NCBI RefSeq assembly: GCF_040760005.1
Contig: NZ_CP099760.1
Coordinates: 3,901,501 to 3,965,500, forward strand
Length of the DNA: 64,000 nt
Direction: 5' to 3'
From: Pseudomonas sp. stari2
Lineage (GTDB): Bacteria; Pseudomonadota; Gammaproteobacteria; Pseudomonadales; Pseudomonadaceae
Every line of letters starts with the position of its first letter. Position 1 is the stretch's first letter. The notes under the pieces are model-generated. The model was not told the DNA's origin, did not search any database, and saw nothing but the letters and a program-made list of their open reading frames with translations. Below are positions 1-64,000 of this stretch, in pieces. The translations under genes were made by a program, and so were the position numbers.

Positions 1-2
1 CC

Positions 3-293
3 AACGCTGACGTGGGTCCGGCTGACGCCGACGTCAACCCGGCCTCGGCGGACATCGCCTGGAGCAACGGCATCTGGGTTGCCAATGGCAACCTCGCGAT
101 CCGCCACCTCGGCGTGCCGACCGTCACCGTGCCGATGGGCGTGATGGCCGATATTGGCATGCCAGTGGGGCTGACGTTTGCTGGTCGTGCCTATGACGAC
201 TCGACGTTGCTGCGCTTGGCGGCGGCGTTTGAAGCGACAGGGTCGAAACGCCTGGTGCCGCCACGTACGCCGGCACTGGTGGCAGGCAAGTAA
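3..293 (+). CDS. Amidase-family protein, C-terminal fragment (5' end outside window)
   Basis: This frame is open from the left edge and ends with TAA at 291-293, giving about 96 residues of the C-terminal part of an amidase-signature hydrolase. The tail pattern around PVGLTFAGRAYDD, followed by an Ala/Leu-rich helix containing AFEATG, is typical of the end of these 450-600 residue Ser-cisSer-Lys amidases. The catalytic Ser-Ser-Lys lies upstream, outside the window. Family members cleave amides to a carboxylate and ammonia; the substrate cannot be told here. A perfect 22-bp palindrome ending the transcript follows at once. Confidence 0.8.
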   Translation, partial: NADVGPADADVNPASADIAWSNGIWVANGNLAIRHLGVPTVTVPMGVMADIGMPVGLTFAGRAYDDSTLLRLAAAFEATGSKRLVPPRTPALVAGK

Positions 294-302
294 ATGCAAA
301 AC

Positions 303-332
303 GGCGGGATCAATTGATCCCGCCATTTTTTT
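303..332. terminator. Bidirectional intrinsic terminator
   Basis: A perfect 22-nt palindrome (303-324: GGCGGGATCAA and its complement) is followed by ATTTTTTT on the plus strand and TTTTGC on the minus strand. It lies between the convergent amidase and Dyp peroxidase genes and overlaps the end of the latter. Confidence 0.85.
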
Positions 333-1269
333 ATCGCTCTGCCAGTTCTTCCAGCAAATCCGCCGAAGGCACGAAGAACAGACTGCCGGTCACCGCCGTG
401 CTGAAGTCCAGCAACCGATCATAGTTTCCGGGTGGCTTTCCGACGAACATGTTTTCCAGCATCTGCTCCAGCGGTTCGGGCGAACGTGCATAACCGATGA
501 AGTAAGTGCCAAATTCACCTGCGCCGGGCCGACCGAACGGCATATTGTCGCGCAGGATCTTCACTTCCTCGCCGTCCTTGGTGATGGTGGTCAACGCGCT
601 GTGGGAGTTGCTCGGCTTGACCGAATCGTCGAGCTCGATATCGGACAGTTTGGTCCGCCCGATCACCCGTTCCTGCGCTTCGACCGGCAATTCGTTCCAC
701 GCCTTCATGTTGTGCAGATACTTCTGCACCAGCACGTAACTGCCACCGCTGAACGCGGGATCTTCATCGCCGACGAGCGTGAAATGCTCGGCTTTGCGTC
801 CGACCGGGTTCTCCGTGCCGTCGACAAAACCGATGATGCTGCGCATGTCGAAATAGCGGAAACCCTGCACTTCGTCGGTCACGGTCACGACGCCGTCCAG
901 CGACGACATCAATTGCGTGGCCAACTCGAAACACAGGTCCATCTGATCGGCACGAATGTGCAGCAGCAAATCACCGGGCGTGGAAACCGCGCGCCGTCCT
1001 TCTACACCGAATTCACGAAAGTCATGCAGCGACGCCGGTCGCGGACTGCCGAACAGGCGATCCCAGGCGCTGGAAGAAAACCCGCAAACGCAGGACAGGT
1101 TGCCCGAGGGCACGCGCTTGCCGACCGAGCGTGTCAGGCCTGCGATATCGGCGCACCAGCCGCGGACTGTTTCAGCCGCCTCGGCTTCGGCATTGAGGGT
1201 CGCCACGATGAATATCGCAGCGCTGGTGATCGGGCTGCAGACGGCTTGAGGATCTGGCGTGTCGATGAT
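331..1269 (-). CDS. Dyp-type heme peroxidase (YfeX-like)
   Basis: The product belongs to the dye-decolorizing peroxidases, which bind heme b and oxidise substrates with H2O2, usually in the cytoplasm. The family signature GxxDG appears as GFVDG near residue 150, with its distal Asp, followed by TENP. A His in SNSHSAL near residue 223 is a good candidate proximal heme ligand. Near the C-terminus are NMPFGRPG and GTYFIGYAR, also typical of the family. The start is unusual: the frame opens at a GTG at 1356 and has a TTG near 1314, neither with a ribosome-binding site. An ATC codon at 1269-1267 has AGGAG five bases upstream. I chose ATC, giving 312 residues; the usual family length is about 300. 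No signal peptide is seen. Confidence 0.85.
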   Translation of the reverse strand: MIDTPDPQAVCSPITSAAIFIVATLNAEAEAAETVRGWCADIAGLTRSVGKRVPSGNLSCVCGFSSSAWDRLFGSPRPASLHDFREFGVEGRRAVSTPGDLLLHIRADQMDLCFELATQLMSSLDGVVTVTDEVQGFRYFDMRSIIGFVDGTENPVGRKAEHFTLVGDEDPAFSGGSYVLVQKYLHNMKAWNELPVEAQERVIGRTKLSDIELDDSVKPSNSHSALTTITKDGEEVKILRDNMPFGRPGAGEFGTYFIGYARSPEPLEQMLENMFVGKPPGNYDRLLDFSTAVTGSLFFVPSADLLEELAER

Positions 1270-1472
1270 CGTCGCTCCTGGCGTGATGGACTGACTCGAT
1301 AGCGAGGTTAGCAAAGAAGTGTTGAATGAAGTATTACCCGCATCTGCCCATCTCACCTGACAGTTCGTTATTCACGAACAATACCCACGAAATAAACGAT
1401 TTTTCTTCCTCGGAATTCTCCTACTAGCATGGCCCCGTCTACCCCGAAAAACATAAAGACAGGGAGAACGAC

Positions 1473-2450
1473 ATGCATCCCCTCAACATCGGCGAACCCT
1501 GGATGTGGGCCGCCTTCATCGTTTTTGTCCTCGCCATGCTGGCCGTTGACCTGTTTGTCTTCGGCGGGCGCAAGGCACATCGGGTCTCGGTGCGCGAAGC
1601 CTCATCCTGGGTGATTGCGTGGTGCATGCTGGCAATGGCCTTTGCCGGGCTGCTCTGGTGGTACCTGAACGGCGAATTCGGGCCCGAAATCGCCCAGCGC
1701 AAGACCCTGGAATTCCTCACCGGTTATTTGATCGAGCAGTCGCTGTCGATCGACAACATGTTCGTCTTCGTGATGATTTTCGGCTATTTCGCCGTGCCGC
1801 CGGAGTTGCAGCGTCGGGTGCTGTTGTACGGCGTGCTCGGCGCGATCGTGATGCGCGCGGCGATGATCTTCGCCGGGGTGTGGCTGGTCTCGCAGTTCAC
1901 GTGGCTGCTGTATGTGTTCGGCGTGTTCCTGATCATCACCGGGATCAAGATGCTGGTGTTCGCCGAACAGCAACCGGACCTCGATAACAATCCGCTTCTG
2001 CGCTGGGTGCGCGGGCATCTACGGATCACCAACGGCTTTCACGGTGAACGCTTTTTCGTGCTGCAGAACGGTGTGCGCTGGGCCACGCCGATGTTTCTGG
2101 TGCTGGTGCTGATCGAGGCCAGCGACTTGATGTTCGCGGTCGACAGCATCCCGGCAATTTTCGCCGTGACGACCGATCCGTTCATCATTTTCACCTCGAA
2201 CATCTTCGCGATCATGGGCCTGCGGGCGCTGTACTTTTTGCTGGCGGACATGGCCGACCGCTTTCACCTGCTCAAGTACGGACTGGCGCTGGTGCTGGTG
2301 TTCATCGGCGGGAAGATGACGGCGATGCCGTGGTTTCACATGCCGGTGGAGTGGTCGCTGGCGATTGTCGGCGGGCTGATTCTGGCGTCGGTGTTGCTCA
2401 GTCTGGTGCTGACGAAGGGTCAATCGCCCGAGGAAAGTCAGGCGAAATAA
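1473..2450 (+). CDS. TerC/Alx family integral membrane protein
   Basis: 325 residues with about eight to nine hydrophobic segments. The two acidic signatures of the TerC family are present: LSIDNMFVF (Asp94) and ASDLMFAVDS (Asp218, Asp224), within membrane segments. TerC/Alx proteins are inner-membrane proteins linked to metal (manganese) export and tellurite resistance; the ion is not settled by sequence alone. The start is supported by GGGAG ahead of the ATG. I looked for a yybP-ykoY manganese riboswitch in the 115-nt leader and did not find its GGGGAGUA core. A small hairpin (1363-1379, GTTCGT/ACGAAC) lies upstream. A strong stem terminator follows. Confidence 0.9.
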   Translation: MHPLNIGEPWMWAAFIVFVLAMLAVDLFVFGGRKAHRVSVREASSWVIAWCMLAMAFAGLLWWYLNGEFGPEIAQRKTLEFLTGYLIEQSLSIDNMFVFVMIFGYFAVPPELQRRVLLYGVLGAIVMRAAMIFAGVWLVSQFTWLLYVFGVFLIITGIKMLVFAEQQPDLDNNPLLRWVRGHLRITNGFHGERFFVLQNGVRWATPMFLVLVLIEASDLMFAVDSIPAIFAVTTDPFIIFTSNIFAIMGLRALYFLLADMADRFHLLKYGLALVLVFIGGKMTAMPWFHMPVEWSLAIVGGLILASVLLSLVLTKGQSPEESQAK

Positions 2451-2482
2451 AAGCCGTGGGAGCAAATGGCTCCCACGGCTTT
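2450..2482. terminator. Bidirectional intrinsic terminator
   Basis: A 14-bp perfect stem (2450-2463 with 2469-2482, AAAGCCGTGGGAGC arm, loop of five) lies between the convergent TerC-like and binding-protein genes. A/T pairs flank the GC core on both sides, so it can stop both transcripts. Confidence 0.85.
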
Positions 2483-2486
2483 GAAC

Positions 2487-3587
2487 CTATTTATCGGACT
2501 TGATGCTGGTCCACACCCGCGTCCGCACCCGCTCCAGTTTCTGCGGCAATGGCTGCACCACATACAGCGTCTTCAGCGCCTCGCTGGTCGGTGTCAGGTT
2601 CGGGTTGTCGGTGATTTCCTTGTTGATCAACGGCAGCGAATCCTTGTTGGCATTCGGGTAGCCGAGGAAGTCACTGATTGAGGCGATGACCTTCGGATCG
2701 AGCAGGTTGTTGAGGAACTCGTGAGCCTCTTCAACGTTCTTCGCGCTCTTCGGAATGGCGAAGGTGTCGAACCAGATCGGCGCGCCCTCCTTCGGCAGAC
2801 GCCAGTCGACCACCACGCCGTTCTTCGCCTCTTTGGCGCGGTTACCAAACTGGTAGAAGCTGCCGGAATAACCGATGGCCACGCAGATGTCGCCGTTGGC
2901 GATGTCGGTCATGTACTTGGCCGAGTTGAAATAGGTGACGTAAGGGCGAACCTTGAGCATCAGGTCCTTGGCTTTCTCATAGTCGGCCGGGTTCTGGCTG
3001 TTCGGGTCGAGGCCCAGGTAATGCAGCGCCAGCGGGAGGATTTCCGACGGCGAATCGAGCATCGCCACGCCGCAGGATTTGAGCTTTTCCATGTTCTCGG
3101 GCTTGAACACCAGATCCCAACTGTCCACTGGTGCATTCTCGCCGAGTGCAGCCTTGACCTTGGCCGGGTTGAAACCGATCAGCACCGTGCCGACCATGTA
3201 CGGCACGCCGTACTGATTGCCAGGGTCGTTGGAATCGAGCAACTTGAGCAGCGCCGGGTCCTGATGGCTCCAGTTCGGCAGTTTGGACTTGTCGAGTTTC
3301 TGGAACACGCCGGCCTTGATCTGGGTATCGAGGAACTGGTTCGACGGCACCACCAGGTCGTAGCCGGAGTTGCCGGTCAGCAGTTTGGCTTCGAGGGATT
3401 CGTTGGTGTCGAAGGTGTCCCAGGTCACTTTGATGTTGCTTTTGGCGGCGAAATCCTTGGGCACCGACGGCAGGATGTAGTCCGCCCAGTTGTACACCCG
3501 CAGTTCGCGCTGTTCGGCCTGCACGGCGCCGGCCAGCAGCGTCAGCCCGCAGACAGTGGCGCCCAGAATGCGTTTCATCGTGACCAT
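2487..3587 (-). CDS. Polyamine-type (PotF-like) ABC transporter periplasmic binding protein
   Basis: 366 residues with an N-terminal signal peptide: Lys-Arg, a hydrophobic stretch, and a cleavage-like AVQAEQ near residue 25. The mature start RELRVYNWADYI is characteristic of spermidine/putrescine binding proteins, where this Tyr-Asn-Trp-x-x-Tyr strand lines the polyamine site. Later segments such as VPSNQFL, YGVPYMVGT and WRLPKEGAPIWFD also match PotD/PotF-type proteins. It should deliver a polyamine to an inner-membrane ABC transporter, but no permease or ATPase gene lies nearby, so it is an orphan binding protein. Two starts are possible (3587, behind GGGGAA, or the internal Met at 3578). 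Expression would come from its own promoter in the 3588-3840 gap. Confidence 0.9.
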   Translation of the reverse strand: MVTMKRILGATVCGLTLLAGAVQAEQRELRVYNWADYILPSVPKDFAAKSNIKVTWDTFDTNESLEAKLLTGNSGYDLVVPSNQFLDTQIKAGVFQKLDKSKLPNWSHQDPALLKLLDSNDPGNQYGVPYMVGTVLIGFNPAKVKAALGENAPVDSWDLVFKPENMEKLKSCGVAMLDSPSEILPLALHYLGLDPNSQNPADYEKAKDLMLKVRPYVTYFNSAKYMTDIANGDICVAIGYSGSFYQFGNRAKEAKNGVVVDWRLPKEGAPIWFDTFAIPKSAKNVEEAHEFLNNLLDPKVIASISDFLGYPNANKDSLPLINKEITDNPNLTPTSEALKTLYVVQPLPQKLERVRTRVWTSIKSDK

Positions 3588-3792
3588 GTTGTGTTTCCCC
3601 GAATGCAGCGTGAGTCGATGGTTTTTATGTTCTGTACACGGCAGCGGCTGTCAGGTCAGCCAAGGGCAAGGAAAGTGCAGCGTCTTGTTGTGGCTTCGAT
3701 TCTTGCCGACAGCGTAGCCGCAGCACAGTAGCCGGTTGGCCAAAAGGAGATCGATATGGCCAATTTGCGTGACCATCAGAATACTGAAACGA

Positions 3793-3819
3793 CAATGCCC
3801 GGTGAATGGCCGGGCATTG
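3793..3819. terminator. Hairpin between two minus-strand genes
   Basis: A 10-bp perfect stem (CAATGCCCGG at 3793-3802 with its complement at 3810-3819) lies downstream of the minus-strand permease that ends at 3842. The T tract on the minus side is short (CGTTTC), so it is a plausible but weak terminator. Confidence 0.6.
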
Positions 3820-3841
3820 TGTGAAGCAGCTGTGCAGGCGA

Positions 3842-5248
3842 TCAGTCAGTGAAACCCAACCGCGCCGCCCTGCTCTGCTGCGTCTGCCCGCGCGTCGCCA
3901 GGCAGTAATACAACGGGCAGGTCACGATCAGGCCGACCAGCCAAGACAGGTCCGCGCCGTCCACCAGGTTGGCGTAGGGGCCAACGTACAACGAGGTATT
4001 GGCAAACGGCAGCTGCACGATGATGCCGATGAAATAGGCAATGATCGCGTGCAGATTGAAGCGCCCGTAGATCCCGCCATCGGCGCGGAAGATCGAGGCG
4101 ATGTCGTAGCTGCCGCGCTTGATCAGGTAGAAGTCGATCAGGTTGATCGACGCCCACGGCACCAGTACCAACAGCAGCGCCAGAATCAGGCCGATGAACT
4201 CGGAAATGAAATCCGCCGACGCCCCCAGCGCCACCACGCAGCAGCCCGCCAGCACCACGCTGGACAGTATCACCCGCACCTTGATGCTCGGCGTCCATTG
4301 GCTGGCGAAGGTCTGGATCGAGGTGATGATCGACAGCACCGCGCCATACAGATTCAGCGCGTTGTGGCTGATGATGTTGAGCAAAAACAGCACCATCAGA
4401 ATCGGCCCCAGCCAACCGGTGGACTGCTTGACCGCCGCCATCGCCTCGGTGCCCTCGGGTGTCGCCAGCACCGCCACCGCACCGAACGTGAACGACAGAA
4501 TCGTGCCCAGCGTGGCGCCCAGGTAAGTCGCGATAAATGGCTTGCTGATACCGATGTCCGCCGGCAGGTACCGGGAATAGTCCGAGACGTACGGCGAGAA
4601 ACTGATCTGCCAGATAATCCCCAGCGACACCGTTGCCAGCCACCCGGACAGATTAAAGCTGCCACGGGTGAAGAAGTCCGCCGGCAAGTCGTGGGCAAAG
4701 ATGTAGATGAAGCCGGCCAGCAACGCACTGCCCATCACCCAGGTGCCGATGCGGTTGAGCGTATGGATGAAGTTGTAGCCGATCACGCCGATGGCCGTAG
4801 CACTGAGGGCGCCGATCAGAATGCTCAGCGGCGCAGGCACCGACGGCGCAATGCCGACGATGGATTTGCCGGCGAGCACGATGTTGGAAATGAAGAAACC
4901 GATGTAGATGATTGCGGCGAAAAACACGATCAGCAGCGCACCGTAACGCCCGAACTGACCACGACTCTGCACCATCTGCGGAATGCCCATGCGCGGGCCT
5001 TGCGCCGACGCCAGGGCAATCACCACCCCGCCGATCATGTGCCCCAGCGCAATCGCCAGCAGCCCCCAGAACAGGTCGAGATGAAACACCTGAACCACCA
5101 TGGCGCCGGTGACGATGGGCAGTGGCGCAATGTTGGTGCTGAACCAAAGGGTGAAAAGGTCGCGGGCCTTCCCGTGGCGTTCCGCGAGTGGGACGTAGTC
5201 GACCGTGTGATTCTCGATCAACGGATCTTGCCGGGACATCTGGGACAT
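3842..5248 (-). CDS. NCS1-family nucleobase/heterocycle permease (CodB-like), copy 1
   Basis: 468 residues with about twelve membrane segments, an inner-membrane symporter of the nucleobase:cation symporter-1 family. Hallmarks include TLWFSTNIAPLPIVTGA in the first helix region, SAQGPRMGIPQM, the YVSDYSRYLP loop, and SHNALNLYGAV. The nearest named relative is cytosine permease CodB, but substrates in this family also include hydantoins, purines and other N-heterocycles. It is a close paralogue of the permease at 13934-15349 in every one of these segments. It is divergent from the flavin reductase gene across a 322-bp promoter region with two dyads, which suggests shared control and a role importing the substrate of that oxygenase system. 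Confidence 0.92.
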   Translation of the reverse strand: MSQMSRQDPLIENHTVDYVPLAERHGKARDLFTLWFSTNIAPLPIVTGAMVVQVFHLDLFWGLLAIALGHMIGGVVIALASAQGPRMGIPQMVQSRGQFGRYGALLIVFFAAIIYIGFFISNIVLAGKSIVGIAPSVPAPLSILIGALSATAIGVIGYNFIHTLNRIGTWVMGSALLAGFIYIFAHDLPADFFTRGSFNLSGWLATVSLGIIWQISFSPYVSDYSRYLPADIGISKPFIATYLGATLGTILSFTFGAVAVLATPEGTEAMAAVKQSTGWLGPILMVLFLLNIISHNALNLYGAVLSIITSIQTFASQWTPSIKVRVILSSVVLAGCCVVALGASADFISEFIGLILALLLVLVPWASINLIDFYLIKRGSYDIASIFRADGGIYGRFNLHAIIAYFIGIIVQLPFANTSLYVGPYANLVDGADLSWLVGLIVTCPLYYCLATRGQTQQSRAARLGFTD

Positions 5249-5326
5249 ATATGAACTCGATTGGGTCTGTTCTTATCGTTGTATGAAGCCAAACCGGGGA
5301 CGTTCTTCGTCGCCCCTCAGATGAAC

Positions 5327-5339
5327 ACCATATTATGGT
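5327..5339. promoter_or_regulatory. Operator-like dyad near the permease start
   Basis: ACCAT-ATT-ATGGT is a perfect inverted repeat with a three-base centre. It lies about 80 bases upstream of the permease start. It resembles GntR-type sites only loosely; the binding protein is not identified in the window. Confidence 0.4.
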
Positions 5340-5507
5340 ATTCCAACTTTTTCACAAGACTGATCCGCTGTTTACGGCGATAACTGATCCGGCATCCTCC
5401 CCGATAGCCAGGCTTTACGGATAGATGAAAGGCCCGTAAATGTTGAGTTTCCGACGAATGCACCACGTTTATCGTTTCACCAAAAAAGCACTTGCAATCG
5501 ATGTATT

Positions 5508-5519
5508 ACGGTATACCAT
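5508..5519. promoter_or_regulatory. Operator-like dyad upstream of the flavin reductase
   Basis: ACGGTATACCAT contains the perfect palindrome GGTATACC, a core seen in FadR-subfamily GntR operators. It lies 52 bases upstream of the flavin reductase start, where it could overlap a promoter. Confidence 0.4.
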
Positions 5520-5570
5520 CAGACCCACAAACGAATAAAAACACGCTTCAACGCACTCGAGGATTGACCA

Positions 5571-6056
5571 ATGATCGATGCTGCCGTCTACAAACAAGTC
5601 ATGGGCTCGTTCCCGTCCGGCGTCACCGTCATCACCACGCTTGATGACGACGGCCAGATCGTCGGCCTGACCGCCAGCGCGTTCAGTTCGCTGTCGATGG
5701 ACCCGGCCCTGGTGCTGTTCTGCCCCAACTACAGTTCCGACTCCTATCCCGTCCTGATCAAGAACAAACGCTTTGCCATTCACGTACTGTCCGGCGGCCA
5801 GCAGAGCGAAGCCTACGCCTTCGCCCGCAAAGGCAAGGACAAGGCGCAGGGCATCGAGTGGACGCTGAGCGAACTGGGCAACCCGATTCTGGCGAACGCG
5901 ACAGCTATCATCGAGTGTGAGCTGTGGCGCGAATACGAAGGCGGCGACCACGCGATCATGGTCGGCGCGGTGAAAAACCTCATCGTCCCTCAGCAGGACG
6001 CCGGCCCGCTGGTGTATTGCCACGGCAAGATGGGCGCCCTGCCCGCCTTCGCCTGA
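5571..6056 (+). CDS. Flavin reductase of a two-component monooxygenase
   Basis: 161 residues matching the small FMN-binding flavin reductase domain (HpaC/RutF type). These enzymes use NAD(P)H to make free reduced flavin for a partner oxygenase. Typical features are the N-terminal FPSGVTVITT segment, GLTASAFSSLSMDPALVLF (flavin-binding region) and a C-terminal Cys-His pair in VYCHGKMG. It lies 67 bases ahead of a luciferase-like monooxygenase on the same strand, its likely partner. The pair resembles RutF and RutA of uracil breakdown in overall design only. It is divergent from an NCS1 permease. Confidence 0.9.
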   Translation: MIDAAVYKQVMGSFPSGVTVITTLDDDGQIVGLTASAFSSLSMDPALVLFCPNYSSDSYPVLIKNKRFAIHVLSGGQQSEAYAFARKGKDKAQGIEWTLSELGNPILANATAIIECELWREYEGGDHAIMVGAVKNLIVPQQDAGPLVYCHGKMGALPAFA

Positions 6057-6123
6057 TCCGCACCATTGCACTTAAACAGGCCGGCAAGCGACCGGCCGAC
6101 CACAAGAGATTCGAGGTAGCGTC

Positions 6124-7167
6124 ATGAAATTTTCCCTGTTCGTACACATGGAACGCTGGGACGAAAGCGTCAGCCACCGTCAACTGTTCGAAGACCTGAC
6201 CGAACTGACGTTGATGGCCGAGGCCGGTGGTTTCAGCACCGTGTGGATCGGCGAACACCATGCCATGGAATACACCATCTCGCCGAGCCCGATGCCGCTG
6301 CTGGCCTACCTCGCCGCCAAAACCACCACCATTCATCTGGGCGCCGGCACCATCATTGCGCCGTTCTGGCATCCGCTGCGGGTCGCGGGTGAATGCGCCC
6401 TGCTCGATGTGATCAGCAACGGCCGGATGGAAGTCGGCCTGGCCCGTGGCGCCTATCAGGTGGAATTCGACCGCATGGCCGGCGGCATGCCTGCTTCCAG
6501 CGGCGGCCAGGCGTTGCGGGAAATGGTCCCGGTGGTCCGCGCCCTGTGGCAAGGCGACTATGCCCACAACGGCGAGATCTGGAAATTCCCTACTTCCACC
6601 AGCGTGCCGAAACCGGTCCAGAAGCCGAACCCGCCGATGTGGATCGCCGCCCGGGACCCGGACTCGCACAACTTCGCCGTGGCCAACGGCTGCAATGTGA
6701 TGGTCACGCCACTGATGAAAGGCGATGAAGAAGTCCTCGACCTGAAGAACAAATTCCAGACCGCACTGGACAACAACCCGGATGTGCCGCGTCCACAATT
6801 GATGGTGCTGCGTCATACCCACGTGCACGCGGCGGATGACCCGGAAGGCTGGAAGGTTGGCGCGAAAGCCATTTCACGTTTCTATCGCACCTTCGATGCG
6901 TGGTTCGGCAACAAGGAAACTCCGATTAATGGCTTCCTCGCCCCGAGCCCGGAAGAGAAATTTGCCGGCCGGCCGGAGTTTGAACTGGAGAGCCTGCACA
7001 AGACCGCGATGATCGGCACGCCGGAAGAGATCATTCCGCGTATCAAGTACTACCAGGAACTGGGGGTGGATGAGTTCAGTTTCTGGTGCGACAACAGCTT
7101 GCCGCATGCGGAGAAGAAGAAGTCGCTGGAGTTGTTTATCAAGCACGTGGTGCCGGCGTTTAGATAA
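6124..7167 (+). CDS. Luciferase-like (LLM) flavin-dependent monooxygenase
   Basis: 347 residues with the bacterial-luciferase TIM-barrel fold. Supporting segments are the N-terminal KFSLFVHMERW strand, TVWIGEHHAMEY (the conserved W-x-x-EHH motif near residue 42), GAGTIIAPFWHPLRVA, and GLARGAYQVEFDRM. Such enzymes bind reduced FMN and O2 to oxidise a substrate, here probably supplied with flavin by the reductase gene just upstream. A ribosome-binding GAGGTAG precedes the ATG. The stretch WKFPTSTSVPKPVQKPNPPMW is typical of LLM oxidoreductases. The substrate is unknown; the context (NCS1 permeases, Rid and amidohydrolase-type genes) points to a nitrogen compound. A strong terminator follows. 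Confidence 0.9.
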   Translation: MKFSLFVHMERWDESVSHRQLFEDLTELTLMAEAGGFSTVWIGEHHAMEYTISPSPMPLLAYLAAKTTTIHLGAGTIIAPFWHPLRVAGECALLDVISNGRMEVGLARGAYQVEFDRMAGGMPASSGGQALREMVPVVRALWQGDYAHNGEIWKFPTSTSVPKPVQKPNPPMWIAARDPDSHNFAVANGCNVMVTPLMKGDEEVLDLKNKFQTALDNNPDVPRPQLMVLRHTHVHAADDPEGWKVGAKAISRFYRTFDAWFGNKETPINGFLAPSPEEKFAGRPEFELESLHKTAMIGTPEEIIPRIKYYQELGVDEFSFWCDNSLPHAEKKKSLELFIKHVVPAFR

Positions 7168-7183
7168 GCCTGCTGCCCGATAT

Positions 7184-7218
7184 ATGAAAACGCCCCGAAA
7201 TGTTCGGGGCGTTTTCAT
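7184..7218. terminator. Bidirectional intrinsic terminator
   Basis: A 16-bp perfect stem (7184-7199 with 7203-7218; arm ATGAAAACGCCCCGAA) with A/T-rich ends lies between the convergent monooxygenase and small membrane-protein genes; the minus gene's stop codon lies inside the 3' arm. Confidence 0.9.
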
Positions 7219-7703
7219 TTGGGGATTAAAGGCAACGATGGCTCTGTCGGATCAGGCAGAAAGAAGCGCGCTGTCAGCCAGCATGTTGCCATTGCCGTGA
7301 CGAACAGTACGACCATTCCGAACATCTCATCGGAAAAGGTCGCTCCCTTAACGTCCGATACAACGGCCAGGACAAACGGTGTCACCCATAAAGTCGCCAA
7401 CGCGGCGCCCGTCAGTGCAATCACTGAGCAGGCTCGGTTCGTCCGTTTGACCTTCATCAGTGCAATCACCATCGCGAACACCAAAAACGGTACAAGAAAT
7501 ATCACCTCAGCGAGCAAGGGACCGAGAAACGGCATCAACATCAGCTCACCTCCCACAACCTCGCCCATCAGCCGAGAATTCATGGCCAGATGGAAGATTG
7601 TTGCAAGGGTCTTGATGATGCTGCCAATGAAACCCGGAACCAGTGGACAAAGAAGAAAAGCGAGGAACACTTTCAGACGCGGGTATTTTTCCACTTCACT
7701 CAA
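7215..7703 (-). CDS. Small four-helix membrane protein, function unknown
   Basis: I do not recognise a named family. I chose a TTG start at 7703 because AAGGA lies seven bases upstream, giving 162 residues beginning MSEVEKYPRLKVF; the open frame itself extends to 7781 and would overlap the upstream gene by 32 bases. Four hydrophobic segments are visible (about 10-35, 50-75, 90-110, 120-140), with short polar loops and a Pro-rich tail ending LPLIPK. It sits directly downstream of a putative immunity gene on the same strand, in sequence less GC-rich than the surroundings. It may be cargo of the same small toxin/immunity island, but that is inference. Confidence 0.7.
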   Translation of the reverse strand: MSEVEKYPRLKVFLAFLLCPLVPGFIGSIIKTLATIFHLAMNSRLMGEVVGGELMLMPFLGPLLAEVIFLVPFLVFAMVIALMKVKRTNRACSVIALTGAALATLWVTPFVLAVVSDVKGATFSDEMFGMVVLFVTAMATCWLTARFFLPDPTEPSLPLIPK

Positions 7704-7749
7704 TGTCTGGATCCTTTTCGGACAATTAGCTCCGTCATTGTTTTGGTCC

Positions 7750-8064
7750 CTAGTCGAAAAATTCTTTTCGTCGATAAACAACTCGGTCAGTTTGCGGCGT
7801 CACCGGGAGTTCACCAGCACCAAATGAAACTACCCAATTACACTCCAGATTGGAGTCCTGATAGGCGGCGTATTGACACACTATGCCCTCCACTTCTTCA
7901 GCGTCCTCCTCGCTATCCTCCTCAAGATAAAACTTGATCAACCATCCATGTTCATCTCGAGATAAAACCACCATCCTGAAGTTTGGAGTAATTGCACCCA
8001 GCATTGCTTGAACAAGCATCAAAACCTGGAAATTCCAGTCTTTCAGATCCGCCAGATCTTTCAT
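7750..8064 (-). CDS. Putative orphan immunity protein (small acidic)
   Basis: 104 residues, acidic (LEEDSEEDAEEVEG near the middle), cytoplasmic, no membrane segment. The layout MKDLADLKDWNFQVLMLVQ then NFRMVVLSR and RVVYRRKEF is reminiscent of small immunity-like proteins found beside Rhs/polymorphic toxins in pseudomonads; this is recollection, not a search result. Its ATG overlaps by four bases (ATGA) the stop of a 53-codon frame that reads like a toxin C-terminal tail (8061-8222). That coupling is the arrangement expected for a toxin/immunity pair whose toxin gene has mostly been lost. Base composition is lower in GC than the neighbours. Confidence 0.65.
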   Translation of the reverse strand: MKDLADLKDWNFQVLMLVQAMLGAITPNFRMVVLSRDEHGWLIKFYLEEDSEEDAEEVEGIVCQYAAYQDSNLECNWVVSFGAGELPVTPQTDRVVYRRKEFFD

Positions 8065-8222
8065 CTTTGAGTCCAGTAAGGGTTGGTAGGGACAATGCTT
8101 GGTTTTGTTCTCCCCTTAATAATAAAGACATTGGTCGGCTGGTTATCATAACCAGCGCCCTTATTCACATTAATCCCGGTCACGCCTTCATTTTGACAAT
8201 CGGAACCCGGATGTTTCGCAGA
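8061..8222 (-). pseudogene. Remnant of a polymorphic toxin C-terminus
   Basis: A 53-codon open frame with no start codon of its own ends in TGA at 8063-8061, overlapping the ATG of the next gene. The reading includes GVTGINVNKGAGYDN and ends NPYWTQR, protein-like and unlike a random GC-rich frame. Just upstream the frame is closed by TGA at 8225-8223, while a neighbouring frame reads RNIRVPIVK, so a frameshift or deletion may separate it from the rest. I infer the tail of a toxin domain left when the large N-terminal part was lost. The toxin class cannot be named. Confidence 0.45.
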
Positions 8223-8300
8223 TCAACCAGGGAAAACCGGCCACAGCATCTGAGAACGTTCCAAGAAGCGAAACATCCGACAGATCCGGCGCACTTCACT

Positions 8301-8750
8301 TCAATGCTCAACAGCCCGTTTCGTCGCCACATCCTCCGGCGCCAGTACCCGACCATCGGCTGACAGCAACTCCAGCTTCCTGATCGGCTTCCCCTTCTGC
8401 GCATCGACCATCACCGACCCCGGCTCACCGGGCTCGAACATGAACTCCCCGCCCCACTGCGACAGCGCGACGATCACGGTTTGCAGCGCCCGCCCCTTTT
8501 CCGTCAGCACGTATTCCTTGTAGGCACTACCATCGGACGCCGGCACCAGGCGCAGGATGTCGCGCTCCACCAGGCCTTTGAGGCGAACGCTCAAGATGTT
8601 CTTGGCGATTTCCAGACTTCTCTCGAAATCGCCGAAACGGCGGATGCCTTCCAGTGCATCACGGACGATCAGCAACGACCACCAATCGCCGATCAGGTCC
8701 AGCGTCCGGGCGACCGGGCAGACATTGCCGGCAAGGCTTTTGCGCTTCAT
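8301..8750 (-). CDS. HxlR-family transcriptional regulator
   Basis: 149 residues. The HxlR winged-helix domain is clear: CPVARTLDLIGDWWSLLIVRD (the family Cys plus a recognition region), RFGDFERSLEIAKNILSVRL, and YVLTEKGRALQ in the wing. The start at 8750 is fixed by TGGAG eight bases upstream and by the family N-terminus; the frame runs further upstream but without support. It is divergent from an alpha/beta hydrolase, which it probably controls. HxlR proteins often sense reactive carbonyls or quinones through the N-terminal Cys; whether this one does is not shown. Confidence 0.9.
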   Translation of the reverse strand: MKRKSLAGNVCPVARTLDLIGDWWSLLIVRDALEGIRRFGDFERSLEIAKNILSVRLKGLVERDILRLVPASDGSAYKEYVLTEKGRALQTVIVALSQWGGEFMFEPGEPGSVMVDAQKGKPIRKLELLSADGRVLAPEDVATKRAVEH

Positions 8751-8786
8751 TTCGGGTGTCTCCAGCAATTCGGCAGGTTCGATTCG

Positions 8787-8801
8787 GTTGCATCTTACAA
8801 C
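8787..8801. promoter_or_regulatory. Candidate HxlR operator
   Basis: GTTG-CATCTTA-CAAC is an inverted repeat in the gap between the divergent regulator and hydrolase genes, with another GTTGC copy at 8806. Position suggests an operator; no binding evidence is available. Confidence 0.4.
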
Positions 8802-8933
8802 CTGCGTTGCAAAAACCGATAACGCCATGCGCCACGAACTTAGCACCTGCGTACAAGTGGCCGAACTGCTTTCCCGCGATAGTGATTGCTGCCACCACGG
8901 CAACCACATAGAGCCAACCTCCAAGGAGTTTCC

Positions 8934-9752
8934 ATGAGCACGTTCACCACCCAAGACGGCACCGAGATCTATTTCAAGGACTGGGGCAGCGGCAAGCCCG
9001 TGTTGTTCAGCCATGGCTGGCCGCTGGACGCCGACATGTGGGAATACCAGATGGAGTACCTGAGCAGCCGCGGCTACCGCACCATCGCCTTCGACCGTCG
9101 TGGTTTCGGGCGCTCCGAGCAGCCATGGACCGGTTACGACTACGACACCTTCGCCGATGACATCGCGCAACTGATCGAGCACCTGGATCTACGTGACGTG
9201 ACCCTCGTCGGTTTCTCCATGGGCGGCGGCGATGTCAGCCGCTACATTGCGCGTCACGGCAACGAACGTGTTGCCGGGCTGGTGCTGCTGGGCGCGGTGA
9301 CGCCGCTGTTCGGACAGAAACCGGACTTCGCCGAAGGCGTCGACAAGTCGGTGTTCGACGGGATCAAGGCCGGCCTGCTGAAGGATCGTGCACAGTTCAT
9401 CGCCGATTTCGCCGCACCGTTCTACGGCACCAACCAGGGCCAGAAGGTCTCCGATGGCGTACTGACGCAAACCTTGAACATCGCCCTGCTGGCTTCGCTG
9501 AAAGGCACGCTGGATTGCGTCACCGCTTTCTCGGAAACCGACTTCCGCCCGGACATGGCGAAAATCGATGTGCCGACCCTGGTGATTCATGGCGACGGCG
9601 ACCAGATCGTGCCGTTCGAAACCACCGGCAAACGCGCCGCCGCACAGATCAAGGGCGCCGAACTGAAGGTGTATGCCGGGGCGCCCCACGGCTTCGCCGT
9701 GACCCATGCGCAGCAATTGAATGAAGACCTGCTGGCGTTTCTCAATCGCTGA
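8934..9752 (+). CDS. Alpha/beta hydrolase (cofactor-free haloperoxidase/esterase type)
   Basis: 272 residues. The fold is shown by the oxyanion HGWP motif near residue 27, the nucleophile elbow GFSMGG with Ser95, an acid in HGDGDQIVP near residue 220, and a catalytic His in GAPHGFAVTH near the C-terminus. FDRRGFGRSEQPW is characteristic of the non-heme chloroperoxidase group, which acts as esterase or perhydrolase. The start has AAGGAG six bases upstream. It is divergent from an HxlR regulator and followed by a strong terminator, so it forms a single-gene unit. The substrate is unknown. Confidence 0.92.
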   Translation: MSTFTTQDGTEIYFKDWGSGKPVLFSHGWPLDADMWEYQMEYLSSRGYRTIAFDRRGFGRSEQPWTGYDYDTFADDIAQLIEHLDLRDVTLVGFSMGGGDVSRYIARHGNERVAGLVLLGAVTPLFGQKPDFAEGVDKSVFDGIKAGLLKDRAQFIADFAAPFYGTNQGQKVSDGVLTQTLNIALLASLKGTLDCVTAFSETDFRPDMAKIDVPTLVIHGDGDQIVPFETTGKRAAAQIKGAELKVYAGAPHGFAVTHAQQLNEDLLAFLNR

Positions 9753-9778
9753 GTCCGTGTGATCTGAACACACCTTGC

Positions 9779-9817
9779 AAAGGGCCGCCGACAACCCTGT
9801 CGGCGGCCCTTTTTTTC
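9779..9817 (+). terminator. Intrinsic terminator after the alpha/beta hydrolase
   Basis: AAAGGGCCGCCGACA at 9779-9793 pairs with 9798-9812, loop ACCC, and runs into seven T's. Confidence 0.9.
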
Positions 9818-9951
9818 GTTGTCCCGGATTCCGGTGCCATGGCGAGACCCAGCATTTACGGGGCTTCTAAGCCTCTGCATCACGTTTTTATCTTCACATG
9901 CCAGCTTAATAATATTTTACCGATAACCACCCCCTCCCTAGTCTGATCCCA

Positions 9952-10010
9952 AGCACAGAGAACAGGTCGACAGCGGCCTGAATCCAACGGCCTCGTGAGA
10001 AGGGATCAGA
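9952..10010 (+). promoter_or_regulatory. Possible RBS-masking long-range stem
   Basis: TCTGATCCC (9952-9960) is perfectly complementary to GGGATCAGA (10002-10010), which ends one base before the ATG of the FAD monooxygenase. If both lie in the mRNA, the stem would cover the GAAGGGA ribosome-binding region. Whether transcription starts upstream of 9952 is unknown. Confidence 0.35.
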
Positions 10011-10011
10011 G

Positions 10012-11319
10012 ATGACCACTGAAATAATAAAAACAGACACGCTTGTTGTCGGCGCCGGTCAAGCGGGTGTGGCCATGAGTGAACACCTGAGCAAACTCGG
10101 TGTACCGCACCTGGTGCTGGAGCGCAGTCGCATTGCCGAACGCTGGCGCACCGGGCGCTGGGATTCGCTGGTGGCCAATGGTCCGGCGTGGCACGACCGC
10201 TTTCCGGGGATGGAATTCGACGATGTCGATCCGGATGGTTTTGCCCACAAGGAACGCGTTGCGGACTACTTCGAAGCCTATGCGAAGAAATTCAATGCGC
10301 CAATCCGCACCGGCGTCGATGTGAAAAGCGTGGTGCGCAATGTCGGGCGTCCGGGTTTCACCGTAGAGACCTCCGAGGGCGTGATTGAAGCGGCCCGCGT
10401 CGTCGCCGCCACCGGCCCGTTCCAGCGTCCGGTGATTCCGGCGATTGCGCCGAAAGATGAACGTCTGCTGCAGATTCACTCGGCCGACTATCGCAACCCG
10501 CAACAGCTGCCGGCCGGTGCGGTGCTAGTGGTCGGTGCCGGTTCGTCGGGCGTGCAGATCGCCGACGAATTGCAGCGTTCGGGCAAGCAGGTTTACCTCT
10601 CGGTCGGTGCCCATGACCGTCCTCCTCGCGCTTATCGCAACCGCGATTTCTGCTGGTGGCTCGGCGTACTCGGTGAGTGGGATCAGGCCGCAATGAAACC
10701 CGGCCGCGAACACGTGACCATCGCCGTCAGCGGCGCCCACGGTGGCCGCACCATCGACTTCCGTGGCCTGGCCCATCGCGGCATGACTCTGGTCGGTGTG
10801 ACCGAGTCATTCAGTAACGGTGTGGTGACCTTCAAGCACGACCTGCGCGACAACCTCAAGCGTGGCGACGAGAACTACCTCGCGCTGCTGGAAGCCGCCG
10901 ACGCCTACATCGAACGCAACGGCCTCGATCTGCCACTGGAACCGGAAGCCCGGGAGACGTATCCGGACCCTGAATGCGTGAAGAACCCGCTGACCGATCT
11001 CGATCTGGCTGCCGCCGGGATCACCTCGATCATCTGGGCCACCGGTTTTGCCGTGGATTATTCCTGGCTGAAAGTTGCCGCGTTCGACGACAACGGCAAA
11101 CCACAACACCAGCGCGGTGTGTCCAGCGAAGCGGGTGTGTATTTCCTCGGTCTGCCGTGGCAGTCACGACGCGGGTCGTCGTTCATCTGGGGCGTGTGGC
11201 ACGACGCCAAGCACGTGGCCGATCACATCGCCACCCAGCGCAAATACCTGGCCTATCGCGATGCCGAACAACGCGAAGCCGCGCTGCACAACAACGCTGT
11301 CGACACCGTCGACGCTTGA
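10012..11319 (+). CDS. FAD/NADPH-dependent monooxygenase (FMO/CzcO-like)
   Basis: 435 residues with two dinucleotide-binding folds: GAGQAG at 14-19 for FAD and GAGSSG at 175-180 for NADPH, plus a third flavin contact in WATGFAVDYSWL near residue 345. The order and spacing match flavin-containing monooxygenase relatives that hydroxylate N or S atoms or act as Baeyer-Villiger enzymes. It begins a five-gene plus-strand series with Rid, DUF1028, M20 deacylase and NCS1 permease genes, so it probably performs the first oxidation of the imported compound. The region just ahead of its start can fold against the leader (9952-10010). Confidence 0.88.
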   Translation: MTTEIIKTDTLVVGAGQAGVAMSEHLSKLGVPHLVLERSRIAERWRTGRWDSLVANGPAWHDRFPGMEFDDVDPDGFAHKERVADYFEAYAKKFNAPIRTGVDVKSVVRNVGRPGFTVETSEGVIEAARVVAATGPFQRPVIPAIAPKDERLLQIHSADYRNPQQLPAGAVLVVGAGSSGVQIADELQRSGKQVYLSVGAHDRPPRAYRNRDFCWWLGVLGEWDQAAMKPGREHVTIAVSGAHGGRTIDFRGLAHRGMTLVGVTESFSNGVVTFKHDLRDNLKRGDENYLALLEAADAYIERNGLDLPLEPEARETYPDPECVKNPLTDLDLAAAGITSIIWATGFAVDYSWLKVAAFDDNGKPQHQRGVSSEAGVYFLGLPWQSRRGSSFIWGVWHDAKHVADHIATQRKYLAYRDAEQREAALHNNAVDTVDA

Positions 11320-11377
11320 TTTCCCTCTTCCATACCGGCGCCTGTCGCGCCGGGATCGATTTCGTCAGGAGCCTCAC

Positions 11378-11794
11378 ATGAGTCAGCCAACACACACCCG
11401 CATTCGCATGTTCAACACCAAGGACACTTACCCGAACCAGACCCTGGACAACGATCTGTGCCAGGCCGTGCGTGCCGGCAACACCGTGTATGTCCGTGGT
11501 CAGGTCGGCACCAATTTCGATGGCGAACTGGTCGGCCTCGGCGACCCGCGCGCGCAGACCGAACAGGCCATGCGCAACGTCAAGCAATTGCTCGAAGAGG
11601 CCGGCAGCGACCTGAGCCATATCGTCAAGACCACCACTTACCTGATCGACCCGCGCTACCGCGAGCCGGTGTATCAGGAAGTCGGCAAATGGCTGAAAGG
11701 CGTGTTCCCGATTTCCACCGGGCTGGTGGTGTCGGCCTTGGGTCAGCCGCAGTGGCTGATGGAGATCGATGTGGTTGCGGTGATTCCCGAGTAA
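11378..11794 (+). CDS. Rid (YjgF/YER057c/UK114) family protein lacking the RidA catalytic Arg
   Basis: 138 residues, a Rid-fold protein that would form a trimer in the cytoplasm. Family landmarks are AVRAGNTVYVRGQVG, the helix QTEQAMRNVKQLLEEAG, and the C-terminal MEIDVVAV strand. In E. coli RidA the imine-hydrolysing Arg105 lies in FPARSCVEV; the equivalent here is FPISTGLVV, so Arg is replaced by Ser. It is therefore not expected to be a classic RidA deaminase but one of the other Rid subfamilies, several of which sit in catabolic operons. CAGGAG precedes the ATG. It lies between the FAD monooxygenase and the DUF1028 gene. Confidence 0.9.
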   Translation: MSQPTHTRIRMFNTKDTYPNQTLDNDLCQAVRAGNTVYVRGQVGTNFDGELVGLGDPRAQTEQAMRNVKQLLEEAGSDLSHIVKTTTYLIDPRYREPVYQEVGKWLKGVFPISTGLVVSALGQPQWLMEIDVVAVIPE

Positions 11795-11821
11795 TTCGAC
11801 CTTAGCGAAAGGAGGCCACAC

Positions 11822-12499
11822 ATGACATTTTCCATCGCCGCCCGTTGCCCCGAAACCGGTCAGTTCGGCATCGCCATCAGTTCCTCCAGCATCGCCGTCG
11901 GTGCCCGCTGCCCGTGGCTGCTGCCCGGTGTCGGCGCGGTGTCGAGCCAGAACATCACCCTGCCGTCGCTCGGCCCGGAAGTGCTCGCCTTGATGGAGCA
12001 AGGCCTGGCGCCGGAGGCGGCGCTGGACAAGGTGCTGACCCGCAACGGCTACAGCCAGTACCGGCAGATCACGGCGATCAACCACCTCGGCCAGACCGCA
12101 CATTTCAGCGGCGCGCAAACCCTGGGCGTGCACAACGCCGTGTCTGGCGAACAGTGCGTGGCGGCAGGCAACATGCTCGCCGGGCGCTCGGTGATCGAAG
12201 CCATGGTCAGCGCCTTCGAGGATGGCGAAGGCCAATTGGCCGATCGCCTGCTCAAGGCTTTACACGCCGCTCAGGCCTTGGGCGGTGAAGCGGGTCCGGT
12301 GCATTCAGCGGCCGTGGTTGTGGTCGGCGAGCTGACCTGGCCCATCGTCAACCTGCGGGTGGACTGGGCCGATGAAGACCCGATCGGGCAATTGCAAAAA
12401 CTCTGGGACGCCTATCGCCCGCAGCTTCAGGACTACATCGATCGCGCCCTCGATCCGGCCAAGGCGCCGGGCTACGGGGTTGCCGGAGACGACCGATGA
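11822..12499 (+). CDS. DUF1028 family protein
   Basis: 225 residues matching the DUF1028 family, proposed to have an Ntn-hydrolase-like fold. The N-terminus TFSIAARCP, followed by FGIAISSSSIAVGARCPW, GVGAVSSQN and GAQTLG, is diagnostic. The residue after the initiator Met is Thr2, compatible with an N-terminal nucleophile after Met removal, although this is inference. A strong AAAGGAGG lies before the ATG. The stop overlaps the next start by four bases (ATGA at 12496-12499), so it is translationally coupled to the M20 deacylase. The biochemical role of the family is not established; here it is part of a Rid/monooxygenase catabolic set. Confidence 0.85.
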   Translation: MTFSIAARCPETGQFGIAISSSSIAVGARCPWLLPGVGAVSSQNITLPSLGPEVLALMEQGLAPEAALDKVLTRNGYSQYRQITAINHLGQTAHFSGAQTLGVHNAVSGEQCVAAGNMLAGRSVIEAMVSAFEDGEGQLADRLLKALHAAQALGGEAGPVHSAAVVVVGELTWPIVNLRVDWADEDPIGQLQKLWDAYRPQLQDYIDRALDPAKAPGYGVAGDDR

Positions 12500-13644
12500 G
12501 CGACAGCGTCGCGTTGCTCAAGACGCTGGTGGGGTTCGACACCACCAGCCGCGAGTCCAACCTGCAATTGATCGACTTCGTGCGCAGCTACCTCGAAGGT
12601 TTCGATGTGCCGTGCGAGCTGATCTACAACGATGAGCGCAGCAAGGCCAATCTGTTCGCCACGATTGGACCGGCGGATTTGCCTGGCGTCGTGTTGTCGG
12701 GGCACACCGATGTGGTGCCTGCCGATGGTCAGCCATGGACCGTGCCGCCGTTCGAATTGAGCGAGCGCGACGGCAAGCTTTACGGTCGCGGCACCGCAGA
12801 CATGAAGGGCTACATCGCCTGCGTGCTCGCATTGGTGCCGTCGTTGATCGAAGCACCTTTGCGTATGCCGGTGCACATTGCCCTGTCCTATGACGAAGAG
12901 GTCGGCTGCCTCGGCGTGCGTTCGTTGCTCAAGGTGTTGGAGCAGCGTCCGGTCAAACCGCTGTTGTGCATCATCGGCGAGCCAACCGAACTCAAACCGG
13001 TGCTCGGGCACAAGGGCAAACTGGCGATGCGCTGCGATGTCCAGGGTCACGCCTGCCATTCGGCCTACGCGCCGCTCGGGGTCAACGCCATCGAATGCGC
13101 CGCCGAGCTGATCGGCGAACTGGGACGCATCGGTCGGCAGCTCAAGGACGAACATCTCGACCCGCGTTTCGACCCGCCGTACTCCACGGTGCAAACCGGT
13201 GTGATCAGCGGCGGAAAAGCCCTGAACATCGTCCCTGCCGACTGCCGTTTCGACTTCGAAATCCGCGCCCTGCCCTCGCAGGATCCGGCGGTCGTCGCCC
13301 AGCAGCTCAAGGTTTACGCCGAACAACAAATGCTGCCGCGCATGCGGGCCGTCAGCGAACAAAGCGATATCCGCTTCAGCGAACTGTCGGCGTATCCGGG
13401 GTTGGCGACTGATTCCCGGAGTCAGGCTGCGCAATTGGTCGCCACGTTCTGTGGTTCGGATGATTTCGGCACTGTTGCGTTTGGGACCGAAGGCGGCTTG
13501 TTCGACGCAGTGGGGATCCCCACAGTTGTGTGCGGCCCCGGGAGCATGGATCAGGGCCACAAGCCGGACGAGTTCGTCAGCGTCGATCAACTCAAGGCCT
13601 GTGATGAGATGCTGCAACGGATGCTGGCTTCGATTCGTCTTTGA
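12496..13644 (+). CDS. M20 family metallo-deacylase (ArgE-like)
   Basis: 382 residues, close in length and motifs to N-acetylornithine deacetylase. Zinc ligands and catalytic residues are visible: SGHTDVVP (His70), GRGTADMKG (Asp102), DEEVG (Glu134/Glu135), GEPTEL and the C-terminal GPGSMDQGHKPDEF (His). A dimerisation domain lies between about 175 and 285. It would hydrolyse an N-acyl or amide bond in the cytoplasm. Because it is coupled to DUF1028 and lies beside Rid and an FAD monooxygenase rather than arginine genes, its substrate is probably a catabolic intermediate and not acetylornithine. Start coupling by ATGA overlap fixes the N-terminus. Confidence 0.9.
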   Translation: MSDSVALLKTLVGFDTTSRESNLQLIDFVRSYLEGFDVPCELIYNDERSKANLFATIGPADLPGVVLSGHTDVVPADGQPWTVPPFELSERDGKLYGRGTADMKGYIACVLALVPSLIEAPLRMPVHIALSYDEEVGCLGVRSLLKVLEQRPVKPLLCIIGEPTELKPVLGHKGKLAMRCDVQGHACHSAYAPLGVNAIECAAELIGELGRIGRQLKDEHLDPRFDPPYSTVQTGVISGGKALNIVPADCRFDFEIRALPSQDPAVVAQQLKVYAEQQMLPRMRAVSEQSDIRFSELSAYPGLATDSRSQAAQLVATFCGSDDFGTVAFGTEGGLFDAVGIPTVVCGPGSMDQGHKPDEFVSVDQLKACDEMLQRMLASIRL

Positions 13645-13895
13645 AAAAACGGTCTGGCTGCTGGATAAAAGTCCACAGCCAAGCCGCAGTAACACCCACA
13701 GACAGCTGCTCCCATGGAGCTCAGCTGCGTTGTCGTTCATGGTTCTGAAACACCCGAAACAGAGGGTTTTCACCTGACCGGAGAGCCTCGCTTTTTTAAC
13801 GCCTGAAGCAACAAAACTACTAATTTATCTCTCCCCTTTCCTTGCCCATGATCGACCCCAACAAGAAATGCGCCGTCCGTGCCGGCGCTCACTGA

Positions 13896-13911
13896 AGTAC
13901 GTCCACGTACT
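13896..13911. promoter_or_regulatory. Dyad upstream of the second NCS1 permease
   Basis: AGTACG-TCCA-CGTACT is a perfect 6-bp inverted repeat 23 bases before the permease start, within the 289-base gap after the deacylase. It could be an operator or a leader hairpin. Confidence 0.35.
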
Positions 13912-13933
13912 CGTCCTTGCCTTGGAGTTCGTC

Positions 13934-15349
13934 ATGGCCACCTCTGCAACAACGTCCGCACCGCTCATTGAGAAACACACGATCGGCTACGTGCCGCCCG
14001 AAGATCGCCACGGAAAGGTCAGGGATCTGTTCACCCTCTGGTTCGGCGGCAATATCGCGCCGTTGCCCATCGTCACCGGCGCCCTCGGCGTGCAGTTGTT
14101 CCACCTGAATCTGGTGTGGGGCATCGTCGCCATTCTGGTCGGCCATCTGGTCGGCGGTGTGTTGATGGCGCTGCACTCGGCGCAAGGCCCGCAGATGGGC
14201 ATTCCGCAGATGATCCAGAGCCGCGCGCAGTTCGGCTCCCTTGGCGCGCTGCTGGTGGTGTTGATTGCCGGCGTCATGTACATCGGTTTCTTCGCCTCCA
14301 ACATCGTGCTCGCCGGCAAGTCGCTGCATGGCGTCGTCGACAGCGTTCCGGTGCCGGTCGGCATCGTCATCGGCGCGCTGGGCTCGGGAATCATCGGGAT
14401 CATCGGTTACCGCTTCATCCACGTGCTCAACCGCATCGGCACCTGGGTACTGGGGATCGGGATTGTGGTCGGCTTCGGCTACATCCTGACTCACGTGCAG
14501 ACCGCCGACTTCCTCACCCGTGGCAGTTTCAATCTCTCGGGCTGGCTCGCGACGGTGTCGCTGGCGGCGTTGTGGCAGATCGCGTTTGCGCCTTACGTTT
14601 CGGACTATTCGCGTTACCTGCCGGCCAATGTGCCGGTGGCCGCGACGTTCTGGACCACTTACCTTGGCTCCGCACTGGGCTCCAGCCTGTCGTTCATTTT
14701 CGGTGCGGTCGCCGTGCTGGCAACGCCGGTGGGCATGGACACCATGGACGCGGTGAAACTCGCCACCGGCTCGATCGGCCCGTTGATGCTGGTGCTGTTC
14801 CTGCTCAGCGTGATCAGCCACAACGCGCTCAACCTGTACGGCGCGGTGCTGTCGCTGATCACCTTGGTGCAGACCTTCGCCTACCGCTGGATTCCGACCG
14901 CCAAGAGCCGCGCGGTGATTTCGCTGATCGTGCTGCTGGCCTGCTGCTTCGCTGCGGTCGGCGCATCGTCGGACTTCATTGGCCATTTCGTCGACATGGT
15001 GCTGGTGCTGCTGGTGGTGTTGGTACCGTGGACAGCGATCAACCTGATCGACTTCTACGCCATCCACAAAGGCCAGTACGACATCGCCTCGATCTTCCAG
15101 GTCGACGGCGGCATCTATGGCCGCTACAACCCGCAAGCCTTGCTGGCGTACGCGATCGGCATTGTGGTGCAGATTCCGTTCATGAACACGCCGCTGTACG
15201 TCGGCCCGGTGTCGGCGCACATCAACGGCGCGGACCTTTCCTGGCTGGTGGGATTGCTGGTGACGTCGCCGCTGTATTTCTGGCTGGCCAGTCGGGACAG
15301 TGCTTATCGCCGGCGGCTGATGACCGGGAAACTGGCGGGCACTCTCTGA
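13934..15349 (+). CDS. NCS1-family nucleobase/heterocycle permease (CodB-like), copy 2
   Basis: 471 residues, about twelve membrane helices, inner membrane. It matches the permease at 3842-5248 along its whole length: HGKVRDLFTLWF, NIAPLPIVTGA, SAQGPQMGIPQM, LTRGSFNLSGWLATVSL, YVSDYSRYLPA and SHNALNLYGAVLS are shared almost unchanged. The ATG at 13934 has TGGAG seven bases upstream; the frame continues further but without a site. It ends the FMO-Rid-DUF1028-M20 series and probably imports the pathway's substrate. A 289-base gap with a dyad separates it from the deacylase, so it may also have its own promoter. Confidence 0.92.
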   Translation: MATSATTSAPLIEKHTIGYVPPEDRHGKVRDLFTLWFGGNIAPLPIVTGALGVQLFHLNLVWGIVAILVGHLVGGVLMALHSAQGPQMGIPQMIQSRAQFGSLGALLVVLIAGVMYIGFFASNIVLAGKSLHGVVDSVPVPVGIVIGALGSGIIGIIGYRFIHVLNRIGTWVLGIGIVVGFGYILTHVQTADFLTRGSFNLSGWLATVSLAALWQIAFAPYVSDYSRYLPANVPVAATFWTTYLGSALGSSLSFIFGAVAVLATPVGMDTMDAVKLATGSIGPLMLVLFLLSVISHNALNLYGAVLSLITLVQTFAYRWIPTAKSRAVISLIVLLACCFAAVGASSDFIGHFVDMVLVLLVVLVPWTAINLIDFYAIHKGQYDIASIFQVDGGIYGRYNPQALLAYAIGIVVQIPFMNTPLYVGPVSAHINGADLSWLVGLLVTSPLYFWLASRDSAYRRRLMTGKLAGTL

Positions 15350-15448
15350 GATTGACTCGATGCACCAACAAGGCCCGCCCTGTGCGGGCCTTCTGCATTG
15401 CGTTGTGCTATTTCTTTACGCCCGACCACAACCGGAGATGGAATTCCA

Positions 15449-16072
15449 ATGCTGCGAATTCTGGGCAAAGCCTCATCAATCAATGTGCGCAAAGTGCTGT
15501 GGACCTGTGCTGAATTGAACCTTTCCTTCGAACGCGAGGACTGGGGCTCAGGTTTTCAATCGACATGGACGCCGGAGTTCCTCGCACTCAATCCCTGCGC
15601 GATGGTGCCGGTGATTCAAGACGATGACTTCACGCTGTGGGAATCGAACTCGATCATTCGCTATCTGGCATCGCGTTATAGCGGCGAACAGCTTTACCCG
15701 AGCGAGGCGCGCGCCCGCGCGCGGGTGGACCAATGGATAGACTGGCAGGCTTCGGAGCTGAACAAGTCCTGGTCGTACGCGTTCATGTCGCTGGTACGCC
15801 AGTCACCCGCGCATCAGGACAGCCATACTCTTGCGGCCGGTTGCCGGGAGTGGGCAAGGCACATGGAGATCCTCGACCGGCAACTGCAAAAGACCGGTGC
15901 CTATGTCAGCGGCGAGCAGTTTTCCCTCGCCGACATTCCGATCGGTCTGTCGGTCAATCGCTGGTTCGAGACGCCGCTGGAACATCCGCACTTGCCGGCG
16001 GTGAGCGCTTATTACGAACGCTTGAGTCAGCGCCCCGCTTACCGATTGCATGGACGAAACGGCACGCCTTGA
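15449..16072 (+). CDS. Glutathione S-transferase family protein
   Basis: 207 residues with the N-terminal thioredoxin-like domain (about 1-80) and the helical C-terminal domain (about 90-200). The active-site helix begins [12 protein letters not shown], where a Ser near residue 9 can serve as the glutathione-thiolate residue. The cis-Pro strand MVPVIQDDD and the ESNSIIRYL motif that holds the glutamyl moiety are clear. C-terminal FSLADIPIG carries the conserved folding Asp. It is a cytosolic conjugating or reducing enzyme of unknown substrate. It follows the second NCS1 permease by 100 bases on the same strand. Confidence 0.9.
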
Positions 16073-16078
16073 TGCCGG

Positions 16079-16576
16079 TCATTTGTTTTTGAACGCCTCA
16101 CGCCGCGCCTGTCGTTCGGCGGCGTACGCCTCTTGCGGCTGGCTGATCAGATCCTCGCGCCGCAACAGTTCCCCGCAGTGGTCGCACAGCGGTCCGAGGC
16201 CGGCGCTGTGGTTGCAGTTTTTGTGGGTCATGTTCACGGCCAGCCCCTCCTCCGGCGACTTGCACCAGGTTTCGCCCCAGGCGCGCAACGCAATCACCAC
16301 CGGGTAGAACGCCTCGCCTTTCGCGGTTAGGTGGTACTCGTAGCGTTTCGGCCGCTCGTTGTACAAGCGACGCTCGACCAGTCCATCCGCCTCCAGGCTT
16401 TTCAGACGGGCGGCGACCATCTGCGGCGTACCGCCCGTCTGGGCCTGGATCTCGTCGTAGCGATGGCTGCCCATGAACAACTCGCGCAAAACCAGCACCG
16501 TCCAGCGGTCGCCGACGATCGCCTCGGCCCGGGAAATCGGGCACAGCGTATCGGGAAGACTATCGTTTACAGCCAT
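16079..16576 (-). CDS. HxlR-family regulator with a C-terminal Cys/His cluster
   Basis: 165 residues. The winged-helix part has CPISRAEAIVGDRWTVLVLRE, GTPQMVAARLKSLEADGL and YHLTAKGEAFYP, all typical of HxlR. Beyond residue 115 it has an added segment HKNCNHSAG...CDHCGE that looks like a small zinc-binding knuckle, found in a subset of HxlR proteins. It is divergent from the cysteine hydrolase/aldehyde dehydrogenase pair, which it likely controls through a dyad at 16603. It is convergent with the GST gene with only six bases between them. Confidence 0.9.
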   Translation of the reverse strand: MAVNDSLPDTLCPISRAEAIVGDRWTVLVLRELFMGSHRYDEIQAQTGGTPQMVAARLKSLEADGLVERRLYNERPKRYEYHLTAKGEAFYPVVIALRAWGETWCKSPEEGLAVNMTHKNCNHSAGLGPLCDHCGELLRREDLISQPQEAYAAERQARREAFKNK

Positions 16577-16602
16577 CAGGGCTTGCCTCTTCTACAGTTA
16601 CT

Positions 16603-16613
16603 ATGATTATCAT
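16603..16613. promoter_or_regulatory. Candidate HxlR operator
   Basis: ATGAT-T-ATCAT, a perfect dyad in the 99-base gap between the divergent HxlR and cysteine-hydrolase genes. Confidence 0.4.
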
Positions 16614-16675
16614 ATCAGCACGATGCGGGAACAAGCCCTGAGCATCGATCACTCTCATTGCCGGAGTACATCGTC

Positions 16676-17314
16676 ATGTCGAAACCTCTCTATCCACTCG
16701 ACAGAACTGCCTACCTGCTGGTCGATCCGTACAACGATTTCCTCTCGGACGGCGGCAAGATCTTTCCGCTGATCAAACCGATCGCCGATCAGAACGGCTT
16801 GCTCGACAACCTGCGCAAACTCGACCGCGCCGTGCGGGGCCTGCAGATTCCGGTGGTCATCGTACCGCATCACCGCTGGGTCAAAGGCGACTACGAGAAC
16901 TGGGATCACCCGACACCCACCCAAAACAAGATCATGCACATGCACCACTTCGCCCGAGGCGAATGGGGCGGTGAATGGCACCCGGATTTTGCGCCGAAGG
17001 ATGGCGACATCATCGCTCAGGAGCATTGGGGCTCCAGCGGTTTTGCCAACACCGACCTGGATTTTCGCCTGAAACAAAAAAGCATCACCCACGTAATCAT
17101 CGTCGGACTGCTGGCCAACACCTGCATCGAAGCCACAGCGCGCTATGCATCGGAACTCGGCTATCACGTCACGCTGGTGCGCGACGCCACTGCCGCCTTC
17201 AAGGAGGAAATGATGCACGCGGCCCACGAACTCAACGGCCCGACCTTCGCCCATGTCGTCACGACCACCGACGAACTGATTGCCAGCCTCGACACTCAGG
17301 GTGAGTCGAAATGA
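16676..17314 (+). CDS. Isochorismatase-like cysteine hydrolase
   Basis: 212 residues with the Asp-Lys-Cys triad layout of the isochorismatase-like hydrolases: YLLVDPYNDF near residue 17 (Asp), a Lys in the 90s-110s region, and the nucleophile in GLLANTCIEATAR near residue 147. Family members release ammonia or carbamate from amides, ureidoacrylate (RutB) or nicotinamide; others cleave vinyl ethers. The ATG at 16676 has CGGAG upstream. Its stop overlaps the start of the aldehyde dehydrogenase by four bases, so the two are coupled and may act in sequence, hydrolysis then oxidation of an aldehyde. Regulation is probably by the divergent HxlR protein. Confidence 0.88.
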   Translation: MSKPLYPLDRTAYLLVDPYNDFLSDGGKIFPLIKPIADQNGLLDNLRKLDRAVRGLQIPVVIVPHHRWVKGDYENWDHPTPTQNKIMHMHHFARGEWGGEWHPDFAPKDGDIIAQEHWGSSGFANTDLDFRLKQKSITHVIIVGLLANTCIEATARYASELGYHVTLVRDATAAFKEEMMHAAHELNGPTFAHVVTTTDELIASLDTQGESK

Positions 17315-18876
17315 GTCTGACCGGCCACCTGCTGATTGGCGCCTCTGACGCCCCTGCCACCGAGGGCACGATGAAAGCGCTGAATCCGGCAACCAATCAA
17401 CTGATCGAACCAGAGTTCGCCTTTGGCGGCGCGGCCCAGGTCGATCAGGCTGCAACCCTTGCCGACGCGGCATTAGACAGCTACAGCCATACCTCGCTGG
17501 CCGAACGCGCGGCGTTTCTGGAGAGTATCGCCGACAACCTCGACGCCGTTCGTGAGGAACTGGCCGCCCGCGCCGCGCTGGAAACCGGTCTGCCCCAAGC
17601 GCAACTGGAAGGCGAAGCCGCCAAGGCCGCTATCCAGTTCCGCCAGTTCGCCGACGTGGTGCGCAAAGGTCGCTTCCTGCAACTGGCCATCGACCCGGCG
17701 CAACCTGAGCGTCAGCCACGGCCACGCATGGATCACCGCCTGCAGAAAGTCGCCATCGGCCCGGTGGCGATCTTCGGCGCCAGCAACTTCCCGATCTCCT
17801 ATTCGGTGGCCGGCGGCGACACCGCCTCGGCACTCGCGGCCGGTGCGACGGTGATTCTCAAGGCCCACAACGCCCACCCCGGGGCCTCGGAAATCCAGGC
17901 CCGCGCCATTCGCAAGGCCGTGCAGGCGCACGGTTTGCACGAAGGTGTTTTCTCCATGCTGCGCGGCAGCGGCAATGCCATCGGTGAGGCGCTGGTCGAT
18001 CACCCGCTCATCAAGGCGGTGACCTTCACCGGTTCGGAACTGGGCGGCATGGCGCTTTATCGTCGTGCACAGTTGCGTCCTGATCCGATTCCGGTGTTCA
18101 CCGAAATGACCAGCGTCAACCCGACCTTCATCCTGCCCGCAGCAATGGCGGCACGTGGCGCAGAGATCGGTGACGGTTTCGCCGAGCGGATGCTGGTCAA
18201 TGTCGGGCAAGCCTGCCTGTGTCCGTCGATCCTGATCGCGGTCAAGGGCAATGGCTTGCAGGCATTGCGCAGCGCCATGATCAAACGAATCAGCGATGCG
18301 CCGGCACGCACGATGCTGACCCCGGGGATTCACGGTTCATACGTCAAAGGGCTGGTGGCAATGGAAAGCGTCGGAGCGAATCTGGTGGCAGTCGGCGCGC
18401 CAGCGGATGGCCCATTCGAGGGCCTCTCGGCGCTGCTGGAAGTGGATGGCCAACGCCTGCTCAGCGAACCGGCGCTGGCCCATGAAGTGTTCGGCCCGGC
18501 GGCGTTGTTGGTAACGGTCAACGATGAAGAAGAGATGCTGGGGGTCGCCCGATCATTCAAGGGTCAACTGAGCGCAGCCATTCACCTTGAAGACCGCGAT
18601 CTGGACCTGGCCCGGCGTCTGCTGCCGATCCTCGAACGCCGCACCGGACGCATTGTGGTCAACGCTTTCGCCCATCCGCAGGAAGTGACTTTCGCCACCG
18701 TACACGGCGGGCCGTTCCCGGCCACCTCGGACAGTCGCTTCACCTCGGTCGGCATGACCTCGGTCGAGCGCTTTTTGCGGCCGGTGGCGTATCAGGGCTT
18801 TCCCGATGCATTGCTGCCGGAGGTGTTGCGCAACGCCAATCCACTCGATCTGCCCCGCAGCATCGACGGCCAATAA
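17311..18876 (+). CDS. Aldehyde dehydrogenase, ketoglutarate-semialdehyde dehydrogenase-like group
   Basis: 521 residues, longer than the usual 480, as seen in the alpha-ketoglutarate-semialdehyde/NADP group. The cofactor region has FGASNFPISYSVAGGDTASALAAG and LKAHNAHPG, the general base is in FTEMTSVNPTF, and the nucleophile is in VNVGQACLCPS, where two Cys residues flank Leu. The C-terminal FATVHGGPFPATSD block is typical of that group. It oxidises an aldehyde to an acid with NAD(P)+. Coupled by ATGA overlap to the upstream cysteine hydrolase. A terminator follows the stop directly. Confidence 0.9.
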   Translation: MSLTGHLLIGASDAPATEGTMKALNPATNQLIEPEFAFGGAAQVDQAATLADAALDSYSHTSLAERAAFLESIADNLDAVREELAARAALETGLPQAQLEGEAAKAAIQFRQFADVVRKGRFLQLAIDPAQPERQPRPRMDHRLQKVAIGPVAIFGASNFPISYSVAGGDTASALAAGATVILKAHNAHPGASEIQARAIRKAVQAHGLHEGVFSMLRGSGNAIGEALVDHPLIKAVTFTGSELGGMALYRRAQLRPDPIPVFTEMTSVNPTFILPAAMAARGAEIGDGFAERMLVNVGQACLCPSILIAVKGNGLQALRSAMIKRISDAPARTMLTPGIHGSYVKGLVAMESVGANLVAVGAPADGPFEGLSALLEVDGQRLLSEPALAHEVFGPAALLVTVNDEEEMLGVARSFKGQLSAAIHLEDRDLDLARRLLPILERRTGRIVVNAFAHPQEVTFATVHGGPFPATSDSRFTSVGMTSVERFLRPVAYQGFPDALLPEVLRNANPLDLPRSIDGQ

Positions 18877-18880
18877 AAAA

Positions 18881-18918
18881 TGCCCGGTTCGGCGGATCAC
18901 CGAACCGGGCACTTTTTT
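18881..18918. terminator. Bidirectional intrinsic terminator
   Basis: TGCCCGGTTCGG at 18881-18892 pairs with 18900-18911 and is followed by CTTTTTTC; the other side has TTTTTT on the minus strand. It separates the convergent dehydrogenase and M24 genes. Confidence 0.9.
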
Positions 18919-18921
18919 CAA

Positions 18922-19584
18922 TCAAATAAGAAGGTCTTCATAGAAAGCACCGTACGCCAGTTCAGGGTGTTCGATCTGGATCTCCAGAATCCAAACACCG
19001 GCATTCGGCGCCTGATCGAAGTCACCAAGATTGCCGCCGCGGTAGATCGCATGAGGAAAATCGCTGACCCGGTGGCCCTTGATGTCCAGGTTCAACTTCC
19101 AGCCCATGGCCTCGGCCTGATCGGTGGCGTAGCGGTACAGTTCGACACCCGTTACGCCTTGGCGCCAGAAGGCTTCGACCTTGTCGAAGAGTTCCTTGGA
19201 GGCCGCCGCACAGGCAATCATCTGCGGATCGGAACCGGTGACGAACGTCGCCCCGGCATCGCCTTCATGGCCTTCCCAGACCACGCCCATGTCGATGAAG
19301 AAAATGTCTTCCTCACCCAGTACTGGGTCGCCTTCGGAGCGCTCCTTGAAAGTCTTGAGCGTATTGGAGCCGAAGCGGATCAGCAGCGGATGCCAGATCC
19401 GGTCCATACCCAGTTCGACGAGGATCTCTTTGCCCCGTGCATGAGCTTCCGATTCGCGCATGCCAGGTTTGATCACCCTGGCGATCTCGTCCACCGCCTT
19501 CCAGGTCAACTGCTGGGCGTGGCGCATGGTTTCCAGCACAAAACGCCCACCTACTGCTTCTTTACCGCTCAGGGCTGTGGTCAT
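18922..19584 (-). CDS. Compact M24-family metallopeptidase-like protein
   Basis: 220 residues comprising only the pita-bread catalytic domain of the methionine aminopeptidase/prolidase superfamily. The ligand pattern is present: FFIDMGVVWEGHEGD gives the two Asp ligands, IKGHRVSDFPH the His, and LEIQIEHPEL plus FYEDLLI the two Glu ligands. It stops five residues after the last ligand Glu, without the tail found in most relatives, and it lacks the N-terminal creatinase-like domain. The ATG at 19584 has AAGGA upstream. It could be a dipeptidase or an amidinohydrolase-type enzyme; the neighbours do not decide this. Confidence 0.82.
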   Translation of the reverse strand: MTTALSGKEAVGGRFVLETMRHAQQLTWKAVDEIARVIKPGMRESEAHARGKEILVELGMDRIWHPLLIRFGSNTLKTFKERSEGDPVLGEEDIFFIDMGVVWEGHEGDAGATFVTGSDPQMIACAAASKELFDKVEAFWRQGVTGVELYRYATDQAEAMGWKLNLDIKGHRVSDFPHAIYRGGNLGDFDQAPNAGVWILEIQIEHPELAYGAFYEDLLI

Positions 19585-19672
19585 CGCTGATTCCTTCTGG
19601 CTAATCGCTTGCGCTGTATAGTTTTTTATATTGCGAAACAGGACGCCTAAGATACAACCATGACACAACGTG

Positions 19673-20560
19673 TCAATTCTCTTCTGCGCGCACCACACCG
19701 CGCTCCTCGAGCAAGCGCACAAACATGCTCAGACTGCGCGACACCGTACCCCGCCGCCACACCAGCCACGTCGTCAGGTAGCGAAAATCCGCCGCCAGCG
19801 GCCAGACACTCACCGTCGCGCAACCGGGCATGCTCTGCAGCATGCTGCGCGGCATCAGGGCCAGACCGGCACCGGCGCTGACGCAGGCGAGCATGCCGTG
19901 ATAGGACTCCATTTCGAAGATCTTGCCGGGCACCGCCGCGTCGGTGCTGAACCATTTTTCGAAGTGATGGCGATAGGAGCAGTTCGAGCGAAACGCATAG
20001 ATGTTCTCGCCGTTCACGTCCGCAGCACGCTTGATCGGACCGTGGTGGAGCGGCGAGATGATGACCATTTCCTCTTCGAATGCCGGAATGCCTTCCAGCG
20101 CCGGATGCAAGACCGGACCATCGACGAACGCAGCCGCCAGGCGCCCGGAAAGCACACCGTCAATCATCGTCCCCGACGGGCCGGTCGACAGGTCCAGATC
20201 GACCTTCGGGTGTTGCTGGTTGTAGGTCGCCAGCAAACCGGGAATGCGCACCGCTGCGGTACTTTCCAGCGAGCCCAGCGGGAATGCGCCTTGCGGTTCC
20301 TCGCCGGCCACTGTAGCTCGCGCTTCCTGCACCAGGTCGAGAATCCGCCGCGCATATTCCAGAAAACTCCAGCCCGCCGGCGACAGACGCAAGCGGCTTT
20401 TCTCGCGGATGAACAAGTCGACGCCCAGATCCTCCTCCAACTGCTTGATGCGCGTCGTCAGGTTCGACGGCACGCGATGGATCTGCGCCGCCGCCGCACT
20501 GATGCTGCCGTGCTCGGCAACAGCCTTGAAGATTTCCAGTTGCACCAGATCCACAGTCAT
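19673..20560 (-). CDS. LysR-type regulator, PtrR-like (control of sad)
   Basis: 295 residues. The N-terminal helix-turn-helix ([35 protein letters not shown] region, about 6-45) is canonical for LysR proteins, with VPSN in the recognition helix as in E. coli PtrR/YneJ. The effector domain covers about 90-290. It is divergent from a succinate-semialdehyde dehydrogenase gene, the same arrangement as E. coli ptrR-sad, where the regulator responds to polyamine breakdown. I infer the same role here. The start at 20560 is 147 bases inside the open frame, set by GGAG and the family N-terminus. Confidence 0.88.
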
Positions 20561-20657
20561 TCTCCAATCGTGAAAGAAACTATCTTTATTATTCAGTTTC
20601 CAGAAATCAAATGCCACCCTACTCTGAGCGCATCCACTGACCTCGCAGGACGATGCC

Positions 20658-22049
20658 ATGAGCCCGATTTCCAGCCAGACCCACGCCATCTCGATCAACC
20701 CCGCCACCGGCGAGCAGATCGGTCACTACGCTTTCGAATCCGCCGAGGCCCTCGACGCCGCTCTGACCCGTGCCGCGTTCGGTTTCGGCAAGTGGAAACG
20801 CAAGCCACTGCAAGACCGCTCCCGCGCCTTGACCGCGCTGGCCGGTGCCCTGCGTGACAGCAGCGAAGCCATGGCGACCATGATCACTCGGGAAATGGGC
20901 AAGCCGATCGCCCAGGCCCGCGGCGAAATCGAGAAATGCGCCAAACTCTGCGAGTGGTACGCCGAACACGGCCCGGCCATGCTCAACGCCGAAGCAACGC
21001 TGGTCGAAGGCGGCAAGGCGCGCATCGAATACCGTCCTCTGGGGCCGATCCTCGCCGTGATGCCGTGGAACTTCCCGATCTGGCAAGTGCTGCGTGGCGC
21101 CGTCCCGGCGCTGATTGCCGGCAACACCTACGTGCTCAAACATGCGCCGAACGTGATGGGCAGCGCCTACCTGTTGCGTGACGCCTTCACCCGCGCCGGT
21201 TTTGCCGATGGCGTGTTTGAAGTGATCAACGTCACCCCGGAAGGCGTGTCCAGCGCCATCGCCGATCCGCGCATTGCCGCCGTGACGCTGACCGGCAGCG
21301 TCCGCGCCGGCATGGCCATCGGCGCACAGGCCGGTGCCGCACTGAAAAAATGCGTACTGGAGCTGGGCGGCTCTGATCCATTCATCGTGCTCAACGACGC
21401 CGATATCGATGAAGCCGTGCAAGCAGCAGTGATCGGTCGTTACCAGAACTCCGGCCAGGTCTGTGCCGCCGCCAAACGCCTGATCATCGAAGAAGGCGTG
21501 GTCGAAGAGTTCACTCGCAAATTCGTCGAAGCCACCCGCCAGTTGAAGATGGGTGATCCGTTGTCCGCCGACAACTACATCGGCCCGATGGCCCGTTTCG
21601 ATCTGCGTGACGAACTGGATCAACAAGTGCGCGACACCCTAGAAGAAGGCGCCACCCTGCTGCTCGGCGGCGGCAAGGCCCAAGGGCCTGGCAACTACTA
21701 TGAGCCAACCGTGCTGGCCGACGTCACCGACCGCATGACCTCGTTCAAACAGGAACTGTTCGGCCCGGTGGCATCGATCATCACCGCTCGCGACTGTGCT
21801 CACGCCGTGGCCCTGGCCAACGACAGCGAGTTCGGTCTGACCGCCACGATCTACACCGCCAACGTCGCCCTGGCCCAGCAACTGACCAGCGAACTGGAAA
21901 CCGGCGGCGTGTTCATCAACGGCTACTCCGCCAGCGACCCGCGCGTGACCTTCGGCGGCGTTAAGAAAAGCGGCTTCGGCCGCGAGCTGTCGCACTTCGG
22001 TGTGCGCGAGTTCTGCAATGCGCAGACCGTGTGGCTGGATCGCCGCTGA
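20658..22049 (+). CDS. sad: Succinate-semialdehyde dehydrogenase (Sad/YneI type)
   Basis: 463 residues, essentially the length of E. coli Sad (462). It has the nucleotide loop region [21 protein letters not shown], general base in LELGGSDPF, and catalytic Cys in [13 protein letters not shown]. The C-terminal [21 protein letters not shown] is typical of this group. It converts succinate semialdehyde to succinate with NAD(P)+, the last step of putrescine/GABA catabolism. Divergent LysR gene and single-gene unit ended by a strong terminator. Confidence 0.88.
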
Positions 22050-22059
22050 TCCAATGAAC

Positions 22060-22094
22060 AAAGCCCGGAAGCGTTTGCGCTTCCGGGCTTTTTC
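22060..22094 (+). terminator. Intrinsic terminator after sad
   Basis: AAAGCCCGGAAGCG (22060-22073) pairs with 22078-22091, loop TTTG, then TTTC. Confidence 0.9.
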
Positions 22095-22096
22095 AT

Positions 22097-22207
22097 TTAC
22101 GCCGCAGCCTGTTGAGGCTCCGATACCGTCCGATCTTTACTTAGCAGCCCCAGCACGACGGCCGCCGACGCCAGCAACCATGTACCGGCGCCGCTCAAGG
22201 CTTTCAT
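22097..22207 (-). pseudogene. 36-codon hydrophobic remnant, possibly a transporter tail
   Basis: Between the sad terminator and the DUF1624 gene a short minus-strand frame reads MKALSGAGTWLLASAAVVLG then a charged tail ending QQAAA. One membrane-helix-like stretch followed by a polar tail is what the C-terminus of an MFS carrier looks like. No ribosome-binding site is seen. An overlapping frame, continuing in phase after the DUF1624 stop, is also open for 36 codons. Neither can be called a gene with confidence. Confidence 0.25.
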
Positions 22208-22247
22208 CGACTTTGCCCGCAACGTTCGCGACGGCAAAACGAGCTAG

Positions 22248-23417
22248 TTACAGATACTTCAACCACGCGATGTCCCGTCGCCGGGCCTTCAATGCCGAGA
22301 ACCAGCGCACGGCCGGGAACAACGCAACCGCCAGCACCATCGCCGCCAGCCACACCGCCGCCACCGACGAGAAGCCGAAATAACTGCCCTGATTGAGCCC
22401 GACCAACGCCACACCGATCAGGTACAGCACCTTCAGTGCATACAGATGCAGCAGATAGAAAAACATCGGCGCCGAACCGAACACCGTCAGCCAGCGAATC
22501 CAGCGTCGATCCTGCGCGCGCTCGAACACCAGCAACAGCAGCAGCCCGACGCTCACCGTCAGCATGATGAATAACAGCGACGGCGGGTACTTGGTGATGT
22601 TGAGAAAACTCATCAGGGTTTGCAGGCTGCTGTCACTGATCGACCACGGTTTCTCGCCGTAACCGTTGACCAGCCGCAACGTCACGAAACCCAGCAGCCC
22701 GGCGATACCAACGATCAGCAAACGTCGCTGACGCACACCCACATCGGCCATTCGGGCAAACCATGGCCCCAGCGCGTACCCCAGACCGATCACACCGATC
22801 CATGGCAGCAGTGGGTACGAGGTGCGCAGACGCAAGCTTTCACTGACTTCGATCCAGCCCCGATCATGCAGGATTGCCCATGGCACGTGCAGTGCCGACT
22901 CGGTTCCAAAGTGCAGTCCGTCGAGCAGGTTGTGCCCGGCGATGATCGCCAGGCTCAGCGTCAACAGCAGCCAGCGTGGCAGCCAGACCAGCAGCGACAG
23001 CGCGATCATGCTCAGGCCGATCGCCCAGATCACTTGCAGGTAGATCACGGTCGGTGGCAGCTGGAACGTCCAGGCGAAATTCACCAGGGTGAATTCGAGC
23101 GCTACCAGAAACAGTCCGCGCTTGAACAGGAAGGCACTGACATCAGCCTTGCCGTCGTACTTCTCGCCGAACAGCCACGCCGACAACCCGGTCAGGAGCA
23201 CAAACACCGGCGCGCACAGATGCGCCAGAGTGCGGCTGAAAAACAGCGCCGGTTCCGTACTGGCGATGTCCATTGGATCGGACACCTGACGATGCAACAG
23301 AAAGGTTTCGCGCACGTGATCCAGCAACATGAACAGAATCACCAGGCCACGCAGCGCATCAATGGACAACAACCGGCCAGTCGCCGGCGGGACGTTTCGG
23401 GGAACAGCAAGGCTCAT
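22248..23417 (-). CDS. DUF1624/acyltransferase-like multi-pass membrane protein
   Basis: 389 residues with about ten membrane segments. The start LLSIDALRGLVILFMLLDHVRE is the signature of the DUF1624/heparan-alpha-glucosaminide acetyltransferase-like superfamily, with Asp-Ala-Leu-Arg-Gly and a His in the first helix. Later FFSRTLAHLCAPVFVLLTG and YPLLPWIGVIGLGYALGPWF also match. The family is thought to move acyl groups across or within the inner membrane; the acceptor here is unknown. The frame extends upstream to 23462, but I chose Met at 23417 from the family N-terminus; no clear ribosome-binding site precedes it. Transcribed alone. Confidence 0.85.
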   Translation of the reverse strand: MSLAVPRNVPPATGRLLSIDALRGLVILFMLLDHVRETFLLHRQVSDPMDIASTEPALFFSRTLAHLCAPVFVLLTGLSAWLFGEKYDGKADVSAFLFKRGLFLVALEFTLVNFAWTFQLPPTVIYLQVIWAIGLSMIALSLLVWLPRWLLLTLSLAIIAGHNLLDGLHFGTESALHVPWAILHDRGWIEVSESLRLRTSYPLLPWIGVIGLGYALGPWFARMADVGVRQRRLLIVGIAGLLGFVTLRLVNGYGEKPWSISDSSLQTLMSFLNITKYPPSLLFIMLTVSVGLLLLLVFERAQDRRWIRWLTVFGSAPMFFYLLHLYALKVLYLIGVALVGLNQGSYFGFSSVAAVWLAAMVLAVALFPAVRWFSALKARRRDIAWLKYL

Positions 23418-23522
23418 GAAAGGTTCGCAATCGAGTGAGGAGTTCGACCGGGCCGCGTGCAAACGGCCCGACTATTTACGTTACCTTATAACATAAAAAC
23501 CCGCTTCAATTGCTAACGGCTC

Positions 23523-26500
23523 TCAAGCCGTGCGCAGTTGCTCAAGCAGCACCTGCAACGGATGACGCACTGCTCGGTCGGCCTGGCGCTTGACCTGGCT
23601 GCGGCACGAATAACCGGTCGCCAGTGCTTCGCCCCGCTCTGCCGGCGCCTCGATCTGCTTTGCCCAGGACTGCTCGTAAATCACCGCCGAGGTCTCGCGA
23701 TTGCGCGCTTCGTGCCCGTAGGTGCCGGACATTCCGCAGCAGCCGGTAGCCTGAGTCGTCAGTTTCAAGCCGACACGTTCGAACACTTGCTCCCATTGGC
23801 GAGTCGCGGCGGGTGCGTTGGTTTTTTCGGTGCAGTGCGCCAGCAGGCGGAAGCTTTCAACCTCTCGCGAATCCGTCCGCTGCGGCATGACCTTTAGCAG
23901 CCACTCCTGCACCAGCGCCACCTCCGGGCATTTTTCCATCCCCGGCACTTTCAGATATTCCTGGCGATAAACCAGCGTCATCGCCGGATCTAGCCCCACG
24001 AGCGGCACACCGATCTCGGCCAGCGCGCGCAGTTGCCCGGCATTGCGCAACGCCGCGCGATTGAACGCCGACAGGAAGCCCTGCACATGCAGCGGCTTGC
24101 CGTTGGCGCTGAACGGCGCCAGATAAACCTGATACCCCAGTCGCGAAATCAGCTCGATCAGATCCGCCAGCAGTGGCGCCTCGAAATACCGGGTGAACGC
24201 ATCTTGTACCAGCACCACGCTGCGCTCACGTTGCGCCCGGGTCAGCGCCGCAAGCACCTCGACCGACGCTGGCTGAACCTGCCAGCGGCGCATCGCTGCG
24301 TGGAAATCGAAACGGCTGAGCAACGGCACATCGACCATGCCGCCGAGACGCTCGATCAAGCGACGGCTGAACGAGGCCCCCATCAAGCCGTTATAGAGCA
24401 ACGGAATCCGCGCCATGTACGGAATCGTGTATTCCAGCGAGGCGATCAGATAATCCCGCGCCGGCCGCAGGTAACGGGTGTGGTACAGCTCGAGGAACCG
24501 CGAACGGAAGTCCGGTACATTGACCTTCACCGGGCACTGCCCCGCGCAGGACTTGCACGCCAGGCAGCCGGCCATGGCGTCGTACACCTCGTGGGAGAAG
24601 TCTTGTTCCTGCGCGCGGCTGTTGCGCCAGCGCTGCAATAACGTGCTGAAAAACGGCGGACGGCGACTGGCATCGGACAACACATCGACACCCGCTTCGC
24701 CCTGCAAACGCAGCCACTCGCGAATCAGCGAGGCGCGGCCTTTTGGTGATTGCGCGCGCTGGCGGGTGGCTTTCCACGACGGGCACATCGCATCGTCGGG
24801 ATCGAAGTTGTAGCAGGCGCCGTTGCCGTTGCAGTGCATGGCCGCGCCGTAGTCCTGCCAGACTTTTTCGTCGATCTGCCGATCAAGTTCGCCGCGCAGG
24901 GTCACTTCGTCGATCTTCAGCAATGCAGCGTCGGGAATATCCGGCGTGGCGATCTTGCCGGGATTGAACTGGTTGAACGGATCGAATGCCGCCTTCAAGG
25001 CTTGCAGCGCCGGGTACAACGCGCCGAAGAAGGCCGGCGCGTATTCCGAGCGCAGGCCTTTGCCGTGCTCGCCCCACAGCAGGCCGCCGTAACGCTGGGT
25101 CAGTGCGGCGACGCCGTCCGAAACGGGACGCACCAGTGCGGCTTGTTGCGGATCCTTCATGTCGAGAATCGGCCGCACGTGCAACACGCCGGCATCGACG
25201 TGGCCGAACATGCCGTACTGCAATTGGTGACTGTCGAGCAGGTCGCGCAGTTCGGCGATGTACTCGGCAAGATGTTGCGGCGGCACGGCGGTGTCTTCGA
25301 CAAAGGGCTGCGGCCGCGCTTCACCGGCAACGTTACCGAGCAAACCCACCGCACGCTTGCGCATGCCATAAACGCGGTTCACCGCCGCATGACCGACGGC
25401 CAGAGTGTGGCCCAATCGCTCGACTGTCGCATCGTTACCCAAGTGCTGAACGAAAGCCTCGACCCGGCCTTGCAGCTCCTCGGGATCGTCGCCGCAGAAC
25501 TCCACCAGATTGATCCCCAGCGTCGGCCGTTCGGCGCTTTCCGGGAAATACTCGGCGACGCCGTGCCAGACGATGTCCTGCATCGCCAGCAACAACACTT
25601 TGGAGTCGACGGTTTCAATCGACAGCGGCTTGAGCGCCATCAACGCCCGCGCGTCACGCAACGCGTCCATGAAGCCGGCGTAACGAATGTTCACCAGCAT
25701 GGTGTGCTTGGGGATCGGCAACACGTTGAGCTTGGCCTCGACCACAAACCCCAGCGAACCTTCGGCGCCGCACAGCACGCTGTTGAGGTTGAAACGGTTG
25801 TCGGCCTCGCGCAGGTGCGCCAGGTCGTATCCGGTCAGGCAGCGGTTGAGGTCGGGGAAGGTTTCCTGGATCAACTCGCCCTGCTCATCGATGATCTGCC
25901 GCGCGCAGCGATACACCTCGCCGGCCCGGCCCTCGCGGGCGCATTCTGCTGCCAGCTCACTTTCTTCCAGTGGACGACCGTGCAAGCGCTCGCCACCGCG
26001 CAGGACCATGTGCAGTTCCAGAACGTGGTCGCGGGTCTTGCCATAAGTGCAACTGCCCTGGCCGCTGGCGTCGGTGTTGATCATGCCGCCGACGGTGGCG
26101 CGGTTCGACGTGGACAGCTCCGGAGCGAAAAACAGCCCGGCGGATTTCAGTGCCGCGTTCAGTTGATCCTTCACCACGCCGGCCTGTACCCGCACCCAGC
26201 GCTGTTCAACGTTGATTTCAAGAATGCGGTTCATGTGCCGCGACAGGTCGACGACGATGCCGTCGGTCAACGACTGACCGTTGGTGCCAGTACCGCCACC
26301 GCGAGGGGTGATCACGACTTTCTGGTACGCCGGCTCGGCAATCAGGCGTGCCAGCAGCGCCACGTCGTCAGCATCGCGCGGGAATACCGCCGCTTGCGGC
26401 AAGCGCTGATAGATCGAGTTGTCAGTGGCCAGCACCACGCGGCTGGCGTAGTCGGCACTGATTTCGCCACGAAAACCACTGGCTTCAAGAGCTTTGAGAA

Positions 26501-26552
26501 ACTGTTGGTAATCGGTGTTCAACGTGGTGGAAGGCGACAGCTGGGCAATCAT
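23523..26552 (-). CDS. ydiJ: YdiJ-type FAD/Fe-S D-2-hydroxyacid dehydrogenase
   Basis: About 1009 residues from the chosen Met at 26552. The N-terminal half is an FAD-linked oxidase: PRGGGTGTNGQSL binds the FAD pyrophosphate, GGMINTDASGQGSCTYGKT follows, and a C-terminal oxidase domain runs to about residue 540. The second half carries Fe-S sites: HCNGNGACYNF...MCPS and CLACKSCAGQCP, then a CCG-type domain with TGCCGMSGTYGHE. This order is that of YdiJ, reported to oxidise D-2-hydroxyglutarate and to pass electrons to the respiratory chain. The open frame starts at 26624 (GTG) but without a properly spaced site. Divergent from a LysR gene with a short shared promoter. Confidence 0.9.
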   Translation of the reverse strand: MIAQLSPSTTLNTDYQQFLKALEASGFRGEISADYASRVVLATDNSIYQRLPQAAVFPRDADDVALLARLIAEPAYQKVVITPRGGGTGTNGQSLTDGIVVDLSRHMNRILEINVEQRWVRVQAGVVKDQLNAALKSAGLFFAPELSTSNRATVGGMINTDASGQGSCTYGKTRDHVLELHMVLRGGERLHGRPLEESELAAECAREGRAGEVYRCARQIIDEQGELIQETFPDLNRCLTGYDLAHLREADNRFNLNSVLCGAEGSLGFVVEAKLNVLPIPKHTMLVNIRYAGFMDALRDARALMALKPLSIETVDSKVLLLAMQDIVWHGVAEYFPESAERPTLGINLVEFCGDDPEELQGRVEAFVQHLGNDATVERLGHTLAVGHAAVNRVYGMRKRAVGLLGNVAGEARPQPFVEDTAVPPQHLAEYIAELRDLLDSHQLQYGMFGHVDAGVLHVRPILDMKDPQQAALVRPVSDGVAALTQRYGGLLWGEHGKGLRSEYAPAFFGALYPALQALKAAFDPFNQFNPGKIATPDIPDAALLKIDEVTLRGELDRQIDEKVWQDYGAAMHCNGNGACYNFDPDDAMCPSWKATRQRAQSPKGRASLIREWLRLQGEAGVDVLSDASRRPPFFSTLLQRWRNSRAQEQDFSHEVYDAMAGCLACKSCAGQCPVKVNVPDFRSRFLELYHTRYLRPARDYLIASLEYTIPYMARIPLLYNGLMGASFSRRLIERLGGMVDVPLLSRFDFHAAMRRWQVQPASVEVLAALTRAQRERSVVLVQDAFTRYFEAPLLADLIELISRLGYQVYLAPFSANGKPLHVQGFLSAFNRAALRNAGQLRALAEIGVPLVGLDPAMTLVYRQEYLKVPGMEKCPEVALVQEWLLKVMPQRTDSREVESFRLLAHCTEKTNAPAATRQWEQVFERVGLKLTTQATGCCGMSGTYGHEARNRETSAVIYEQSWAKQIEAPAERGEALATGYSCRSQVKRQADRAVRHPLQVLLEQLRTA

Positions 26553-26711
26553 CGGGCGTGCAATCTCGGTCAAAAACGGGCCGTGTGGCGGTGAACAGTT
26601 GTGCGCAATGAATGATTGCGTCACGCTCCCGCCATCTCATAGGCCTTATGTTCATTGCAGAGCGATGCCGGGACAACCGTAAAATCGACCCGCAATCCAT
26701 GACTAAAACGA

Positions 26712-27596
26712 ATGAATCCGCGAACCCTCACTCCCTCGATGTCGTTGCTGCTGGCGTTTGAAGCCGCCGCACGCCATGAAAGCTACACCCGCGCCGCCCA
26801 CGAACTGTCGCTGACCCAGAGTGCGGTCAGTCGTCAGGTGCAGATTCTGGAAAAGATGCTCGGCATGCGCCTGTTCAGTCGCGAAGGCCGGCGGGTGATC
26901 CTTACCGACGTCGGGCGCATGTATCAGCGCGAACTGTCTGAAGCCCTCGGGCAGATCCGCAGTGCGACGTTGCAGGCAATGGCGTTCGGCTCGGGAATTC
27001 ATAGCCTGCGCCTGGCGACTCTGCCGACCTTCGGCTCGAAATGGCTGTTGCCGCGCCTGAAGGATTTCTACACCGCGCACCCCGGCATGACCGTGCACCT
27101 GCATTCGCGCATCGAAGCCATCGACTTCGACACCAGTGAAATCGACGCGGCGATTTGTGTTGGCGGCGGTGACTGGCCGGGGCTGACTGCCCACCGCTTG
27201 CACACCGAAGAACTGGTAGTGATCGCCAGCGCGCAGTTATCCGATACCGAACGTCGTGCGGCCAACGAAGATATCGCCGGGCAACTGCTGCTCAACGTCA
27301 GCAGCAATGCTCAAGCGTGGTCCGAGTGGTTCAGCCATCACGCCCTGCCCCATCGCAGCATGCGTATCGGCCCGAGTTTCGAGATGACCTCGCACCTGAT
27401 CCAGGCCGTGCGCGCCAATATCGGCATCGGGCTGGTGCCGAGGATTCTGGTGGAGGATGAGTTGCACAACGGCGAGCTGCTGCAACTGGGGGAGCCGATC
27501 AGCAGTCGGCGCAGCTATTACCTGGTGTACCCGGCGCGCAATGAGTCGTTGGCGTCGTTGAAGGCGTTTCGGGATTGGTTGGTGCAGACGCTCTGA
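26712..27596 (+). CDS. LysR-type regulator (GcvA-like subgroup)
   Basis: 294 residues. Helix-turn-helix at about 8-55 with YTRAAHELSLTQSAVSRQVQ, the exact style of the GcvA subgroup. The effector-domain start LRLATLPTFGSKWLLPRLKDF is also that subgroup's. It is divergent from ydiJ with about 160 bases between the starts, so it probably regulates ydiJ in response to a hydroxyacid; that is inference from position. Confidence 0.9.
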   Translation: MNPRTLTPSMSLLLAFEAAARHESYTRAAHELSLTQSAVSRQVQILEKMLGMRLFSREGRRVILTDVGRMYQRELSEALGQIRSATLQAMAFGSGIHSLRLATLPTFGSKWLLPRLKDFYTAHPGMTVHLHSRIEAIDFDTSEIDAAICVGGGDWPGLTAHRLHTEELVVIASAQLSDTERRAANEDIAGQLLLNVSSNAQAWSEWFSHHALPHRSMRIGPSFEMTSHLIQAVRANIGIGLVPRILVEDELHNGELLQLGEPISSRRSYYLVYPARNESLASLKAFRDWLVQTL

Positions 27597-27633
27597 GTTG
27601 ATTTACCGATGTCCGGGTTGGCGGAGGCAACCC

Positions 27634-27654
27634 GGGGGCGAATAATCGCCCCCC
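27634..27654. terminator. GC-rich hairpin between convergent genes
   Basis: GGGGGCGA (27634-27641) pairs with TCGCCCCC (27646-27653), loop ATAA, between the LysR gene and the small minus-strand gene at 27664. No clear T tract, so termination is only probable. Confidence 0.6.
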
Positions 27655-27663
27655 CTGCATTGG

Positions 27664-27789
27664 CTAGCGTTTCAACGGTGGTGGCGCCTTGGGACCTTTG
27701 ATCAGTGGTTTCTCCAACTGTTTCCCATCTGCCCCGTAGAACAGGCGCGCGATGTGCGGCGGCATTGGCTGTGGCGCTCTGGCGGTCAT
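27664..27789 (-). CDS. 41-residue protein coupled to the DUF6338 gene
   Basis: A 41-codon gene starting ATG at 27789, with GAGGG seven bases upstream. Its start overlaps the stop of the upstream DUF6338-like gene by four bases (ATGA), strongly suggesting it is translated. The product is basic and Pro-rich: MTARAPQPMPPHIARLFYG then LEKPLIKGPKAPPPLKR. There is no signal or membrane segment. I do not recognise a family. Because it is co-translated with a membrane protein it may be a partner peptide. Confidence 0.65.
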   Translation of the reverse strand: MTARAPQPMPPHIARLFYGADGKQLEKPLIKGPKAPPPLKR

Positions 27790-28391
27790 GATGAACCCTC
27801 TGAAATCGGATTGAATTCAACCCATTTAACCTTCGCGGAATCTATCAATAAAAATTCAGCACCAAAAGGTACGTCGGTTCCATCGCTGTTCAGCCAACAC
27901 GGAGATTGCAACAGAAACTGCCCACTTGAAGATTCGGGCGGCCACTCCACCGGCCAGCCTAGAACGCGCCTTTCATCATCCAGATGCAGGGTGATGACGC
28001 GATCATATTTCGCAAATGCGCTGAACCATTGGCTAGGGTAGGAAGATTGTTTCGTTACGTTTCTGCTACGCAACCAACCATGTAAGTTGCCACTGGCGGA
28101 CACGCAACAAGCCAGCAACCCAAACACCAGCGAAGCAAAAAACGCCCATGCTGTTTCAGCTTTGGAATCCCACGTTCCTACAGAAAAACCCTCTCTCCCC
28201 ACCCACAAACAGACCTCACCAACGCCCAAAACGGCCCCTTGAATCACAAACGTGAAAATCAACGCCTGCACAATCTGCCCGAACGTATCCGGCCGCTTGA
28301 ACGCCGTCAGGGTGTAGAAAATCCAGGTCGAGACAAACCCCGGGATCAGGTACTGCAACAGCGGAATCACCTCTTTCACCAGATCATCCAT
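27786..28391 (-). CDS. DUF6338-like membrane protein
   Basis: 201 residues. The N-terminal LVKEVIPLLQYLIPGFVSTWIFY, then two more hydrophobic segments (about 40-65 and 82-103), followed by a cytoplasmic domain of about 95 residues with SQWFSAFAKYDRVITLHLDDERRVLGWP and PCWLNSDGTD. This architecture matches the DUF6338 family as I recall it; the function is unknown. The C-terminal half looks like a small barrel that senses or binds a ligand. Its end is coupled to a 41-codon gene. GC content is lower than in the flanking metabolic genes, consistent with accessory DNA. Confidence 0.75.
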   Translation of the reverse strand: MDDLVKEVIPLLQYLIPGFVSTWIFYTLTAFKRPDTFGQIVQALIFTFVIQGAVLGVGEVCLWVGREGFSVGTWDSKAETAWAFFASLVFGLLACCVSASGNLHGWLRSRNVTKQSSYPSQWFSAFAKYDRVITLHLDDERRVLGWPVEWPPESSSGQFLLQSPCWLNSDGTDVPFGAEFLLIDSAKVKWVEFNPISEGSS

Positions 28392-28436
28392 GATCGGTCG
28401 CTCCTTGAATCAAAAAACCAATCCTCCAGAAACAGC

Positions 28437-28463
28437 AATGCCGGCCCGTAATGGGCCGGCATT
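28437..28463 (-). terminator. Intrinsic terminator downstream of the GMC operon
   Basis: AATGCCGGCCC (28437-28447) pairs perfectly with 28453-28463 (loop GTAAT), about 50 bases after the stop of the minus-strand GMC oxidoreductase. Confidence 0.75.
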
Positions 28464-28514
28464 CAAAGCCTAGTGCACGCTGGAAAGACGCTTGCGATCA
28501 ACTGTCACCGCGCA

Positions 28515-30128
28515 TTACGCATCCTGCAGAATCAGATCCGCGCCCTTCTCCGCCACCATCAGCACCGCCGCATGGGTGTTGCCTGACGTGACGTTGGGGA
28601 AGATCGACGCATCGACGATCCGCAACCCGTCAAGGCCATGCACCTTGAGGCGCTTGTCGACCACCGAAGTCTGCTCATCCGCGCCCATCGCACAGGAACC
28701 GCACAGGTGATAGATCGAACCGCAGTTATCTCGGAAGTACTGCAGCATCTGCTCGTCGCTTTCCACCGCCGGCCCCGGCAAGACTTCATCAACCGTGATG
28801 CCCTTCAGCGCCGGAGCGCCCATGATCTTGCGCATCAGGCGACTGCCCTGGATGACCTCGTCGATGTCCTTCTGCGTGCTCAGGTAGTTCGGGTCGATCA
28901 TCGCTGCATCGCGCGGATTTTTCGAAGCAATCTCGATGCGCCCACGACTGGTCGGGCGGCACGGGTTGAAGCACAGCAGAAAGCCTGAATACGGCTCGGG
29001 CTTGAGGCTGGCCTTGTTGTTTTTCGGAATCTGGTACGACAGCGGGTTGAAATACAGCTGCAGGTTCGGATGACTCTGTTCCGAATTGCCACGGAAGAAT
29101 CCGCCGGCCTGATTGACGCTCATCGCCAGCGCGCCTTTGCGGGTCAGCAGGTATTTCACGCCGAGCTTGAACTGGCCAAACAGCGAGCTGAGCTCATCGT
29201 TCAGGGTCGGGACGTTGGCCTTGTAGTAATAGCTGACGCACAGGTGATCCTGCAGGTTCTGCCCCACCGCCGGCAGGTGCTTGACCAGCGGAATCTGGTG
29301 CTTTTCCAACAACGCACGATCAGCCACGCCGGACAGTTGCAGGATCTTCGGTGTGTCGACGGCGCCCGCACACAGGATCACTTCCTTGCGCGCCGTGAAG
29401 GTCCGCACCACGCCATGCTGAGTGATGGAAATGCCGGTGGCGCGCTGCTGGCTTTCATCGAACAGGACACGATCGACCAACGCGTAATGCTCGACCGTCA
29501 GATTCGGCCGACTCAGCGCCGGGTGCAGATGGGCGAAGCTGCTGGAGCTGCGTTGACCGTTGCGGGTGTTGACGTCATAGATGCCCGCACCTTCGAATTT
29601 CGGCCCGTTGAAATCGTCGCTGCGCGGGTAACCGAGTTCATCACAGCCCTTGAGGAACACGTCGCAGATCGGGTGGGTCTGGCCGGCCATCGGGGTGATG
29701 CTGATCGGGCCGCTGCCGCCGTGATATTCGCTGTCGCCCAGCGGATGGTTTTCCAGCTTGCGAAAGTACGGCAGCACGTCCTTGAAGCCCCACCCGTCGT
29801 TGCCGTTGGCCGCCCAGTCGTTGAAGTCATGGGCCTGGCCGCGCACGTAGATCATCGCGTTGATCGAGCCCGAGCCGCCCTGGACCTTGCCGCGCGGGGC
29901 GTAGATTTCGCGATTGCCCAACTGCTTCTGCGGCTGGCTGTAGTACATCCAGTTGAAGGTCGGGTTGTAATACATTTTGGCGAAGCCGACCGGGATCTTG
30001 AACCACAGGGAACTGTCCTTGCCGCCCGCCTCCAGCAGCAGCACCGTGTGTTGGCCCGAGGCCGAGAGCCGATTGGCCAGGACGCAGCCAGCGGCGCCTG
30101 CGCCAGCGATGATGTAGTCGTATGTCAT
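28515..30128 (-). CDS. GMC-family FAD alcohol/choline-type dehydrogenase
   Basis: 537 residues. The FAD fold GAGAAGCVLANRLSASG is at residues 8-24, with LLLEAGG closing the binding unit. GMC signature 1 is in APRGKVQGGSGSINAMIYVRG and signature 2 in GAVDTPKILQLSGV. The catalytic His is in CGSCAMG...TSVVDKRLKVHGLDGLR and the C-terminal SGNTHAAVLMVAEKGAD. Closest named relatives are choline dehydrogenase and the alcohol dehydrogenase AlkJ, which oxidise alcohols to aldehydes with quinone acceptors. It is last in a minus-strand series with an enolase-superfamily enzyme, MFS carrier and aldehyde dehydrogenase, which could oxidise the product further. Confidence 0.9.
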   Translation of the reverse strand: MTYDYIIAGAGAAGCVLANRLSASGQHTVLLLEAGGKDSSLWFKIPVGFAKMYYNPTFNWMYYSQPQKQLGNREIYAPRGKVQGGSGSINAMIYVRGQAHDFNDWAANGNDGWGFKDVLPYFRKLENHPLGDSEYHGGSGPISITPMAGQTHPICDVFLKGCDELGYPRSDDFNGPKFEGAGIYDVNTRNGQRSSSSFAHLHPALSRPNLTVEHYALVDRVLFDESQQRATGISITQHGVVRTFTARKEVILCAGAVDTPKILQLSGVADRALLEKHQIPLVKHLPAVGQNLQDHLCVSYYYKANVPTLNDELSSLFGQFKLGVKYLLTRKGALAMSVNQAGGFFRGNSEQSHPNLQLYFNPLSYQIPKNNKASLKPEPYSGFLLCFNPCRPTSRGRIEIASKNPRDAAMIDPNYLSTQKDIDEVIQGSRLMRKIMGAPALKGITVDEVLPGPAVESDEQMLQYFRDNCGSIYHLCGSCAMGADEQTSVVDKRLKVHGLDGLRIVDASIFPNVTSGNTHAAVLMVAEKGADLILQDA

Positions 30129-30159
30129 GCACGGTTACCGCGTAAGTCTTTTTATCGAA

Positions 30160-30179
30160 CCCGCCCGTTGCCGGGCGGG
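30160..30179 (-). terminator. Intergenic hairpin inside the operon
   Basis: CCCGCCCG (30160-30167) pairs with CGGGCGGG (30172-30179) in the 60-base gap between the enolase-superfamily and GMC genes. With no T tract it is more likely an attenuator or mRNA-stability stem than a full stop. Confidence 0.45.
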
Positions 30180-30188
30180 GAAATCCCG

Positions 30189-31406
30189 TCAGCCCTTGGC
30201 CGGCGATGTGTCTTTGACGTCGGCCGGAGTCGGGGCCATCTGCAGGTGCAGGCGTTCACCGGTGTACGGCGAATGCTTGCGCACCACGTCCATGTTCAGC
30301 TCCACGCCCAGGCCCGGCTCGGTGGACGGGATGATGTAACCTTCCTCCCACTGCAACGGCTTTTTCAGGACCTCGGCGTGGAAGCCGCCCCAGGTCTCGA
30401 TGCTTTCCTGGATCAGGAAGTTCGGCGTGCAGGCCGCGAGCTGGAAACTCGCCGCCGCACCAATCGGCCCGTTGTACAGATGCGGGGCGATTTGCGCGTA
30501 ATAGGCCTCGGCCATGCTGGCAATCTTCTTGCCTTCGAGCAGGCCGCCGCAGCGCGCCACGTTCATCTGCAGAATCGACGCACCGCCGGCCTGCAACAGC
30601 TTGAAGAACTCGTACTTGGTGGTCAGGCGTTCGCCAGTGGCGATCGGAATGCTGGTCTTGGCCGCGACTTGCGCCATGGCCTCTTCCTGGCCTGGCGGCA
30701 CCGGTTCTTCGAACCACAGCGGATCGTATTTCTCCAGGCGCTTGGCCAGACGAATTGCCGAGGACGGCACCATTTGTCCGTGGGTACCGAACAGCAGATC
30801 GCACTTGTTGCCCACCGCTTCGCGGATCTTGCGGCAGAAAGTTTCGCAGCGCTCCAGCACTTCCAGCGAAATCTGGTGCCCGGAGTACGCGGTGTACGGC
30901 CCGGCCGGGTCAAACTTCACGGCGGTGAAGCCCTTGTTCATGTTGTCGATGGCGCACTCGGCGGCCAGGTCCGGGTCGTCATAGTCGTACTCGCCACGGC
31001 TGTTGACCGGGTACAGGTAGGTGTAGGAACGCAGGCGTTCGTGAACCTTGCCGCCGAGCAGTTCGTAGACCGGCTTGTTCGCAGCCTTGCCGATGATGTC
31101 CCAGCAGGCCATTTCCAGACCGCTGACCACGCCCATCATGGTCAGGTCGGGACGCTGGGTGAAACCGCTCGAATAGGCCTGACGGAAGAAGCGTTCGATG
31201 TGGTGCGGATCCTGATTCAGCAGGTAGCGCTCGAACACGTCTTCGATGATCGGCAGCATGGCTTTGGGGCCGAAGGTCGCTGCGTAGATTTCGCCGACAC
31301 CTTCGATGCCGCAGTCTGTCTTGAGCTTGACGAACAGCCAGTACATGCCGCCGATGTGCGGTGGCGGTACGGCAACGATATGGGTTTCAAGGGCGACGAT
31401 TTTCAT
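30189..31406 (-). CDS. Enolase-superfamily (mandelate racemase/MLE) protein with atypical metal site
   Basis: 405 residues from Met 31406. The capping domain covers about 1-125 and the barrel follows. Barrel strands are visible: FTAVKFDPAG (Lys on strand 2), LLFGTHGQ (strand 3 end), LWFEEPVPP (Glu ligand), IATGERL (Glu ligand) and APHLYNGPIG (His). Aligned by eye to galactonate dehydratase, whose strand-3 end is DFHGR, this protein has GTHGQ, so the first Asp metal ligand seems replaced by Gly. It is probably an acid-sugar dehydratase or a relative with changed chemistry. It starts one base after the MFS carrier's stop, so they are co-translated. Confidence 0.85.
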   Translation of the reverse strand: MKIVALETHIVAVPPPHIGGMYWLFVKLKTDCGIEGVGEIYAATFGPKAMLPIIEDVFERYLLNQDPHHIERFFRQAYSSGFTQRPDLTMMGVVSGLEMACWDIIGKAANKPVYELLGGKVHERLRSYTYLYPVNSRGEYDYDDPDLAAECAIDNMNKGFTAVKFDPAGPYTAYSGHQISLEVLERCETFCRKIREAVGNKCDLLFGTHGQMVPSSAIRLAKRLEKYDPLWFEEPVPPGQEEAMAQVAAKTSIPIATGERLTTKYEFFKLLQAGGASILQMNVARCGGLLEGKKIASMAEAYYAQIAPHLYNGPIGAAASFQLAACTPNFLIQESIETWGGFHAEVLKKPLQWEEGYIIPSTEPGLGVELNMDVVRKHSPYTGERLHLQMAPTPADVKDTSPAKG

Positions 31407-31407
31407 C

Positions 31408-32727
31408 TCAGGCACCTGTCTTTTTCAGAGATTTGCGATTGATTCGGGCACGCAGGGTCACGGCAGCCAGGGTGCCGATCAGACCGATGGCGGCGATGTA
31501 GCCGAAATAGAGCTTGTAACCGAGGGCGCCCGGAAAATGCTCAGTGAGGTAGCCGTTGATCAACGGGATAAAAGCATCCGGCATGTAACCGACCACCGAA
31601 ACGATGCCGATGGCCAGTCCGGTGATGCGCAGCGGAATGTTGCAGCTGTCGAGGATCGCCCAGTACAGACCGCGAATCGCGTAGGTCATCAGGCCGATGA
31701 AAATCACTGTCGCGATCAGCAGCCCCATGCTGTTGAGCGCCGGGAACACGATCAGGCCGACAATCGCCAGACTCGCCAGCAACAGCGCAACGATCAGCAC
31801 CGAGATGTTCGAAAACTTGTCCCCCAACCAACCGCCACCGATGCCGCCGATCGGGCGCATCCACAGTTTGATCGTGGTGATGGTGCCGGCCATGACGGCG
31901 GTCAGGCCGCTGCCTTGCAGGTAGTCCGAGAAACTGTAGGTGGCCCAGAAGATGTGATAACCGCAAAACACGATCGCGGTGACCAGCCACAGTTCAGGAA
32001 TCTTCACCAATGTCGCCAGATCAGTGAACAGATTGAACTTACCCTTCTCCACCGGCGGCGTGTCCTCCATCGACTTCGGGTCCTTGATCAGCACCAGCAC
32101 ACAGCCGATGGCGATACAGGTGAAGGCGTAGAGATAAACCACGTGTTTGAAACCTTCGGCAGTGGACTCGCCACGGGTTTCGGTGGCGTAGGCGAACAGC
32201 CCGAGCGCAACCGTTGCCAGCAGCGCTTCGACCAGTCCGCGCCCCCCATCGAGGATGCCGAAGAAACGGCCCTGTTCGGTGTGATGGGCAATCATCTTCA
32301 CGCGCTTGAGCACCGAGGCCCAGAACGTCAGGCCGGTGGTCAGCCCCCAGCAGCCGAAGATGATCATCAGCCCGGTCATCGACGGCGCCGTCGAATACCA
32401 CAGACCCAGCGCGCCAGTGGCCACCAGCGAAAAGAAAATCAGGAAACGCGGCGCGATACGGTCGGCCAGCCAGCCGCTCGGCAAGTAACTGAGCAGGAAA
32501 ATCGTCCCCAGCATCGAGTACAGATAACCCAGCTCGCTGTGGCTGATCTGGAACACCTCGAGCATGGTCGTCTGATAGACCTGACGCAGGTACAGAATCG
32601 GGTAGATCGCACCGGCGGCGAGCACCAGCAACATCAGTTGGAAATAGCGACTTCCCTTGTCGCTGCGGCTTTTCGAAGCCGAGTTGGAACCCTGAACAGC
32701 GGCAGCAGTGGATGCATGCTTGGACAT
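31408..32727 (-). CDS. MFS transporter (YihN-like)
   Basis: 439 residues, twelve membrane helices after a 27-residue polar N-terminus. LPSGWLADRIAPRFLIFF is the MFS loop 2-3 signature, and the style around LRQVYQTTMLEVFQISHSELG and GLTTGLTFWASVLKRVK resembles E. coli YihN, a carrier of unresolved substrate. GAGGT lies seven bases ahead of the ATG. It is placed between an aldehyde dehydrogenase and an enolase-superfamily gene on the same strand and probably imports the acid or polyol this pathway consumes. Confidence 0.9.
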   Translation of the reverse strand: MSKHASTAAAVQGSNSASKSRSDKGSRYFQLMLLVLAAGAIYPILYLRQVYQTTMLEVFQISHSELGYLYSMLGTIFLLSYLPSGWLADRIAPRFLIFFSLVATGALGLWYSTAPSMTGLMIIFGCWGLTTGLTFWASVLKRVKMIAHHTEQGRFFGILDGGRGLVEALLATVALGLFAYATETRGESTAEGFKHVVYLYAFTCIAIGCVLVLIKDPKSMEDTPPVEKGKFNLFTDLATLVKIPELWLVTAIVFCGYHIFWATYSFSDYLQGSGLTAVMAGTITTIKLWMRPIGGIGGGWLGDKFSNISVLIVALLLASLAIVGLIVFPALNSMGLLIATVIFIGLMTYAIRGLYWAILDSCNIPLRITGLAIGIVSVVGYMPDAFIPLINGYLTEHFPGALGYKLYFGYIAAIGLIGTLAAVTLRARINRKSLKKTGA

Positions 32728-32809
32728 TGAAGTGACCTCGGGCGACCCGTGCTCCGGGCGCCCCTGATAATTGTTTTTATAGGTGTAGCGTGAGGCGTGC
32801 TGCGGTGGA

Positions 32810-34240
32810 TCAGTACTTCATGACCACAAGGCGGGTCTGGGTGAATTCGAGCATGCCGTGCTTGCCGTCATCGCCGCCCAGGCCCGAGCGTTTCCAGCCG
32901 GCGTGGTAGCCCTGATACGGATCGGCCGGGGTACGGTTGACGTACAACTCGCCGGCTTCGATGGCGTTGGCGACTTTCTGCGCGGTGCGGTAGTTCTCGG
33001 TGTACAGCACCGACGACAGGCCGAACTGGTGATCGTTGGCCATGGCCAGCGCTTCGTCGATGTCGCGGTACGTGAGCACCGGCAGCACAGGGCCGAAGAT
33101 TTCTTCCTGGACGATTTCCATGTCCTGACGGCAACCGCTGAGCAGCGTTGGCGGGTAGAAATGCCCCGGCCCCTCAGGCAGCACACCGCCGCTTTCGAGG
33201 ACGGCGCCGTCGGCAATCGCGCGCTCGACCATGGCGTGAATGTTCTTCTGCGAACTGGCGTTGACCAGCGGGCCCATCAGGCTGGCGTCCGAGGCGCGGT
33301 CACCGAACTTCACGGCGACGATCTTCGCTTTGAGTAATGCGAGGAATTGGTCGTGAACGCTTTCCTGCACGTAGACCCGCTCCACCGCCGTGCACAACTG
33401 GCCGCAGTGAGTGGTCTTGGAGGCGATGATTGCGCTCGCGGCGGCTTCAAGATCAGCGTCGGCTTCGATGATTGCCGGGGTCTTGCCGCCCAGTTCCAGC
33501 GACGGCTTGGCAATGTTGGCCTTGCAGTAGTCGAGGACGATGCGCCCGGCGTTGACGCTGCCGGTCAGGGTAATCAGGCCCACGGCTTTATGCGTGCAAA
33601 CGGCTGCAGCGGTGGCGTGATCCATGGTCAGGATGTTGACCACGCCGGCCGGCATGCCCGATTGCTCCACGGCTTTGGCGATTTCGAACGCCGATGTCGG
33701 GGTGTTGTTGCTCGGGCGCACCACCACGGTGTTGCCGGCAATCAGCGCCGGAGCGATTTTGCGCAGCAAGGTGTAGACCGGATAGTTGAACGGAATCAGG
33801 CACGCAACGACGCCAATCGGCTCGCGGTGCAGAAACAGGTTTTCGTCGGGGCTGTCGCTGGGAATGATCTCGCCTTCGATGCGGCGCGCCCACTCGGCGT
33901 GGTAACGGGTGATCTGCGCGGCATAACGGGCTTCGCTGCTGGCGTCGCTCAGGCTCTTGCCGGACTCGGCAGCCAGGGCGGCGCCGATGGATTCGGCGCG
34001 ATCCTCAAGGGCAGCCGCAAACGCTCGCAGGTGTTCGGCGCGTTCGATGCTGGTGAGTTTGCCCCAGGTCTTTTGCGCCTTGGCGGCGATATCGACTGCC
34101 GCGGTGGCTTCTTCGGCAGTGGCGGCCGACACCTGGCCAATCAATGCTTCGGTGGCCGGGTTGTAGACCGCAATCAGCGCCGCGCTGGCCGGTTCGATGA
34201 AGTGGCCGTTAACAAAATTTCGCTCGACTCGCATGTGCAT
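32810..34240 (-). CDS. Aldehyde dehydrogenase (AldA-like, lactaldehyde/glycolaldehyde type)
   Basis: 476 residues, the length of E. coli AldA (479). The general base is in LELGGKTPAI, the nucleophile in KTTHCGQLCTAVERVYV, and the nucleotide region in LIPFNYPVYTLLRKIAPALIAGN with VVRPSNNTP. The C-terminal YQGYHAGWKRSGLGGDDGKHGMLEF resembles AldA. It would oxidise a short hydroxyaldehyde with NAD+. First gene of the minus-strand series that includes the MFS carrier. A second Met two codons in (34234) is an alternative start. Confidence 0.9.
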   Translation of the reverse strand: MHMRVERNFVNGHFIEPASAALIAVYNPATEALIGQVSAATAEEATAAVDIAAKAQKTWGKLTSIERAEHLRAFAAALEDRAESIGAALAAESGKSLSDASSEARYAAQITRYHAEWARRIEGEIIPSDSPDENLFLHREPIGVVACLIPFNYPVYTLLRKIAPALIAGNTVVVRPSNNTPTSAFEIAKAVEQSGMPAGVVNILTMDHATAAAVCTHKAVGLITLTGSVNAGRIVLDYCKANIAKPSLELGGKTPAIIEADADLEAAASAIIASKTTHCGQLCTAVERVYVQESVHDQFLALLKAKIVAVKFGDRASDASLMGPLVNASSQKNIHAMVERAIADGAVLESGGVLPEGPGHFYPPTLLSGCRQDMEIVQEEIFGPVLPVLTYRDIDEALAMANDHQFGLSSVLYTENYRTAQKVANAIEAGELYVNRTPADPYQGYHAGWKRSGLGGDDGKHGMLEFTQTRLVVMKY

Positions 34241-34341
34241 CGCCCATCGTTTGTTTTTATCGATGGCGCCAGTCTTGTCATCGACAGCGGGTTCAACAAA
34301 CGATTTATCCGGCGATCAAACATTCGAAAAAGGCACGTTAC

Positions 34342-35274
34342 TCAGGAAATCGCCTTCGAAGGCTCAAGCTGGCGCTGCGCCAGCCAGATCTCTTCCTGCA
34401 ACCACTGACTGAACGCCTGCAATTGCGGCATCTGCGTCTGTTCCGGGCGGGTCACCAGCCAGTAGGACTGGTGACCCTCGACATGGACGTTATGCACTTG
34501 GGTCAACTGCCCGCTGGCCAGCTCCGAGGCAACCATGTGCCAGTCGGCAATGGTGATCCCCAGGCCATCGACCGCTGCCTGAATCGCCAGATCCAGCAGG
34601 TCGAATTCATAACCGCCTTGGGTATCGACGCCGCTGATGCGCGCCGCGTCGAGCCAGTGTTTCCAGGTCAGGTAGCGCTGATCTTCCCGGGCCAGCACAT
34701 GAAGCAGCGTCAGGCGATTGAGGTCGATGTCCTGCTCGCCGCCCTCCCGCGCATACAGGGTCGGTGCGCACACGGCAATATGCCGCTCCTGAATCAGCAG
34801 TGAACTGTCGAGCCCGTCCCACTCGCCGTCGCCAAAACGGATCGCGCAATCGAGTGTGCTGGTTTCCGCGAGGCTGTCCTGCAAGCGGGTGGTGATGCTC
34901 AGTTCCAGTTCCGGATGCTGCTCGCGCAATCGCCCGAGGCGTGGCATCAACCAGCGGCTGGTGAAGGTGGGCGGCGCGTTGATGTGCAAGCGGTTGGCGT
35001 GGGTTTTCTGCTGGATGCTGCGCACCGTCAGCTCGATCTTGTCGAACGACTGATGCAGCGCCCGCAGCAGAATCTTGCCGGCGCCGGTCAGTTCGAGATG
35101 GTGATGGCGGCGCTCCAGCAGACTCTCGCCGAGCTGTTCTTCCAGCTGCCGCACCTGACGACTGACCGCGCTCTGGGTGACATTGAGCAACTCGGCGGCG
35201 CGGGTGAAGCTGCCGGTGCTGCCAGCCACTTCGAATGCTTTGAGCGCATTCAGGCCGGGCATTTTGCGTTTCAT
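34342..35274 (-). CDS. LysR-type regulator (GcvA-like) of the acid-sugar cluster
   Basis: 310 residues. DNA-binding helix about 10-55 with GSFTRAAELLNVTQSAVSRQVRQLEEQLG, then a GcvA-style effector domain beginning LHINAPPTFTSRWLMPRLG. The start at 35274 is chosen because Met-Lys-Arg-Lys begins the family N-terminus; there is no strong ribosome-binding site. It is oriented with the aldehyde dehydrogenase series downstream and is divergent from a porin gene, so it may regulate both. Confidence 0.88.
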   Translation of the reverse strand: MKRKMPGLNALKAFEVAGSTGSFTRAAELLNVTQSAVSRQVRQLEEQLGESLLERRHHHLELTGAGKILLRALHQSFDKIELTVRSIQQKTHANRLHINAPPTFTSRWLMPRLGRLREQHPELELSITTRLQDSLAETSTLDCAIRFGDGEWDGLDSSLLIQERHIAVCAPTLYAREGGEQDIDLNRLTLLHVLAREDQRYLTWKHWLDAARISGVDTQGGYEFDLLDLAIQAAVDGLGITIADWHMVASELASGQLTQVHNVHVEGHQSYWLVTRPEQTQMPQLQAFSQWLQEEIWLAQRQLEPSKAIS

Positions 35275-35459
35275 ACAAGGCACTCGAAAACCACTGACAA
35301 GGCGCAAAGCATCCCACGACACTGGCGAATTGTCCTACAGGATTTTCTGAGTAACATGCATTCGATGCAGGTTTCCCTGACGTTTTTATCGTTTGTTCTG
35401 CAGCGGGCGGATGGCAAAACTGCGCGGCATCTCTAATAAAAACAATCGAGAGCCGCTCC

Positions 35460-36638
35460 ATGCCCTTCCCTGCATTTTTGCGCCTGCGCACCACCTCCAT
35501 CGCTCTGTTCTGCAGCATTGCCGCCCCGGCCATGGCGGTCCAGGTCACCGACAATCTCGACCTTGGCGGCGCCATTCGTGCCCGTTGGGACGTGGACCCG
35601 GATCGCGACATCCAGAAGTTCGGCCTCGACACGGTGTTCCTCAGCGCCAAGTACAACTCCGACTCGTGGATCGGTGAAGCGCAATACCGCTTCTACGGCC
35701 GCTCCTACCCGTATCAGTACACCAAAAACTACGGCGACATCCGCTTCGCCAAGTTCGCGTGGGTCGGCTACAAGTTCAATCCCGACCAGCAAGTGCAAGT
35801 GGGCCTGAACACCGTGCCGTTCGGTTTGCAGCCGTACTTCGGTAGCACCTTCTACGAAACCCTGGGCAACGTCATCGGCCTGGAAGACGTGCAACAGATC
35901 GGCACCAAATACATCCAGCAAAGCGGCGACTGGAATATCCAGGCCGGCTACTACCTGCGTCCGGCCTGGCAAGGCAAAGGCACTAGCAAAGGCGTGACGT
36001 ATTCGAGCGTGGTGTCCGAAGCCGACAGCTACGTGGCCGACGGCAGCAACAACCAGGAGCGCAACACCGTGGTGCTGCGGGTCGCCAGGTCGCTGGATCT
36101 GGGGCCTTGGAAATCCGAAGTCGGAATCTCCGCCCTGACCTCGACCCTCGAAAACAAAGACACCGACAACGACGGCCGACGCAACGCCGTGGCCGTGCAT
36201 TACCTCGGCAAGAATGGCCCTTGGGGCGTGCAGTTGCAGGCGGCGCGGCAGCAGATGTCGCCACGCAATGCCAGCACCGATGAACTGGTGACGCTCGGCG
36301 GATACGACGGCACTTACAACGTCGCCAGTCGCGGCAATCTGTATGTGGCTGATTTGAGTTACGACGTCGGCGGCAAATATCTGTTCGACCAAGTCAGCGG
36401 GATCAAGCTGTACGCCAACTACAGCGCCTTCGACAAGTCTGCAAGCGGCTTCAAGACGTCCGAGCGAATGATCCTCGGTACCTCATTCTCGGTAAGCAAG
36501 TTGTGGGTCGCGACCGAATGGCTGTTCGGCAAAAACGATCCGTACATCGGGGGCGGCAGCTACACCCAGAGCCTTGGCGCCGGCGGGCTGGATCAGTGGG
36601 AGAACCAGTTATATGTGAACGTCGGGTATTACTTCTGA
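35460..36638 (+). CDS. Outer-membrane porin
   Basis: 392 residues with a signal peptide (RLRTTSIALFCSIAAPAMA, cleavage after about 26). The mature part is full of alternating, aromatic-bounded strands typical of a beta barrel, for example WIGEAQYRFYGRSYPYQYT, GDWNIQAGYYLRPAW and IKLYANYSAFDKS. It ends LYVNVGYYF, with the C-terminal Phe required for BAM-assisted insertion. It resembles the 16-strand specific porins. Being divergent from the LysR gene of the acid-sugar cluster, it likely admits the same substrate. The 5' gap carries GAGCCGCTCC before the ATG. Confidence 0.88.
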   Translation: MPFPAFLRLRTTSIALFCSIAAPAMAVQVTDNLDLGGAIRARWDVDPDRDIQKFGLDTVFLSAKYNSDSWIGEAQYRFYGRSYPYQYTKNYGDIRFAKFAWVGYKFNPDQQVQVGLNTVPFGLQPYFGSTFYETLGNVIGLEDVQQIGTKYIQQSGDWNIQAGYYLRPAWQGKGTSKGVTYSSVVSEADSYVADGSNNQERNTVVLRVARSLDLGPWKSEVGISALTSTLENKDTDNDGRRNAVAVHYLGKNGPWGVQLQAARQQMSPRNASTDELVTLGGYDGTYNVASRGNLYVADLSYDVGGKYLFDQVSGIKLYANYSAFDKSASGFKTSERMILGTSFSVSKLWVATEWLFGKNDPYIGGGSYTQSLGAGGLDQWENQLYVNVGYYF

Positions 36639-36642
36639 CGTT

Positions 36643-36677
36643 AAAAAAAATCGCAGCCAGGGCTGCGATTTTTTTTG
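36643..36677 (+). terminator. Intrinsic terminator after the porin
   Basis: A poly-A arm plus TCGCAGC (36643-36657) pairs with GCTGCGA and eight T's (36662-36676). Confidence 0.92.
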
Positions 36678-36778
36678 CCTGCCCGTTGCGAATTCACCTT
36701 GCATCCGCACCGCCTCGATAGTCAGATAGCCCTCACCCCAAAACAACAATAAACCGCCCGATCCGGAGTCCCGCCTCC

Positions 36779-37654
36779 ATGCGTCAACTGCCCTCGCTCA
36801 ACACCCTGCGCGTGTTCGAAGAAGTCGCCCGTCATCGCAGTTTCAGTCAGGCCGCCATTGGGCTGAACGTCACCCAGGGCGCGGTCAGTCGCCAGATCAA
36901 ACAGCTTGAAGACTACCTCGGCGTGGCGCTGTTCGTGCGCACGCCTCAAGGGCTGTCGCTGACCGAAGCCGGCAGCAATCTTTCCCCGCATCTGGCCGAA
37001 GCCTTCGACCACATCGAACGTTCTCTGCAAGCGGTGCGCGTGCCCAATCTGCGCCAGCGCTTGAAAGTGCTCGCACCGCCGACCTGGGCCACGCGCTGGC
37101 TGTCGCCACACCTGCGCGCATTCTGCCAGCGCTACCCGGACATCAACCTCAGCGTGACCAACCAGATCGGCCACGACAGCCTTACGGAAGTCGATTGCCA
37201 CATCCGCTTCGGCCTTGCGGCTGCGCCCCACTGTGTCAGTCAGTTGTTGGTGATGGAACGCCACATCGCAGTGGCCAGCCCGGAGCTGTTCAACGGCGAT
37301 CAGCCGCCGGATCTGCGGGAATATCCATTGCTGCACATCCTGCACGACGGCAAGCGCTTGAAGGTCTGGGAGAACTGGTTGGCGGCCATGGGCCGGGACG
37401 ACATCGATGCCGGGCAAGGGCTGGAATTCAGCACCCTGGACCAGGTGATCCACACCACGCTGGCCGGCGGCGGTCTGGCGGTGATCGACCGGCAGATGAT
37501 CGAAAAGGAACTGGCCAACGGCAGCCTGCTGCCGATCACCCCGATTGAGGTGATCGGCCCTTATGGCTATTGGCTGGATGTGGCGAATGACAAGCAGGGG
37601 TTGTCGAAGGTGAAGCTGTTTACCGAGTGGCTAGGAGTTGTCAGCAACCCCTGA
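36779..37654 (+). CDS. LysR-type regulator (GcvA-like)
   Basis: 291 residues. The helix-turn-helix reads RHRSFSQAAIGLNVTQGAVSRQIKQLE at about 18-44, and the effector domain begins LKVLAPPTWATRWLSPHL, as in the GcvA subgroup. It is convergent with the MFS carrier gene at 37665 (ten bases apart) and is the nearest regulator to the Fae/aldehyde cluster, a plausible but unproven target. There is no strong ribosome-binding site before the ATG. Confidence 0.88.
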   Translation: MRQLPSLNTLRVFEEVARHRSFSQAAIGLNVTQGAVSRQIKQLEDYLGVALFVRTPQGLSLTEAGSNLSPHLAEAFDHIERSLQAVRVPNLRQRLKVLAPPTWATRWLSPHLRAFCQRYPDINLSVTNQIGHDSLTEVDCHIRFGLAAAPHCVSQLLVMERHIAVASPELFNGDQPPDLREYPLLHILHDGKRLKVWENWLAAMGRDDIDAGQGLEFSTLDQVIHTTLAGGGLAVIDRQMIEKELANGSLLPITPIEVIGPYGYWLDVANDKQGLSKVKLFTEWLGVVSNP

Positions 37655-37664
37655 CCTGTATTCC

Positions 37665-39029
37665 TCAGACGGGCGTGGCGACTTTGCCGACCGGTCCTAC
37701 CCCGACGTCCACCGGACTCTGCGCCTTGCACGCCTGACTCAACGTCAACGACTTGGTCTCCGGCGCCCAGGCCCACGACAGCCACGCACCGATCGCCAGG
37801 ATCGCCGCAAGAATCCCCATCGTCGGGCTCAACCCGATCCCTGCCACACTCACCGGCAACAGGAACGTACTCACCGCCGAGCCCAGACGACTCACCGCCG
37901 TCGCCAGACCAATCCCGCTGGCCCGCACTTCCGTCGGGAAACTTTCCGCCGGGAACACGCCCACCAGATTGCTCACCGCCGACAACACCAGCGTGAACAC
38001 GCCGAACACCAGCACCATCAGCCACGCCGCACTGCCCGGCAACACCGCCAGCAGAAACAACGCTACCGCCAGAATGATGAACGAGTTGATCAGGAACCCG
38101 CGTCGGGTGAACTTGATCGTGCACCAGATGCCGATCAACGCGCCGAGGATCAGGAGCAAGTTGAGCATCAGCTCGGTACCGAAGCCTTCGGCCAGGCCCA
38201 TCTTCTGCAGGATCGACGGCAGGAAGGTGTAGATGGCGAAGTACGGCATGACGATGCAGACGAAGAACAGGCAGTTGAACGCCGTGCGCTTGCGGTATTC
38301 GCGGCTGAACAGCACCGCATAGCCCGAACGGGTTTCGCTGGAGCGGGTTTCATCCAGCTCGACATTGTCGCCCAAGTGTTTTTTAACGATGGCACGGGCT
38401 TCCGCCACCCGACCCTGATTGACCAGCCAGCGCGGCGACTCCGGCGTGCCGATTCGCGCGATCAGAATCAGCGCAGCGGGGACCGCCGACGACGCCAGCA
38501 TCCAGCGCCAGGCATCGTCACCGAGACTGAGCATGGCCGTACCGACGAAGGTCGCTGCAACATAGCCGAAGGTCCAGATCACGCTGAACGAACCCAACAA
38601 CACGCCGCGATGTTTCTTCGGCGCGAACTCGGCGAGCATCGCGTGGCCGACGCTGAAATCCCCGCCCAGACCGATGCCGATCAGCACCCGGCAGAGAAAC
38701 AGGCTCATGGCGGTTTCGACGTAGAACTGCATCACCGAAGCGATAGTGATCAGCACGAAGCTGACCAGGAAGATTTTCTGCCGGCCGACCTTGTCCGAGA
38801 TCCAGCCGAAAAACAGACTGCCGAGAAACAGGCCGATCAGCGCCGATGCGCCGATCAGGCCCTGCCAGAACGCATCGAGCTGCATCTGCGGGCTGAGCAA
38901 GGTGAATGCGATACCGATCAGGCCAAGAATGTAGCCGTCGGTGAAGTGCGCGCCGAAGGTCAGGCCAGCAATCTTGATGTGGAAGCGCCCGATGGGCAGG
39001 TCATCGATCTTTGCGGGTTGAGCGGACAT
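37665..39029 (-). CDS. MFS metabolite:proton symporter
   Basis: 454 residues, twelve helices. GWISDKVGRQKIFLV is the loop 2-3 MFS signature and GIGLGGDFSVGHAMLAEFAPKKHRG the loop 4-5 motif of the sugar/metabolite:H+ symporter group, with GTPESPRWL after helix 6. Relatives carry dicarboxylates, aromatic acids or sugars. Met at 39029 has GGAG six bases upstream; a more distal Met at 39041 overlaps that site and is less likely. It is the last gene of the Fae cluster, separated from the aldehyde dehydrogenase by a hairpin. Confidence 0.9.
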   Translation of the reverse strand: MSAQPAKIDDLPIGRFHIKIAGLTFGAHFTDGYILGLIGIAFTLLSPQMQLDAFWQGLIGASALIGLFLGSLFFGWISDKVGRQKIFLVSFVLITIASVMQFYVETAMSLFLCRVLIGIGLGGDFSVGHAMLAEFAPKKHRGVLLGSFSVIWTFGYVAATFVGTAMLSLGDDAWRWMLASSAVPAALILIARIGTPESPRWLVNQGRVAEARAIVKKHLGDNVELDETRSSETRSGYAVLFSREYRKRTAFNCLFFVCIVMPYFAIYTFLPSILQKMGLAEGFGTELMLNLLLILGALIGIWCTIKFTRRGFLINSFIILAVALFLLAVLPGSAAWLMVLVFGVFTLVLSAVSNLVGVFPAESFPTEVRASGIGLATAVSRLGSAVSTFLLPVSVAGIGLSPTMGILAAILAIGAWLSWAWAPETKSLTLSQACKAQSPVDVGVGPVGKVATPV

Positions 39030-39081
39030 ATTCGTCTCCAATTGTTGTTATTGACGGAGAAACGGAAAGCGCTGGGAGAAA

Positions 39082-39105
39082 CCTGCGGGAGCAAACTCCC
39101 ACAGG
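39082..39105 (-). terminator. Hairpin between aldehyde dehydrogenase and MFS genes
   Basis: CCTGCGGGAG (39082-39091) pairs with CTCCCACAGG (39096-39105) with one mismatch. It lies between two genes transcribed in the same direction, so it may lower expression of the carrier or stabilise the upstream mRNA. Confidence 0.5.
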
Positions 39106-39117
39106 ATTCGGGGTGGT

Positions 39118-40551
39118 CTATAGACCGCCCATCAACAGGTATTTGATCTCCAGATAGTCATCCAGACCGTACTTCGAACCTTCACGCCCAAGGCCCGATT
39201 CCTTGATGCCACCGAACGGCGCCACCTCCGTGGAGATGATCCCTTCGTTGATGCCGACCATCCCGGCCTCCAGCCCTTCGGCCATGCGCCAGACCCGGCC
39301 GATGTTGCGGCTGTAGAAATACGCCGACAAGCCGAACGGCGTATCGTTGGCCCGCGCCAGCACCTCGGCCTCGTCCTTGAAACGGAAGCACGCGGCCACC
39401 GGGCCGAAGGTTTCGTCCTGGGCGATCAGCATGTCGCCGTTGGCTTCGGTGAGGATGGTCGGCTCGTAGAACGTGCCGCCCAAGGCATGACGACGGCCGC
39501 CGCACAACAGCGTGGCGCCCTTCTCCAGCGCATCGCTCACGTGGGCTTCAACCTTGGCCAGCGCAGCGGCATTGATCAGCGGACCTTGCTCAGTCTCGCC
39601 GTCCAGCGCGCTGCCCACGCGCATCGCCGCCACGGCTTCGGCGAGTTTGCCGGTGAAGGCTTCGTAGACACCGTCCTGAATGAAGAAGCGGTTGACGCAC
39701 ACGCAGGTCTGCCCGGTGTTGCGGAATTTCGAGGCCATTGCGCCCTTCACGGCCGCATCGATGTCGGCATCGTCGAAGACAATGAACGGCGCGTTGCCGC
39801 CCAGTTCCAGCGAGACCTTTTTAAGGGTGTCGGCAGCCTGGCGCATCAGCAATTTGCCGGTGCGGGTCGAGCCGGTGAACGACAGCTTGCGCACCACGCT
39901 GGATGCTTGCAGCGCGCCGCCGATGGCCACCGCGTCGCCGGAGACGATGTTGAATACACCGGCCGGAATCCCGGCCTGCTCGGCCAGCACCGCCAGGGCG
40001 AACGCCGACAGCGGGGTTTCTTCCGACGGTTTGAGGATCATCGTGCAACCCGCCGCCAGCGCCGGGCCGACCTTGCGGGTGACCATCGCCAGCGGGAAGT
40101 TCCACGGTGTGATCGCCGCAACCACACCGATGGCCTCCTTGGTCACGATGATCCGCGCATCGGCCTTGTGGCTCGGGACCACATCGCCATAGGCACGCTT
40201 GGCTTCTTCACCGAACCACTCGAGAAAACTCGCGGCGTAGACCACCTCGCCCTTGGCTTCGGCCAGCGGTTTACCCTGCTCGCGGCTGAGCAGGGTCGCC
40301 AGATCCTGCTGGTTGGCGAGCATCAGATCGCTCCAGCGTTTCAGGCGCTGACTGCGCTCTTTGGCGGTGAATTTGCGCCAGGCCGGCAAGGCACGATTGG
40401 CCGCCTCGATAGCGAGGTTGGTTTCCTCGGCACCAGCCTTTTGCACGTCGGTGATCAACTCACCGTTGGCCGGGTTGCGCACCGGGTAAGTGGCGCCGCC
40501 CTGGCCCCACTGACCGTCGATAAAGTTGCCGTGACGGATCAACTCGCTCAT
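39118..40551 (-). CDS. NAD(P)-dependent aldehyde dehydrogenase (GabD-like)
   Basis: 477 residues, close to GabD (482). Nucleotide and active-site motifs: TPWNFPLAMVTRKVGPALAAG, LKPSEETPLSAFAL, LELGGNAPFIVFDDAD (general base Glu) and FRNTGQTCVCVNRF (catalytic Cys, with another Cys two residues on, as in GabD). FGGIKESGLGREGSKYG closes the protein. GabD-type enzymes oxidise succinate semialdehyde, but in this cluster with an aldo/keto reductase and Fae the substrate may be another aldehyde. Its start overlaps the upstream reductase stop by four bases, so the two are translationally coupled. Confidence 0.9.
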   Translation of the reverse strand: MSELIRHGNFIDGQWGQGGATYPVRNPANGELITDVQKAGAEETNLAIEAANRALPAWRKFTAKERSQRLKRWSDLMLANQQDLATLLSREQGKPLAEAKGEVVYAASFLEWFGEEAKRAYGDVVPSHKADARIIVTKEAIGVVAAITPWNFPLAMVTRKVGPALAAGCTMILKPSEETPLSAFALAVLAEQAGIPAGVFNIVSGDAVAIGGALQASSVVRKLSFTGSTRTGKLLMRQAADTLKKVSLELGGNAPFIVFDDADIDAAVKGAMASKFRNTGQTCVCVNRFFIQDGVYEAFTGKLAEAVAAMRVGSALDGETEQGPLINAAALAKVEAHVSDALEKGATLLCGGRRHALGGTFYEPTILTEANGDMLIAQDETFGPVAACFRFKDEAEVLARANDTPFGLSAYFYSRNIGRVWRMAEGLEAGMVGINEGIISTEVAPFGGIKESGLGREGSKYGLDDYLEIKYLLMGGL

Positions 40552-41582
40552 GCCACCGCCCCCTGCAACGTGAAGCGCTCATTCCCCGGACGGGCCGTGC
40601 GCAGGATGCGTTTGCCGGCGGTGTAATCGTTGATCACATCGCACGGGGTGTAGTTGCGTTCCAGCTCGTGCAGCTCTTCCGCATCGAGTTTTGTTTCCAA
40701 CGCCGCCAGTGCGCTGTCGAACTGCGCCGTGGTGTCGGCGCCGACCAGCATGCAGTCCACGCCCGGATGATTGGCGACCCAGGCCTGAGCGATCTGCGCG
40801 TTCGACACGCCACGGGCACGGGCCACGCGCTGCACCGAATGAGCGATTTCGAAAGAGGCTTCGTCGCTGTACATCTGCTGGGTGAAGAAGTCGGTCTGGT
40901 TGCGGGTCGATTGCACGTCACCGGTCAACAGACCACGGGCCAGCGGACTGAACACCGACACGCCGATGCCCTGATCGCGGCAGAACGGAATCATCTCGCG
41001 CTCTTCTTCGCGGTAAGCGCAGTTCAGTTGCAGCTGCATGTTGATCGGCTTGACCCAACCGTTGCGCTCGCAGGCCATGAGGATTTTCGCCAGTTGACCG
41101 GTGAGCATGGTCGAGACGCCGATGTAACGCGCCTTGCCGGAACGCACGATGTCGTTCAGTGCGCCCATGGTTTCTTCGACCGGGGTGTTCACATCGAAAT
41201 AATGCAGCATGAACACATCGACATAATCCATGTCCAGACGCTTCAGCGAGGCATCGATGCTGTCCATGATGTGCTTGCGCGAATGGCCGCTGGCATTGAT
41301 TGCGTTGCGGGTGCCGTAGCCGACCTTGGTGGTGATCACCAGGTCTTCGCGACGGGCCAGACGCTTGACAATGCGCCCCACCACTTCCTCGCCGACACCG
41401 GCGGAATAGAAGTCCGCCAGGTCAATGAAGTTCACACCGTTGTTGAGGGCGTGGGCGACGATCGGCTCGCTTTGTTTTTCATTGAAGATCCACGGCTTCC
41501 AGTCCGGGGTGCCCATGTTCATGGTACCCAGGCACAGGCGGGAGACTTGCAGGCCGGAGTTGCCCAAACGAATGTATTGCAT
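40548..41582 (-). CDS. Aldo/keto reductase
   Basis: 344 residues. The AKR tetrad can be traced: Asp and Tyr in FIDLADFYSAGVGEEVVG, Lys in LVITTKVGYGT, His in VFMLHYFD. SPLARGLLTGD and QIAQAWVANHPGVDCMLVGAD form the NADPH-binding end. It reduces an aldehyde or ketone, or runs in reverse. Met at 41582 is set by GAGGT eight bases upstream. The stop is coupled to the aldehyde dehydrogenase gene, and its start follows the Fae gene by ten bases, so all three form one operon. Confidence 0.9.
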   Translation of the reverse strand: MQYIRLGNSGLQVSRLCLGTMNMGTPDWKPWIFNEKQSEPIVAHALNNGVNFIDLADFYSAGVGEEVVGRIVKRLARREDLVITTKVGYGTRNAINASGHSRKHIMDSIDASLKRLDMDYVDVFMLHYFDVNTPVEETMGALNDIVRSGKARYIGVSTMLTGQLAKILMACERNGWVKPINMQLQLNCAYREEEREMIPFCRDQGIGVSVFSPLARGLLTGDVQSTRNQTDFFTQQMYSDEASFEIAHSVQRVARARGVSNAQIAQAWVANHPGVDCMLVGADTTAQFDSALAALETKLDAEELHELERNYTPCDVINDYTAGKRILRTARPGNERFTLQGAVA

Positions 41583-41592
41583 GGCGTGGACC

Positions 41593-42105
41593 TCAGGCTT
41601 TTGGCGTGTAGAAAGGGTTGCTGATGTGGTTGACCACATCTTTGAGCTGCGCGGTTTCCGGCTTGCCGGTCAGGGCGGCGCGGATCGCGGTGCGGCAGGC
41701 GTTGTAGTTGTTCAGGTAGACCGCATCGAGGTCATCGCAGGCCGGGTTGACCCAGTTGGCGGTGACGATGGCCCACTCGTCTTCGGCTTCCGGCGGCAGC
41801 TTGCCGTCGAGCAGCGCTTCGAGCACAGCCTTGGCGATACCGGCCTGGGAAGCGCCCCACGTTGCGTTGCCGTGCAGGTCGCTGCTGATCGCAGCCTTGT
41901 TGACGTACAGGGTCATCGGCTTGACCGGAATGTTCGGCTGGGCGATCACCATGAACGGGCAATGGCCCTGGCTCGGCGAAGCCAGGCTGTTGGCAAACGC
42001 CAGCCCCGCCGGGCCATTGCGCGGGCCGATCAGGATGTTGATGTGCGCGGCGTTCACGCCCGGGCCTTCGAAACCTTCACCGATGTACAGGTCGAGTTCT
42101 TTCAT
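41593..42105 (-). CDS. Formaldehyde-activating enzyme (Fae) homologue
   Basis: 170 residues with the Fae fold. The N-terminal block GEGFEG...NAAHINILIGPRNGPAG matches Fae of methylotrophs, including the His (residue 21) proposed as the catalytic acid. PNIPVKPMTLYVNK and the later GIAKAVLEALLDGKLPPEAEDEW and NYNACRTAIRAAL also fit. True Fae condenses formaldehyde with tetrahydromethanopterin, a cofactor not expected in Pseudomonas, and none of its synthesis genes appear here. The homologue may trap another aldehyde or use another pterin. It is first in an operon with an aldo/keto reductase and an aldehyde dehydrogenase, so aldehyde handling is likely. A 291-base leader or promoter region precedes it. 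Confidence 0.85.
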   Translation of the reverse strand: MKELDLYIGEGFEGPGVNAAHINILIGPRNGPAGLAFANSLASPSQGHCPFMVIAQPNIPVKPMTLYVNKAAISSDLHGNATWGASQAGIAKAVLEALLDGKLPPEAEDEWAIVTANWVNPACDDLDAVYLNNYNACRTAIRAALTGKPETAQLKDVVNHISNPFYTPKA

Positions 42106-42354
42106 CAGTCATTACTCTTTGCGATGCAGAGGGATTTTTTGGGGGTGATCGACAGCTCACGCAGACCGAATAGCCAACGGGATCAATAACGGACGTGGGG
42201 AGACGCGAAGGGAGAATCGGGACATGGCTGCAAACGCTCTCTGGTTGTTATTGATGAGCTGTGTTTGCGATTTTTTAACACCGGGCATCGGGGCACCCGT
42301 AACCATTAAAAATCATGGGGCAATGACTTTTAGTCATAGCCTTTTGTGGTGGCG

Positions 42355-42383
42355 AAAAAATCCCGCTCGAAAGCGGGACTTTT
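42355..42383 (-). terminator. Intrinsic terminator of the NDH-2-like gene
   Basis: TCCCGCT (42361-42367) pairs with AGCGGGA (42372-42378), loop CGAA, with a T run on the minus strand beyond it (42360-42355). Confidence 0.8.
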
Positions 42384-42396
42384 CGGACTGCGCCGG

Positions 42397-43602
42397 TTAC
42401 GCGACGACGGGGATCATCGGATCAGCAGCCGCCAGCGCGATGGCACGGTCAGCGGCCGGCGGGTAGATCCACTGAGTGTTGATCTGGGTCTTGAGCGATT
42501 TGCCCTCCTCCTTGACCAGTTTCACCTGACGATCCCAGCCTTCTGTGTACACAGCGCCCCAGGCGCCGAGGTCGAGGCAGGTCACGTATTTCGGCTGACT
42601 GTATGGCGTCGGGTCGACACCCAGAATCTGCGCCGCGACGTTGTTGCCGGCATGTCGGCCGAGGGAAATCGCATGCTGGCAGGTCATCAGGGCGAAGTTG
42701 CCGATATCGTCGGTGGCCGCATAAGCCACGTCACCGGTGGCGAAGATATCGTCCTGACCGATGACTTTCAGGTGTGCATCAACATGCAGGCGCCCCTGAC
42801 GATCACGTTCGGCTGGAATCTGCTCGGTCAGGGAGCTGGCGCGTACGCCGGTAGTCCAGACCACGGTTTTTGCCTCGATGCGCTGGCCGTCCGACAGGGT
42901 CACGCCGTTTTCATCGACGGACAGCACCGACACACCCAGTCGCCATTCGACGCCCAACTCAGTGCTCGCTTCGGCAATCGACACGCTGATGGCTTCGCCC
43001 ATGGACGCGCCGACTTTCTGCCCACGGTCGACGATGATCACTTGAACCTCAGCCTGATCGCCCAGCACTTCGCGCAGACGTGCCGGCATCTCGGTTGCGG
43101 TTTCGATCCCGGTGAAGCCGCCGCCGGCGACCACTACGGTGTTGCGCGCCTGGCTGGCGGGCTGATCGGCCAGGGACTTGAGGTGGTTTTCCAGGCGAAT
43201 CGCGGCTTCGATCTGGTCAACGTCAAAGGCGTGCTCTGCTACGCCAGGGGCGTCCGGCAGAGCCAGACCACTGCCGGAAGCCAGCACCAGTTTGTCGTAA
43301 TGGAAAACCTGAGCGGCGCCGTTGGCGTCGGTGTAGCCCACGGTCTTGGCGCTCACGTCGATGGTGTTCGCGGCGCCCTTGATGAAGTTGACACCCACCG
43401 CGTCGAACAGATCGCCCAGCGGCGCAGCCAACGTGTGGGCATTCGGCTCGTAGAAACGCGGACGTACACGCAGTTCTGCCTGCGGAGCCAGCACGGTGAC
43501 GTCGATGTTGTCCCGATTGTGAATATCCACCAGACGTGTGGCGCTCAACGCCGTCCACATGCCACCGAAACCTGCGCCGATTACCAGAATGTGCTGTTTC
43601 AT
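42397..43602 (-). CDS. Type II NADH dehydrogenase-like flavoprotein
   Basis: 401 residues. FAD fold ILVIGAGFGGMW at 5-16, NAD fold TVVVAGGGFTGIETATEMP near 160-178, and the C-terminal flavin contact IFATGDVAYA near 290. Order and length fit NDH-2/pyridine nucleotide-disulfide oxidoreductases that lack a redox disulfide and reduce quinones. No C-terminal membrane helix is obvious. Met at 43602 has GGAG six bases upstream. It is divergent from an Rrf2 regulator, whose Fe-S type sensor could link its expression to redox state. Confidence 0.88.
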   Translation of the reverse strand: MKQHILVIGAGFGGMWTALSATRLVDIHNRDNIDVTVLAPQAELRVRPRFYEPNAHTLAAPLGDLFDAVGVNFIKGAANTIDVSAKTVGYTDANGAAQVFHYDKLVLASGSGLALPDAPGVAEHAFDVDQIEAAIRLENHLKSLADQPASQARNTVVVAGGGFTGIETATEMPARLREVLGDQAEVQVIIVDRGQKVGASMGEAISVSIAEASTELGVEWRLGVSVLSVDENGVTLSDGQRIEAKTVVWTTGVRASSLTEQIPAERDRQGRLHVDAHLKVIGQDDIFATGDVAYAATDDIGNFALMTCQHAISLGRHAGNNVAAQILGVDPTPYSQPKYVTCLDLGAWGAVYTEGWDRQVKLVKEEGKSLKTQINTQWIYPPAADRAIALAAADPMIPVVA

Positions 43603-43938
43603 TGTTGTCTCCAGGCCCGAAGCCAAGTCGTAGAAAGAGGTTCAAAAATTCACGTTTATCGGGAGTCGGCACGCTTGGGGTTTCTGAAAGCGTTGAACAC
43701 TGCTCACCGGATAACGGCGACTGTATTGGTCGCCGTTACATCCAACAAGTCAGATTATCCGATTATTCGAATCGAAATTATCGATAACTAACATGACCTA
43801 TCCTGCAGGTGCACAAATCATCCAGACCACTGGATTCCATGCCTTAAGGGCTTCAAGCCAACAAAACTGATTCACACCCAATTTGTCCGCCACGAATTAC
43901 CCTGCTAACATCTGCGACAACTACAGTCGGAGATAGCT
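43603..43938. other. Divergent regulatory region between NDH-2-like and Rrf2 genes
   Basis: No credible gene in these 336 bases. The right half is AT-rich. It contains a 10-bp perfect dyad with seven-base centre at 43712-43738, a 10-bp palindrome TTATCGATAA at 43778-43787 and ATTCGAAT nearby, all candidates for regulator binding. Confidence 0.6.
43712..43738. promoter_or_regulatory. Long perfect dyad
   Basis: TAACGGCGAC (43712-43721) is inverted as GTCGCCGTTA (43729-43738) with TGTATTG between. No T tract follows on either strand, so it is more likely an operator or a 5'-UTR stem of the flavoprotein gene than a terminator. Confidence 0.45.
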
Positions 43939-44487
43939 ATGTCGCTTTACAGTGCGGGCGTCGAGTACGGCATCCATTGCCTGGCATTTCTGGTGGGCAG
44001 CGGCGGTGACAGTCGCGAAGCGAGCGTGCGCGACCTGGCGGACCTGCAAGGGGTGCCTCTGGATTACCTGGCGAAGATCTTCACCAAACTGGCCAAGGGC
44101 AAACTGGTGGTGGCCACCGGCGGCGTGCGCGGCGGTTTTACCCTGGCGCGCCCGGCGGACGAGATCACCCTGCTCGATATCGTCAACGCCATCGACGGCC
44201 CGAAGAACATTTTCGAATGCAGGGATATCCGCGGGCGTTGTGCGCTGTTTGACGGCTCGCCGCCGGATTGGGCCGTGGACGGAACCTGTTCGATCCACGG
44301 GGCGATGATGGTTGCGCAGAAGCGCATGGAAGAAGCCCTCGCCCAGCAGACCATTCTCGACATCGCCAGAAAGGTCGGGCGCAAGGCGCCGGCGGAGTTC
44401 AACAGGCAGGTGGAAAACTGGATTCAGGACCGTCGCGACAAGAAGACCGCCGGCTCGGGTATCCCGCTCACCGACATCACCGACTGA
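43939..44487 (+). CDS. Rrf2-family transcriptional regulator, probable Fe-S sensor
   Basis: 182 residues. Winged helix at about 1-80 with ASVRDLADLQGVPLDYLAKIFTKLAKGKLV and GVRGGFTLARPADEITLLDIVNAIDG, the family core. Three Cys residues follow in NIFECRDIRGRC and DGTCSIH, the spacing that binds a 2Fe-2S or 4Fe-4S cluster in IscR/NsrR relatives. It is therefore probably redox- or NO-responsive. CGGAG precedes the ATG. It is divergent from the NDH-2-like flavoprotein gene, the natural target. A terminator lies after it. Confidence 0.9.
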   Translation: MSLYSAGVEYGIHCLAFLVGSGGDSREASVRDLADLQGVPLDYLAKIFTKLAKGKLVVATGGVRGGFTLARPADEITLLDIVNAIDGPKNIFECRDIRGRCALFDGSPPDWAVDGTCSIHGAMMVAQKRMEEALAQQTILDIARKVGRKAPAEFNRQVENWIQDRRDKKTAGSGIPLTDITD

Positions 44488-44510
44488 GCCATTCCGGCAG
44501 GCAGGCGAAA

Positions 44511-44546
44511 AAAAAGCAGAAACCGATCACACGGTTTCTGCTTTTT
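44511..44546. terminator. Bidirectional intrinsic terminator
   Basis: AAAAAGCAGAAACCG (44511-44525) pairs with 44532-44546 (loop ATCACA), giving T runs on both strands between the convergent Rrf2 and lipoprotein genes. Confidence 0.9.
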
Positions 44547-44565
44547 CATTTCGGCCGCTCTGCCC

Positions 44566-44901
44566 TCAGAGGCAATCACGCACCGATTTGCGCAACGAGC
44601 CGGACTTGGCCCATGGCGGCCCCTGGTACAACGACACGCGGCTGCCGTCCTTGTATTTGACGATATCGAGAATCTCGTCAGCGGTGACGATACTCGGCGC
44701 TGTGATCCTGTAACCGTTGGAAATCGCGACCTGCGAGGTCTTGGGAATGTCCTGCTGCCATAGCGGCAACACACATGCGGCGTAGTCTTTGGGAGCCTTG
44801 CCGCTGATCTTGCTGAAGTTCGGTTCGCCCGGCACCAGAGATGCCGGCAGTGAACAACCGGCCAACGCTGCCATCAGCAGGCCCCCGATCAACATCCGCA
44901 T
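44566..44901 (-). CDS. Small lipoprotein of unknown function
   Basis: 111 residues. A lipoprotein signal peptide ends in ALAGC, the lipobox, at residue 16, so the mature protein is anchored by lipid in the periplasm. The remaining ~95 residues are soluble with three further Cys or Trp-rich spots and end VRDCL, so a disulfide is possible (Cys in YAACVLP with the C-terminal Cys). The ATG at 44901 has AAGG seven bases upstream; the frame can extend two codons to a TTG. No family name is recognised. Confidence 0.8.
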   Translation of the reverse strand: MRMLIGGLLMAALAGCSLPASLVPGEPNFSKISGKAPKDYAACVLPLWQQDIPKTSQVAISNGYRITAPSIVTADEILDIVKYKDGSRVSLYQGPPWAKSGSLRKSVRDCL

Positions 44902-45131
44902 AATCAAACCTTCATCTGAAAAAACGCGAATTTACCCTTTAACTGTTCGAACATCCATCGTGGCGCAATGCTTTTGCTCCCTGAAAATCGGTGCTGTCTG
45001 CTCCTCAGCCGCCGATTGCTCCGACCAACGGCAGCTGATTCGTGCCCGTTCAGTTCACTGACCAGAACCGCTTGCCTTGCTCCCGGAAAATACGACTACT
45101 ATTTTCTACCGAGAATGTTCAGGAGGTGATC

Positions 45132-45371
45132 ATGCGGCTCAATGAATACGAACACGAACTTCAACGTGACCTGCAAAGCGTGGCATCGGATCTGAGATGG
45201 TCGGCCGTCGACCTCAAGCGCATTGCCGAGCAGTTGCGCAAATCCGGCAACGAGGCGGATGCACAAACGGTGCTCAGGTCCTGCGAGGTGCTGCAAAGCG
45301 ATGAAGAACGTCTGCAACTCTATGCCAGGGAAGTGAAGGCCCGTGCCATCAGCCGAACGAAAGTCCACTGA
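45132..45371 (+). CDS. Small helical cytoplasmic protein, unknown
   Basis: 79 residues, almost wholly alpha-helical with heptad-like Leu spacing (YEHELQRDLQSVASDLRWS then LKRIAEQLRKSG and VLRSCEVLQSDEERL), suggesting a coiled coil. The start is certain: AGGAGGTGAT lies directly upstream. No signal or membrane segment. The function is unknown. It is a single-gene unit followed by a terminator. Confidence 0.8.
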   Translation: MRLNEYEHELQRDLQSVASDLRWSAVDLKRIAEQLRKSGNEADAQTVLRSCEVLQSDEERLQLYAREVKARAISRTKVH

Positions 45372-45383
45372 CACCCTGCAACA

Positions 45384-45412
45384 AAAAGCCCCGGAAAATC
45401 CGGGGCTTTTTT
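45384..45412. terminator. Bidirectional intrinsic terminator
   Basis: AAAAAGCCCCGGA (45384-45396) pairs with 45400-45412 (loop AAA), between the convergent small genes. Confidence 0.92.
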
Positions 45413-45424
45413 CATTACAGGCCT

Positions 45425-45613
45425 TCAGCCAGTCTTACGGCCGTGCGTGCGACTCTTGTAACCGGGAAGCGCAGCGGCATACGCCAGCGCTTCCTCCCGG
45501 CTGGCGAACGACGCCAGTCGATCACCCTGCGTGCAGACCCGCCACGGGCCGTTATTCACGCTGAGTACGTCGTAGCCATTCATGTGCATTCTGTTCAGCA
45601 TCGCCATGCTCAT
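45425..45613 (-). CDS. Small DUF2188-like protein
   Basis: 62 residues. YDVLSVNNGPWRVCTQGDRLASFASREEALAYA is a short beta-beta-alpha unit like DUF2188-type proteins, followed by a basic tail ending RTHGRKTG. Start at 45613 has AGGAGGTG five bases upstream; the longer frame to 45646 is not supported. Function unknown. Confidence 0.75.
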   Translation of the reverse strand: MSMAMLNRMHMNGYDVLSVNNGPWRVCTQGDRLASFASREEALAYAAALPGYKSRTHGRKTG

Positions 45614-45829
45614 AGGCACCTCCTGTCGACCATCGATCAACTGCACTTTTGCACCTTACACCGGGTTCGCCAGCCTGTGCCGACCAGACGTCGCCCCATA
45701 TCGGCGTCAAGTGTCTGGCACTTTTGCGCTTTGCGACCACTCTGACATCACAACGGCGTCTAAACCAAGGCACGGCTTGAATATTGCATTTTGATGACAG
45801 ATTCATGACATTCGGCAATCGGGTAACAA

Positions 45830-46192
45830 ATGAAAGTACGTGCAACCATCATCTGCGAACAGGATCGACACATTCTCCTGGTGCGCAAATCCCGATGCCG
45901 CTGGAACTTGCCGGGGGGCAAGGTCGAGCCCGGCGAGACCAGGACTGACGCCGCGACGCGTGAACTTGAGGAAGAAACCGGACTGCTCGCCGATAGCATG
46001 CTGTATCTGATGGAGCTGGAGGCTGGCGGCACGCGCCACCATGTCTACGAGGCGTCGGTACTGAATATTGATGAAGTACAGCCACAGAACGAAATCGTCG
46101 ATTGCATCTGGCACCCGCTGAACGCGGTACAGAACCTGACTGTCAGTGAGGCGACCCTGCAAATCGTCCGCGCCTTTCAGCGCCGGCTCTGA
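45830..46192 (+). CDS. Nudix hydrolase
   Basis: 120 residues. The Nudix box is complete from [18 protein letters not shown] through EEETGL (about residues 29-52), fitting Gx5Ex7REUxEExGU, so it should bind Mg2+ and cleave a nucleoside-diphosphate-linked substrate. The small size is at the lower end for the family. No strong ribosome-binding site precedes ATG 45830. It ends two bases before a convergent DUF1652 gene. Confidence 0.9.
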
Positions 46193-46193
46193 T

Positions 46194-46436
46194 TCAACCG
46201 GCGAACGCCCGGCGCCCGGCACTCATCTCAGTGCGCAACTCACCGATGAAGTTGGAGATGTCACGAATGGTGACCAGATGCTCCGGTGACACGCCGTTGA
46301 GCAGCAGATCGACACGCCCGCTGTCGGGTTCGTAAACCTTGATCTGCAACAAGCCCTGCCCCGTTTGTGTGCAATCACAGTAAAGGGGCGAAAAGCCGGA
46401 TTCGACGATGCGGCAAATGTCGGCAATGGCAAGCAT
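46194..46436 (-). CDS. DUF1652 family protein
   Basis: 80 residues. ICRIVESGFSPLYCDCT, then LLQIKVYEPDSGRVDLLLNGVS and LVTIRDISNFIGELR, match DUF1652, a small family common in Pseudomonas. Its function is not known; it has no membrane segment. Convergent with the Nudix gene. Confidence 0.8.
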   Translation of the reverse strand: MLAIADICRIVESGFSPLYCDCTQTGQGLLQIKVYEPDSGRVDLLLNGVSPEHLVTIRDISNFIGELRTEMSAGRRAFAG

Positions 46437-46554
46437 GGGCAGACGCCTCGCAGGCGAAAGATCGATCGATTTAGCATAGATGAGCTTTTTCGACCTTGCG
46501 CGAGCGCCCCTCCGTAGAAAACGCCAACCGCTTCACATCCTTGCGCAACACCGA

Positions 46555-47454
46555 TCAGTTGGCGTCGCGCCCCCAGATCCAGTTCCAGATCCCCGGCAAT
46601 TGCACCGGATCCGAGCTCTTCTGCACCGTGCGCGCCAGTGCTGCTTTTTCCAGCAGTGCATGATCGTCATAGAACGGTTTGTCGGCCAGGCGCACGCCTG
46701 TGGCAGCAGCGCTGTCGAGCAGAATTTGCAGATACTCGCGGGCATGTCGCGCGGTATAGCGGTTGAGGTCATGGAACGTGACCACCACCGGAATCACCCC
46801 GTCCACCGTCGGCAGCTCGCCGAGGGCGATTCGCTCACGCACTTCCGACAGCTGACGCAACATATTGGCCCGGCGTCGGGGACTGCCATTGAAACCCCAG
46901 ATCTTGCCGTCGTTGGCGCTCAGATCTGTAAGCAATACATGCAGGCCATGTCGCTGATAGGCCGCGAACGTACGTTTGTCGTAGTTCCAGAAGGGTGGGC
47001 GCAGCAAAATCGGTGGTGCGCCGGTGATCGCTGCGATGTCCGCCGTGCCGTTGGTCAATGAGGTTTCGAGTTCCTGCGGATCGAGCGATCGGTGGTTGGT
47101 GTGCCAATGGGTCGCCGTGTGAAAACCAAGAATGTGCCCTTCATCGTGCTCGCGATGCATGATGCGCCGGCCGATCTCGCTGTTGCCGGCCCTCGGCGCG
47201 CGGGTCTGGACGAAAAACACCGCTTTGATATTGGGCTGCAACGGGTTGTCTTTCAGGCTGTCGAGCACGGTTTCGGTGGGGTTGTAGAAACTTGAAGCGC
47301 TGGGACCGTCATCGAAGGTCAGCAGAAACCTGACCGGCGCCTGCGCATCCAGCCGCGCCCGGGTTTGCGCGGTCATTTCGATGGGAGCCGCAATGCAACC
47401 GGCCAGCCCGGTGATGATGGACGCAGCGCAGAAAAGCTTGAACCAGAGTTTCAT
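46555..47454 (-). CDS. Polysaccharide deacetylase-like lipoprotein
   Basis: 299 residues. Signal peptide with lipobox GLAGC near residue 20. The NodB-type deacetylase domain has LLTFDDGPS (metal Asp) and GFHTATHWHTNH (the two His ligands), then LLRPPFW and VVVTFHDLN. It would remove acetyl groups from a surface or wall polysaccharide while tethered to the membrane. Following the barrel is a short C-terminal extension ending WNWIWGRD. It is a single gene, not linked to exopolysaccharide synthesis genes here. Confidence 0.88.
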   Translation of the reverse strand: MKLWFKLFCAASIITGLAGCIAAPIEMTAQTRARLDAQAPVRFLLTFDDGPSASSFYNPTETVLDSLKDNPLQPNIKAVFFVQTRAPRAGNSEIGRRIMHREHDEGHILGFHTATHWHTNHRSLDPQELETSLTNGTADIAAITGAPPILLRPPFWNYDKRTFAAYQRHGLHVLLTDLSANDGKIWGFNGSPRRRANMLRQLSEVRERIALGELPTVDGVIPVVVTFHDLNRYTARHAREYLQILLDSAAATGVRLADKPFYDDHALLEKAALARTVQKSSDPVQLPGIWNWIWGRDAN

Positions 47455-47587
47455 GTTTTGCCTTGAGCCCGACCGTCACGGTCACGTTGTCGATTGGCAA
47501 AACTCCCTCGCCGCTGCTGCCTCCCTGCGACCCACCGAAATGGGCCGAGGTTGGATAAAGATAACAGGGTTTGGTTCCGGCGCTCGC

Positions 47588-48535
47588 TCAGCGCGCCAGC
47601 GCCTGCTGAAACGACGTATCGATGACGCCTGCCGTGGCCAGCGGAGCCGGCAGCGCCTTGACCTTGAACAGGAAATCCGCGGTGCCTTGCAAGTCGTCAG
47701 CAGCTTGCTGATCCACCGGGCCGACGGTCATGTGCGCCTGGCGCAACCAGTGCCGCGAGACTTCCTGATCGAGATTGGCCTTCTTCGCCCACAAGTCCGC
47801 ATATTCGTCGGTGTGGCTGTCGACCCAGGCTCGGGCCAATTTCAGGCGTCCGAGAAAATCGGCGATCGCTTCACGCTTGCTGTCGATGGACGGTGCAGAA
47901 GCCGCTATGGCGCTCAAGCCCGGCATCAGGTTTTTCGCGGTCAGAATAGGTCGTGCACCGGAGAACACGACCTGCTGGGAAATGTACGGTTCCCATACCG
48001 GGAAGGCATCGATGCTGCCTTGAGGCAACGCGGCAGAGGCATCGATCGGCATCAGCTTGACGAAGTCGACGTAATTCTCCGGCAACCCATTCTGCTCCAG
48101 AGCGCGCAAGGTCAACTGCTGGCTCCAGGCACCCGGCCAGTAAGCGACTTTCTTGCCCTTCAAATCCTCAATGGTTTTCACCGGCGAATCCTTTGGCACC
48201 AACAGTGCGATGGTGTCCGGGTTCTGCCGCGACACGCCGATCAGTTTCACCGGTGCCTGTTTCGCGGCGAGGAACAGAAAACCCGAATCGCCGAGAAAAC
48301 CCAGATCCAGCGAACCGGTCTGTAACGCTTCGGCCAACGGCGCGGCGGCCTGGAAGTGTTTCCAGTCGACCGTGTAAGGCGCGTCCTTCAATACCCCGGA
48401 AGCTTCTACCGAGGCGCGGATGTTGTAGTAATTCTGGTCACCGACGTGCAGGACCACAGGTTCGACAGCGTAAGTCAGAGGCGAGGCAATCAAGGCGCTG
48501 GTCAACGCAGCGCGTAGGAAACGGGAGAGCTTCAT
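47588..48535 (-). CDS. ABC transporter binding protein, sulfonate/nitrate type (1)
   Basis: 315 residues, signal peptide to about residue 23 (SPLTYAVEP). The mature part is a SsuA/NrtA-type fold: VLHVGDQNYYNIRASVEASG, LGFLGDSGFLFLAAKQAPVKLIG, IEDLKGKKVAYWPGAWSQQ and GSIDAFPVWEPYISQQ. Such proteins bind alkanesulfonates or taurine. It is divergent from a second protein of the same family at 48829. The 293-base gap between them holds a sigma-54-like promoter for the other gene. Confidence 0.88.
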   Translation of the reverse strand: MKLSRFLRAALTSALIASPLTYAVEPVVLHVGDQNYYNIRASVEASGVLKDAPYTVDWKHFQAAAPLAEALQTGSLDLGFLGDSGFLFLAAKQAPVKLIGVSRQNPDTIALLVPKDSPVKTIEDLKGKKVAYWPGAWSQQLTLRALEQNGLPENYVDFVKLMPIDASAALPQGSIDAFPVWEPYISQQVVFSGARPILTAKNLMPGLSAIAASAPSIDSKREAIADFLGRLKLARAWVDSHTDEYADLWAKKANLDQEVSRHWLRQAHMTVGPVDQQAADDLQGTADFLFKVKALPAPLATAGVIDTSFQQALAR

Positions 48536-48632
48536 GGCGAGTCCTGCAAAGGGGTTTTATATAGACCATAACGCTCTTACAAATCGCATTTGAAATTCGA
48601 TTAATGAATAAGCTCAGCACCGCCGACAAGCG

Positions 48633-48650
48633 CTGTTGGTCTAGCAACAG
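48633..48650. promoter_or_regulatory. 18-bp enhancer-like dyad (copy A)
   Basis: CTGTTG-GTCTAG-CAACAG is a perfect 6-bp inverted repeat. It lies exactly 83 bases upstream of the -24 element of the sigma-54-like promoter at 48734, as does the related dyad at 60188. The distance suits an enhancer-binding activator. A further CAACAG lies at 48675. Confidence 0.55.
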
Positions 48651-48733
48651 TGGCCCGGCACAGTGTTTTCCCGGCAACAGTTCAAAGCGCGTAAATCGCA
48701 TCAAAACCCCGTAAACACGGGGCTCAAGGCATA

Positions 48734-48749
48734 TGGCACAGAGCCTGCA
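48734..48749 (+). promoter_or_regulatory. Sigma-54-like promoter for the binding protein at 48829
   Basis: TGGCAC-AGAGC-CTGCA has GG and GC with exactly ten bases between them, as in the -24/-12 consensus. It lies 80 bases upstream of the ATG. Confidence 0.6.
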
Positions 48750-48828
48750 ATATTCCATTCATGCAGGAAGCATTCGATAAAAATATCTTTCTGGACATAA
48801 GAAACTGTTGCCTTGCCGGAGCGTGCCC

Positions 48829-49812
48829 ATGAAATCCCGCTTACCGTTTTCCCGCATCAAAACGCTGCTCGCGGCCTGCGCTGTGGCCCTGAGCCTGCAA
48901 CCTCTCGCCCACGCAGCGGAAACGCCGCCCGCCGAAGTGCATCTGGACTATGCCTATTACTCCCCCGTCAGCCTGGCGCTGAAACATCTGGGTTATCTGG
49001 AAAAGGCCCTGCCCCAGAGCAAGGTCAACTGGGTACTGAGCCAGGGCAGCAACCGTTCGTTGGAATACCTCAACAGCGGCGGCGTGGATTTCGCCTCGTC
49101 GGCCAGCCTCGCGGCAGTATTGAGCCGCGCCAACGGCAGCCCGATCAAATCGGTGTACGTTTACAGCCGCGCCGAGTGGACCGCACTGGTGGTGCGCAAA
49201 GACTCGCCGTACCAGACCGTTGCCGACCTCAAGGGCAAGAAAATCGCCGCCACCAAAGGCACCGACCCGTACCTGTTCACCCTGCGCAGCCTGCAACAGA
49301 CCGGGCTGAAAAAGGACGACGTGGAGCTGGTGCACCTGCAACACCCGGACGGCCGCACCGCGCTGGAAAAAGGTGACGTCGACGCCTGGGCCGGCCTCGA
49401 TCCGCACATGGCCGCCAGCCAGGTACAGGCCGGTTCGCGCCTGCTGTATCGCAACCGCGACTTCAACAGCTACGGCGTGGTCAGCGTCACCGAGCAGTAC
49501 GCCAAGGAACACCCACAAACCATCGACACCGTGATCAAGGCCTATGAACAGGCTCGCGAGTGGTCGGTAAAGAACCCGGACGAACTGGCCAAACTGCTCG
49601 CCAGCGAATCCGGCCTGCCGCTGGATGTGGCCAAACTGCAACTGTCGCGCACCGACCTGAGCAGCCCGCAACTCACCGCCGCCGACGTACTGGCGTCGAA
49701 AGCCGCCGCGCCGATTCTGGTCTCCGAAGAACTGGTGCGCCGTGGGGTGAATGTCGATCATGTCATCGATCAATTGATCGACACCGGTTTCCAGCAAGTC
49801 GCCGCCCAGTAA
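48829..49812 (+). CDS. ABC transporter binding protein, sulfonate/nitrate type (2)
   Basis: 327 residues. Signal peptide ends LAHAAETPP near residue 30. The fold matches SsuA-type proteins: LDYAYYSPVSLALKHLG, VDFASSASLAAVLSRANG, TVADLKGKKIAATKGTDPYLF and DAWAGLDPHMAASQVQAG. The tail IDTGFQQVAAQ resembles that of the divergent paralogue at 47588. It is followed after 61 bases by a permease gene. A sigma-54-like promoter and an enhancer-like dyad lie upstream, so it is likely induced when sulfate is scarce. Met at 48829 has CGGAG upstream. Confidence 0.9.
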   Translation: MKSRLPFSRIKTLLAACAVALSLQPLAHAAETPPAEVHLDYAYYSPVSLALKHLGYLEKALPQSKVNWVLSQGSNRSLEYLNSGGVDFASSASLAAVLSRANGSPIKSVYVYSRAEWTALVVRKDSPYQTVADLKGKKIAATKGTDPYLFTLRSLQQTGLKKDDVELVHLQHPDGRTALEKGDVDAWAGLDPHMAASQVQAGSRLLYRNRDFNSYGVVSVTEQYAKEHPQTIDTVIKAYEQAREWSVKNPDELAKLLASESGLPLDVAKLQLSRTDLSSPQLTAADVLASKAAAPILVSEELVRRGVNVDHVIDQLIDTGFQQVAAQ

Positions 49813-49873
49813 CCAATCGGGCTCACAACAAGTCCGCGCCCGTCGCGGATTTGTCGTGAGCGGAGAACCGCCC

Positions 49874-50710
49874 ATGAGCAATGACCTGCCCGCCCGCCTC
49901 GCCGTGCCGCTGTCGCGCCGACAAATCCTGCCGTTGAATCCGCCCTGGCGGCGCCTTAGAGGGTTGGCCCTGCCGCTGCTGATCGTGATCGCCCTGGAGA
50001 TCATCGTGCGCGTCGGCTGGCTGCCGTCCTATCAAATGCCTGCGCCGAGCGAGATCGCCCTGACCCTCTTCGATCTGGCCGAAGGCGCACTGTGGAAACA
50101 CATCGGCGCCAGCCTGATCCGCGTGCTGATCGGGTTTGCCATCGGCGCGAGTCTGGCCTTGGTATTTGCTGCGTGGGTCGGCCTGAGCCGTGAGGCGGAG
50201 GCGTACCTGGAGCCAACCTTTGCCGCGCTTCGCTCGATTCCCAGTCTGGCCTGGGTGCCGCTGTTGCTATTGTGGCTGGGCATCGACGAGACCTCGAAAA
50301 TCGTCCTGATCGCCATTGGTGCGTTCTTCCCGGTATACGTCAACGTCGTCGCGGCAATCCGCAACATCGACCGCAAACTGGTGGAAGTCGGCCGCATCTA
50401 TGGTTTCAGTCGCCTGCAACTGGTGCATCGGATTCTGCTGCCCGCTGCCCTGCCCGGCCTGTTCACCGGGCTACGCAGCGGCATGAGTCTGGCGTGGATG
50501 TTTCTGGTGGCGGCCGAGCTGATCGCGGCGACCAAGGGGCTGGGTTACCTGTTGAGTGACGGGCGCGAAACCTCGCGACCGGACATCGTACTGGCGGCGA
50601 TTATCGTGTTGGCGCTGCTGGGCAAACTCAGCGATGGGCTGCTCGCCGCGCTCGAGCGCCGCTGGCTGGCCTGGCGCGACACCTTTACCGGCCAGGGCAG
50701 CAAGGACTGA
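49874..50710 (+). CDS. ABC transporter permease, SsuC-like
   Basis: 278 residues, six membrane segments. The BPD-type inner-membrane signature is in EVGRIYGFSRLQLVHRILLPAALPG, with the conserved EAA loop that contacts the ATPase. LRSIPSLAWVPLLLLWLGIDETSK is a SsuC/TauC-group hallmark. GGAG lies before Met 49874. It pairs with the binding protein upstream. No ATP-binding subunit follows; the next gene is an unrelated SRAP protein, so the ATPase must be encoded elsewhere or shared. Confidence 0.92.
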   Translation: MSNDLPARLAVPLSRRQILPLNPPWRRLRGLALPLLIVIALEIIVRVGWLPSYQMPAPSEIALTLFDLAEGALWKHIGASLIRVLIGFAIGASLALVFAAWVGLSREAEAYLEPTFAALRSIPSLAWVPLLLLWLGIDETSKIVLIAIGAFFPVYVNVVAAIRNIDRKLVEVGRIYGFSRLQLVHRILLPAALPGLFTGLRSGMSLAWMFLVAAELIAATKGLGYLLSDGRETSRPDIVLAAIIVLALLGKLSDGLLAALERRWLAWRDTFTGQGSKD

Positions 50711-50761
50711 TCTGCACAACTAAGCTGAATCTTCAGGCAGTGTTCGCCGGAGGTTCGGCCA

Positions 50762-51442
50762 ATGTGCGGAAGACTTTCGCAATACCGCGGCATCCACGAT
50801 TTTGTCGCGGTGCTGAGCATTCCCGATGCGCTGATCAATCACGTCGGCGACGCACCGCTCGCGCACTACAACGCGGCGCCCACCACCGCGCTGGCCATTC
50901 TTCATCAACACGAACAACGCTTGTACGCCGATAACCTGCGCTGGGGTTGGCGCCCGCACTGGGCCAGGGACCGCGCGGCGCCGATCAATGCGCGAGTCGA
51001 AAAAGTCGTCCACGGCCTGTTCTTTCGGGCGATCTGGCGTCACCGGCTGATCGTCCCGGTCGACAACTGGTTCGAATGGGTCGACGGGCCGGACAAGAGC
51101 CGCCAGCCCTGGCTGATCCATCGGATCGATCATCAGCCGGTTTTCTGCGCCGCCATCGGCCAGTTTCCGACACCCGATGCGCAATCGAGGAAAGACGACG
51201 GTTTCGTGATCATCACCGCCGACAGTGAAGGTGGCCTGCTCGATCTGCATGATCGCCGGCCCATCGTGTTGTCCGCCGAGGGGGCACGGGAATGGCTCGA
51301 TCCCGCCACACCCGTTGAGCGTGCCGAGCAAATGCTCCTGTCCGAAGGGTTGGGCAGCGAAGCGTTCAAATGGCACAAAGTCGGCAAAGCTGTCGGCAAT
51401 TCACGCAATCAGGGTGCGGAGTTGATTGAAGTGGTGACTTAA
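50762..51442 (+). CDS. yedK: SRAP domain protein (HMCES/YedK-like)
   Basis: 226 residues. Begins Met-Cys-Gly-Arg, so Cys2 becomes N-terminal and can form the thiazolidine DNA-protein crosslink at abasic sites. NAAPTT, APINARVEKV, DNWFEW (catalytic Glu) and LDLHDRRPIVL (His) complete the active site. It protects abasic sites in single-stranded DNA. Unconnected to the ABC genes upstream. Confidence 0.92.
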   Translation: MCGRLSQYRGIHDFVAVLSIPDALINHVGDAPLAHYNAAPTTALAILHQHEQRLYADNLRWGWRPHWARDRAAPINARVEKVVHGLFFRAIWRHRLIVPVDNWFEWVDGPDKSRQPWLIHRIDHQPVFCAAIGQFPTPDAQSRKDDGFVIITADSEGGLLDLHDRRPIVLSAEGAREWLDPATPVERAEQMLLSEGLGSEAFKWHKVGKAVGNSRNQGAELIEVVT

Positions 51443-51657
51443 ATATTTTGCGGGCCGGCACGTCTATCGAATAATCGGAAGACGTGAGTCAAATTGACAT
51501 CACGCAGCAAGTGAGAACCGTTCGTTACAGACAGTGTTTCAAACTCGAAACAATCATTGAATCAGTCGCTTGATTAAAAGCAACCGCCTGTCTGACATTT
51601 CAATCGTCATACATACATTTAGTAACGCTACAGATAGCATGCGCGCCGCATTTCCTA

Positions 51658-52005
51658 TTGGCATACCAGTTGACCAAAGAGTCAACAAACCGGGAATACC
51701 CTACAAACTTACAAGCCTTGCAGAGAACTAAGTTGCGCGACGATTTTGCAATCAAACAGGCCAACGGCCTGGAGTGTATTTATCTGTCCATGACAGAACG
51801 CTTTCAACTCGACTGTTTTATCGCCCACTACATAAAGACTCGAAACCTGCGTGACGTACCCGAGATCGACCGCATCCTGCGCGCCACTCTCCAAAACTAT
51901 CCCTGCCACCCGCCGGTGATGGTCAACGAGCTGAATGCCTGGATCGACAAGACCTTGGGTTATCGGGCTTCGCACCCCGATTTCACACAGCTGGACGATC
52001 TTTGA
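51658..52005 (+). CDS. Hypothetical protein, uncertain start
   Basis: Up to 115 residues from a TTG at 51658; no good ribosome-binding site lies there. An in-frame TTG at 51733 behind AGAGAA gives 90 residues (LRDDFAIKQANGLECIY start). Helical and mildly acidic with SMTERFQLDCFIAHYIKTR and PVMVNELNAWIDKTLG. No family recognised. The first 75 bases and the 215 bases upstream (51443-51657) are AT-rich and hold nothing else I can name, a hint of inserted or relaxed sequence. A terminator follows. Confidence 0.55.
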   Translation: MAYQLTKESTNREYPTNLQALQRTKLRDDFAIKQANGLECIYLSMTERFQLDCFIAHYIKTRNLRDVPEIDRILRATLQNYPCHPPVMVNELNAWIDKTLGYRASHPDFTQLDDL

Positions 52006-52009
52006 TGAA

Positions 52010-52043
52010 ACGAAAAAGCCCCGCAATCGCGGGGCTTTTTCGT
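52010..52043. terminator. Bidirectional intrinsic terminator
   Basis: ACGAAAAAGCCCCGC (52010-52024) pairs with GCGGGGCTTTTTCGT (52029-52043) with loop AATC; works for the hypothetical gene and the convergent 48-residue gene. Confidence 0.9.
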
Positions 52044-52051
52044 GGTAGCGC

Positions 52052-52198
52052 TCAAGGTTTGAGCGGGCGTTCCTGGTCGCGATCGGACAACTCGCGGCTG
52101 TCGTCATGTTTCCAGGTCTGCTCCTTGTGTTTCTCCCGCTCGATCTCTTCTTCGCTCGGTTCTTCATCTTCTTCGGGACGTTTCTGCTCGGTTGCCAT
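52052..52198 (-). CDS. 48-residue highly acidic/charged protein
   Basis: A 48-codon gene from ATG 52198 with GAGGTGAAC upstream. Begins MATEQKRPEEDEEPSEEEI and continues REKHKEQTWKHDDSRELSDR. More than half the residues are charged, so it is likely disordered. The clean ribosome-binding site, strong charge bias and the terminator placed right after its stop support translation. Function unknown. Confidence 0.7.
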   Translation of the reverse strand: MATEQKRPEEDEEPSEEEIEREKHKEQTWKHDDSRELSDRDQERPLKP

Positions 52199-52262
52199 GT
52201 TCACCTCGCTGCCATAAGTCGTCAGTCATCCTTACAGCGTAGAACAGATTCAGACAGGCAAC

Positions 52263-52577
52263 TTACAACCACCAGCGCAACAGAAAGAAGAACGCCATGC
52301 TCAATAGCATGCTAAGCAACGTATTACGCGTGTAAATCACTAATCCAATCGCCACTAATGAACTCAGCAGATAAGGGTTATCCCACTGCAGATTCAGCTG
52401 TTTATCCGGCATGAACACGATCGGCCCGCAAATCGCGGTCAACATACCCGGTACGGCGAAACCCAGAAATTGCCGTGCGTTACTGCTCAAACGCACCGGC
52501 AAGCGCGGCTCAAGAAACACGTAGCGGTTGAGGAACACAAGAATCCCCATGCCGAAAATCACTGCCCAGATGATCAT
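52263..52577 (-). CDS. azlD: AzlD branched-chain amino-acid exporter subunit
   Basis: 104 residues, four short membrane helices (MIIWAVIFGMGILVFLNRY start, end FFFLLRWW). Length and the FLGFAVPGMLTAICGPIVF segment fit AzlD. The start at 52577 overlaps the azlC stop by four bases. With AzlC it forms an LIV-E type exporter for branched-chain amino acids. Confidence 0.88.
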   Translation of the reverse strand: MIIWAVIFGMGILVFLNRYVFLEPRLPVRLSSNARQFLGFAVPGMLTAICGPIVFMPDKQLNLQWDNPYLLSSLVAIGLVIYTRNTLLSMLLSMAFFFLLRWWL

Positions 52578-53272
52578 GTGCGCTCCCGATATAGCTTGTT
52601 GCAAATAAACCCTGCGGTCATTCCCGCCAGCCCCGACAGCACCAGCGCCGAGCCCCACTGCCAATAACTGAACAACACCGAGCAGAACAGCGACACCGCC
52701 ACGCAAACCACGGTCGGCACGTTGCGCACCACCGGGGTGATCAGGGCGATGAAGGTCGCGGCAATCGAGAAGTCCAGTCCCAGATGCTCAAGCCCCGGAA
52801 TGCTGCTGCCGAGCACGATGCCGGCCAGGGTGAAGAGGTTCCAGGCGATATAGAACGTCAGGCCGACGCCGAGGGCATACCAGCGATTGAACTGCTGACG
52901 GTCGTGCTGACTGGTCAGGGCGAACAGTTCGTCGGTGAGCAAAAAGCCCAGGCCAATGCGCCAGCGACCCGGCAACGGCGAAATCACATGGCGCATGCTC
53001 ATGCCGTAGAGCAAATGCTGCGAAGTCAGCAGCAGCGTGGTCAGCAGAATCGAGAAAATCCCGGCCCCTCCCTTGAGCATGCCGATCGCCACCAGTTGCG
53101 CAGCGCCGGCAAATACAATGCTCGACAAGCCCTGCCCTTGCAGCGGCGTAAGGTTGGCTTCGATCGCCATGGAGCCGGCCAGCAGCCCCCATGGCGCGGT
53201 CGCCAAGGATAACGGCATGATCGCCGCGGCTCCGCGAAAAAAGGCACTGCGCGGAATTAATGAGTCGGACAT
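52574..53272 (-). CDS. azlC: AzlC branched-chain amino-acid exporter subunit
   Basis: 232 residues with six or seven membrane segments. FFRGAAAIMPLSLATAPWGLLAG and QGLSSIVFAGAAQLVAIGML are AzlC-type helices, followed by HLLYGMSMR and FALTSQHDRQQFNRW. Start chosen at Met 53272; the frame continues four codons to a TTG. Coupled to azlD by ATGA overlap. Exports branched-chain amino acids across the inner membrane. Confidence 0.9.
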   Translation of the reverse strand: MSDSLIPRSAFFRGAAAIMPLSLATAPWGLLAGSMAIEANLTPLQGQGLSSIVFAGAAQLVAIGMLKGGAGIFSILLTTLLLTSQHLLYGMSMRHVISPLPGRWRIGLGFLLTDELFALTSQHDRQQFNRWYALGVGLTFYIAWNLFTLAGIVLGSSIPGLEHLGLDFSIAATFIALITPVVRNVPTVVCVAVSLFCSVLFSYWQWGSALVLSGLAGMTAGFICNKLYRERT

Positions 53273-53426
53273 AACGCTCTTCAACCGTGAGAAAAGACCC
53301 CGGACTCTGCCAGCAAATGCCTTTTGCTGGCTTGAACAATCTTGCGCAATTGCCGGAAATCGCCCAGCTGCAAACCGATTAGCGGCGTACCATGACAGCC
53401 ATTCACATCTGCGTCAGGGAGACGAC

Positions 53427-53813
53427 ATGCTGTATCGAATTGCCGCCGACGGGCTGGTGCTGTTTCACCTATCGTTCATTCTGTTCGTGCTGTTTGGCGG
53501 GCTATTGGTGCTCAAGTGGCACCGAGTGGCGTGGCTGCATCTGCCGGCCGCAACCTGGGGCGTGATGGTCGAGGTGTTGCACCTGACCTGCCCGCTGACC
53601 TACTGGGAAAACCTGATGCGCCACGCTGCCGGGCAAACCGAGTATGCCGGCGGCTTCATCGAGAATTACGTCTGGCCGATCATCTACCCGGCGGGACTGA
53701 CCTCGCAGATTCAGCTTGTGCTGGGGGGAGTGGTGCTGATGATCAACCTGCTGGTATACGGACGTCTGATCCGTCAGTGGAAACTGCGTCGCGCCGCCCG
53801 CATTCCGTTCTAA
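53427..53813 (+). CDS. DUF2784 membrane protein
   Basis: 128 residues with three hydrophobic segments. LFHLSFILFVLFGG, HLTCPLTYWENLMRHAAGQTEYAGGFIE and NYVWPIIYPAGL match DUF2784, a small membrane family whose role is unknown. GGGAG lies six bases before the ATG. Ends overlapping the convergent DUF3087 gene by four bases. Confidence 0.85.
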   Translation: MLYRIAADGLVLFHLSFILFVLFGGLLVLKWHRVAWLHLPAATWGVMVEVLHLTCPLTYWENLMRHAAGQTEYAGGFIENYVWPIIYPAGLTSQIQLVLGGVVLMINLLVYGRLIRQWKLRRAARIPF

Positions 53814-54331
53814 CGCGACTTCAAGGCTTCCAGCCAGGCCGGATCGAGGCGCATCTGATCGGTATCCAGACCGAGCGCCTCCATCCGCGCCTTGTGCGCC
53901 TCGACTTCGCGGCGTAATTGCGAATGATCGCTGGAGTTACCGTCCAGTTCATGCATCTGCGTCAAGCCCAGGTGATAGAAGCGCAGCACTTTCATCGCTG
54001 TCGGATCACCCCTCTCGACCGCCGCCGTCACGTGATGCATGACATTGGTGACACTCATCAGGCTGCGCTTGAGCCGCCAGCCGTACACCGCCGGGGCCAT
54101 CCAGGTCTGATTCCAGAAACGTCCGCGCAACAACGCCGCCGTCAACAGAAATGCGCCGAACACCCCGCCTACATTGAACCGCAGGTTATCGCCACCCGGC
54201 TCGCCGAACAGCGCCACCGCCACGGTCGAAAACGCCATCGCCAGCACCAGGAACAGCACCGCGATAATCAGCGTGCTGCGCCGGGTCTGCTGGCGATAGG
54301 TGATGGCATCGATCGGTTGAATCTCGAACAT
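53810..54331 (-). CDS. DUF3087 membrane protein
   Basis: 173 residues. Two membrane helices (about 20-42 and 50-70) then a cytoplasmic helical domain with NVMHHVTAAVERGDPTAMKVLRFYHLGLTQMHELDGNS. This layout fits DUF3087. Function unknown. It is convergent with DUF2784 and sits upstream of the ppnN promoter region. Confidence 0.8.
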   Translation of the reverse strand: MFEIQPIDAITYRQQTRRSTLIIAVLFLVLAMAFSTVAVALFGEPGGDNLRFNVGGVFGAFLLTAALLRGRFWNQTWMAPAVYGWRLKRSLMSVTNVMHHVTAAVERGDPTAMKVLRFYHLGLTQMHELDGNSSDHSQLRREVEAHKARMEALGLDTDQMRLDPAWLEALKSR

Positions 54332-54543
54332 CGCGACAGGCTTCCATGGCTTGAAATAAAAAGAGGCCGGCGCATTATCGCCTCTGAGGCGGATTTAGCT
54401 ATGCTGGAGCTCCTTTTCATCTTTTCATCGTCCAGCGGGGGACATGGCGATACCACGCAGATCGTGCCATCTTCATTCATGGATACACTCTATTCGGATG
54501 CCATTGGCCAGGCCGGCAATGGCATCGTTTTAAGGATCACTGC

Positions 54544-55917
54544 ATGACCCAACGACACGTAATCAATGCCTCAGTCAGCCCAAAAGGCAGCCTGGAAACT
54601 CTTTCCCAACGTGAAGTTCAGCAACTGAGCCAGGCCGGAACCGGCAGCACCTATACCCTTTTTCGCCAGTGCGCCCTGGCCATCCTCAATACTGGCGCCC
54701 ATGTCGACAACGCGAAAACCATTCTGGAAGCCTACAAGGACTTCGAAATCCGCATCCACCAACAGGATCGCGGCGTGCGCCTGGAACTGTTGAACGCCCC
54801 GGCCGACGCCTTCGTCGACGGCGAAATGATCGCCAGCACCCGGGAAATGCTGTTCAGCGCCCTGCGCGACATCGTCTACACCGAAAACGAACTCGATGCC
54901 CTGAGCATCGACCTCAGCACCTCCCAGGGCATCAGCGACTACGTCTTCCACCTGTTGCGCAACGCACGCACTCTGCGCCCGGGCGTCGAGCCGAAAATCG
55001 TCGTGTGCTGGGGCGGCCACTCGATCAACACCGAAGAATACAAATACACCAAGAAAGTCGGCCACGAACTGGGCCTGCGCAGCCTCGACATCTGCACCGG
55101 ATGCGGCCCGGGCGTGATGAAAGGCCCGATGAAAGGCGCGACAATCGCCCACGCCAAGCAACGTATTCACGGCGGCCGCTACCTGGGCCTGACCGAGCCG
55201 GGCATCATTGCCGCCGAAGCGCCGAACCCGATCGTCAATGAGCTGGTGATCCTGCCAGACATCGAAAAGCGCCTGGAAGCCTTCGTCCGCGTCGGCCACG
55301 GCATCATCATCTTCCCAGGCGGCGCCGGTACTGCCGAAGAGTTCCTGTATCTGCTGGGCATCCTGATGCACCCGGACAACGCCGGCCTCCCGTTCCCGGT
55401 AATTCTCACCGGACCGAAACATGCCGCGCCGTATCTGGAACAGCTCGACGCCTTCGTCACCGCCACCCTCGGCGAAGCGGCGAAACAGCACTACGAAATC
55501 ATCATCGACGACCCGGCCGAAGTGGCACGTCAGATGACTGCAGGCCTCAAAGCGGTCAAGCAGTTCCGCCGCGAACGCGCCGACGCGTTCCACTTCAACT
55601 GGCTTCTGAAGATCGACGAGGGCTTCCAGCGCCCGTTCGACCCGACCCACGAAAACATGGCCAACCTCAAGCTGCATCGCGACCAGCCTCCGCATGAACT
55701 GGCAGCCAACCTGCGCCGCGCGTTCTCCGGAATCGTCGCCGGCAACGTCAAGGACAAGGGCATTCGCCTGATCGAAGAACACGGTCCGTATCAGATCCGT
55801 GGCGACGCCGCGATCATGCAACCGCTCGATCTGCTGCTCAAAGCCTTCGTCGCCCAGCACCGAATGAAACTGCCGGGCGGCGCGGCGTATGTGCCGTGCT
55901 ATCGCGTTGTTTCCTGA
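54544..55917 (+). CDS. ppnN: Pyrimidine/purine nucleotide 5'-monophosphate nucleosidase PpnN
   Basis: 457 residues, close to E. coli YgdH/PpnN (454). The lysine-decarboxylase-like (LOG) core carries CTGCGPGVMKGPMKGA and the catalytic PGGAGTAEE near residue 258, flanked by the N-terminal and C-terminal domains (RDQPPHELAANLRRAF, YQIRGDAAIM) particular to PpnN. The enzyme splits GMP, IMP, CMP and UMP to base and ribose 5-phosphate and is tuned by ppGpp in E. coli. Single-gene unit. Confidence 0.93.
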   Translation: MTQRHVINASVSPKGSLETLSQREVQQLSQAGTGSTYTLFRQCALAILNTGAHVDNAKTILEAYKDFEIRIHQQDRGVRLELLNAPADAFVDGEMIASTREMLFSALRDIVYTENELDALSIDLSTSQGISDYVFHLLRNARTLRPGVEPKIVVCWGGHSINTEEYKYTKKVGHELGLRSLDICTGCGPGVMKGPMKGATIAHAKQRIHGGRYLGLTEPGIIAAEAPNPIVNELVILPDIEKRLEAFVRVGHGIIIFPGGAGTAEEFLYLLGILMHPDNAGLPFPVILTGPKHAAPYLEQLDAFVTATLGEAAKQHYEIIIDDPAEVARQMTAGLKAVKQFRRERADAFHFNWLLKIDEGFQRPFDPTHENMANLKLHRDQPPHELAANLRRAFSGIVAGNVKDKGIRLIEEHGPYQIRGDAAIMQPLDLLLKAFVAQHRMKLPGGAAYVPCYRVVS

Positions 55918-55940
55918 CCGCACTCGATGCAGTTTGCCTG

Positions 55941-55964
55941 TGAGGGAGTGAGCGCACTCCCTCA
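55941..55964 (+). terminator. Hairpin after ppnN
   Basis: TGAGGGAGTG (55941-55950) pairs perfectly with CACTCCCTCA (55955-55964); no T tract, so a weak or factor-assisted terminator. Confidence 0.5.
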
Positions 55965-56080
55965 TGGCGCATCGACACTACCGAACCGCCCTGTTCTCTG
56001 ACACAAAAGCCCCTCTGATTCCCCACGACAGCCATCGTGTGGCCGTCTAAGCTGGGCGTTTGTTTTTTCAGGGACGATCC

Positions 56081-56815
56081 ATGAAACGTTTTGCCGCCAG
56101 CCTGTTGTCTCTTCTGGCTCTGACAGCCAATGCGGCAGATCTGCAACTGCTCACCGACAATCATCCTCCGCTGCATTTCCTTCAGGGCGATCAACTGGTG
56201 GGCTTCGGCGTGGATGTGGTGCAAGCCCTGGCCGCGCAGACCGGCGATCGCATTCACCTGCAGCAAGTGCCATTGCTGCGTGCCCTGCGCATGGCCAGCG
56301 AGACTCCGGATACCGGCGTATTTACCGTGCTGCGCACCGACGCACGGGATGACCGCTACCAATGGGTCGGGCCGTTGATCGAAGTCGAAACCGCGCTTTA
56401 CGCCCGGGATAGCTTCCATCCACCCGTGCGCAGCCTGCGCGAGGCCGATCACCTGGGCCGGATCACCGTGCCACGCAAATGGCTGGTCTACAGCTATTTG
56501 CAGGAACAGGACCTGACCAACCTCTACGGCGTGGAAACTCCGGAACAGATGATGCGTTTGTTCAGTCTCGGGCGGACCGACTTTGTGGTGTCCGACACCT
56601 TGTCCAGCGCCGCCCTCGCCCGCGAGCAAGGCATGGAACCGGGGCGTTTGCAGTACCAGTTGTCGTTGATGAAGCAAGACACGTACATCGCATTCTCCCG
56701 ACAGACCGACCCCAAACAAGTCGCACGCTGGCAGCAAGCGCTGGATACTCTGCGCGCCGACGGTCGCCTGGAGAAAATGCGCCAGCGCTGGCTGAGCAAT
56801 ACCCTGCCGCGCTGA
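56081..56815 (+). CDS. Periplasmic solute-binding protein (amino-acid type, PF00497-like)
   Basis: 244 residues. Signal peptide ends TANAADL near residue 19. The core LLTDNHPPLHFLQGDQLVGFGVDVV and VFTVLRTDARDDRYQWVGPL fit the family of small extracytoplasmic binding proteins. The tail ALDTLRADGRLEKMRQRWL is its usual end. No transporter genes are adjacent, so it could serve in sensing or be an orphan. A terminator follows. Confidence 0.88.
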   Translation: MKRFAASLLSLLALTANAADLQLLTDNHPPLHFLQGDQLVGFGVDVVQALAAQTGDRIHLQQVPLLRALRMASETPDTGVFTVLRTDARDDRYQWVGPLIEVETALYARDSFHPPVRSLREADHLGRITVPRKWLVYSYLQEQDLTNLYGVETPEQMMRLFSLGRTDFVVSDTLSSAALAREQGMEPGRLQYQLSLMKQDTYIAFSRQTDPKQVARWQQALDTLRADGRLEKMRQRWLSNTLPR

Positions 56816-56824
56816 TCACGCATC

Positions 56825-56862
56825 AACACCTTTGATAACAACTATCTGAAAAGGTGTTTTTT
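56825..56862 (+). terminator. Intrinsic terminator
   Basis: AACACCTTT (56825-56833) pairs with AAAGGTGTT (56850-56858) and is followed by a T run. Confidence 0.75.
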
Positions 56863-56922
56863 CTTCTGGCGTCCGTGGCCATAAAGTGGCGGTCATCTTC
56901 TTCCCGTTTTCTGGTGCACCCC

Positions 56923-57129
56923 ATGAAAGACTTTATCGCCCTCGGGTTCATCATCGCGCTGATCGGCGCCACCTCCGCGATTGCCAACGCCCATGGCAAC
57001 GGGCACGTCGTTGCCATGACGAGTGTCGGCCAGTCCGGCATCGTCGGCCTTGGCAGCGCAGCCACGGGCAGCCTGGAGCAGACGCTCTACGTTGCGCAGA
57101 ACGCCTCCGAGTACGGTTACAACTACTGA
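56923..57129 (+). CDS. Small exported protein, unknown
   Basis: 68 residues with a signal-like start (KDFIALGFIIALIGATSAIANA) and a mature part rich in Gly, Ser and Ala ending SEYGYNY. Probably exported. The family is not recognised and no clear ribosome-binding site is seen. Its end overlaps the end of the convergent flavoprotein by seven bases. Confidence 0.6.
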   Translation: MKDFIALGFIIALIGATSAIANAHGNGHVVAMTSVGQSGIVGLGSAATGSLEQTLYVAQNASEYGYNY

Positions 57130-58526
57130 GCCACCAGGCGCACCGCCAACGCCTTGGCCTGCGACGCAACATCGGTCACCGCCGTACTTTCCCACCACAT
57201 CCCTCTCAGTGGCGGGCCCATCGCGAACAGTCGTTGTGACACGTTTCCCTGCGCATCCAGCACCGCACCGTCCACCGCCGCCGCAATTCCCAGCGCCAAA
57301 GGCCCCGGTTGCACCAGCCCACGGGCCAGCAATTGTTGCGGCAAGGGTCGGTCGACGCGGCGCCAGTCATACTCGATACCGCTGGAATTGATCAGCGCCG
57401 CGCCTTGCACCACGCGTGTTTCATTTTCACCCCGACGACGGATGCGAATCCCGACACCAGCGCCCGACACCGGTTCCAGACCTTTATAGGACGCTGCGTG
57501 AATACGCAGGCGTCCTTCGCGGTGCAGACGCGCAACCAACTCCGCACTCAGTGGAGGCGAACGATGGTGATGGCTCTCCCACCACGGCCGCACATGCCGC
57601 ACGAATTGCCGGCGCTGTACATCGCTCGCCTGGCTCCACAGCCGACCGATGTGCGCGCGTACGGTGTCCAGCGGTGCCTGCCAGTCGATGCCTTGATTGA
57701 TGGCATCCCGGCAATGCCGGCGCAATTCACGCAGTAACTGGCGTGGCGTGCGGATACTGTGATCCTCGGCGAGGAAGTCCACCCACGCAGGCGGCTGGCG
57801 ACGGACATGGGGCAGCAGCCCGTGCCGGGAAAACACCTCGATCGGCCCGCGATGCCCGGCCTGCTCCAGCGAAACCACGGCATCGACCATGGTCAGGCCG
57901 GAGCCGATGATCAGCACGGTCGATTGCGGATCGAGCTGGCGCATGGCGCCCACATCCCAAGGATCGAGCCCAGCCGCGTTGAGGCCGCTGGATTGCGTTT
58001 GCGGCGTACGGGCGGCGGGGAACATACCGGTGGCGAGCACCGCAAAAGCGCCTTGCAGTCGCCGGCCATCGCTCAAGGAGAGCTGCACCGAATCGGCTGA
58101 AGCCTGTACATCAATCACCTCTGCGCGCACGTGCTCGACCGTCGAACCATGCTGCCTGCCCACCAGCTGCGCTTCAGCCAGTCGCTGCTGCACATACACA
58201 CCGAACAGACCTCGTGGCGGAAACAGTTCGCTGACTGGTACATGTTGCTGATCCGACTCCGGCCAGCCGCCGCTGGCAATGTGATCAGTCAGCCATTGAG
58301 TCAGGTCCTCGGCGTTGCTGGGGTCGACGCTCATTCGCGCTGCGTTGCCATTGAGCGTATGGCCCAGTTCAACCGCGCTGTACGCTTCGCCCCGGCCCAA
58401 TTCGGCCCGGGGCTCGACTACCAGAATCCGTCGCCGCCCCGGCAGGCGCAGCAATTGCACCGCCAGCATCGTGCCGCTGAGGCCGCCGCCGACAATCAGG
58501 ATGTCGGCCGTATCGGTTTGAGTCAT
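57123..58526 (-). CDS. FAD/NAD(P)-binding flavoprotein (SidA/HpnW-like fold)
   Basis: 467 residues. FAD fold ILIVGGGLSGTMLAVQL at 9-25, NAD(P) fold VLIIGSGLTMVDAVVSLEQ near 204-222, and a conserved RHGLLPHVRR segment. It matches the FAD/NAD(P)-binding proteins related to N-hydroxylating flavoproteins. Substrate unknown. It is followed upstream by the NtaA/DszA-family monooxygenase on the same strand, 60 bases apart, so they may be co-transcribed and work together. Confidence 0.85.
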   Translation of the reverse strand: MTQTDTADILIVGGGLSGTMLAVQLLRLPGRRRILVVEPRAELGRGEAYSAVELGHTLNGNAARMSVDPSNAEDLTQWLTDHIASGGWPESDQQHVPVSELFPPRGLFGVYVQQRLAEAQLVGRQHGSTVEHVRAEVIDVQASADSVQLSLSDGRRLQGAFAVLATGMFPAARTPQTQSSGLNAAGLDPWDVGAMRQLDPQSTVLIIGSGLTMVDAVVSLEQAGHRGPIEVFSRHGLLPHVRRQPPAWVDFLAEDHSIRTPRQLLRELRRHCRDAINQGIDWQAPLDTVRAHIGRLWSQASDVQRRQFVRHVRPWWESHHHRSPPLSAELVARLHREGRLRIHAASYKGLEPVSGAGVGIRIRRRGENETRVVQGAALINSSGIEYDWRRVDRPLPQQLLARGLVQPGPLALGIAAAVDGAVLDAQGNVSQRLFAMGPPLRGMWWESTAVTDVASQAKALAVRLVAQ

Positions 58527-58585
58527 GCCGTTCTCGCTGCAGAGGATTTGCTCAAGTCAGTGTCGTGCAGACGCTGCGAGCGAGT

Positions 58586-59989
58586 CTAGACAGACGTAAC
58601 CTTTTTCTCCTGCCGACGCAGTTCACCCAGGTTTCGATAACCGCTGCCCGGATGGATCTGCGGCAATTTCGGCCCTTCGCCAAACAGCTTCTCGCGTAAC
58701 GTTCCGGGTGCGTAATCGGTCTTGTAGACGCCGCGTTTCTGCAGCTCAGGCACCAACAATTCCACGGCGTCGATGAAGGTTTCGTGGGTCAATGCGTAGG
58801 CCAGGTTGAAGCCATCGACGTCGGTTTCGTCGACCCATTCCTGTAGCAGGTCAGCGACGGTTTCCGGGCTGCCGACGAACAACGGGCCGAAACCGCCGAT
58901 ACCGACCCAGTCGGCCAGCTCATTCGGAGTCCAGACCTTGTTCGGGTCCGCTGTCGAAAACGCTTCCACGGCAGACTGAATCGCGTTGGTATGTACGTGC
59001 TTGAGCGGTTCGTCCGGTTTGAAGCGGCTGAAGTCGATACCGGTCCAGCCCGAAATCAGCGCCATCGCACCCTCGTAACTCACCCAGGATTTGTATTCTT
59101 CGAACTTGGCTTTGGCCTTGGCATCGGTCTCGCCGAGGATCACGGTTTGCAGGTTGAAGATCAGGATCTTCGACGGATCTCGCCCGGCCTCGGCGGCGCG
59201 ACGGCGAATGTCGGCCACGGTTTTCTTGAGTAGCACTTTCGACGGTGCCGCGACAAATACGCACTCGGCATGTTCAGCGGCAAACTGTTTGCCACGGCTG
59301 GACGCGCCCGCCTGATAGAGAACCGGTGTGCGCTGCGGCGACGGCTCGCAAAGGTGAATGCCCGGCACGTGGAAGTGTTTACCGTGGTGGCGGATCTCGT
59401 GGATCTTGCTCGGGTCACTGAAGATCCGCCGCTCGCGATCCCGCAAAATCGCGCCATCTTCCCAGCTGCCTTCCCAGAGTTTGTAGCAGACCTCCAGGTA
59501 TTCCTCGGCGAAGTCGTAGCGCGCGTCGTGTTCGGTCTGGGCTTGCTGGCCGATGTTTTTCGCACCGCTCTCCAGATAGGACGTGACGATGTTCCAGCCG
59601 GCGCGGCCCTTGGTCAGGTGATCGAGGGTCGACAGGCGTCGGGCAAATGGATACGGATGCTCGAAGGACAACGATGCGGTCAGACCGAAACCCAAGTGCT
59701 CGGTGACCAGAGCCATCGGCGGGATCAATTGCAACGGATCGTTGACCGGCACCTGCGCCGCCTGCCGGATCGCTGCTTTGCCGTTGCCGTTGTACACGTC
59801 GTAGATGCCCAGCACGTCGGCGATGAACAAGCCGTCGAACTTGCCGCGCTCGAGGATTTTCGCCAGATCGATCCAGTACTCCAGATCCTTGTACTGCCAG
59901 GAACGATCGCGAGGGTGCGCCCACAGGCCCGGCGACTGGTGGCCGACGCAGTTCATGTCGAAGGCGTTGAGACGGATTTCGCGGGGCAT
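58586..59989 (-). CDS. NtaA/DszA/SnaA-family FMN-dependent monooxygenase
   Basis: 467 residues, within the 440-480 range of nitrilotriacetate/dibenzothiophene-sulfone/dimethylsulfide monooxygenases. DGLFIADVLGIYDVYNG, LTASLSFEHPYPFARRLSTLDHLTKGRAGWNIVTS and VLYQAGASSRGKQFAAEHAECVFVA are the family's barrel motifs. It uses reduced FMN and O2. A sigma-54-like promoter and an enhancer-like dyad lie upstream, matching those of the sulfonate-type binding protein, suggesting an organosulfur substrate. The ATG overlaps the stop of an 18-codon leader (TGATG). Confidence 0.9.
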   Translation of the reverse strand: MPREIRLNAFDMNCVGHQSPGLWAHPRDRSWQYKDLEYWIDLAKILERGKFDGLFIADVLGIYDVYNGNGKAAIRQAAQVPVNDPLQLIPPMALVTEHLGFGLTASLSFEHPYPFARRLSTLDHLTKGRAGWNIVTSYLESGAKNIGQQAQTEHDARYDFAEEYLEVCYKLWEGSWEDGAILRDRERRIFSDPSKIHEIRHHGKHFHVPGIHLCEPSPQRTPVLYQAGASSRGKQFAAEHAECVFVAAPSKVLLKKTVADIRRRAAEAGRDPSKILIFNLQTVILGETDAKAKAKFEEYKSWVSYEGAMALISGWTGIDFSRFKPDEPLKHVHTNAIQSAVEAFSTADPNKVWTPNELADWVGIGGFGPLFVGSPETVADLLQEWVDETDVDGFNLAYALTHETFIDAVELLVPELQKRGVYKTDYAPGTLREKLFGEGPKLPQIHPGSGYRNLGELRRQEKKVTSV

Positions 59990-60045
59990 CAGGCGGCACT
60001 CCCGATGTTCAGGAGGCGTTTAGAGGTTTGATTTGAAGCGGTCAT
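59989..60045 (-). CDS. 18-codon leader peptide ahead of the monooxygenase
   Basis: ATG at 60045 with GGAG upstream begins MTASNQTSKRLLNIGSAA and ends TGA, which shares one base with the ATG of the monooxygenase (TGATG). Such overlap promotes re-initiation. It is the first coding frame after the sigma-54-like promoter. The peptide itself need not be functional. Confidence 0.5.
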   Translation of the reverse strand: MTASNQTSKRLLNIGSAA

Positions 60046-60088
60046 GTAAGGCGACTCCGTGGTTTCCGGATGAGGATGCGGAATCGTT

Positions 60089-60104
60089 TGCAGGAGTCGT
60101 GCCT
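60089..60104 (-). promoter_or_regulatory. Sigma-54-like promoter for the monooxygenase
   Basis: On the minus strand AGGCAC-GACTC-CTGCA has GG and GC ten bases apart. It lies 43 bases before the leader peptide's ATG. Confidence 0.6.
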
Positions 60105-60187
60105 GAATATATTTTCTTTATTTATCAATAAATTGAGACAACAACTTAAAGCAATCCGAGCGAAAGACAGAGCAAACTGTTTATCCG

Positions 60188-60205
60188 CTGTCGGCCTTGC
60201 AACAG
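60188..60205. promoter_or_regulatory. 18-bp enhancer-like dyad (copy B)
   Basis: On the minus strand CTGTTG-CAAGGC-CGACAG, one base from a perfect inverted repeat and the same half-sites and spacing as copy A at 48633. It is again exactly 83 bases from the -24 element. It abuts the stop codon of the XRE-cupin gene. Confidence 0.55.
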
Positions 60206-60781
60206 TCAGATCACCACATTGCGCACAAACCGTACGGCCACTGCCCCGTCATTGCGATAGGTGTGCGGCTGGTTGCTGGCGAACATGAAAAACTCACCGG
60301 CGGCGATGTGCTGGGGTTGATCGCCGAGTATCAGCGTCAGGCAGCCCTCGAACACGAAAATCTGTTCGCTCCAGCCTTCGGCATCGGCTTGCGAAGGATA
60401 AACCTCCCCAGGTTGCAGGCACCATTCCCATTGCTCCACTTCCCGGGTGGCCGCTGCCTTGGACAACAGCACCGCTTTACTGCCGGGAATGCTGCCGGCC
60501 CAGGCCAGTTCGTTGATACGGCCCGGATCGCGGTTATCCGGGGCCTGGATCAGATCACTGAAGGCCACACCCAGAGCTTCGGCAACCCGGTCAAGCGTCG
60601 TCAGGCTGACGTTTTTTTCACCTGCCTCGATGGCCACCAACATGCGCCGGCTGACCCCGGACTTTTCCGCGAGAGTCGTCTGGCTCATGTCGGCGGCGTG
60701 GCGCAGGCGTCGGACGTTCTGGCTGACGTGTTGCAGGACCGAAGCCCGTTGTACAGAATCTTTGTGCACTATATTGCTCAC
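60206..60781 (-). CDS. XRE-cupin transcriptional regulator
   Basis: 191 residues. HTH at about 20-75 with MSQTTLAEKSGVSRRMLVAIEAGEKNVSL, then a cupin domain (about 105-185) with LQPGEVYPSQADAEGWSEQIFVFEG and GEFFMFASNQPHTYRN. GTG start at 60781. These proteins sense a small ligand in the cupin. It is divergent from the EamA exporter with operator-like repeats between, so it probably controls that gene and itself. Confidence 0.9.
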   Translation of the reverse strand: MSNIVHKDSVQRASVLQHVSQNVRRLRHAADMSQTTLAEKSGVSRRMLVAIEAGEKNVSLTTLDRVAEALGVAFSDLIQAPDNRDPGRINELAWAGSIPGSKAVLLSKAAATREVEQWEWCLQPGEVYPSQADAEGWSEQIFVFEGCLTLILGDQPQHIAAGEFFMFASNQPHTYRNDGAVAVRFVRNVVI

Positions 60782-60798
60782 TGGCTAGGGTTGGGCAG

Positions 60799-60821
60799 TA
60801 TACTGCGCAACATTTGGCGCA
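60799..60821. promoter_or_regulatory. Promoter and operator-like dyad before the EamA exporter
   Basis: TATACT (60799-60804) is a good -10 for the exporter. It is followed by the dyad TGCGC-AACATTTG-GCGCA (60804-60821), with further TGCG copies at 60824 and 60850. Likely bound by the XRE-cupin protein. Confidence 0.45.
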
Positions 60822-60854
60822 TTGTGCGTCCCCTCTTCAAAAGTGCGCAAGATC

Positions 60855-61793
60855 ATGACGTCAGCCAGCTCCCCCCAAACTCCCCTGCGCTTTTCCCGGT
60901 TCAGCAAAGCCGAGTGCGTGCTCGTGCTGATCACCATGCTCTGGGGCGGTACCTTTCTGCTGGTGCAGCACGCGATGACCGTCAGCGGCCCGATGTTTTT
61001 CGTCGGCCTGCGCTTTGCCGCTGCGGCGAGCATCGTGGCGATGTTTTCGTGGAAACACATGCGTGAACTGACCTTGTTCGAGCTCAAGGCCGGTGCGTTC
61101 ATTGGCGTGGCGATCATGCTCGGTTATGGCTTGCAGACCGTTGGCTTGCAGAGTATCCCGAGCAGCCAGTCGGCGTTCATCACTGCGCTATACGTGCCGT
61201 TCGTGCCGTTGCTGCAATGGTTGGTGCTCGGTCGTCGTCCCGGTTTGATGCCGAGCATCGGGATCATGCTGGCGTTTACCGGGTTGATGCTGCTGTCGGG
61301 GCCGGCCGGTGCATCGTTGAATTTCAGTCCCGGTGAAATCGCCACACTGATCAGCGCCATCGCCATAGCGGCGGAGATCATCCTGATCAGCACCTATGCC
61401 GGACAAGTCGACGTGCGTCGGGTGACGGTGGTGCAACTGGCGATGACCTCGGCGCTGGCGTTTTTGATGGTGGTGCCGACCGGTGAGGCGCTTCCAGACT
61501 TTTCATGGCTACTGCTGAGTACAGCCCTGGGGCTGGGCGCAATGAGTGCGGCGATTCAGGTGGCCATGAACTGGGCGCAGAAAAGTGTTTCGCCCACCCG
61601 CGCGACCTTGATCTACGCCGGAGAACCGGTGTGGGCCGGGATCGCCGGACGAATTGCCGGCGAGCGACTGCCAGCGATTGCACTGGTGGGCGCCGGGCTG
61701 ATCGTGGCAGCGGTGATTGTCAGTGAGTTGAAGACCAAGGGCAAAGCGACACAAGCGGTCACAGAAGAGTTCGAGCGCGAGACAGAAGGCTAA
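60855..61793 (+). CDS. EamA/DMT-family exporter
   Basis: 312 residues, ten membrane helices in two EamA repeats. MLWGGTFLLVQHAMTVSGPMFFVGLRFAAAA opens repeat 1 and the repeat-2 block MNWAQKSVSPTRATLIYAGEPVWAGIAGRIAGERL is typical. It is a drug/metabolite exporter of the inner membrane. Controlled probably by the divergent XRE-cupin regulator. Confidence 0.9.
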   Translation: MTSASSPQTPLRFSRFSKAECVLVLITMLWGGTFLLVQHAMTVSGPMFFVGLRFAAAASIVAMFSWKHMRELTLFELKAGAFIGVAIMLGYGLQTVGLQSIPSSQSAFITALYVPFVPLLQWLVLGRRPGLMPSIGIMLAFTGLMLLSGPAGASLNFSPGEIATLISAIAIAAEIILISTYAGQVDVRRVTVVQLAMTSALAFLMVVPTGEALPDFSWLLLSTALGLGAMSAAIQVAMNWAQKSVSPTRATLIYAGEPVWAGIAGRIAGERLPAIALVGAGLIVAAVIVSELKTKGKATQAVTEEFERETEG

Positions 61794-61856
61794 GCGAGGT
61801 TTTTGCGACTACCTTGTAGGATTCAGAGACATCCTCGCGTTTGGCGATCCGGGAGC

Positions 61857-61872
61857 TGGCACGTATGATGCT
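61857..61872 (+). promoter_or_regulatory. Possible sigma-54-like promoter of the antiporter operon
   Basis: TGGCACG-TATG-ATGCT: GG and GC are ten bases apart, one mismatch from consensus. It is only 28 bases before the ATG, so the leader would be very short. Confidence 0.35.
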
Positions 61873-61899
61873 TCACAAACTTCCGCAGATTAGAAGCCT

Positions 61900-64000
61900 A
61901 TGTCCCTGATAGTTCTACTGCTTCTGCCTTTTGTGGGCAGCTGTCTGGCAGCCGTGCTGCCGCACAACGCACGTAACGCCGAATCCCTGCTGGCAGGCCT
62001 GGTCGCTTTGATCGGCACGGTCCAGGTCGCCTTGCTGTTCCCGCAGATTGCCCATGGCGGCGTGATCCGTGAAGAGTTCACGTGGCTGCCCAGCCTGGGC
62101 CTGAACTTCGTCCTGCGCATGGACGGTTTCGCCTGGCTGTTCTCAATGCTGGTGCTGGGCATCGGCACTCTCGTTTCCTTATATGCCCGCTATTACATGT
62201 CGCCGGATGACCCGGTGCCGCGTTTCTTCGCATTCTTTCTGGCGTTCATGGGCGCCATGCTCGGGCTGGTGATCTCCGGCAACCTGATCCAGATCGTGTT
62301 CTTCTGGGAGCTGACCAGCCTCTTCTCGTTCCTGTTGATCGGCTACTGGCACCACCGCCACGACGCGCGCCGTGGTGCATACATGGCGTTGATGGTCACC
62401 GGTGCGGGAGGGCTATGCCTGCTGGCGGGGGTCATGATCCTCGGCCATGTGGTCGGCAGCTATGACCTGGACAAGGTCCTGGCCGCCGGCGATCTGATTC
62501 GTGCACATGCCCTCTACCCCATCCTGCTTCCCCTCATTCTCATCGGCGCCCTCAGCAAAAGCGCCCAGTTCCCCTTCCACTTCTGGCTGCCCCACGCGAT
62601 GGCGGCGCCGACACCGGTTTCGGCCTATCTGCACTCGGCGACCATGGTCAAGGCCGGGGTTTTCCTGCTCGCCCGGTTGTGGCCGTCGCTGTCCGGCAGC
62701 GAAGAATGGTTCTACATCGTCAGCGGCGCTGGAGCCGCCACACTGTTGCTCGGCGCGTACTGCGCGATGTTCCAGAACGACCTCAAGGGCCTGCTGGCCT
62801 ACTCGACCATCAGCCACCTCGGTCTGATCACGTTGCTGCTGGGCCTGAACAGTCCACTGGCGGCCGTCGCAGCGGTGTTCCACATTCTCAACCACGCAAC
62901 CTTCAAGGCCTCGCTGTTCATGGCCGCCGGGATCATCGACCACGAAAGTGGTACCCGCGACATCCGCAAGCTCAACGGTCTGTTCAAACTGATTCCGTTC
63001 ACCGCCACCCTGGCGATGGTCGCCAGTGCGTCCATGGCCGGCGTGCCGTTGCTCAATGGTTTCCTGTCGAAAGAAATGTTTTTCGCCGAAACCGTGTTCA
63101 TCAATGCCACCGCGTGGGTTGAAGCTGCACTGCCAATCGTGGCGACCATCGCCGGTACGTTCAGCGTTGCGTACTCGCTGCGCTTTACCGTCGACGTGTT
63201 CTTCGGCCCGACCGCCACCGACCTGCCGCACACACCGCACGAGCCGCCACGCTGGATGCGTGCACCGGTCGAGTTGCTGGTTTTCACCTGTTTGCTGGTA
63301 GGGATTTTCCCGGCACAAGTGGTCGGCCCGTTGCTGGCCGCTGCCGCGTTGCCGGTGGTGGGTGGCGTGCTGCCTGAATACAGCCTGGCGATCTGGCACG
63401 GCCTCAATGCTCCGATGATCATGAGTCTGATCGCCATGTCCGGCGGCATCGTGGTCTATCTGCTGCTGCGCAATCAGCTCAAGCGCGGTCGTTTCAAATT
63501 CCCGCCACTGGTAGGCCGCTTCAACGGCAAGCGCCTTTTCGAGCGCAGTCTGGTGGCAATGATGCGTCTGGCCCGACGCCTGGAGCGGCGGATCGGCACC
63601 AAACGCCTGCAAACCCAACTGTTCCTGATGGTGTTGGCGGCAGTGCTGGCCGGCCTGATCCCGATGCTGCACAGCAGCCTGAGCTGGGGCGACCGGCCGA
63701 AGATCCCTGGCTCCATCGTGTTCGTGACCCTGTGGCTGCTGGCAATCGCCTGCGCCCTCGGCGCCGCGTGGCAGGCCAAGTATCACCGTCTCGCCGCCCT
63801 GACCATGGTCAGCGTCTGCGGTCTGATGACGTGCGTGACCTTCGTCTGGTTCTCGGCACCGGACCTGGCCCTGACGCAACTAGTGGTCGAAGTGGTGACC
63901 ACGGTGCTGATCCTGCTCGGCCTGCGCTGGCTGCCACGGCGGATCGAAGAGGTTTCGCCGCTACCGAGCAGCCTGCGCAAGGCCCGTGTGCGGCGTCTGC
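61900..64000 (+). CDS. Mrp/Sha-type monovalent cation/H+ antiporter subunit A (3' end outside window)
   Basis: Open from ATG 61900 (AGAAG upstream) to the window edge, 700 codons with no stop. The proton-channel residues of MrpA are in place: Glu137 in VFFWELTS, Lys220 in GALSKSAQFPFHFWLPHAM and Lys251 in SATMVKAGVFLLA. VFHILNHATFKASLFMAAGI is a further hallmark. About 18 membrane helices are visible. MrpA works with subunits B-G (expected downstream) to exchange Na+ or K+ for H+ and to support pH and salt tolerance. The last ~60 residues contain LALTQLVVEVVTTVLI, typical of the start of the MrpB-like region seen in fused subunits. Confidence 0.92.
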   Translation, partial: MSLIVLLLLPFVGSCLAAVLPHNARNAESLLAGLVALIGTVQVALLFPQIAHGGVIREEFTWLPSLGLNFVLRMDGFAWLFSMLVLGIGTLVSLYARYYMSPDDPVPRFFAFFLAFMGAMLGLVISGNLIQIVFFWELTSLFSFLLIGYWHHRHDARRGAYMALMVTGAGGLCLLAGVMILGHVVGSYDLDKVLAAGDLIRAHALYPILLPLILIGALSKSAQFPFHFWLPHAMAAPTPVSAYLHSATMVKAGVFLLARLWPSLSGSEEWFYIVSGAGAATLLLGAYCAMFQNDLKGLLAYSTISHLGLITLLLGLNSPLAAVAAVFHILNHATFKASLFMAAGIIDHESGTRDIRKLNGLFKLIPFTATLAMVASASMAGVPLLNGFLSKEMFFAETVFINATAWVEAALPIVATIAGTFSVAYSLRFTVDVFFGPTATDLPHTPHEPPRWMRAPVELLVFTCLLVGIFPAQVVGPLLAAAALPVVGGVLPEYSLAIWHGLNAPMIMSLIAMSGGIVVYLLLRNQLKRGRFKFPPLVGRFNGKRLFERSLVAMMRLARRLERRIGTKRLQTQLFLMVLAAVLAGLIPMLHSSLSWGDRPKIPGSIVFVTLWLLAIACALGAAWQAKYHRLAALTMVSVCGLMTCVTFVWFSAPDLALTQLVVEVVTTVLILLGLRWLPRRIEEVSPLPSSLRKARVRRL

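Follow-up and report, generated by a model that had tools for sequence, protein, structure and literature searches.

Putative SfnR-Dependent Sulfur Genes in Pseudomonas

The closest described system is that of Pseudomonas putida, where SfnR and sigma-54 are reported to control sfnFG and sfnA under the general theme of sulfate starvation, with CysB placed above SfnR (Endoh 2003, Endoh 2005, Habe 2007, Kouzuma 2008). Reportedly, sfnFG is a target of SfnR (Endoh 2005), and sfnA is under the control of a sigma-54-dependent activator (Habe 2007). The P. putida operon pairs sfnA with sfnB. The SfnR2 regulon of P. aeruginosa, as reported (Lundgren 2019), resembles the system considered here in the family of the regulator and in DMS-related sulfur use, the species being different. 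No description of the site presented below was found in the literature around SfnR; the primary SfnR papers were outside this search, and no claim is made that the site is unpublished.

Sigma-54 promoters are recognised by a GG at -24 and a GC at -12, separated by 10 bp (TGGCAY-N5-TTGCW). Classical promoters of the NtrC, NifA, and XylR type combine tandem upstream sites, an optional IHF bend, and a -24/-12 promoter, features that the promoters described here would share. Unlike in the classical cases, the gap between enhancer and promoter falls here largely into a few helical-phase classes across unrelated genes, and the enhancer is a polar array of three half-sites. In comparison with the P. 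putida system, the putative activator is of the same sigma-54-dependent type, the sulfate-starvation theme is shared, and the strain's own sfnG carries the site. The sites also stand before an SsuA-family binding-protein operon, ntaA operons, genes for nickel/peptide-type binding proteins, the ssuE gene of certain species, and msuEDC-sfnR operons that begin with msuE.

Two Candidate Sigma-54 Promoters in the Window

The window, which is the whole stretch of 64,000 nucleotides analysed from Pseudomonas sp. stari2, bears two copies of the arrangement on opposite strands, 11 kb apart. One of them precedes the gene of an SsuA-family sulfonate-type substrate-binding protein (SBP; 48829..49812, + strand), which matches TIGR01728 with 247 bits (cutoff 163.5) and Pfam NMT1. 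Its enhancer starts with dyad 1, CTGTTG-N6-CAACAG (CTGTTGGTCTAGCAACAG, 48633-48650, +), followed on the promoter side, 11 bp past CAACA, by a third half-site, CGGCA (48656..48660, +; letters checked), and by a weaker second dyad, TGTTT-N6-CAACA (48664..48679, +), 30 bp beyond dyad 1. A dyad 30 bp after dyad 1 is seen again in many SBP orthologues. The putative -24/-12 element, TGGCACAGAGCCTGCA (48734-48749, +), has a single mismatch to TGGCAC-N5-TTGCW and keeps both GG and GC. The SBP gene probably shares its operon with an SsuC-like ABC permease gene (49856..50710, +; PF00528), whose best model, NF008470, gives 213.7 bits, under the cutoff of 347.

The transporter parts encoded by the SBP operon (48829-50710) are a binding protein and a permease; the ORF that follows on this strand is an SRAP-family gene, not an ATPase, and the ATPase for this transporter may be borrowed from another one. 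A second SsuA-family binding-protein gene (47588-48535, -) diverges from the first, and a divergent pair is kept in 11 loci of relatives, with 28-31% identity. Control of this divergent gene by the same enhancer was considered but found no support: the minus strand between the gene and the dyad contains no -24/-12 match at two mismatches.

The other promoter faces the opposite way and precedes the gene of an NtaA/DmoA-family FMN-dependent monooxygenase (ntaA; 58586..59989, -; TIGR03860 with 570.9 bits, cutoff 279.7), which probably forms one operon with the FAD/NAD(P)-binding protein gene located 3′ of it (57123..58526, -; PF13454). Here, dyad 1 reads CTGTTG-N6-CGACAG (CTGTTGCAAGGCCGACAG, 60205-60188, -), the third half-site AAACA (60178..60182, -; letters checked) occupies the position conserved in the logo described below, and the putative -24/-12 element, AGGCACGACTCCTGCA (60104-60089, -), has two mismatches to the consensus, with GG and GC kept. 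An exact match to the IHF consensus, TATCAATAAATTG (60123..60135, +), lies between enhancer and promoter. The gap between dyad and -24/-12 element is 83 bases at both promoters; it is counted here from the end of CAACA or CGACA to the GG of -24, whereby 83 bases become 85. The coordinates, dyads, -24/-12 elements, and 83-base gaps given in the initial annotation are exact to the base at both sites. One further -24/-12-like match in the window, TGGCACGTATGATGCT at 61857-61872 (+), with one mismatch, has no SfnR-type enhancer nearby.

Taken alone, the dyad with up to two mismatches is found 18 times in the window against 11.5 expected, a number reached by 8 of 100 shuffles, and -24/-12-like matches with two mismatches number 39 against 43.6 expected, which is the chance level. 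Since neither element by itself is clearly enriched, the signal is carried by their joint arrangement. The 6,310,573-bp genome contains the exact dyad CTGTTG-N6-CRACAG four times (209193, 3950133, 3961688, and 5480369), two of these being the window sites; the dyads at 209193 and 5480369 were dropped, being located within long ORFs with no -24/-12 match downstream. A 36-bp model (R1) was then run on the genome (6.3 Mb), with 150 of 6475 first-look candidates scored; it was derived from 72 training sites, from which the two window sites and that of msuEDC-sfnR were held out, the strain's own sfnG site being included. In this full-genome scan, of the kind proposed in the initial annotation, the two window sites take ranks 1 (SBP, 23.7 bits) and 2 (ntaA, 23.0 bits), followed in third place by the training site before sfnG (21.9) and by msuEDC-sfnR (21.5); the next scores are 15.7, which is the SBP dyad read backwards, and 15.4.

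Enhancer Architecture across the Genus

The pattern TGTTG-N6-CRACA, gap, GGCAY-N6-TGC was searched for in 119 Pseudomonas genomes, including that of the strain itself. With gaps of 70-100, 102 sites were found in 55 of the 119 genomes versus 1 for a reversed-pattern control; gaps of 101-131 gave 25 sites in 21 genomes (2 in the control), and gaps of 39-69 gave 40 sites in 37 genomes (1 in the control). The combination of dyad and -24/-12 element thus recurs in related Pseudomonas, where a scan had been suggested at the outset, and this recurrence agrees with the original opinion that the arrangement is unlikely to arise by chance. Outside the genus, gaps of 70-100 gave a match in 14 of 368 other genomes of the class (control, 1), and a third half-site was present in 1 of these 14 matches (13 were read, and L407 was judged by eye). 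Three loci, L404-L406 (three genomes, one non-Pseudomonas family), display a TGTTG-N6-CAACA dyad, then an imperfect dyad, and then a -24/-12-like element; this arrangement may belong to a different activator.

A logo was built from 106 of 111 sites, with L109, L172, L174, L187, and L160 at gap 65 left out as likely chance matches. It reveals a third half-site, RACA, 11 bp past CAACA, which was absent from the search pattern, and a second dyad that is faintly visible 30 bp after the first. Sites with gaps of 70-100 carry this half-site towards the promoter in 93 of 102 cases and those with gaps of 101-131 in 19 of 25, against 0 of 40 with gaps of 39-69. The 18-bp dyad described initially is therefore real but forms only part of a larger element, which includes the third half-site and often a second weak dyad. 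In orthologues, TGTTT or TGTTC is tolerated as the first half-site.

Half of the short-gap class (20 of the 40 sites with gaps of 39-69) was inspected. Twelve sites (gap 42-54) lie before SfnB-like genes, with the third half-site on the far side in 12 of 12, so that the enhancer is seen here from behind. Five more, with gaps of 56-58, belong to SBP promoters, each of which has a dyad 1 another 30 bp upstream (5 of 5), and the remaining three, with gaps of 62-65, were assigned to neither group. The idea that gaps of 42-58 constitute a separate architecture was dropped, since the inspected ones are reversed enhancers (12) or cases with dyad 1 further upstream (5). An sfnG gene is located beyond the SfnB-like gene in 10 of the inspected short-gap loci. 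At L102, L111, L129, L146, and L204, a single enhancer stands between divergent sfnG and SfnB-like genes, with a -24/-12 match at a fitting gap in either direction (89-101 and 42).

Gap Classes and the IHF-like Site

Among the 93 sites of the 70-100 range with the third half-site towards the promoter, the gap is 72-75 (26 sites), 84-87 (59), 89 (5), 96 (2), or 100 (1), the range of 76-83 being empty; among the 19 such sites with longer gaps, it is 101-102 (8), 107-110 (9), 112 (1), or 121 (1). Successive classes (74, 85, 96, and 107) differ by about one helical turn, in a set of sites that are related and so not independent. The exceptions to this phase are the 89 and 100-102 classes (14 sites), and all 8 of those whose downstream gene was checked are sfnG promoters. 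The 83-base gap (85 in our counting), initially considered fixed, is therefore the commonest but not the sole one.

The consensus for IHF is WATCAANNNNTTR. Its sole exact match in the 64 kb lies in the ntaA promoter; with 0.66 matches expected by chance, this alone proves nothing. Across the genus, a match with at most one mismatch is found 30-31 bp upstream of the GG of -24, in constant orientation, in 33 of 59 promoters with gaps of 83-88 from six gene families; this position was spotted by eye first and tested afterwards, and shuffled spacers have a match at the same place with a mean of 0.15 and a maximum of 2 in 200 trials. With the whole spacer allowed, such a match is present in 38 of 93 promoters, versus 6.0 in shuffles (at most 13). 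Among named ntaA/sfnB promoters, 52 of the 63 that passed a stricter filter (of 80 loci) have the match. The SBP promoter in the window has no IHF-like site, the best match having three mismatches, and this difference from the ntaA promoter was missing from the initial annotation. In the SBP family, the match occurs at the conserved place in 0 of 10 promoters, and msu promoters have no match at a consistent place. IHF as the full explanation of the 85-bp gap was rejected because SBP and msu promoters keep this gap without a consistent IHF-like site.

The SfnR-Type Protein and Its Distribution

The genome of the strain contains 23 strong and 5 weak matches to the sigma-54 activator domain (PF00158), none of them in the window. 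The SfnR-type candidate among these enhancer-binding proteins (EBPs) is a protein of 367 residues encoded by the last gene of msuE-msuD-msuC-sfnR; it is short, has no N-terminal receiver domain, possesses a Fis-type C-terminus, and belongs to an msu operon, all of which are traits of an SfnR-type EBP. No SfnR model is among its 25 best NCBIfam matches, and its 120 best relatives carry generic names. The C-terminal 100 residues of this EBP have a match in 79 of the 119 genomes, which is strong (E at most 1.1e-28, a line drawn for this work) in 76; in one of the latter, G005, there is a stop inside the match.

Pattern sites with any gap and a strong SfnR match occur together in 65 of the 119 genomes, with the site only in 4, SfnR only in 11, and neither in 39. 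Hits of the model, obtained genus-wide under stricter filters with 57 candidates scored per genome and with many training sites from the same genomes, give 68 genomes with both, 3 with the model hit only, 8 with SfnR only, and 40 with neither. These are raw counts that include shared ancestry, and SfnR alone among the EBPs of the genome was profiled in this way. A strong SfnR match lies within 25 kb of 23 of 164 distinct sites. Two genomes, G057 and G060, have a model hit without any SfnR match, and G102 has one with a weaker match only (51% identity, E 2.8e-15). In G057, sfnG has a full site, yet no SfnR is found within the 19.5 kb examined.

A 310-residue protein of the sigma-54 activator type is encoded at G000:C1:465467-465943 (L078:1408-2337), just upstream of a gene for a MetQ-like binding protein. 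By eye, it has no Fis-type helix-turn-helix at the C-terminus, and it may act at a methionine transporter as an activator that does not bind DNA.

Putative Target Genes and the msu Operon

Downstream ORFs were grouped into families, and ten representatives were scanned with profiles. Curated NCBIfam cutoffs were exceeded by SfnG (from the strain itself), SfnB, and SsuE; the presence of SfnG downstream of the site matters because sfnFG of P. putida is a reported target of SfnR (Endoh 2005). Three further matches stayed below the cutoff: one SfnB-like protein, one nickel/peptide-type binding protein, and one TonB-dependent receptor (at L213, a doubtful site without a third half-site). A sugar-type ATPase and an amino-acid-type permease matched general transporter models only, and L163 and L140 had no profile match at the threshold used. 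The flavin-reductase matches L207-L209 and L214 were considered as possible sfnFG and dropped, as no SfnG was found in the stretch behind them; L208, the one scanned, matches SsuE.

The msu promoter of the strain consists of a degenerate dyad and a third half-site with a gap of 85 from TGGTACAGCGCTTGCT. Operons in which msuE is the first gene detected have the enhancer with a gap of 83-87 in 27 of 27 cases, the strain's own included. In the 14 sfnR loci where another gene was detected first (11 msuD, 2 sfnR, and 1 msuC), the 300 bp upstream contain no combination of dyad and promoter; L400 among them starts at the end of a contig and does not count as a true test. Two others of the 14, L378 and L398, have an enhancer-like model match near msuD (17.4 and 20.1 bits) but lack a -24/-12 match at any of the gaps allowed. 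From this distribution, feedback of SfnR on its own synthesis is predicted for the msuE-first type only. The site in L398 (2541-2580) is a near-perfect enhancer with a third half-site beside msuD and no -24/-12 match in reach; the promoter there has either decayed or does not conform to the search pattern.

Conservation at Orthologous Loci

The initial annotation tied its reading to the conservation of the dyads in related strains, and the enhancer with its promoter is indeed kept in 27 of 30 SBP and 71 of 80 ntaA loci when up to two mismatches are allowed in the dyad. For SBP, 30 loci (own included) were examined out of 50 genomes with a match, and the 27 positive ones combine the enhancer with a TGGCAC promoter at a gap of 75 (2 loci) or 84-88 (25 loci); L251 and L252 have the enhancer with a weak promoter match only, and L254 has no enhancer. 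The 571 ntaA loci were narrowed to the best 80 from named Pseudomonas, and the 71 positive ones have the third half-site and a gap of 83-86 before the first gene of the operon, with TGTTT or TGTTC often serving as the first half-site. Two of the others, L297 and L334, are doubtful, and seven have no match, including L327, where the contig starts 91 bp before the gene. The GG and GC of the -24/-12 element, with their spacing, are retained in most of the orthologues examined.

Proposed Mechanism and Alternative Explanations

The architecture of the sites, its conservation, its specificity genome-wide, and its co-occurrence with an SfnR-type gene are direct observations; beyond them, the two window promoters are very probably sigma-54 promoters of a sulfate-starvation regulon activated by SfnR. 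An SfnR-type EBP encoded elsewhere in the genome by msuE-msuD-msuC-sfnR would activate both of them upon sulfate starvation by binding to an array of half-sites, namely the dyad TGTTN-N6-CAACA, a half-site 11 bp further on, and often a weak second dyad 30 bp after the first. It would contact the RNA polymerase–sigma-54 complex at -24/-12 across a spacer of mostly preferred helical phase, which is mostly 84-87 bp and otherwise about 73-75, 96, or 107-110 bp, with exceptions. Bending of the spacer by IHF is probable at the ntaA promoter; the SBP promoter has no IHF-like site. In msuE-first operons, SfnR would activate its own operon, thus creating positive feedback. A single SfnR-type activator for both genes, as the initial annotation supposed, is also the best reading of the model search, which singles out these two promoters together with those of sfnG and msuEDC-sfnR; the genus-wide co-occurrence with the sfnR gene and the location of the site before SfnG and SfnB genes point the same way. 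The SfnR regulon known from P. putida would, on the best reading, extend here to the SBP and ntaA operons and, where msuE comes first, to sfnR itself.

A strain with 23 strong PF00158 matches offers other candidates, and one of these EBPs could bind the dyad at sigma-54 promoters, SfnR merely sharing the same gene-content history. The genomes that have the site with no SfnR match (G057 and G060) or with a weaker one (G102) fit such a view, as does the presence in some genomes of SfnR paralogues with a related C-terminus. It is nevertheless unlikely, given that a strong SfnR match accompanies the model hit in 68 of 71 genomes and that the site precedes the sfnR-bearing operon itself in all msuE-first cases, as well as sfnG and sfnB genes. 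Sulfur genes are also controlled by CysB and other LysR-type regulators, and dyads are common as operators, so that the dyad might be the operator of a one-component regulator at an overlapping or separate sigma-70 promoter, with coincidental -24/-12 matches. This is very improbable in view of the 102-to-1 ratio of the joint pattern to its reversed control, the restriction of the gap to a few classes, and the GG/GC spacing preserved in most orthologues. Finally, two unrelated dyads could share one gap by accident, and the lack of clear enrichment of either element alone in the window at two mismatches would agree with this; conservation in orthologues and the top two ranks in the genome already refute it, genus-wide recurrence speaks against it as well, and its probability is negligible.

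With SfnR activation as the preferred explanation, the data provide a testable site definition for the sulfur-starvation regulon across Pseudomonas and would assign a regulator to two organic-sulfur scavenging operons of a soil Pseudomonas. They also yield the prediction that feedback on sfnR by its own product is confined to operons of the msuE-first type, and a natural set of promoters for comparing enhancer phase and IHF bending under a single activator. More tentatively, and with somewhat more doubt than confidence, all these features may be parts of one joint code: a polar, face-locked array of three or more half-sites placed whole turns from -24/-12 (by default 84-87 bp), with IHF at one place in a subset, two-sided use between divergent genes, and an activator operon that obeys the code only in msuE-first lineages. 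If such a largely rigid code is true, the regulon of any SfnR-bearing Pseudomonas would be readable from sequence.

History of the ntaA Promoter

The gene order in the 80 ntaA loci is XRE-cupin, sfnB, ntaA in 55, sfnB-ntaA in 10, XRE-cupin-ntaA without sfnB in 9, and ntaA alone in 6. Where the enhancer is found, it is located before sfnB, or before ntaA when sfnB is absent. The window locus has the order XRE-cupin-ntaA without sfnB. Its ntaA gene is preceded by an 18-codon leader ORF, MTASNQTSKRLLNIGSAA (59989..60045, -), whose stop overlaps the ntaA ATG (TGATG); the leader resembles the beginning of sfnB, sharing the upstream CGGAGTCG and an MTAS start, and is taken for the remnant of a lost sfnB gene. 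From this likeness, we infer that sfnB was deleted at the window locus and that its promoter was captured by ntaA. The enhancer of the window ntaA promoter starts immediately behind the TGA (60208-60206, -) that ends the XRE-cupin regulator gene, and, as judged by eye, gene and enhancer are packed equally tightly in about eleven relatives.
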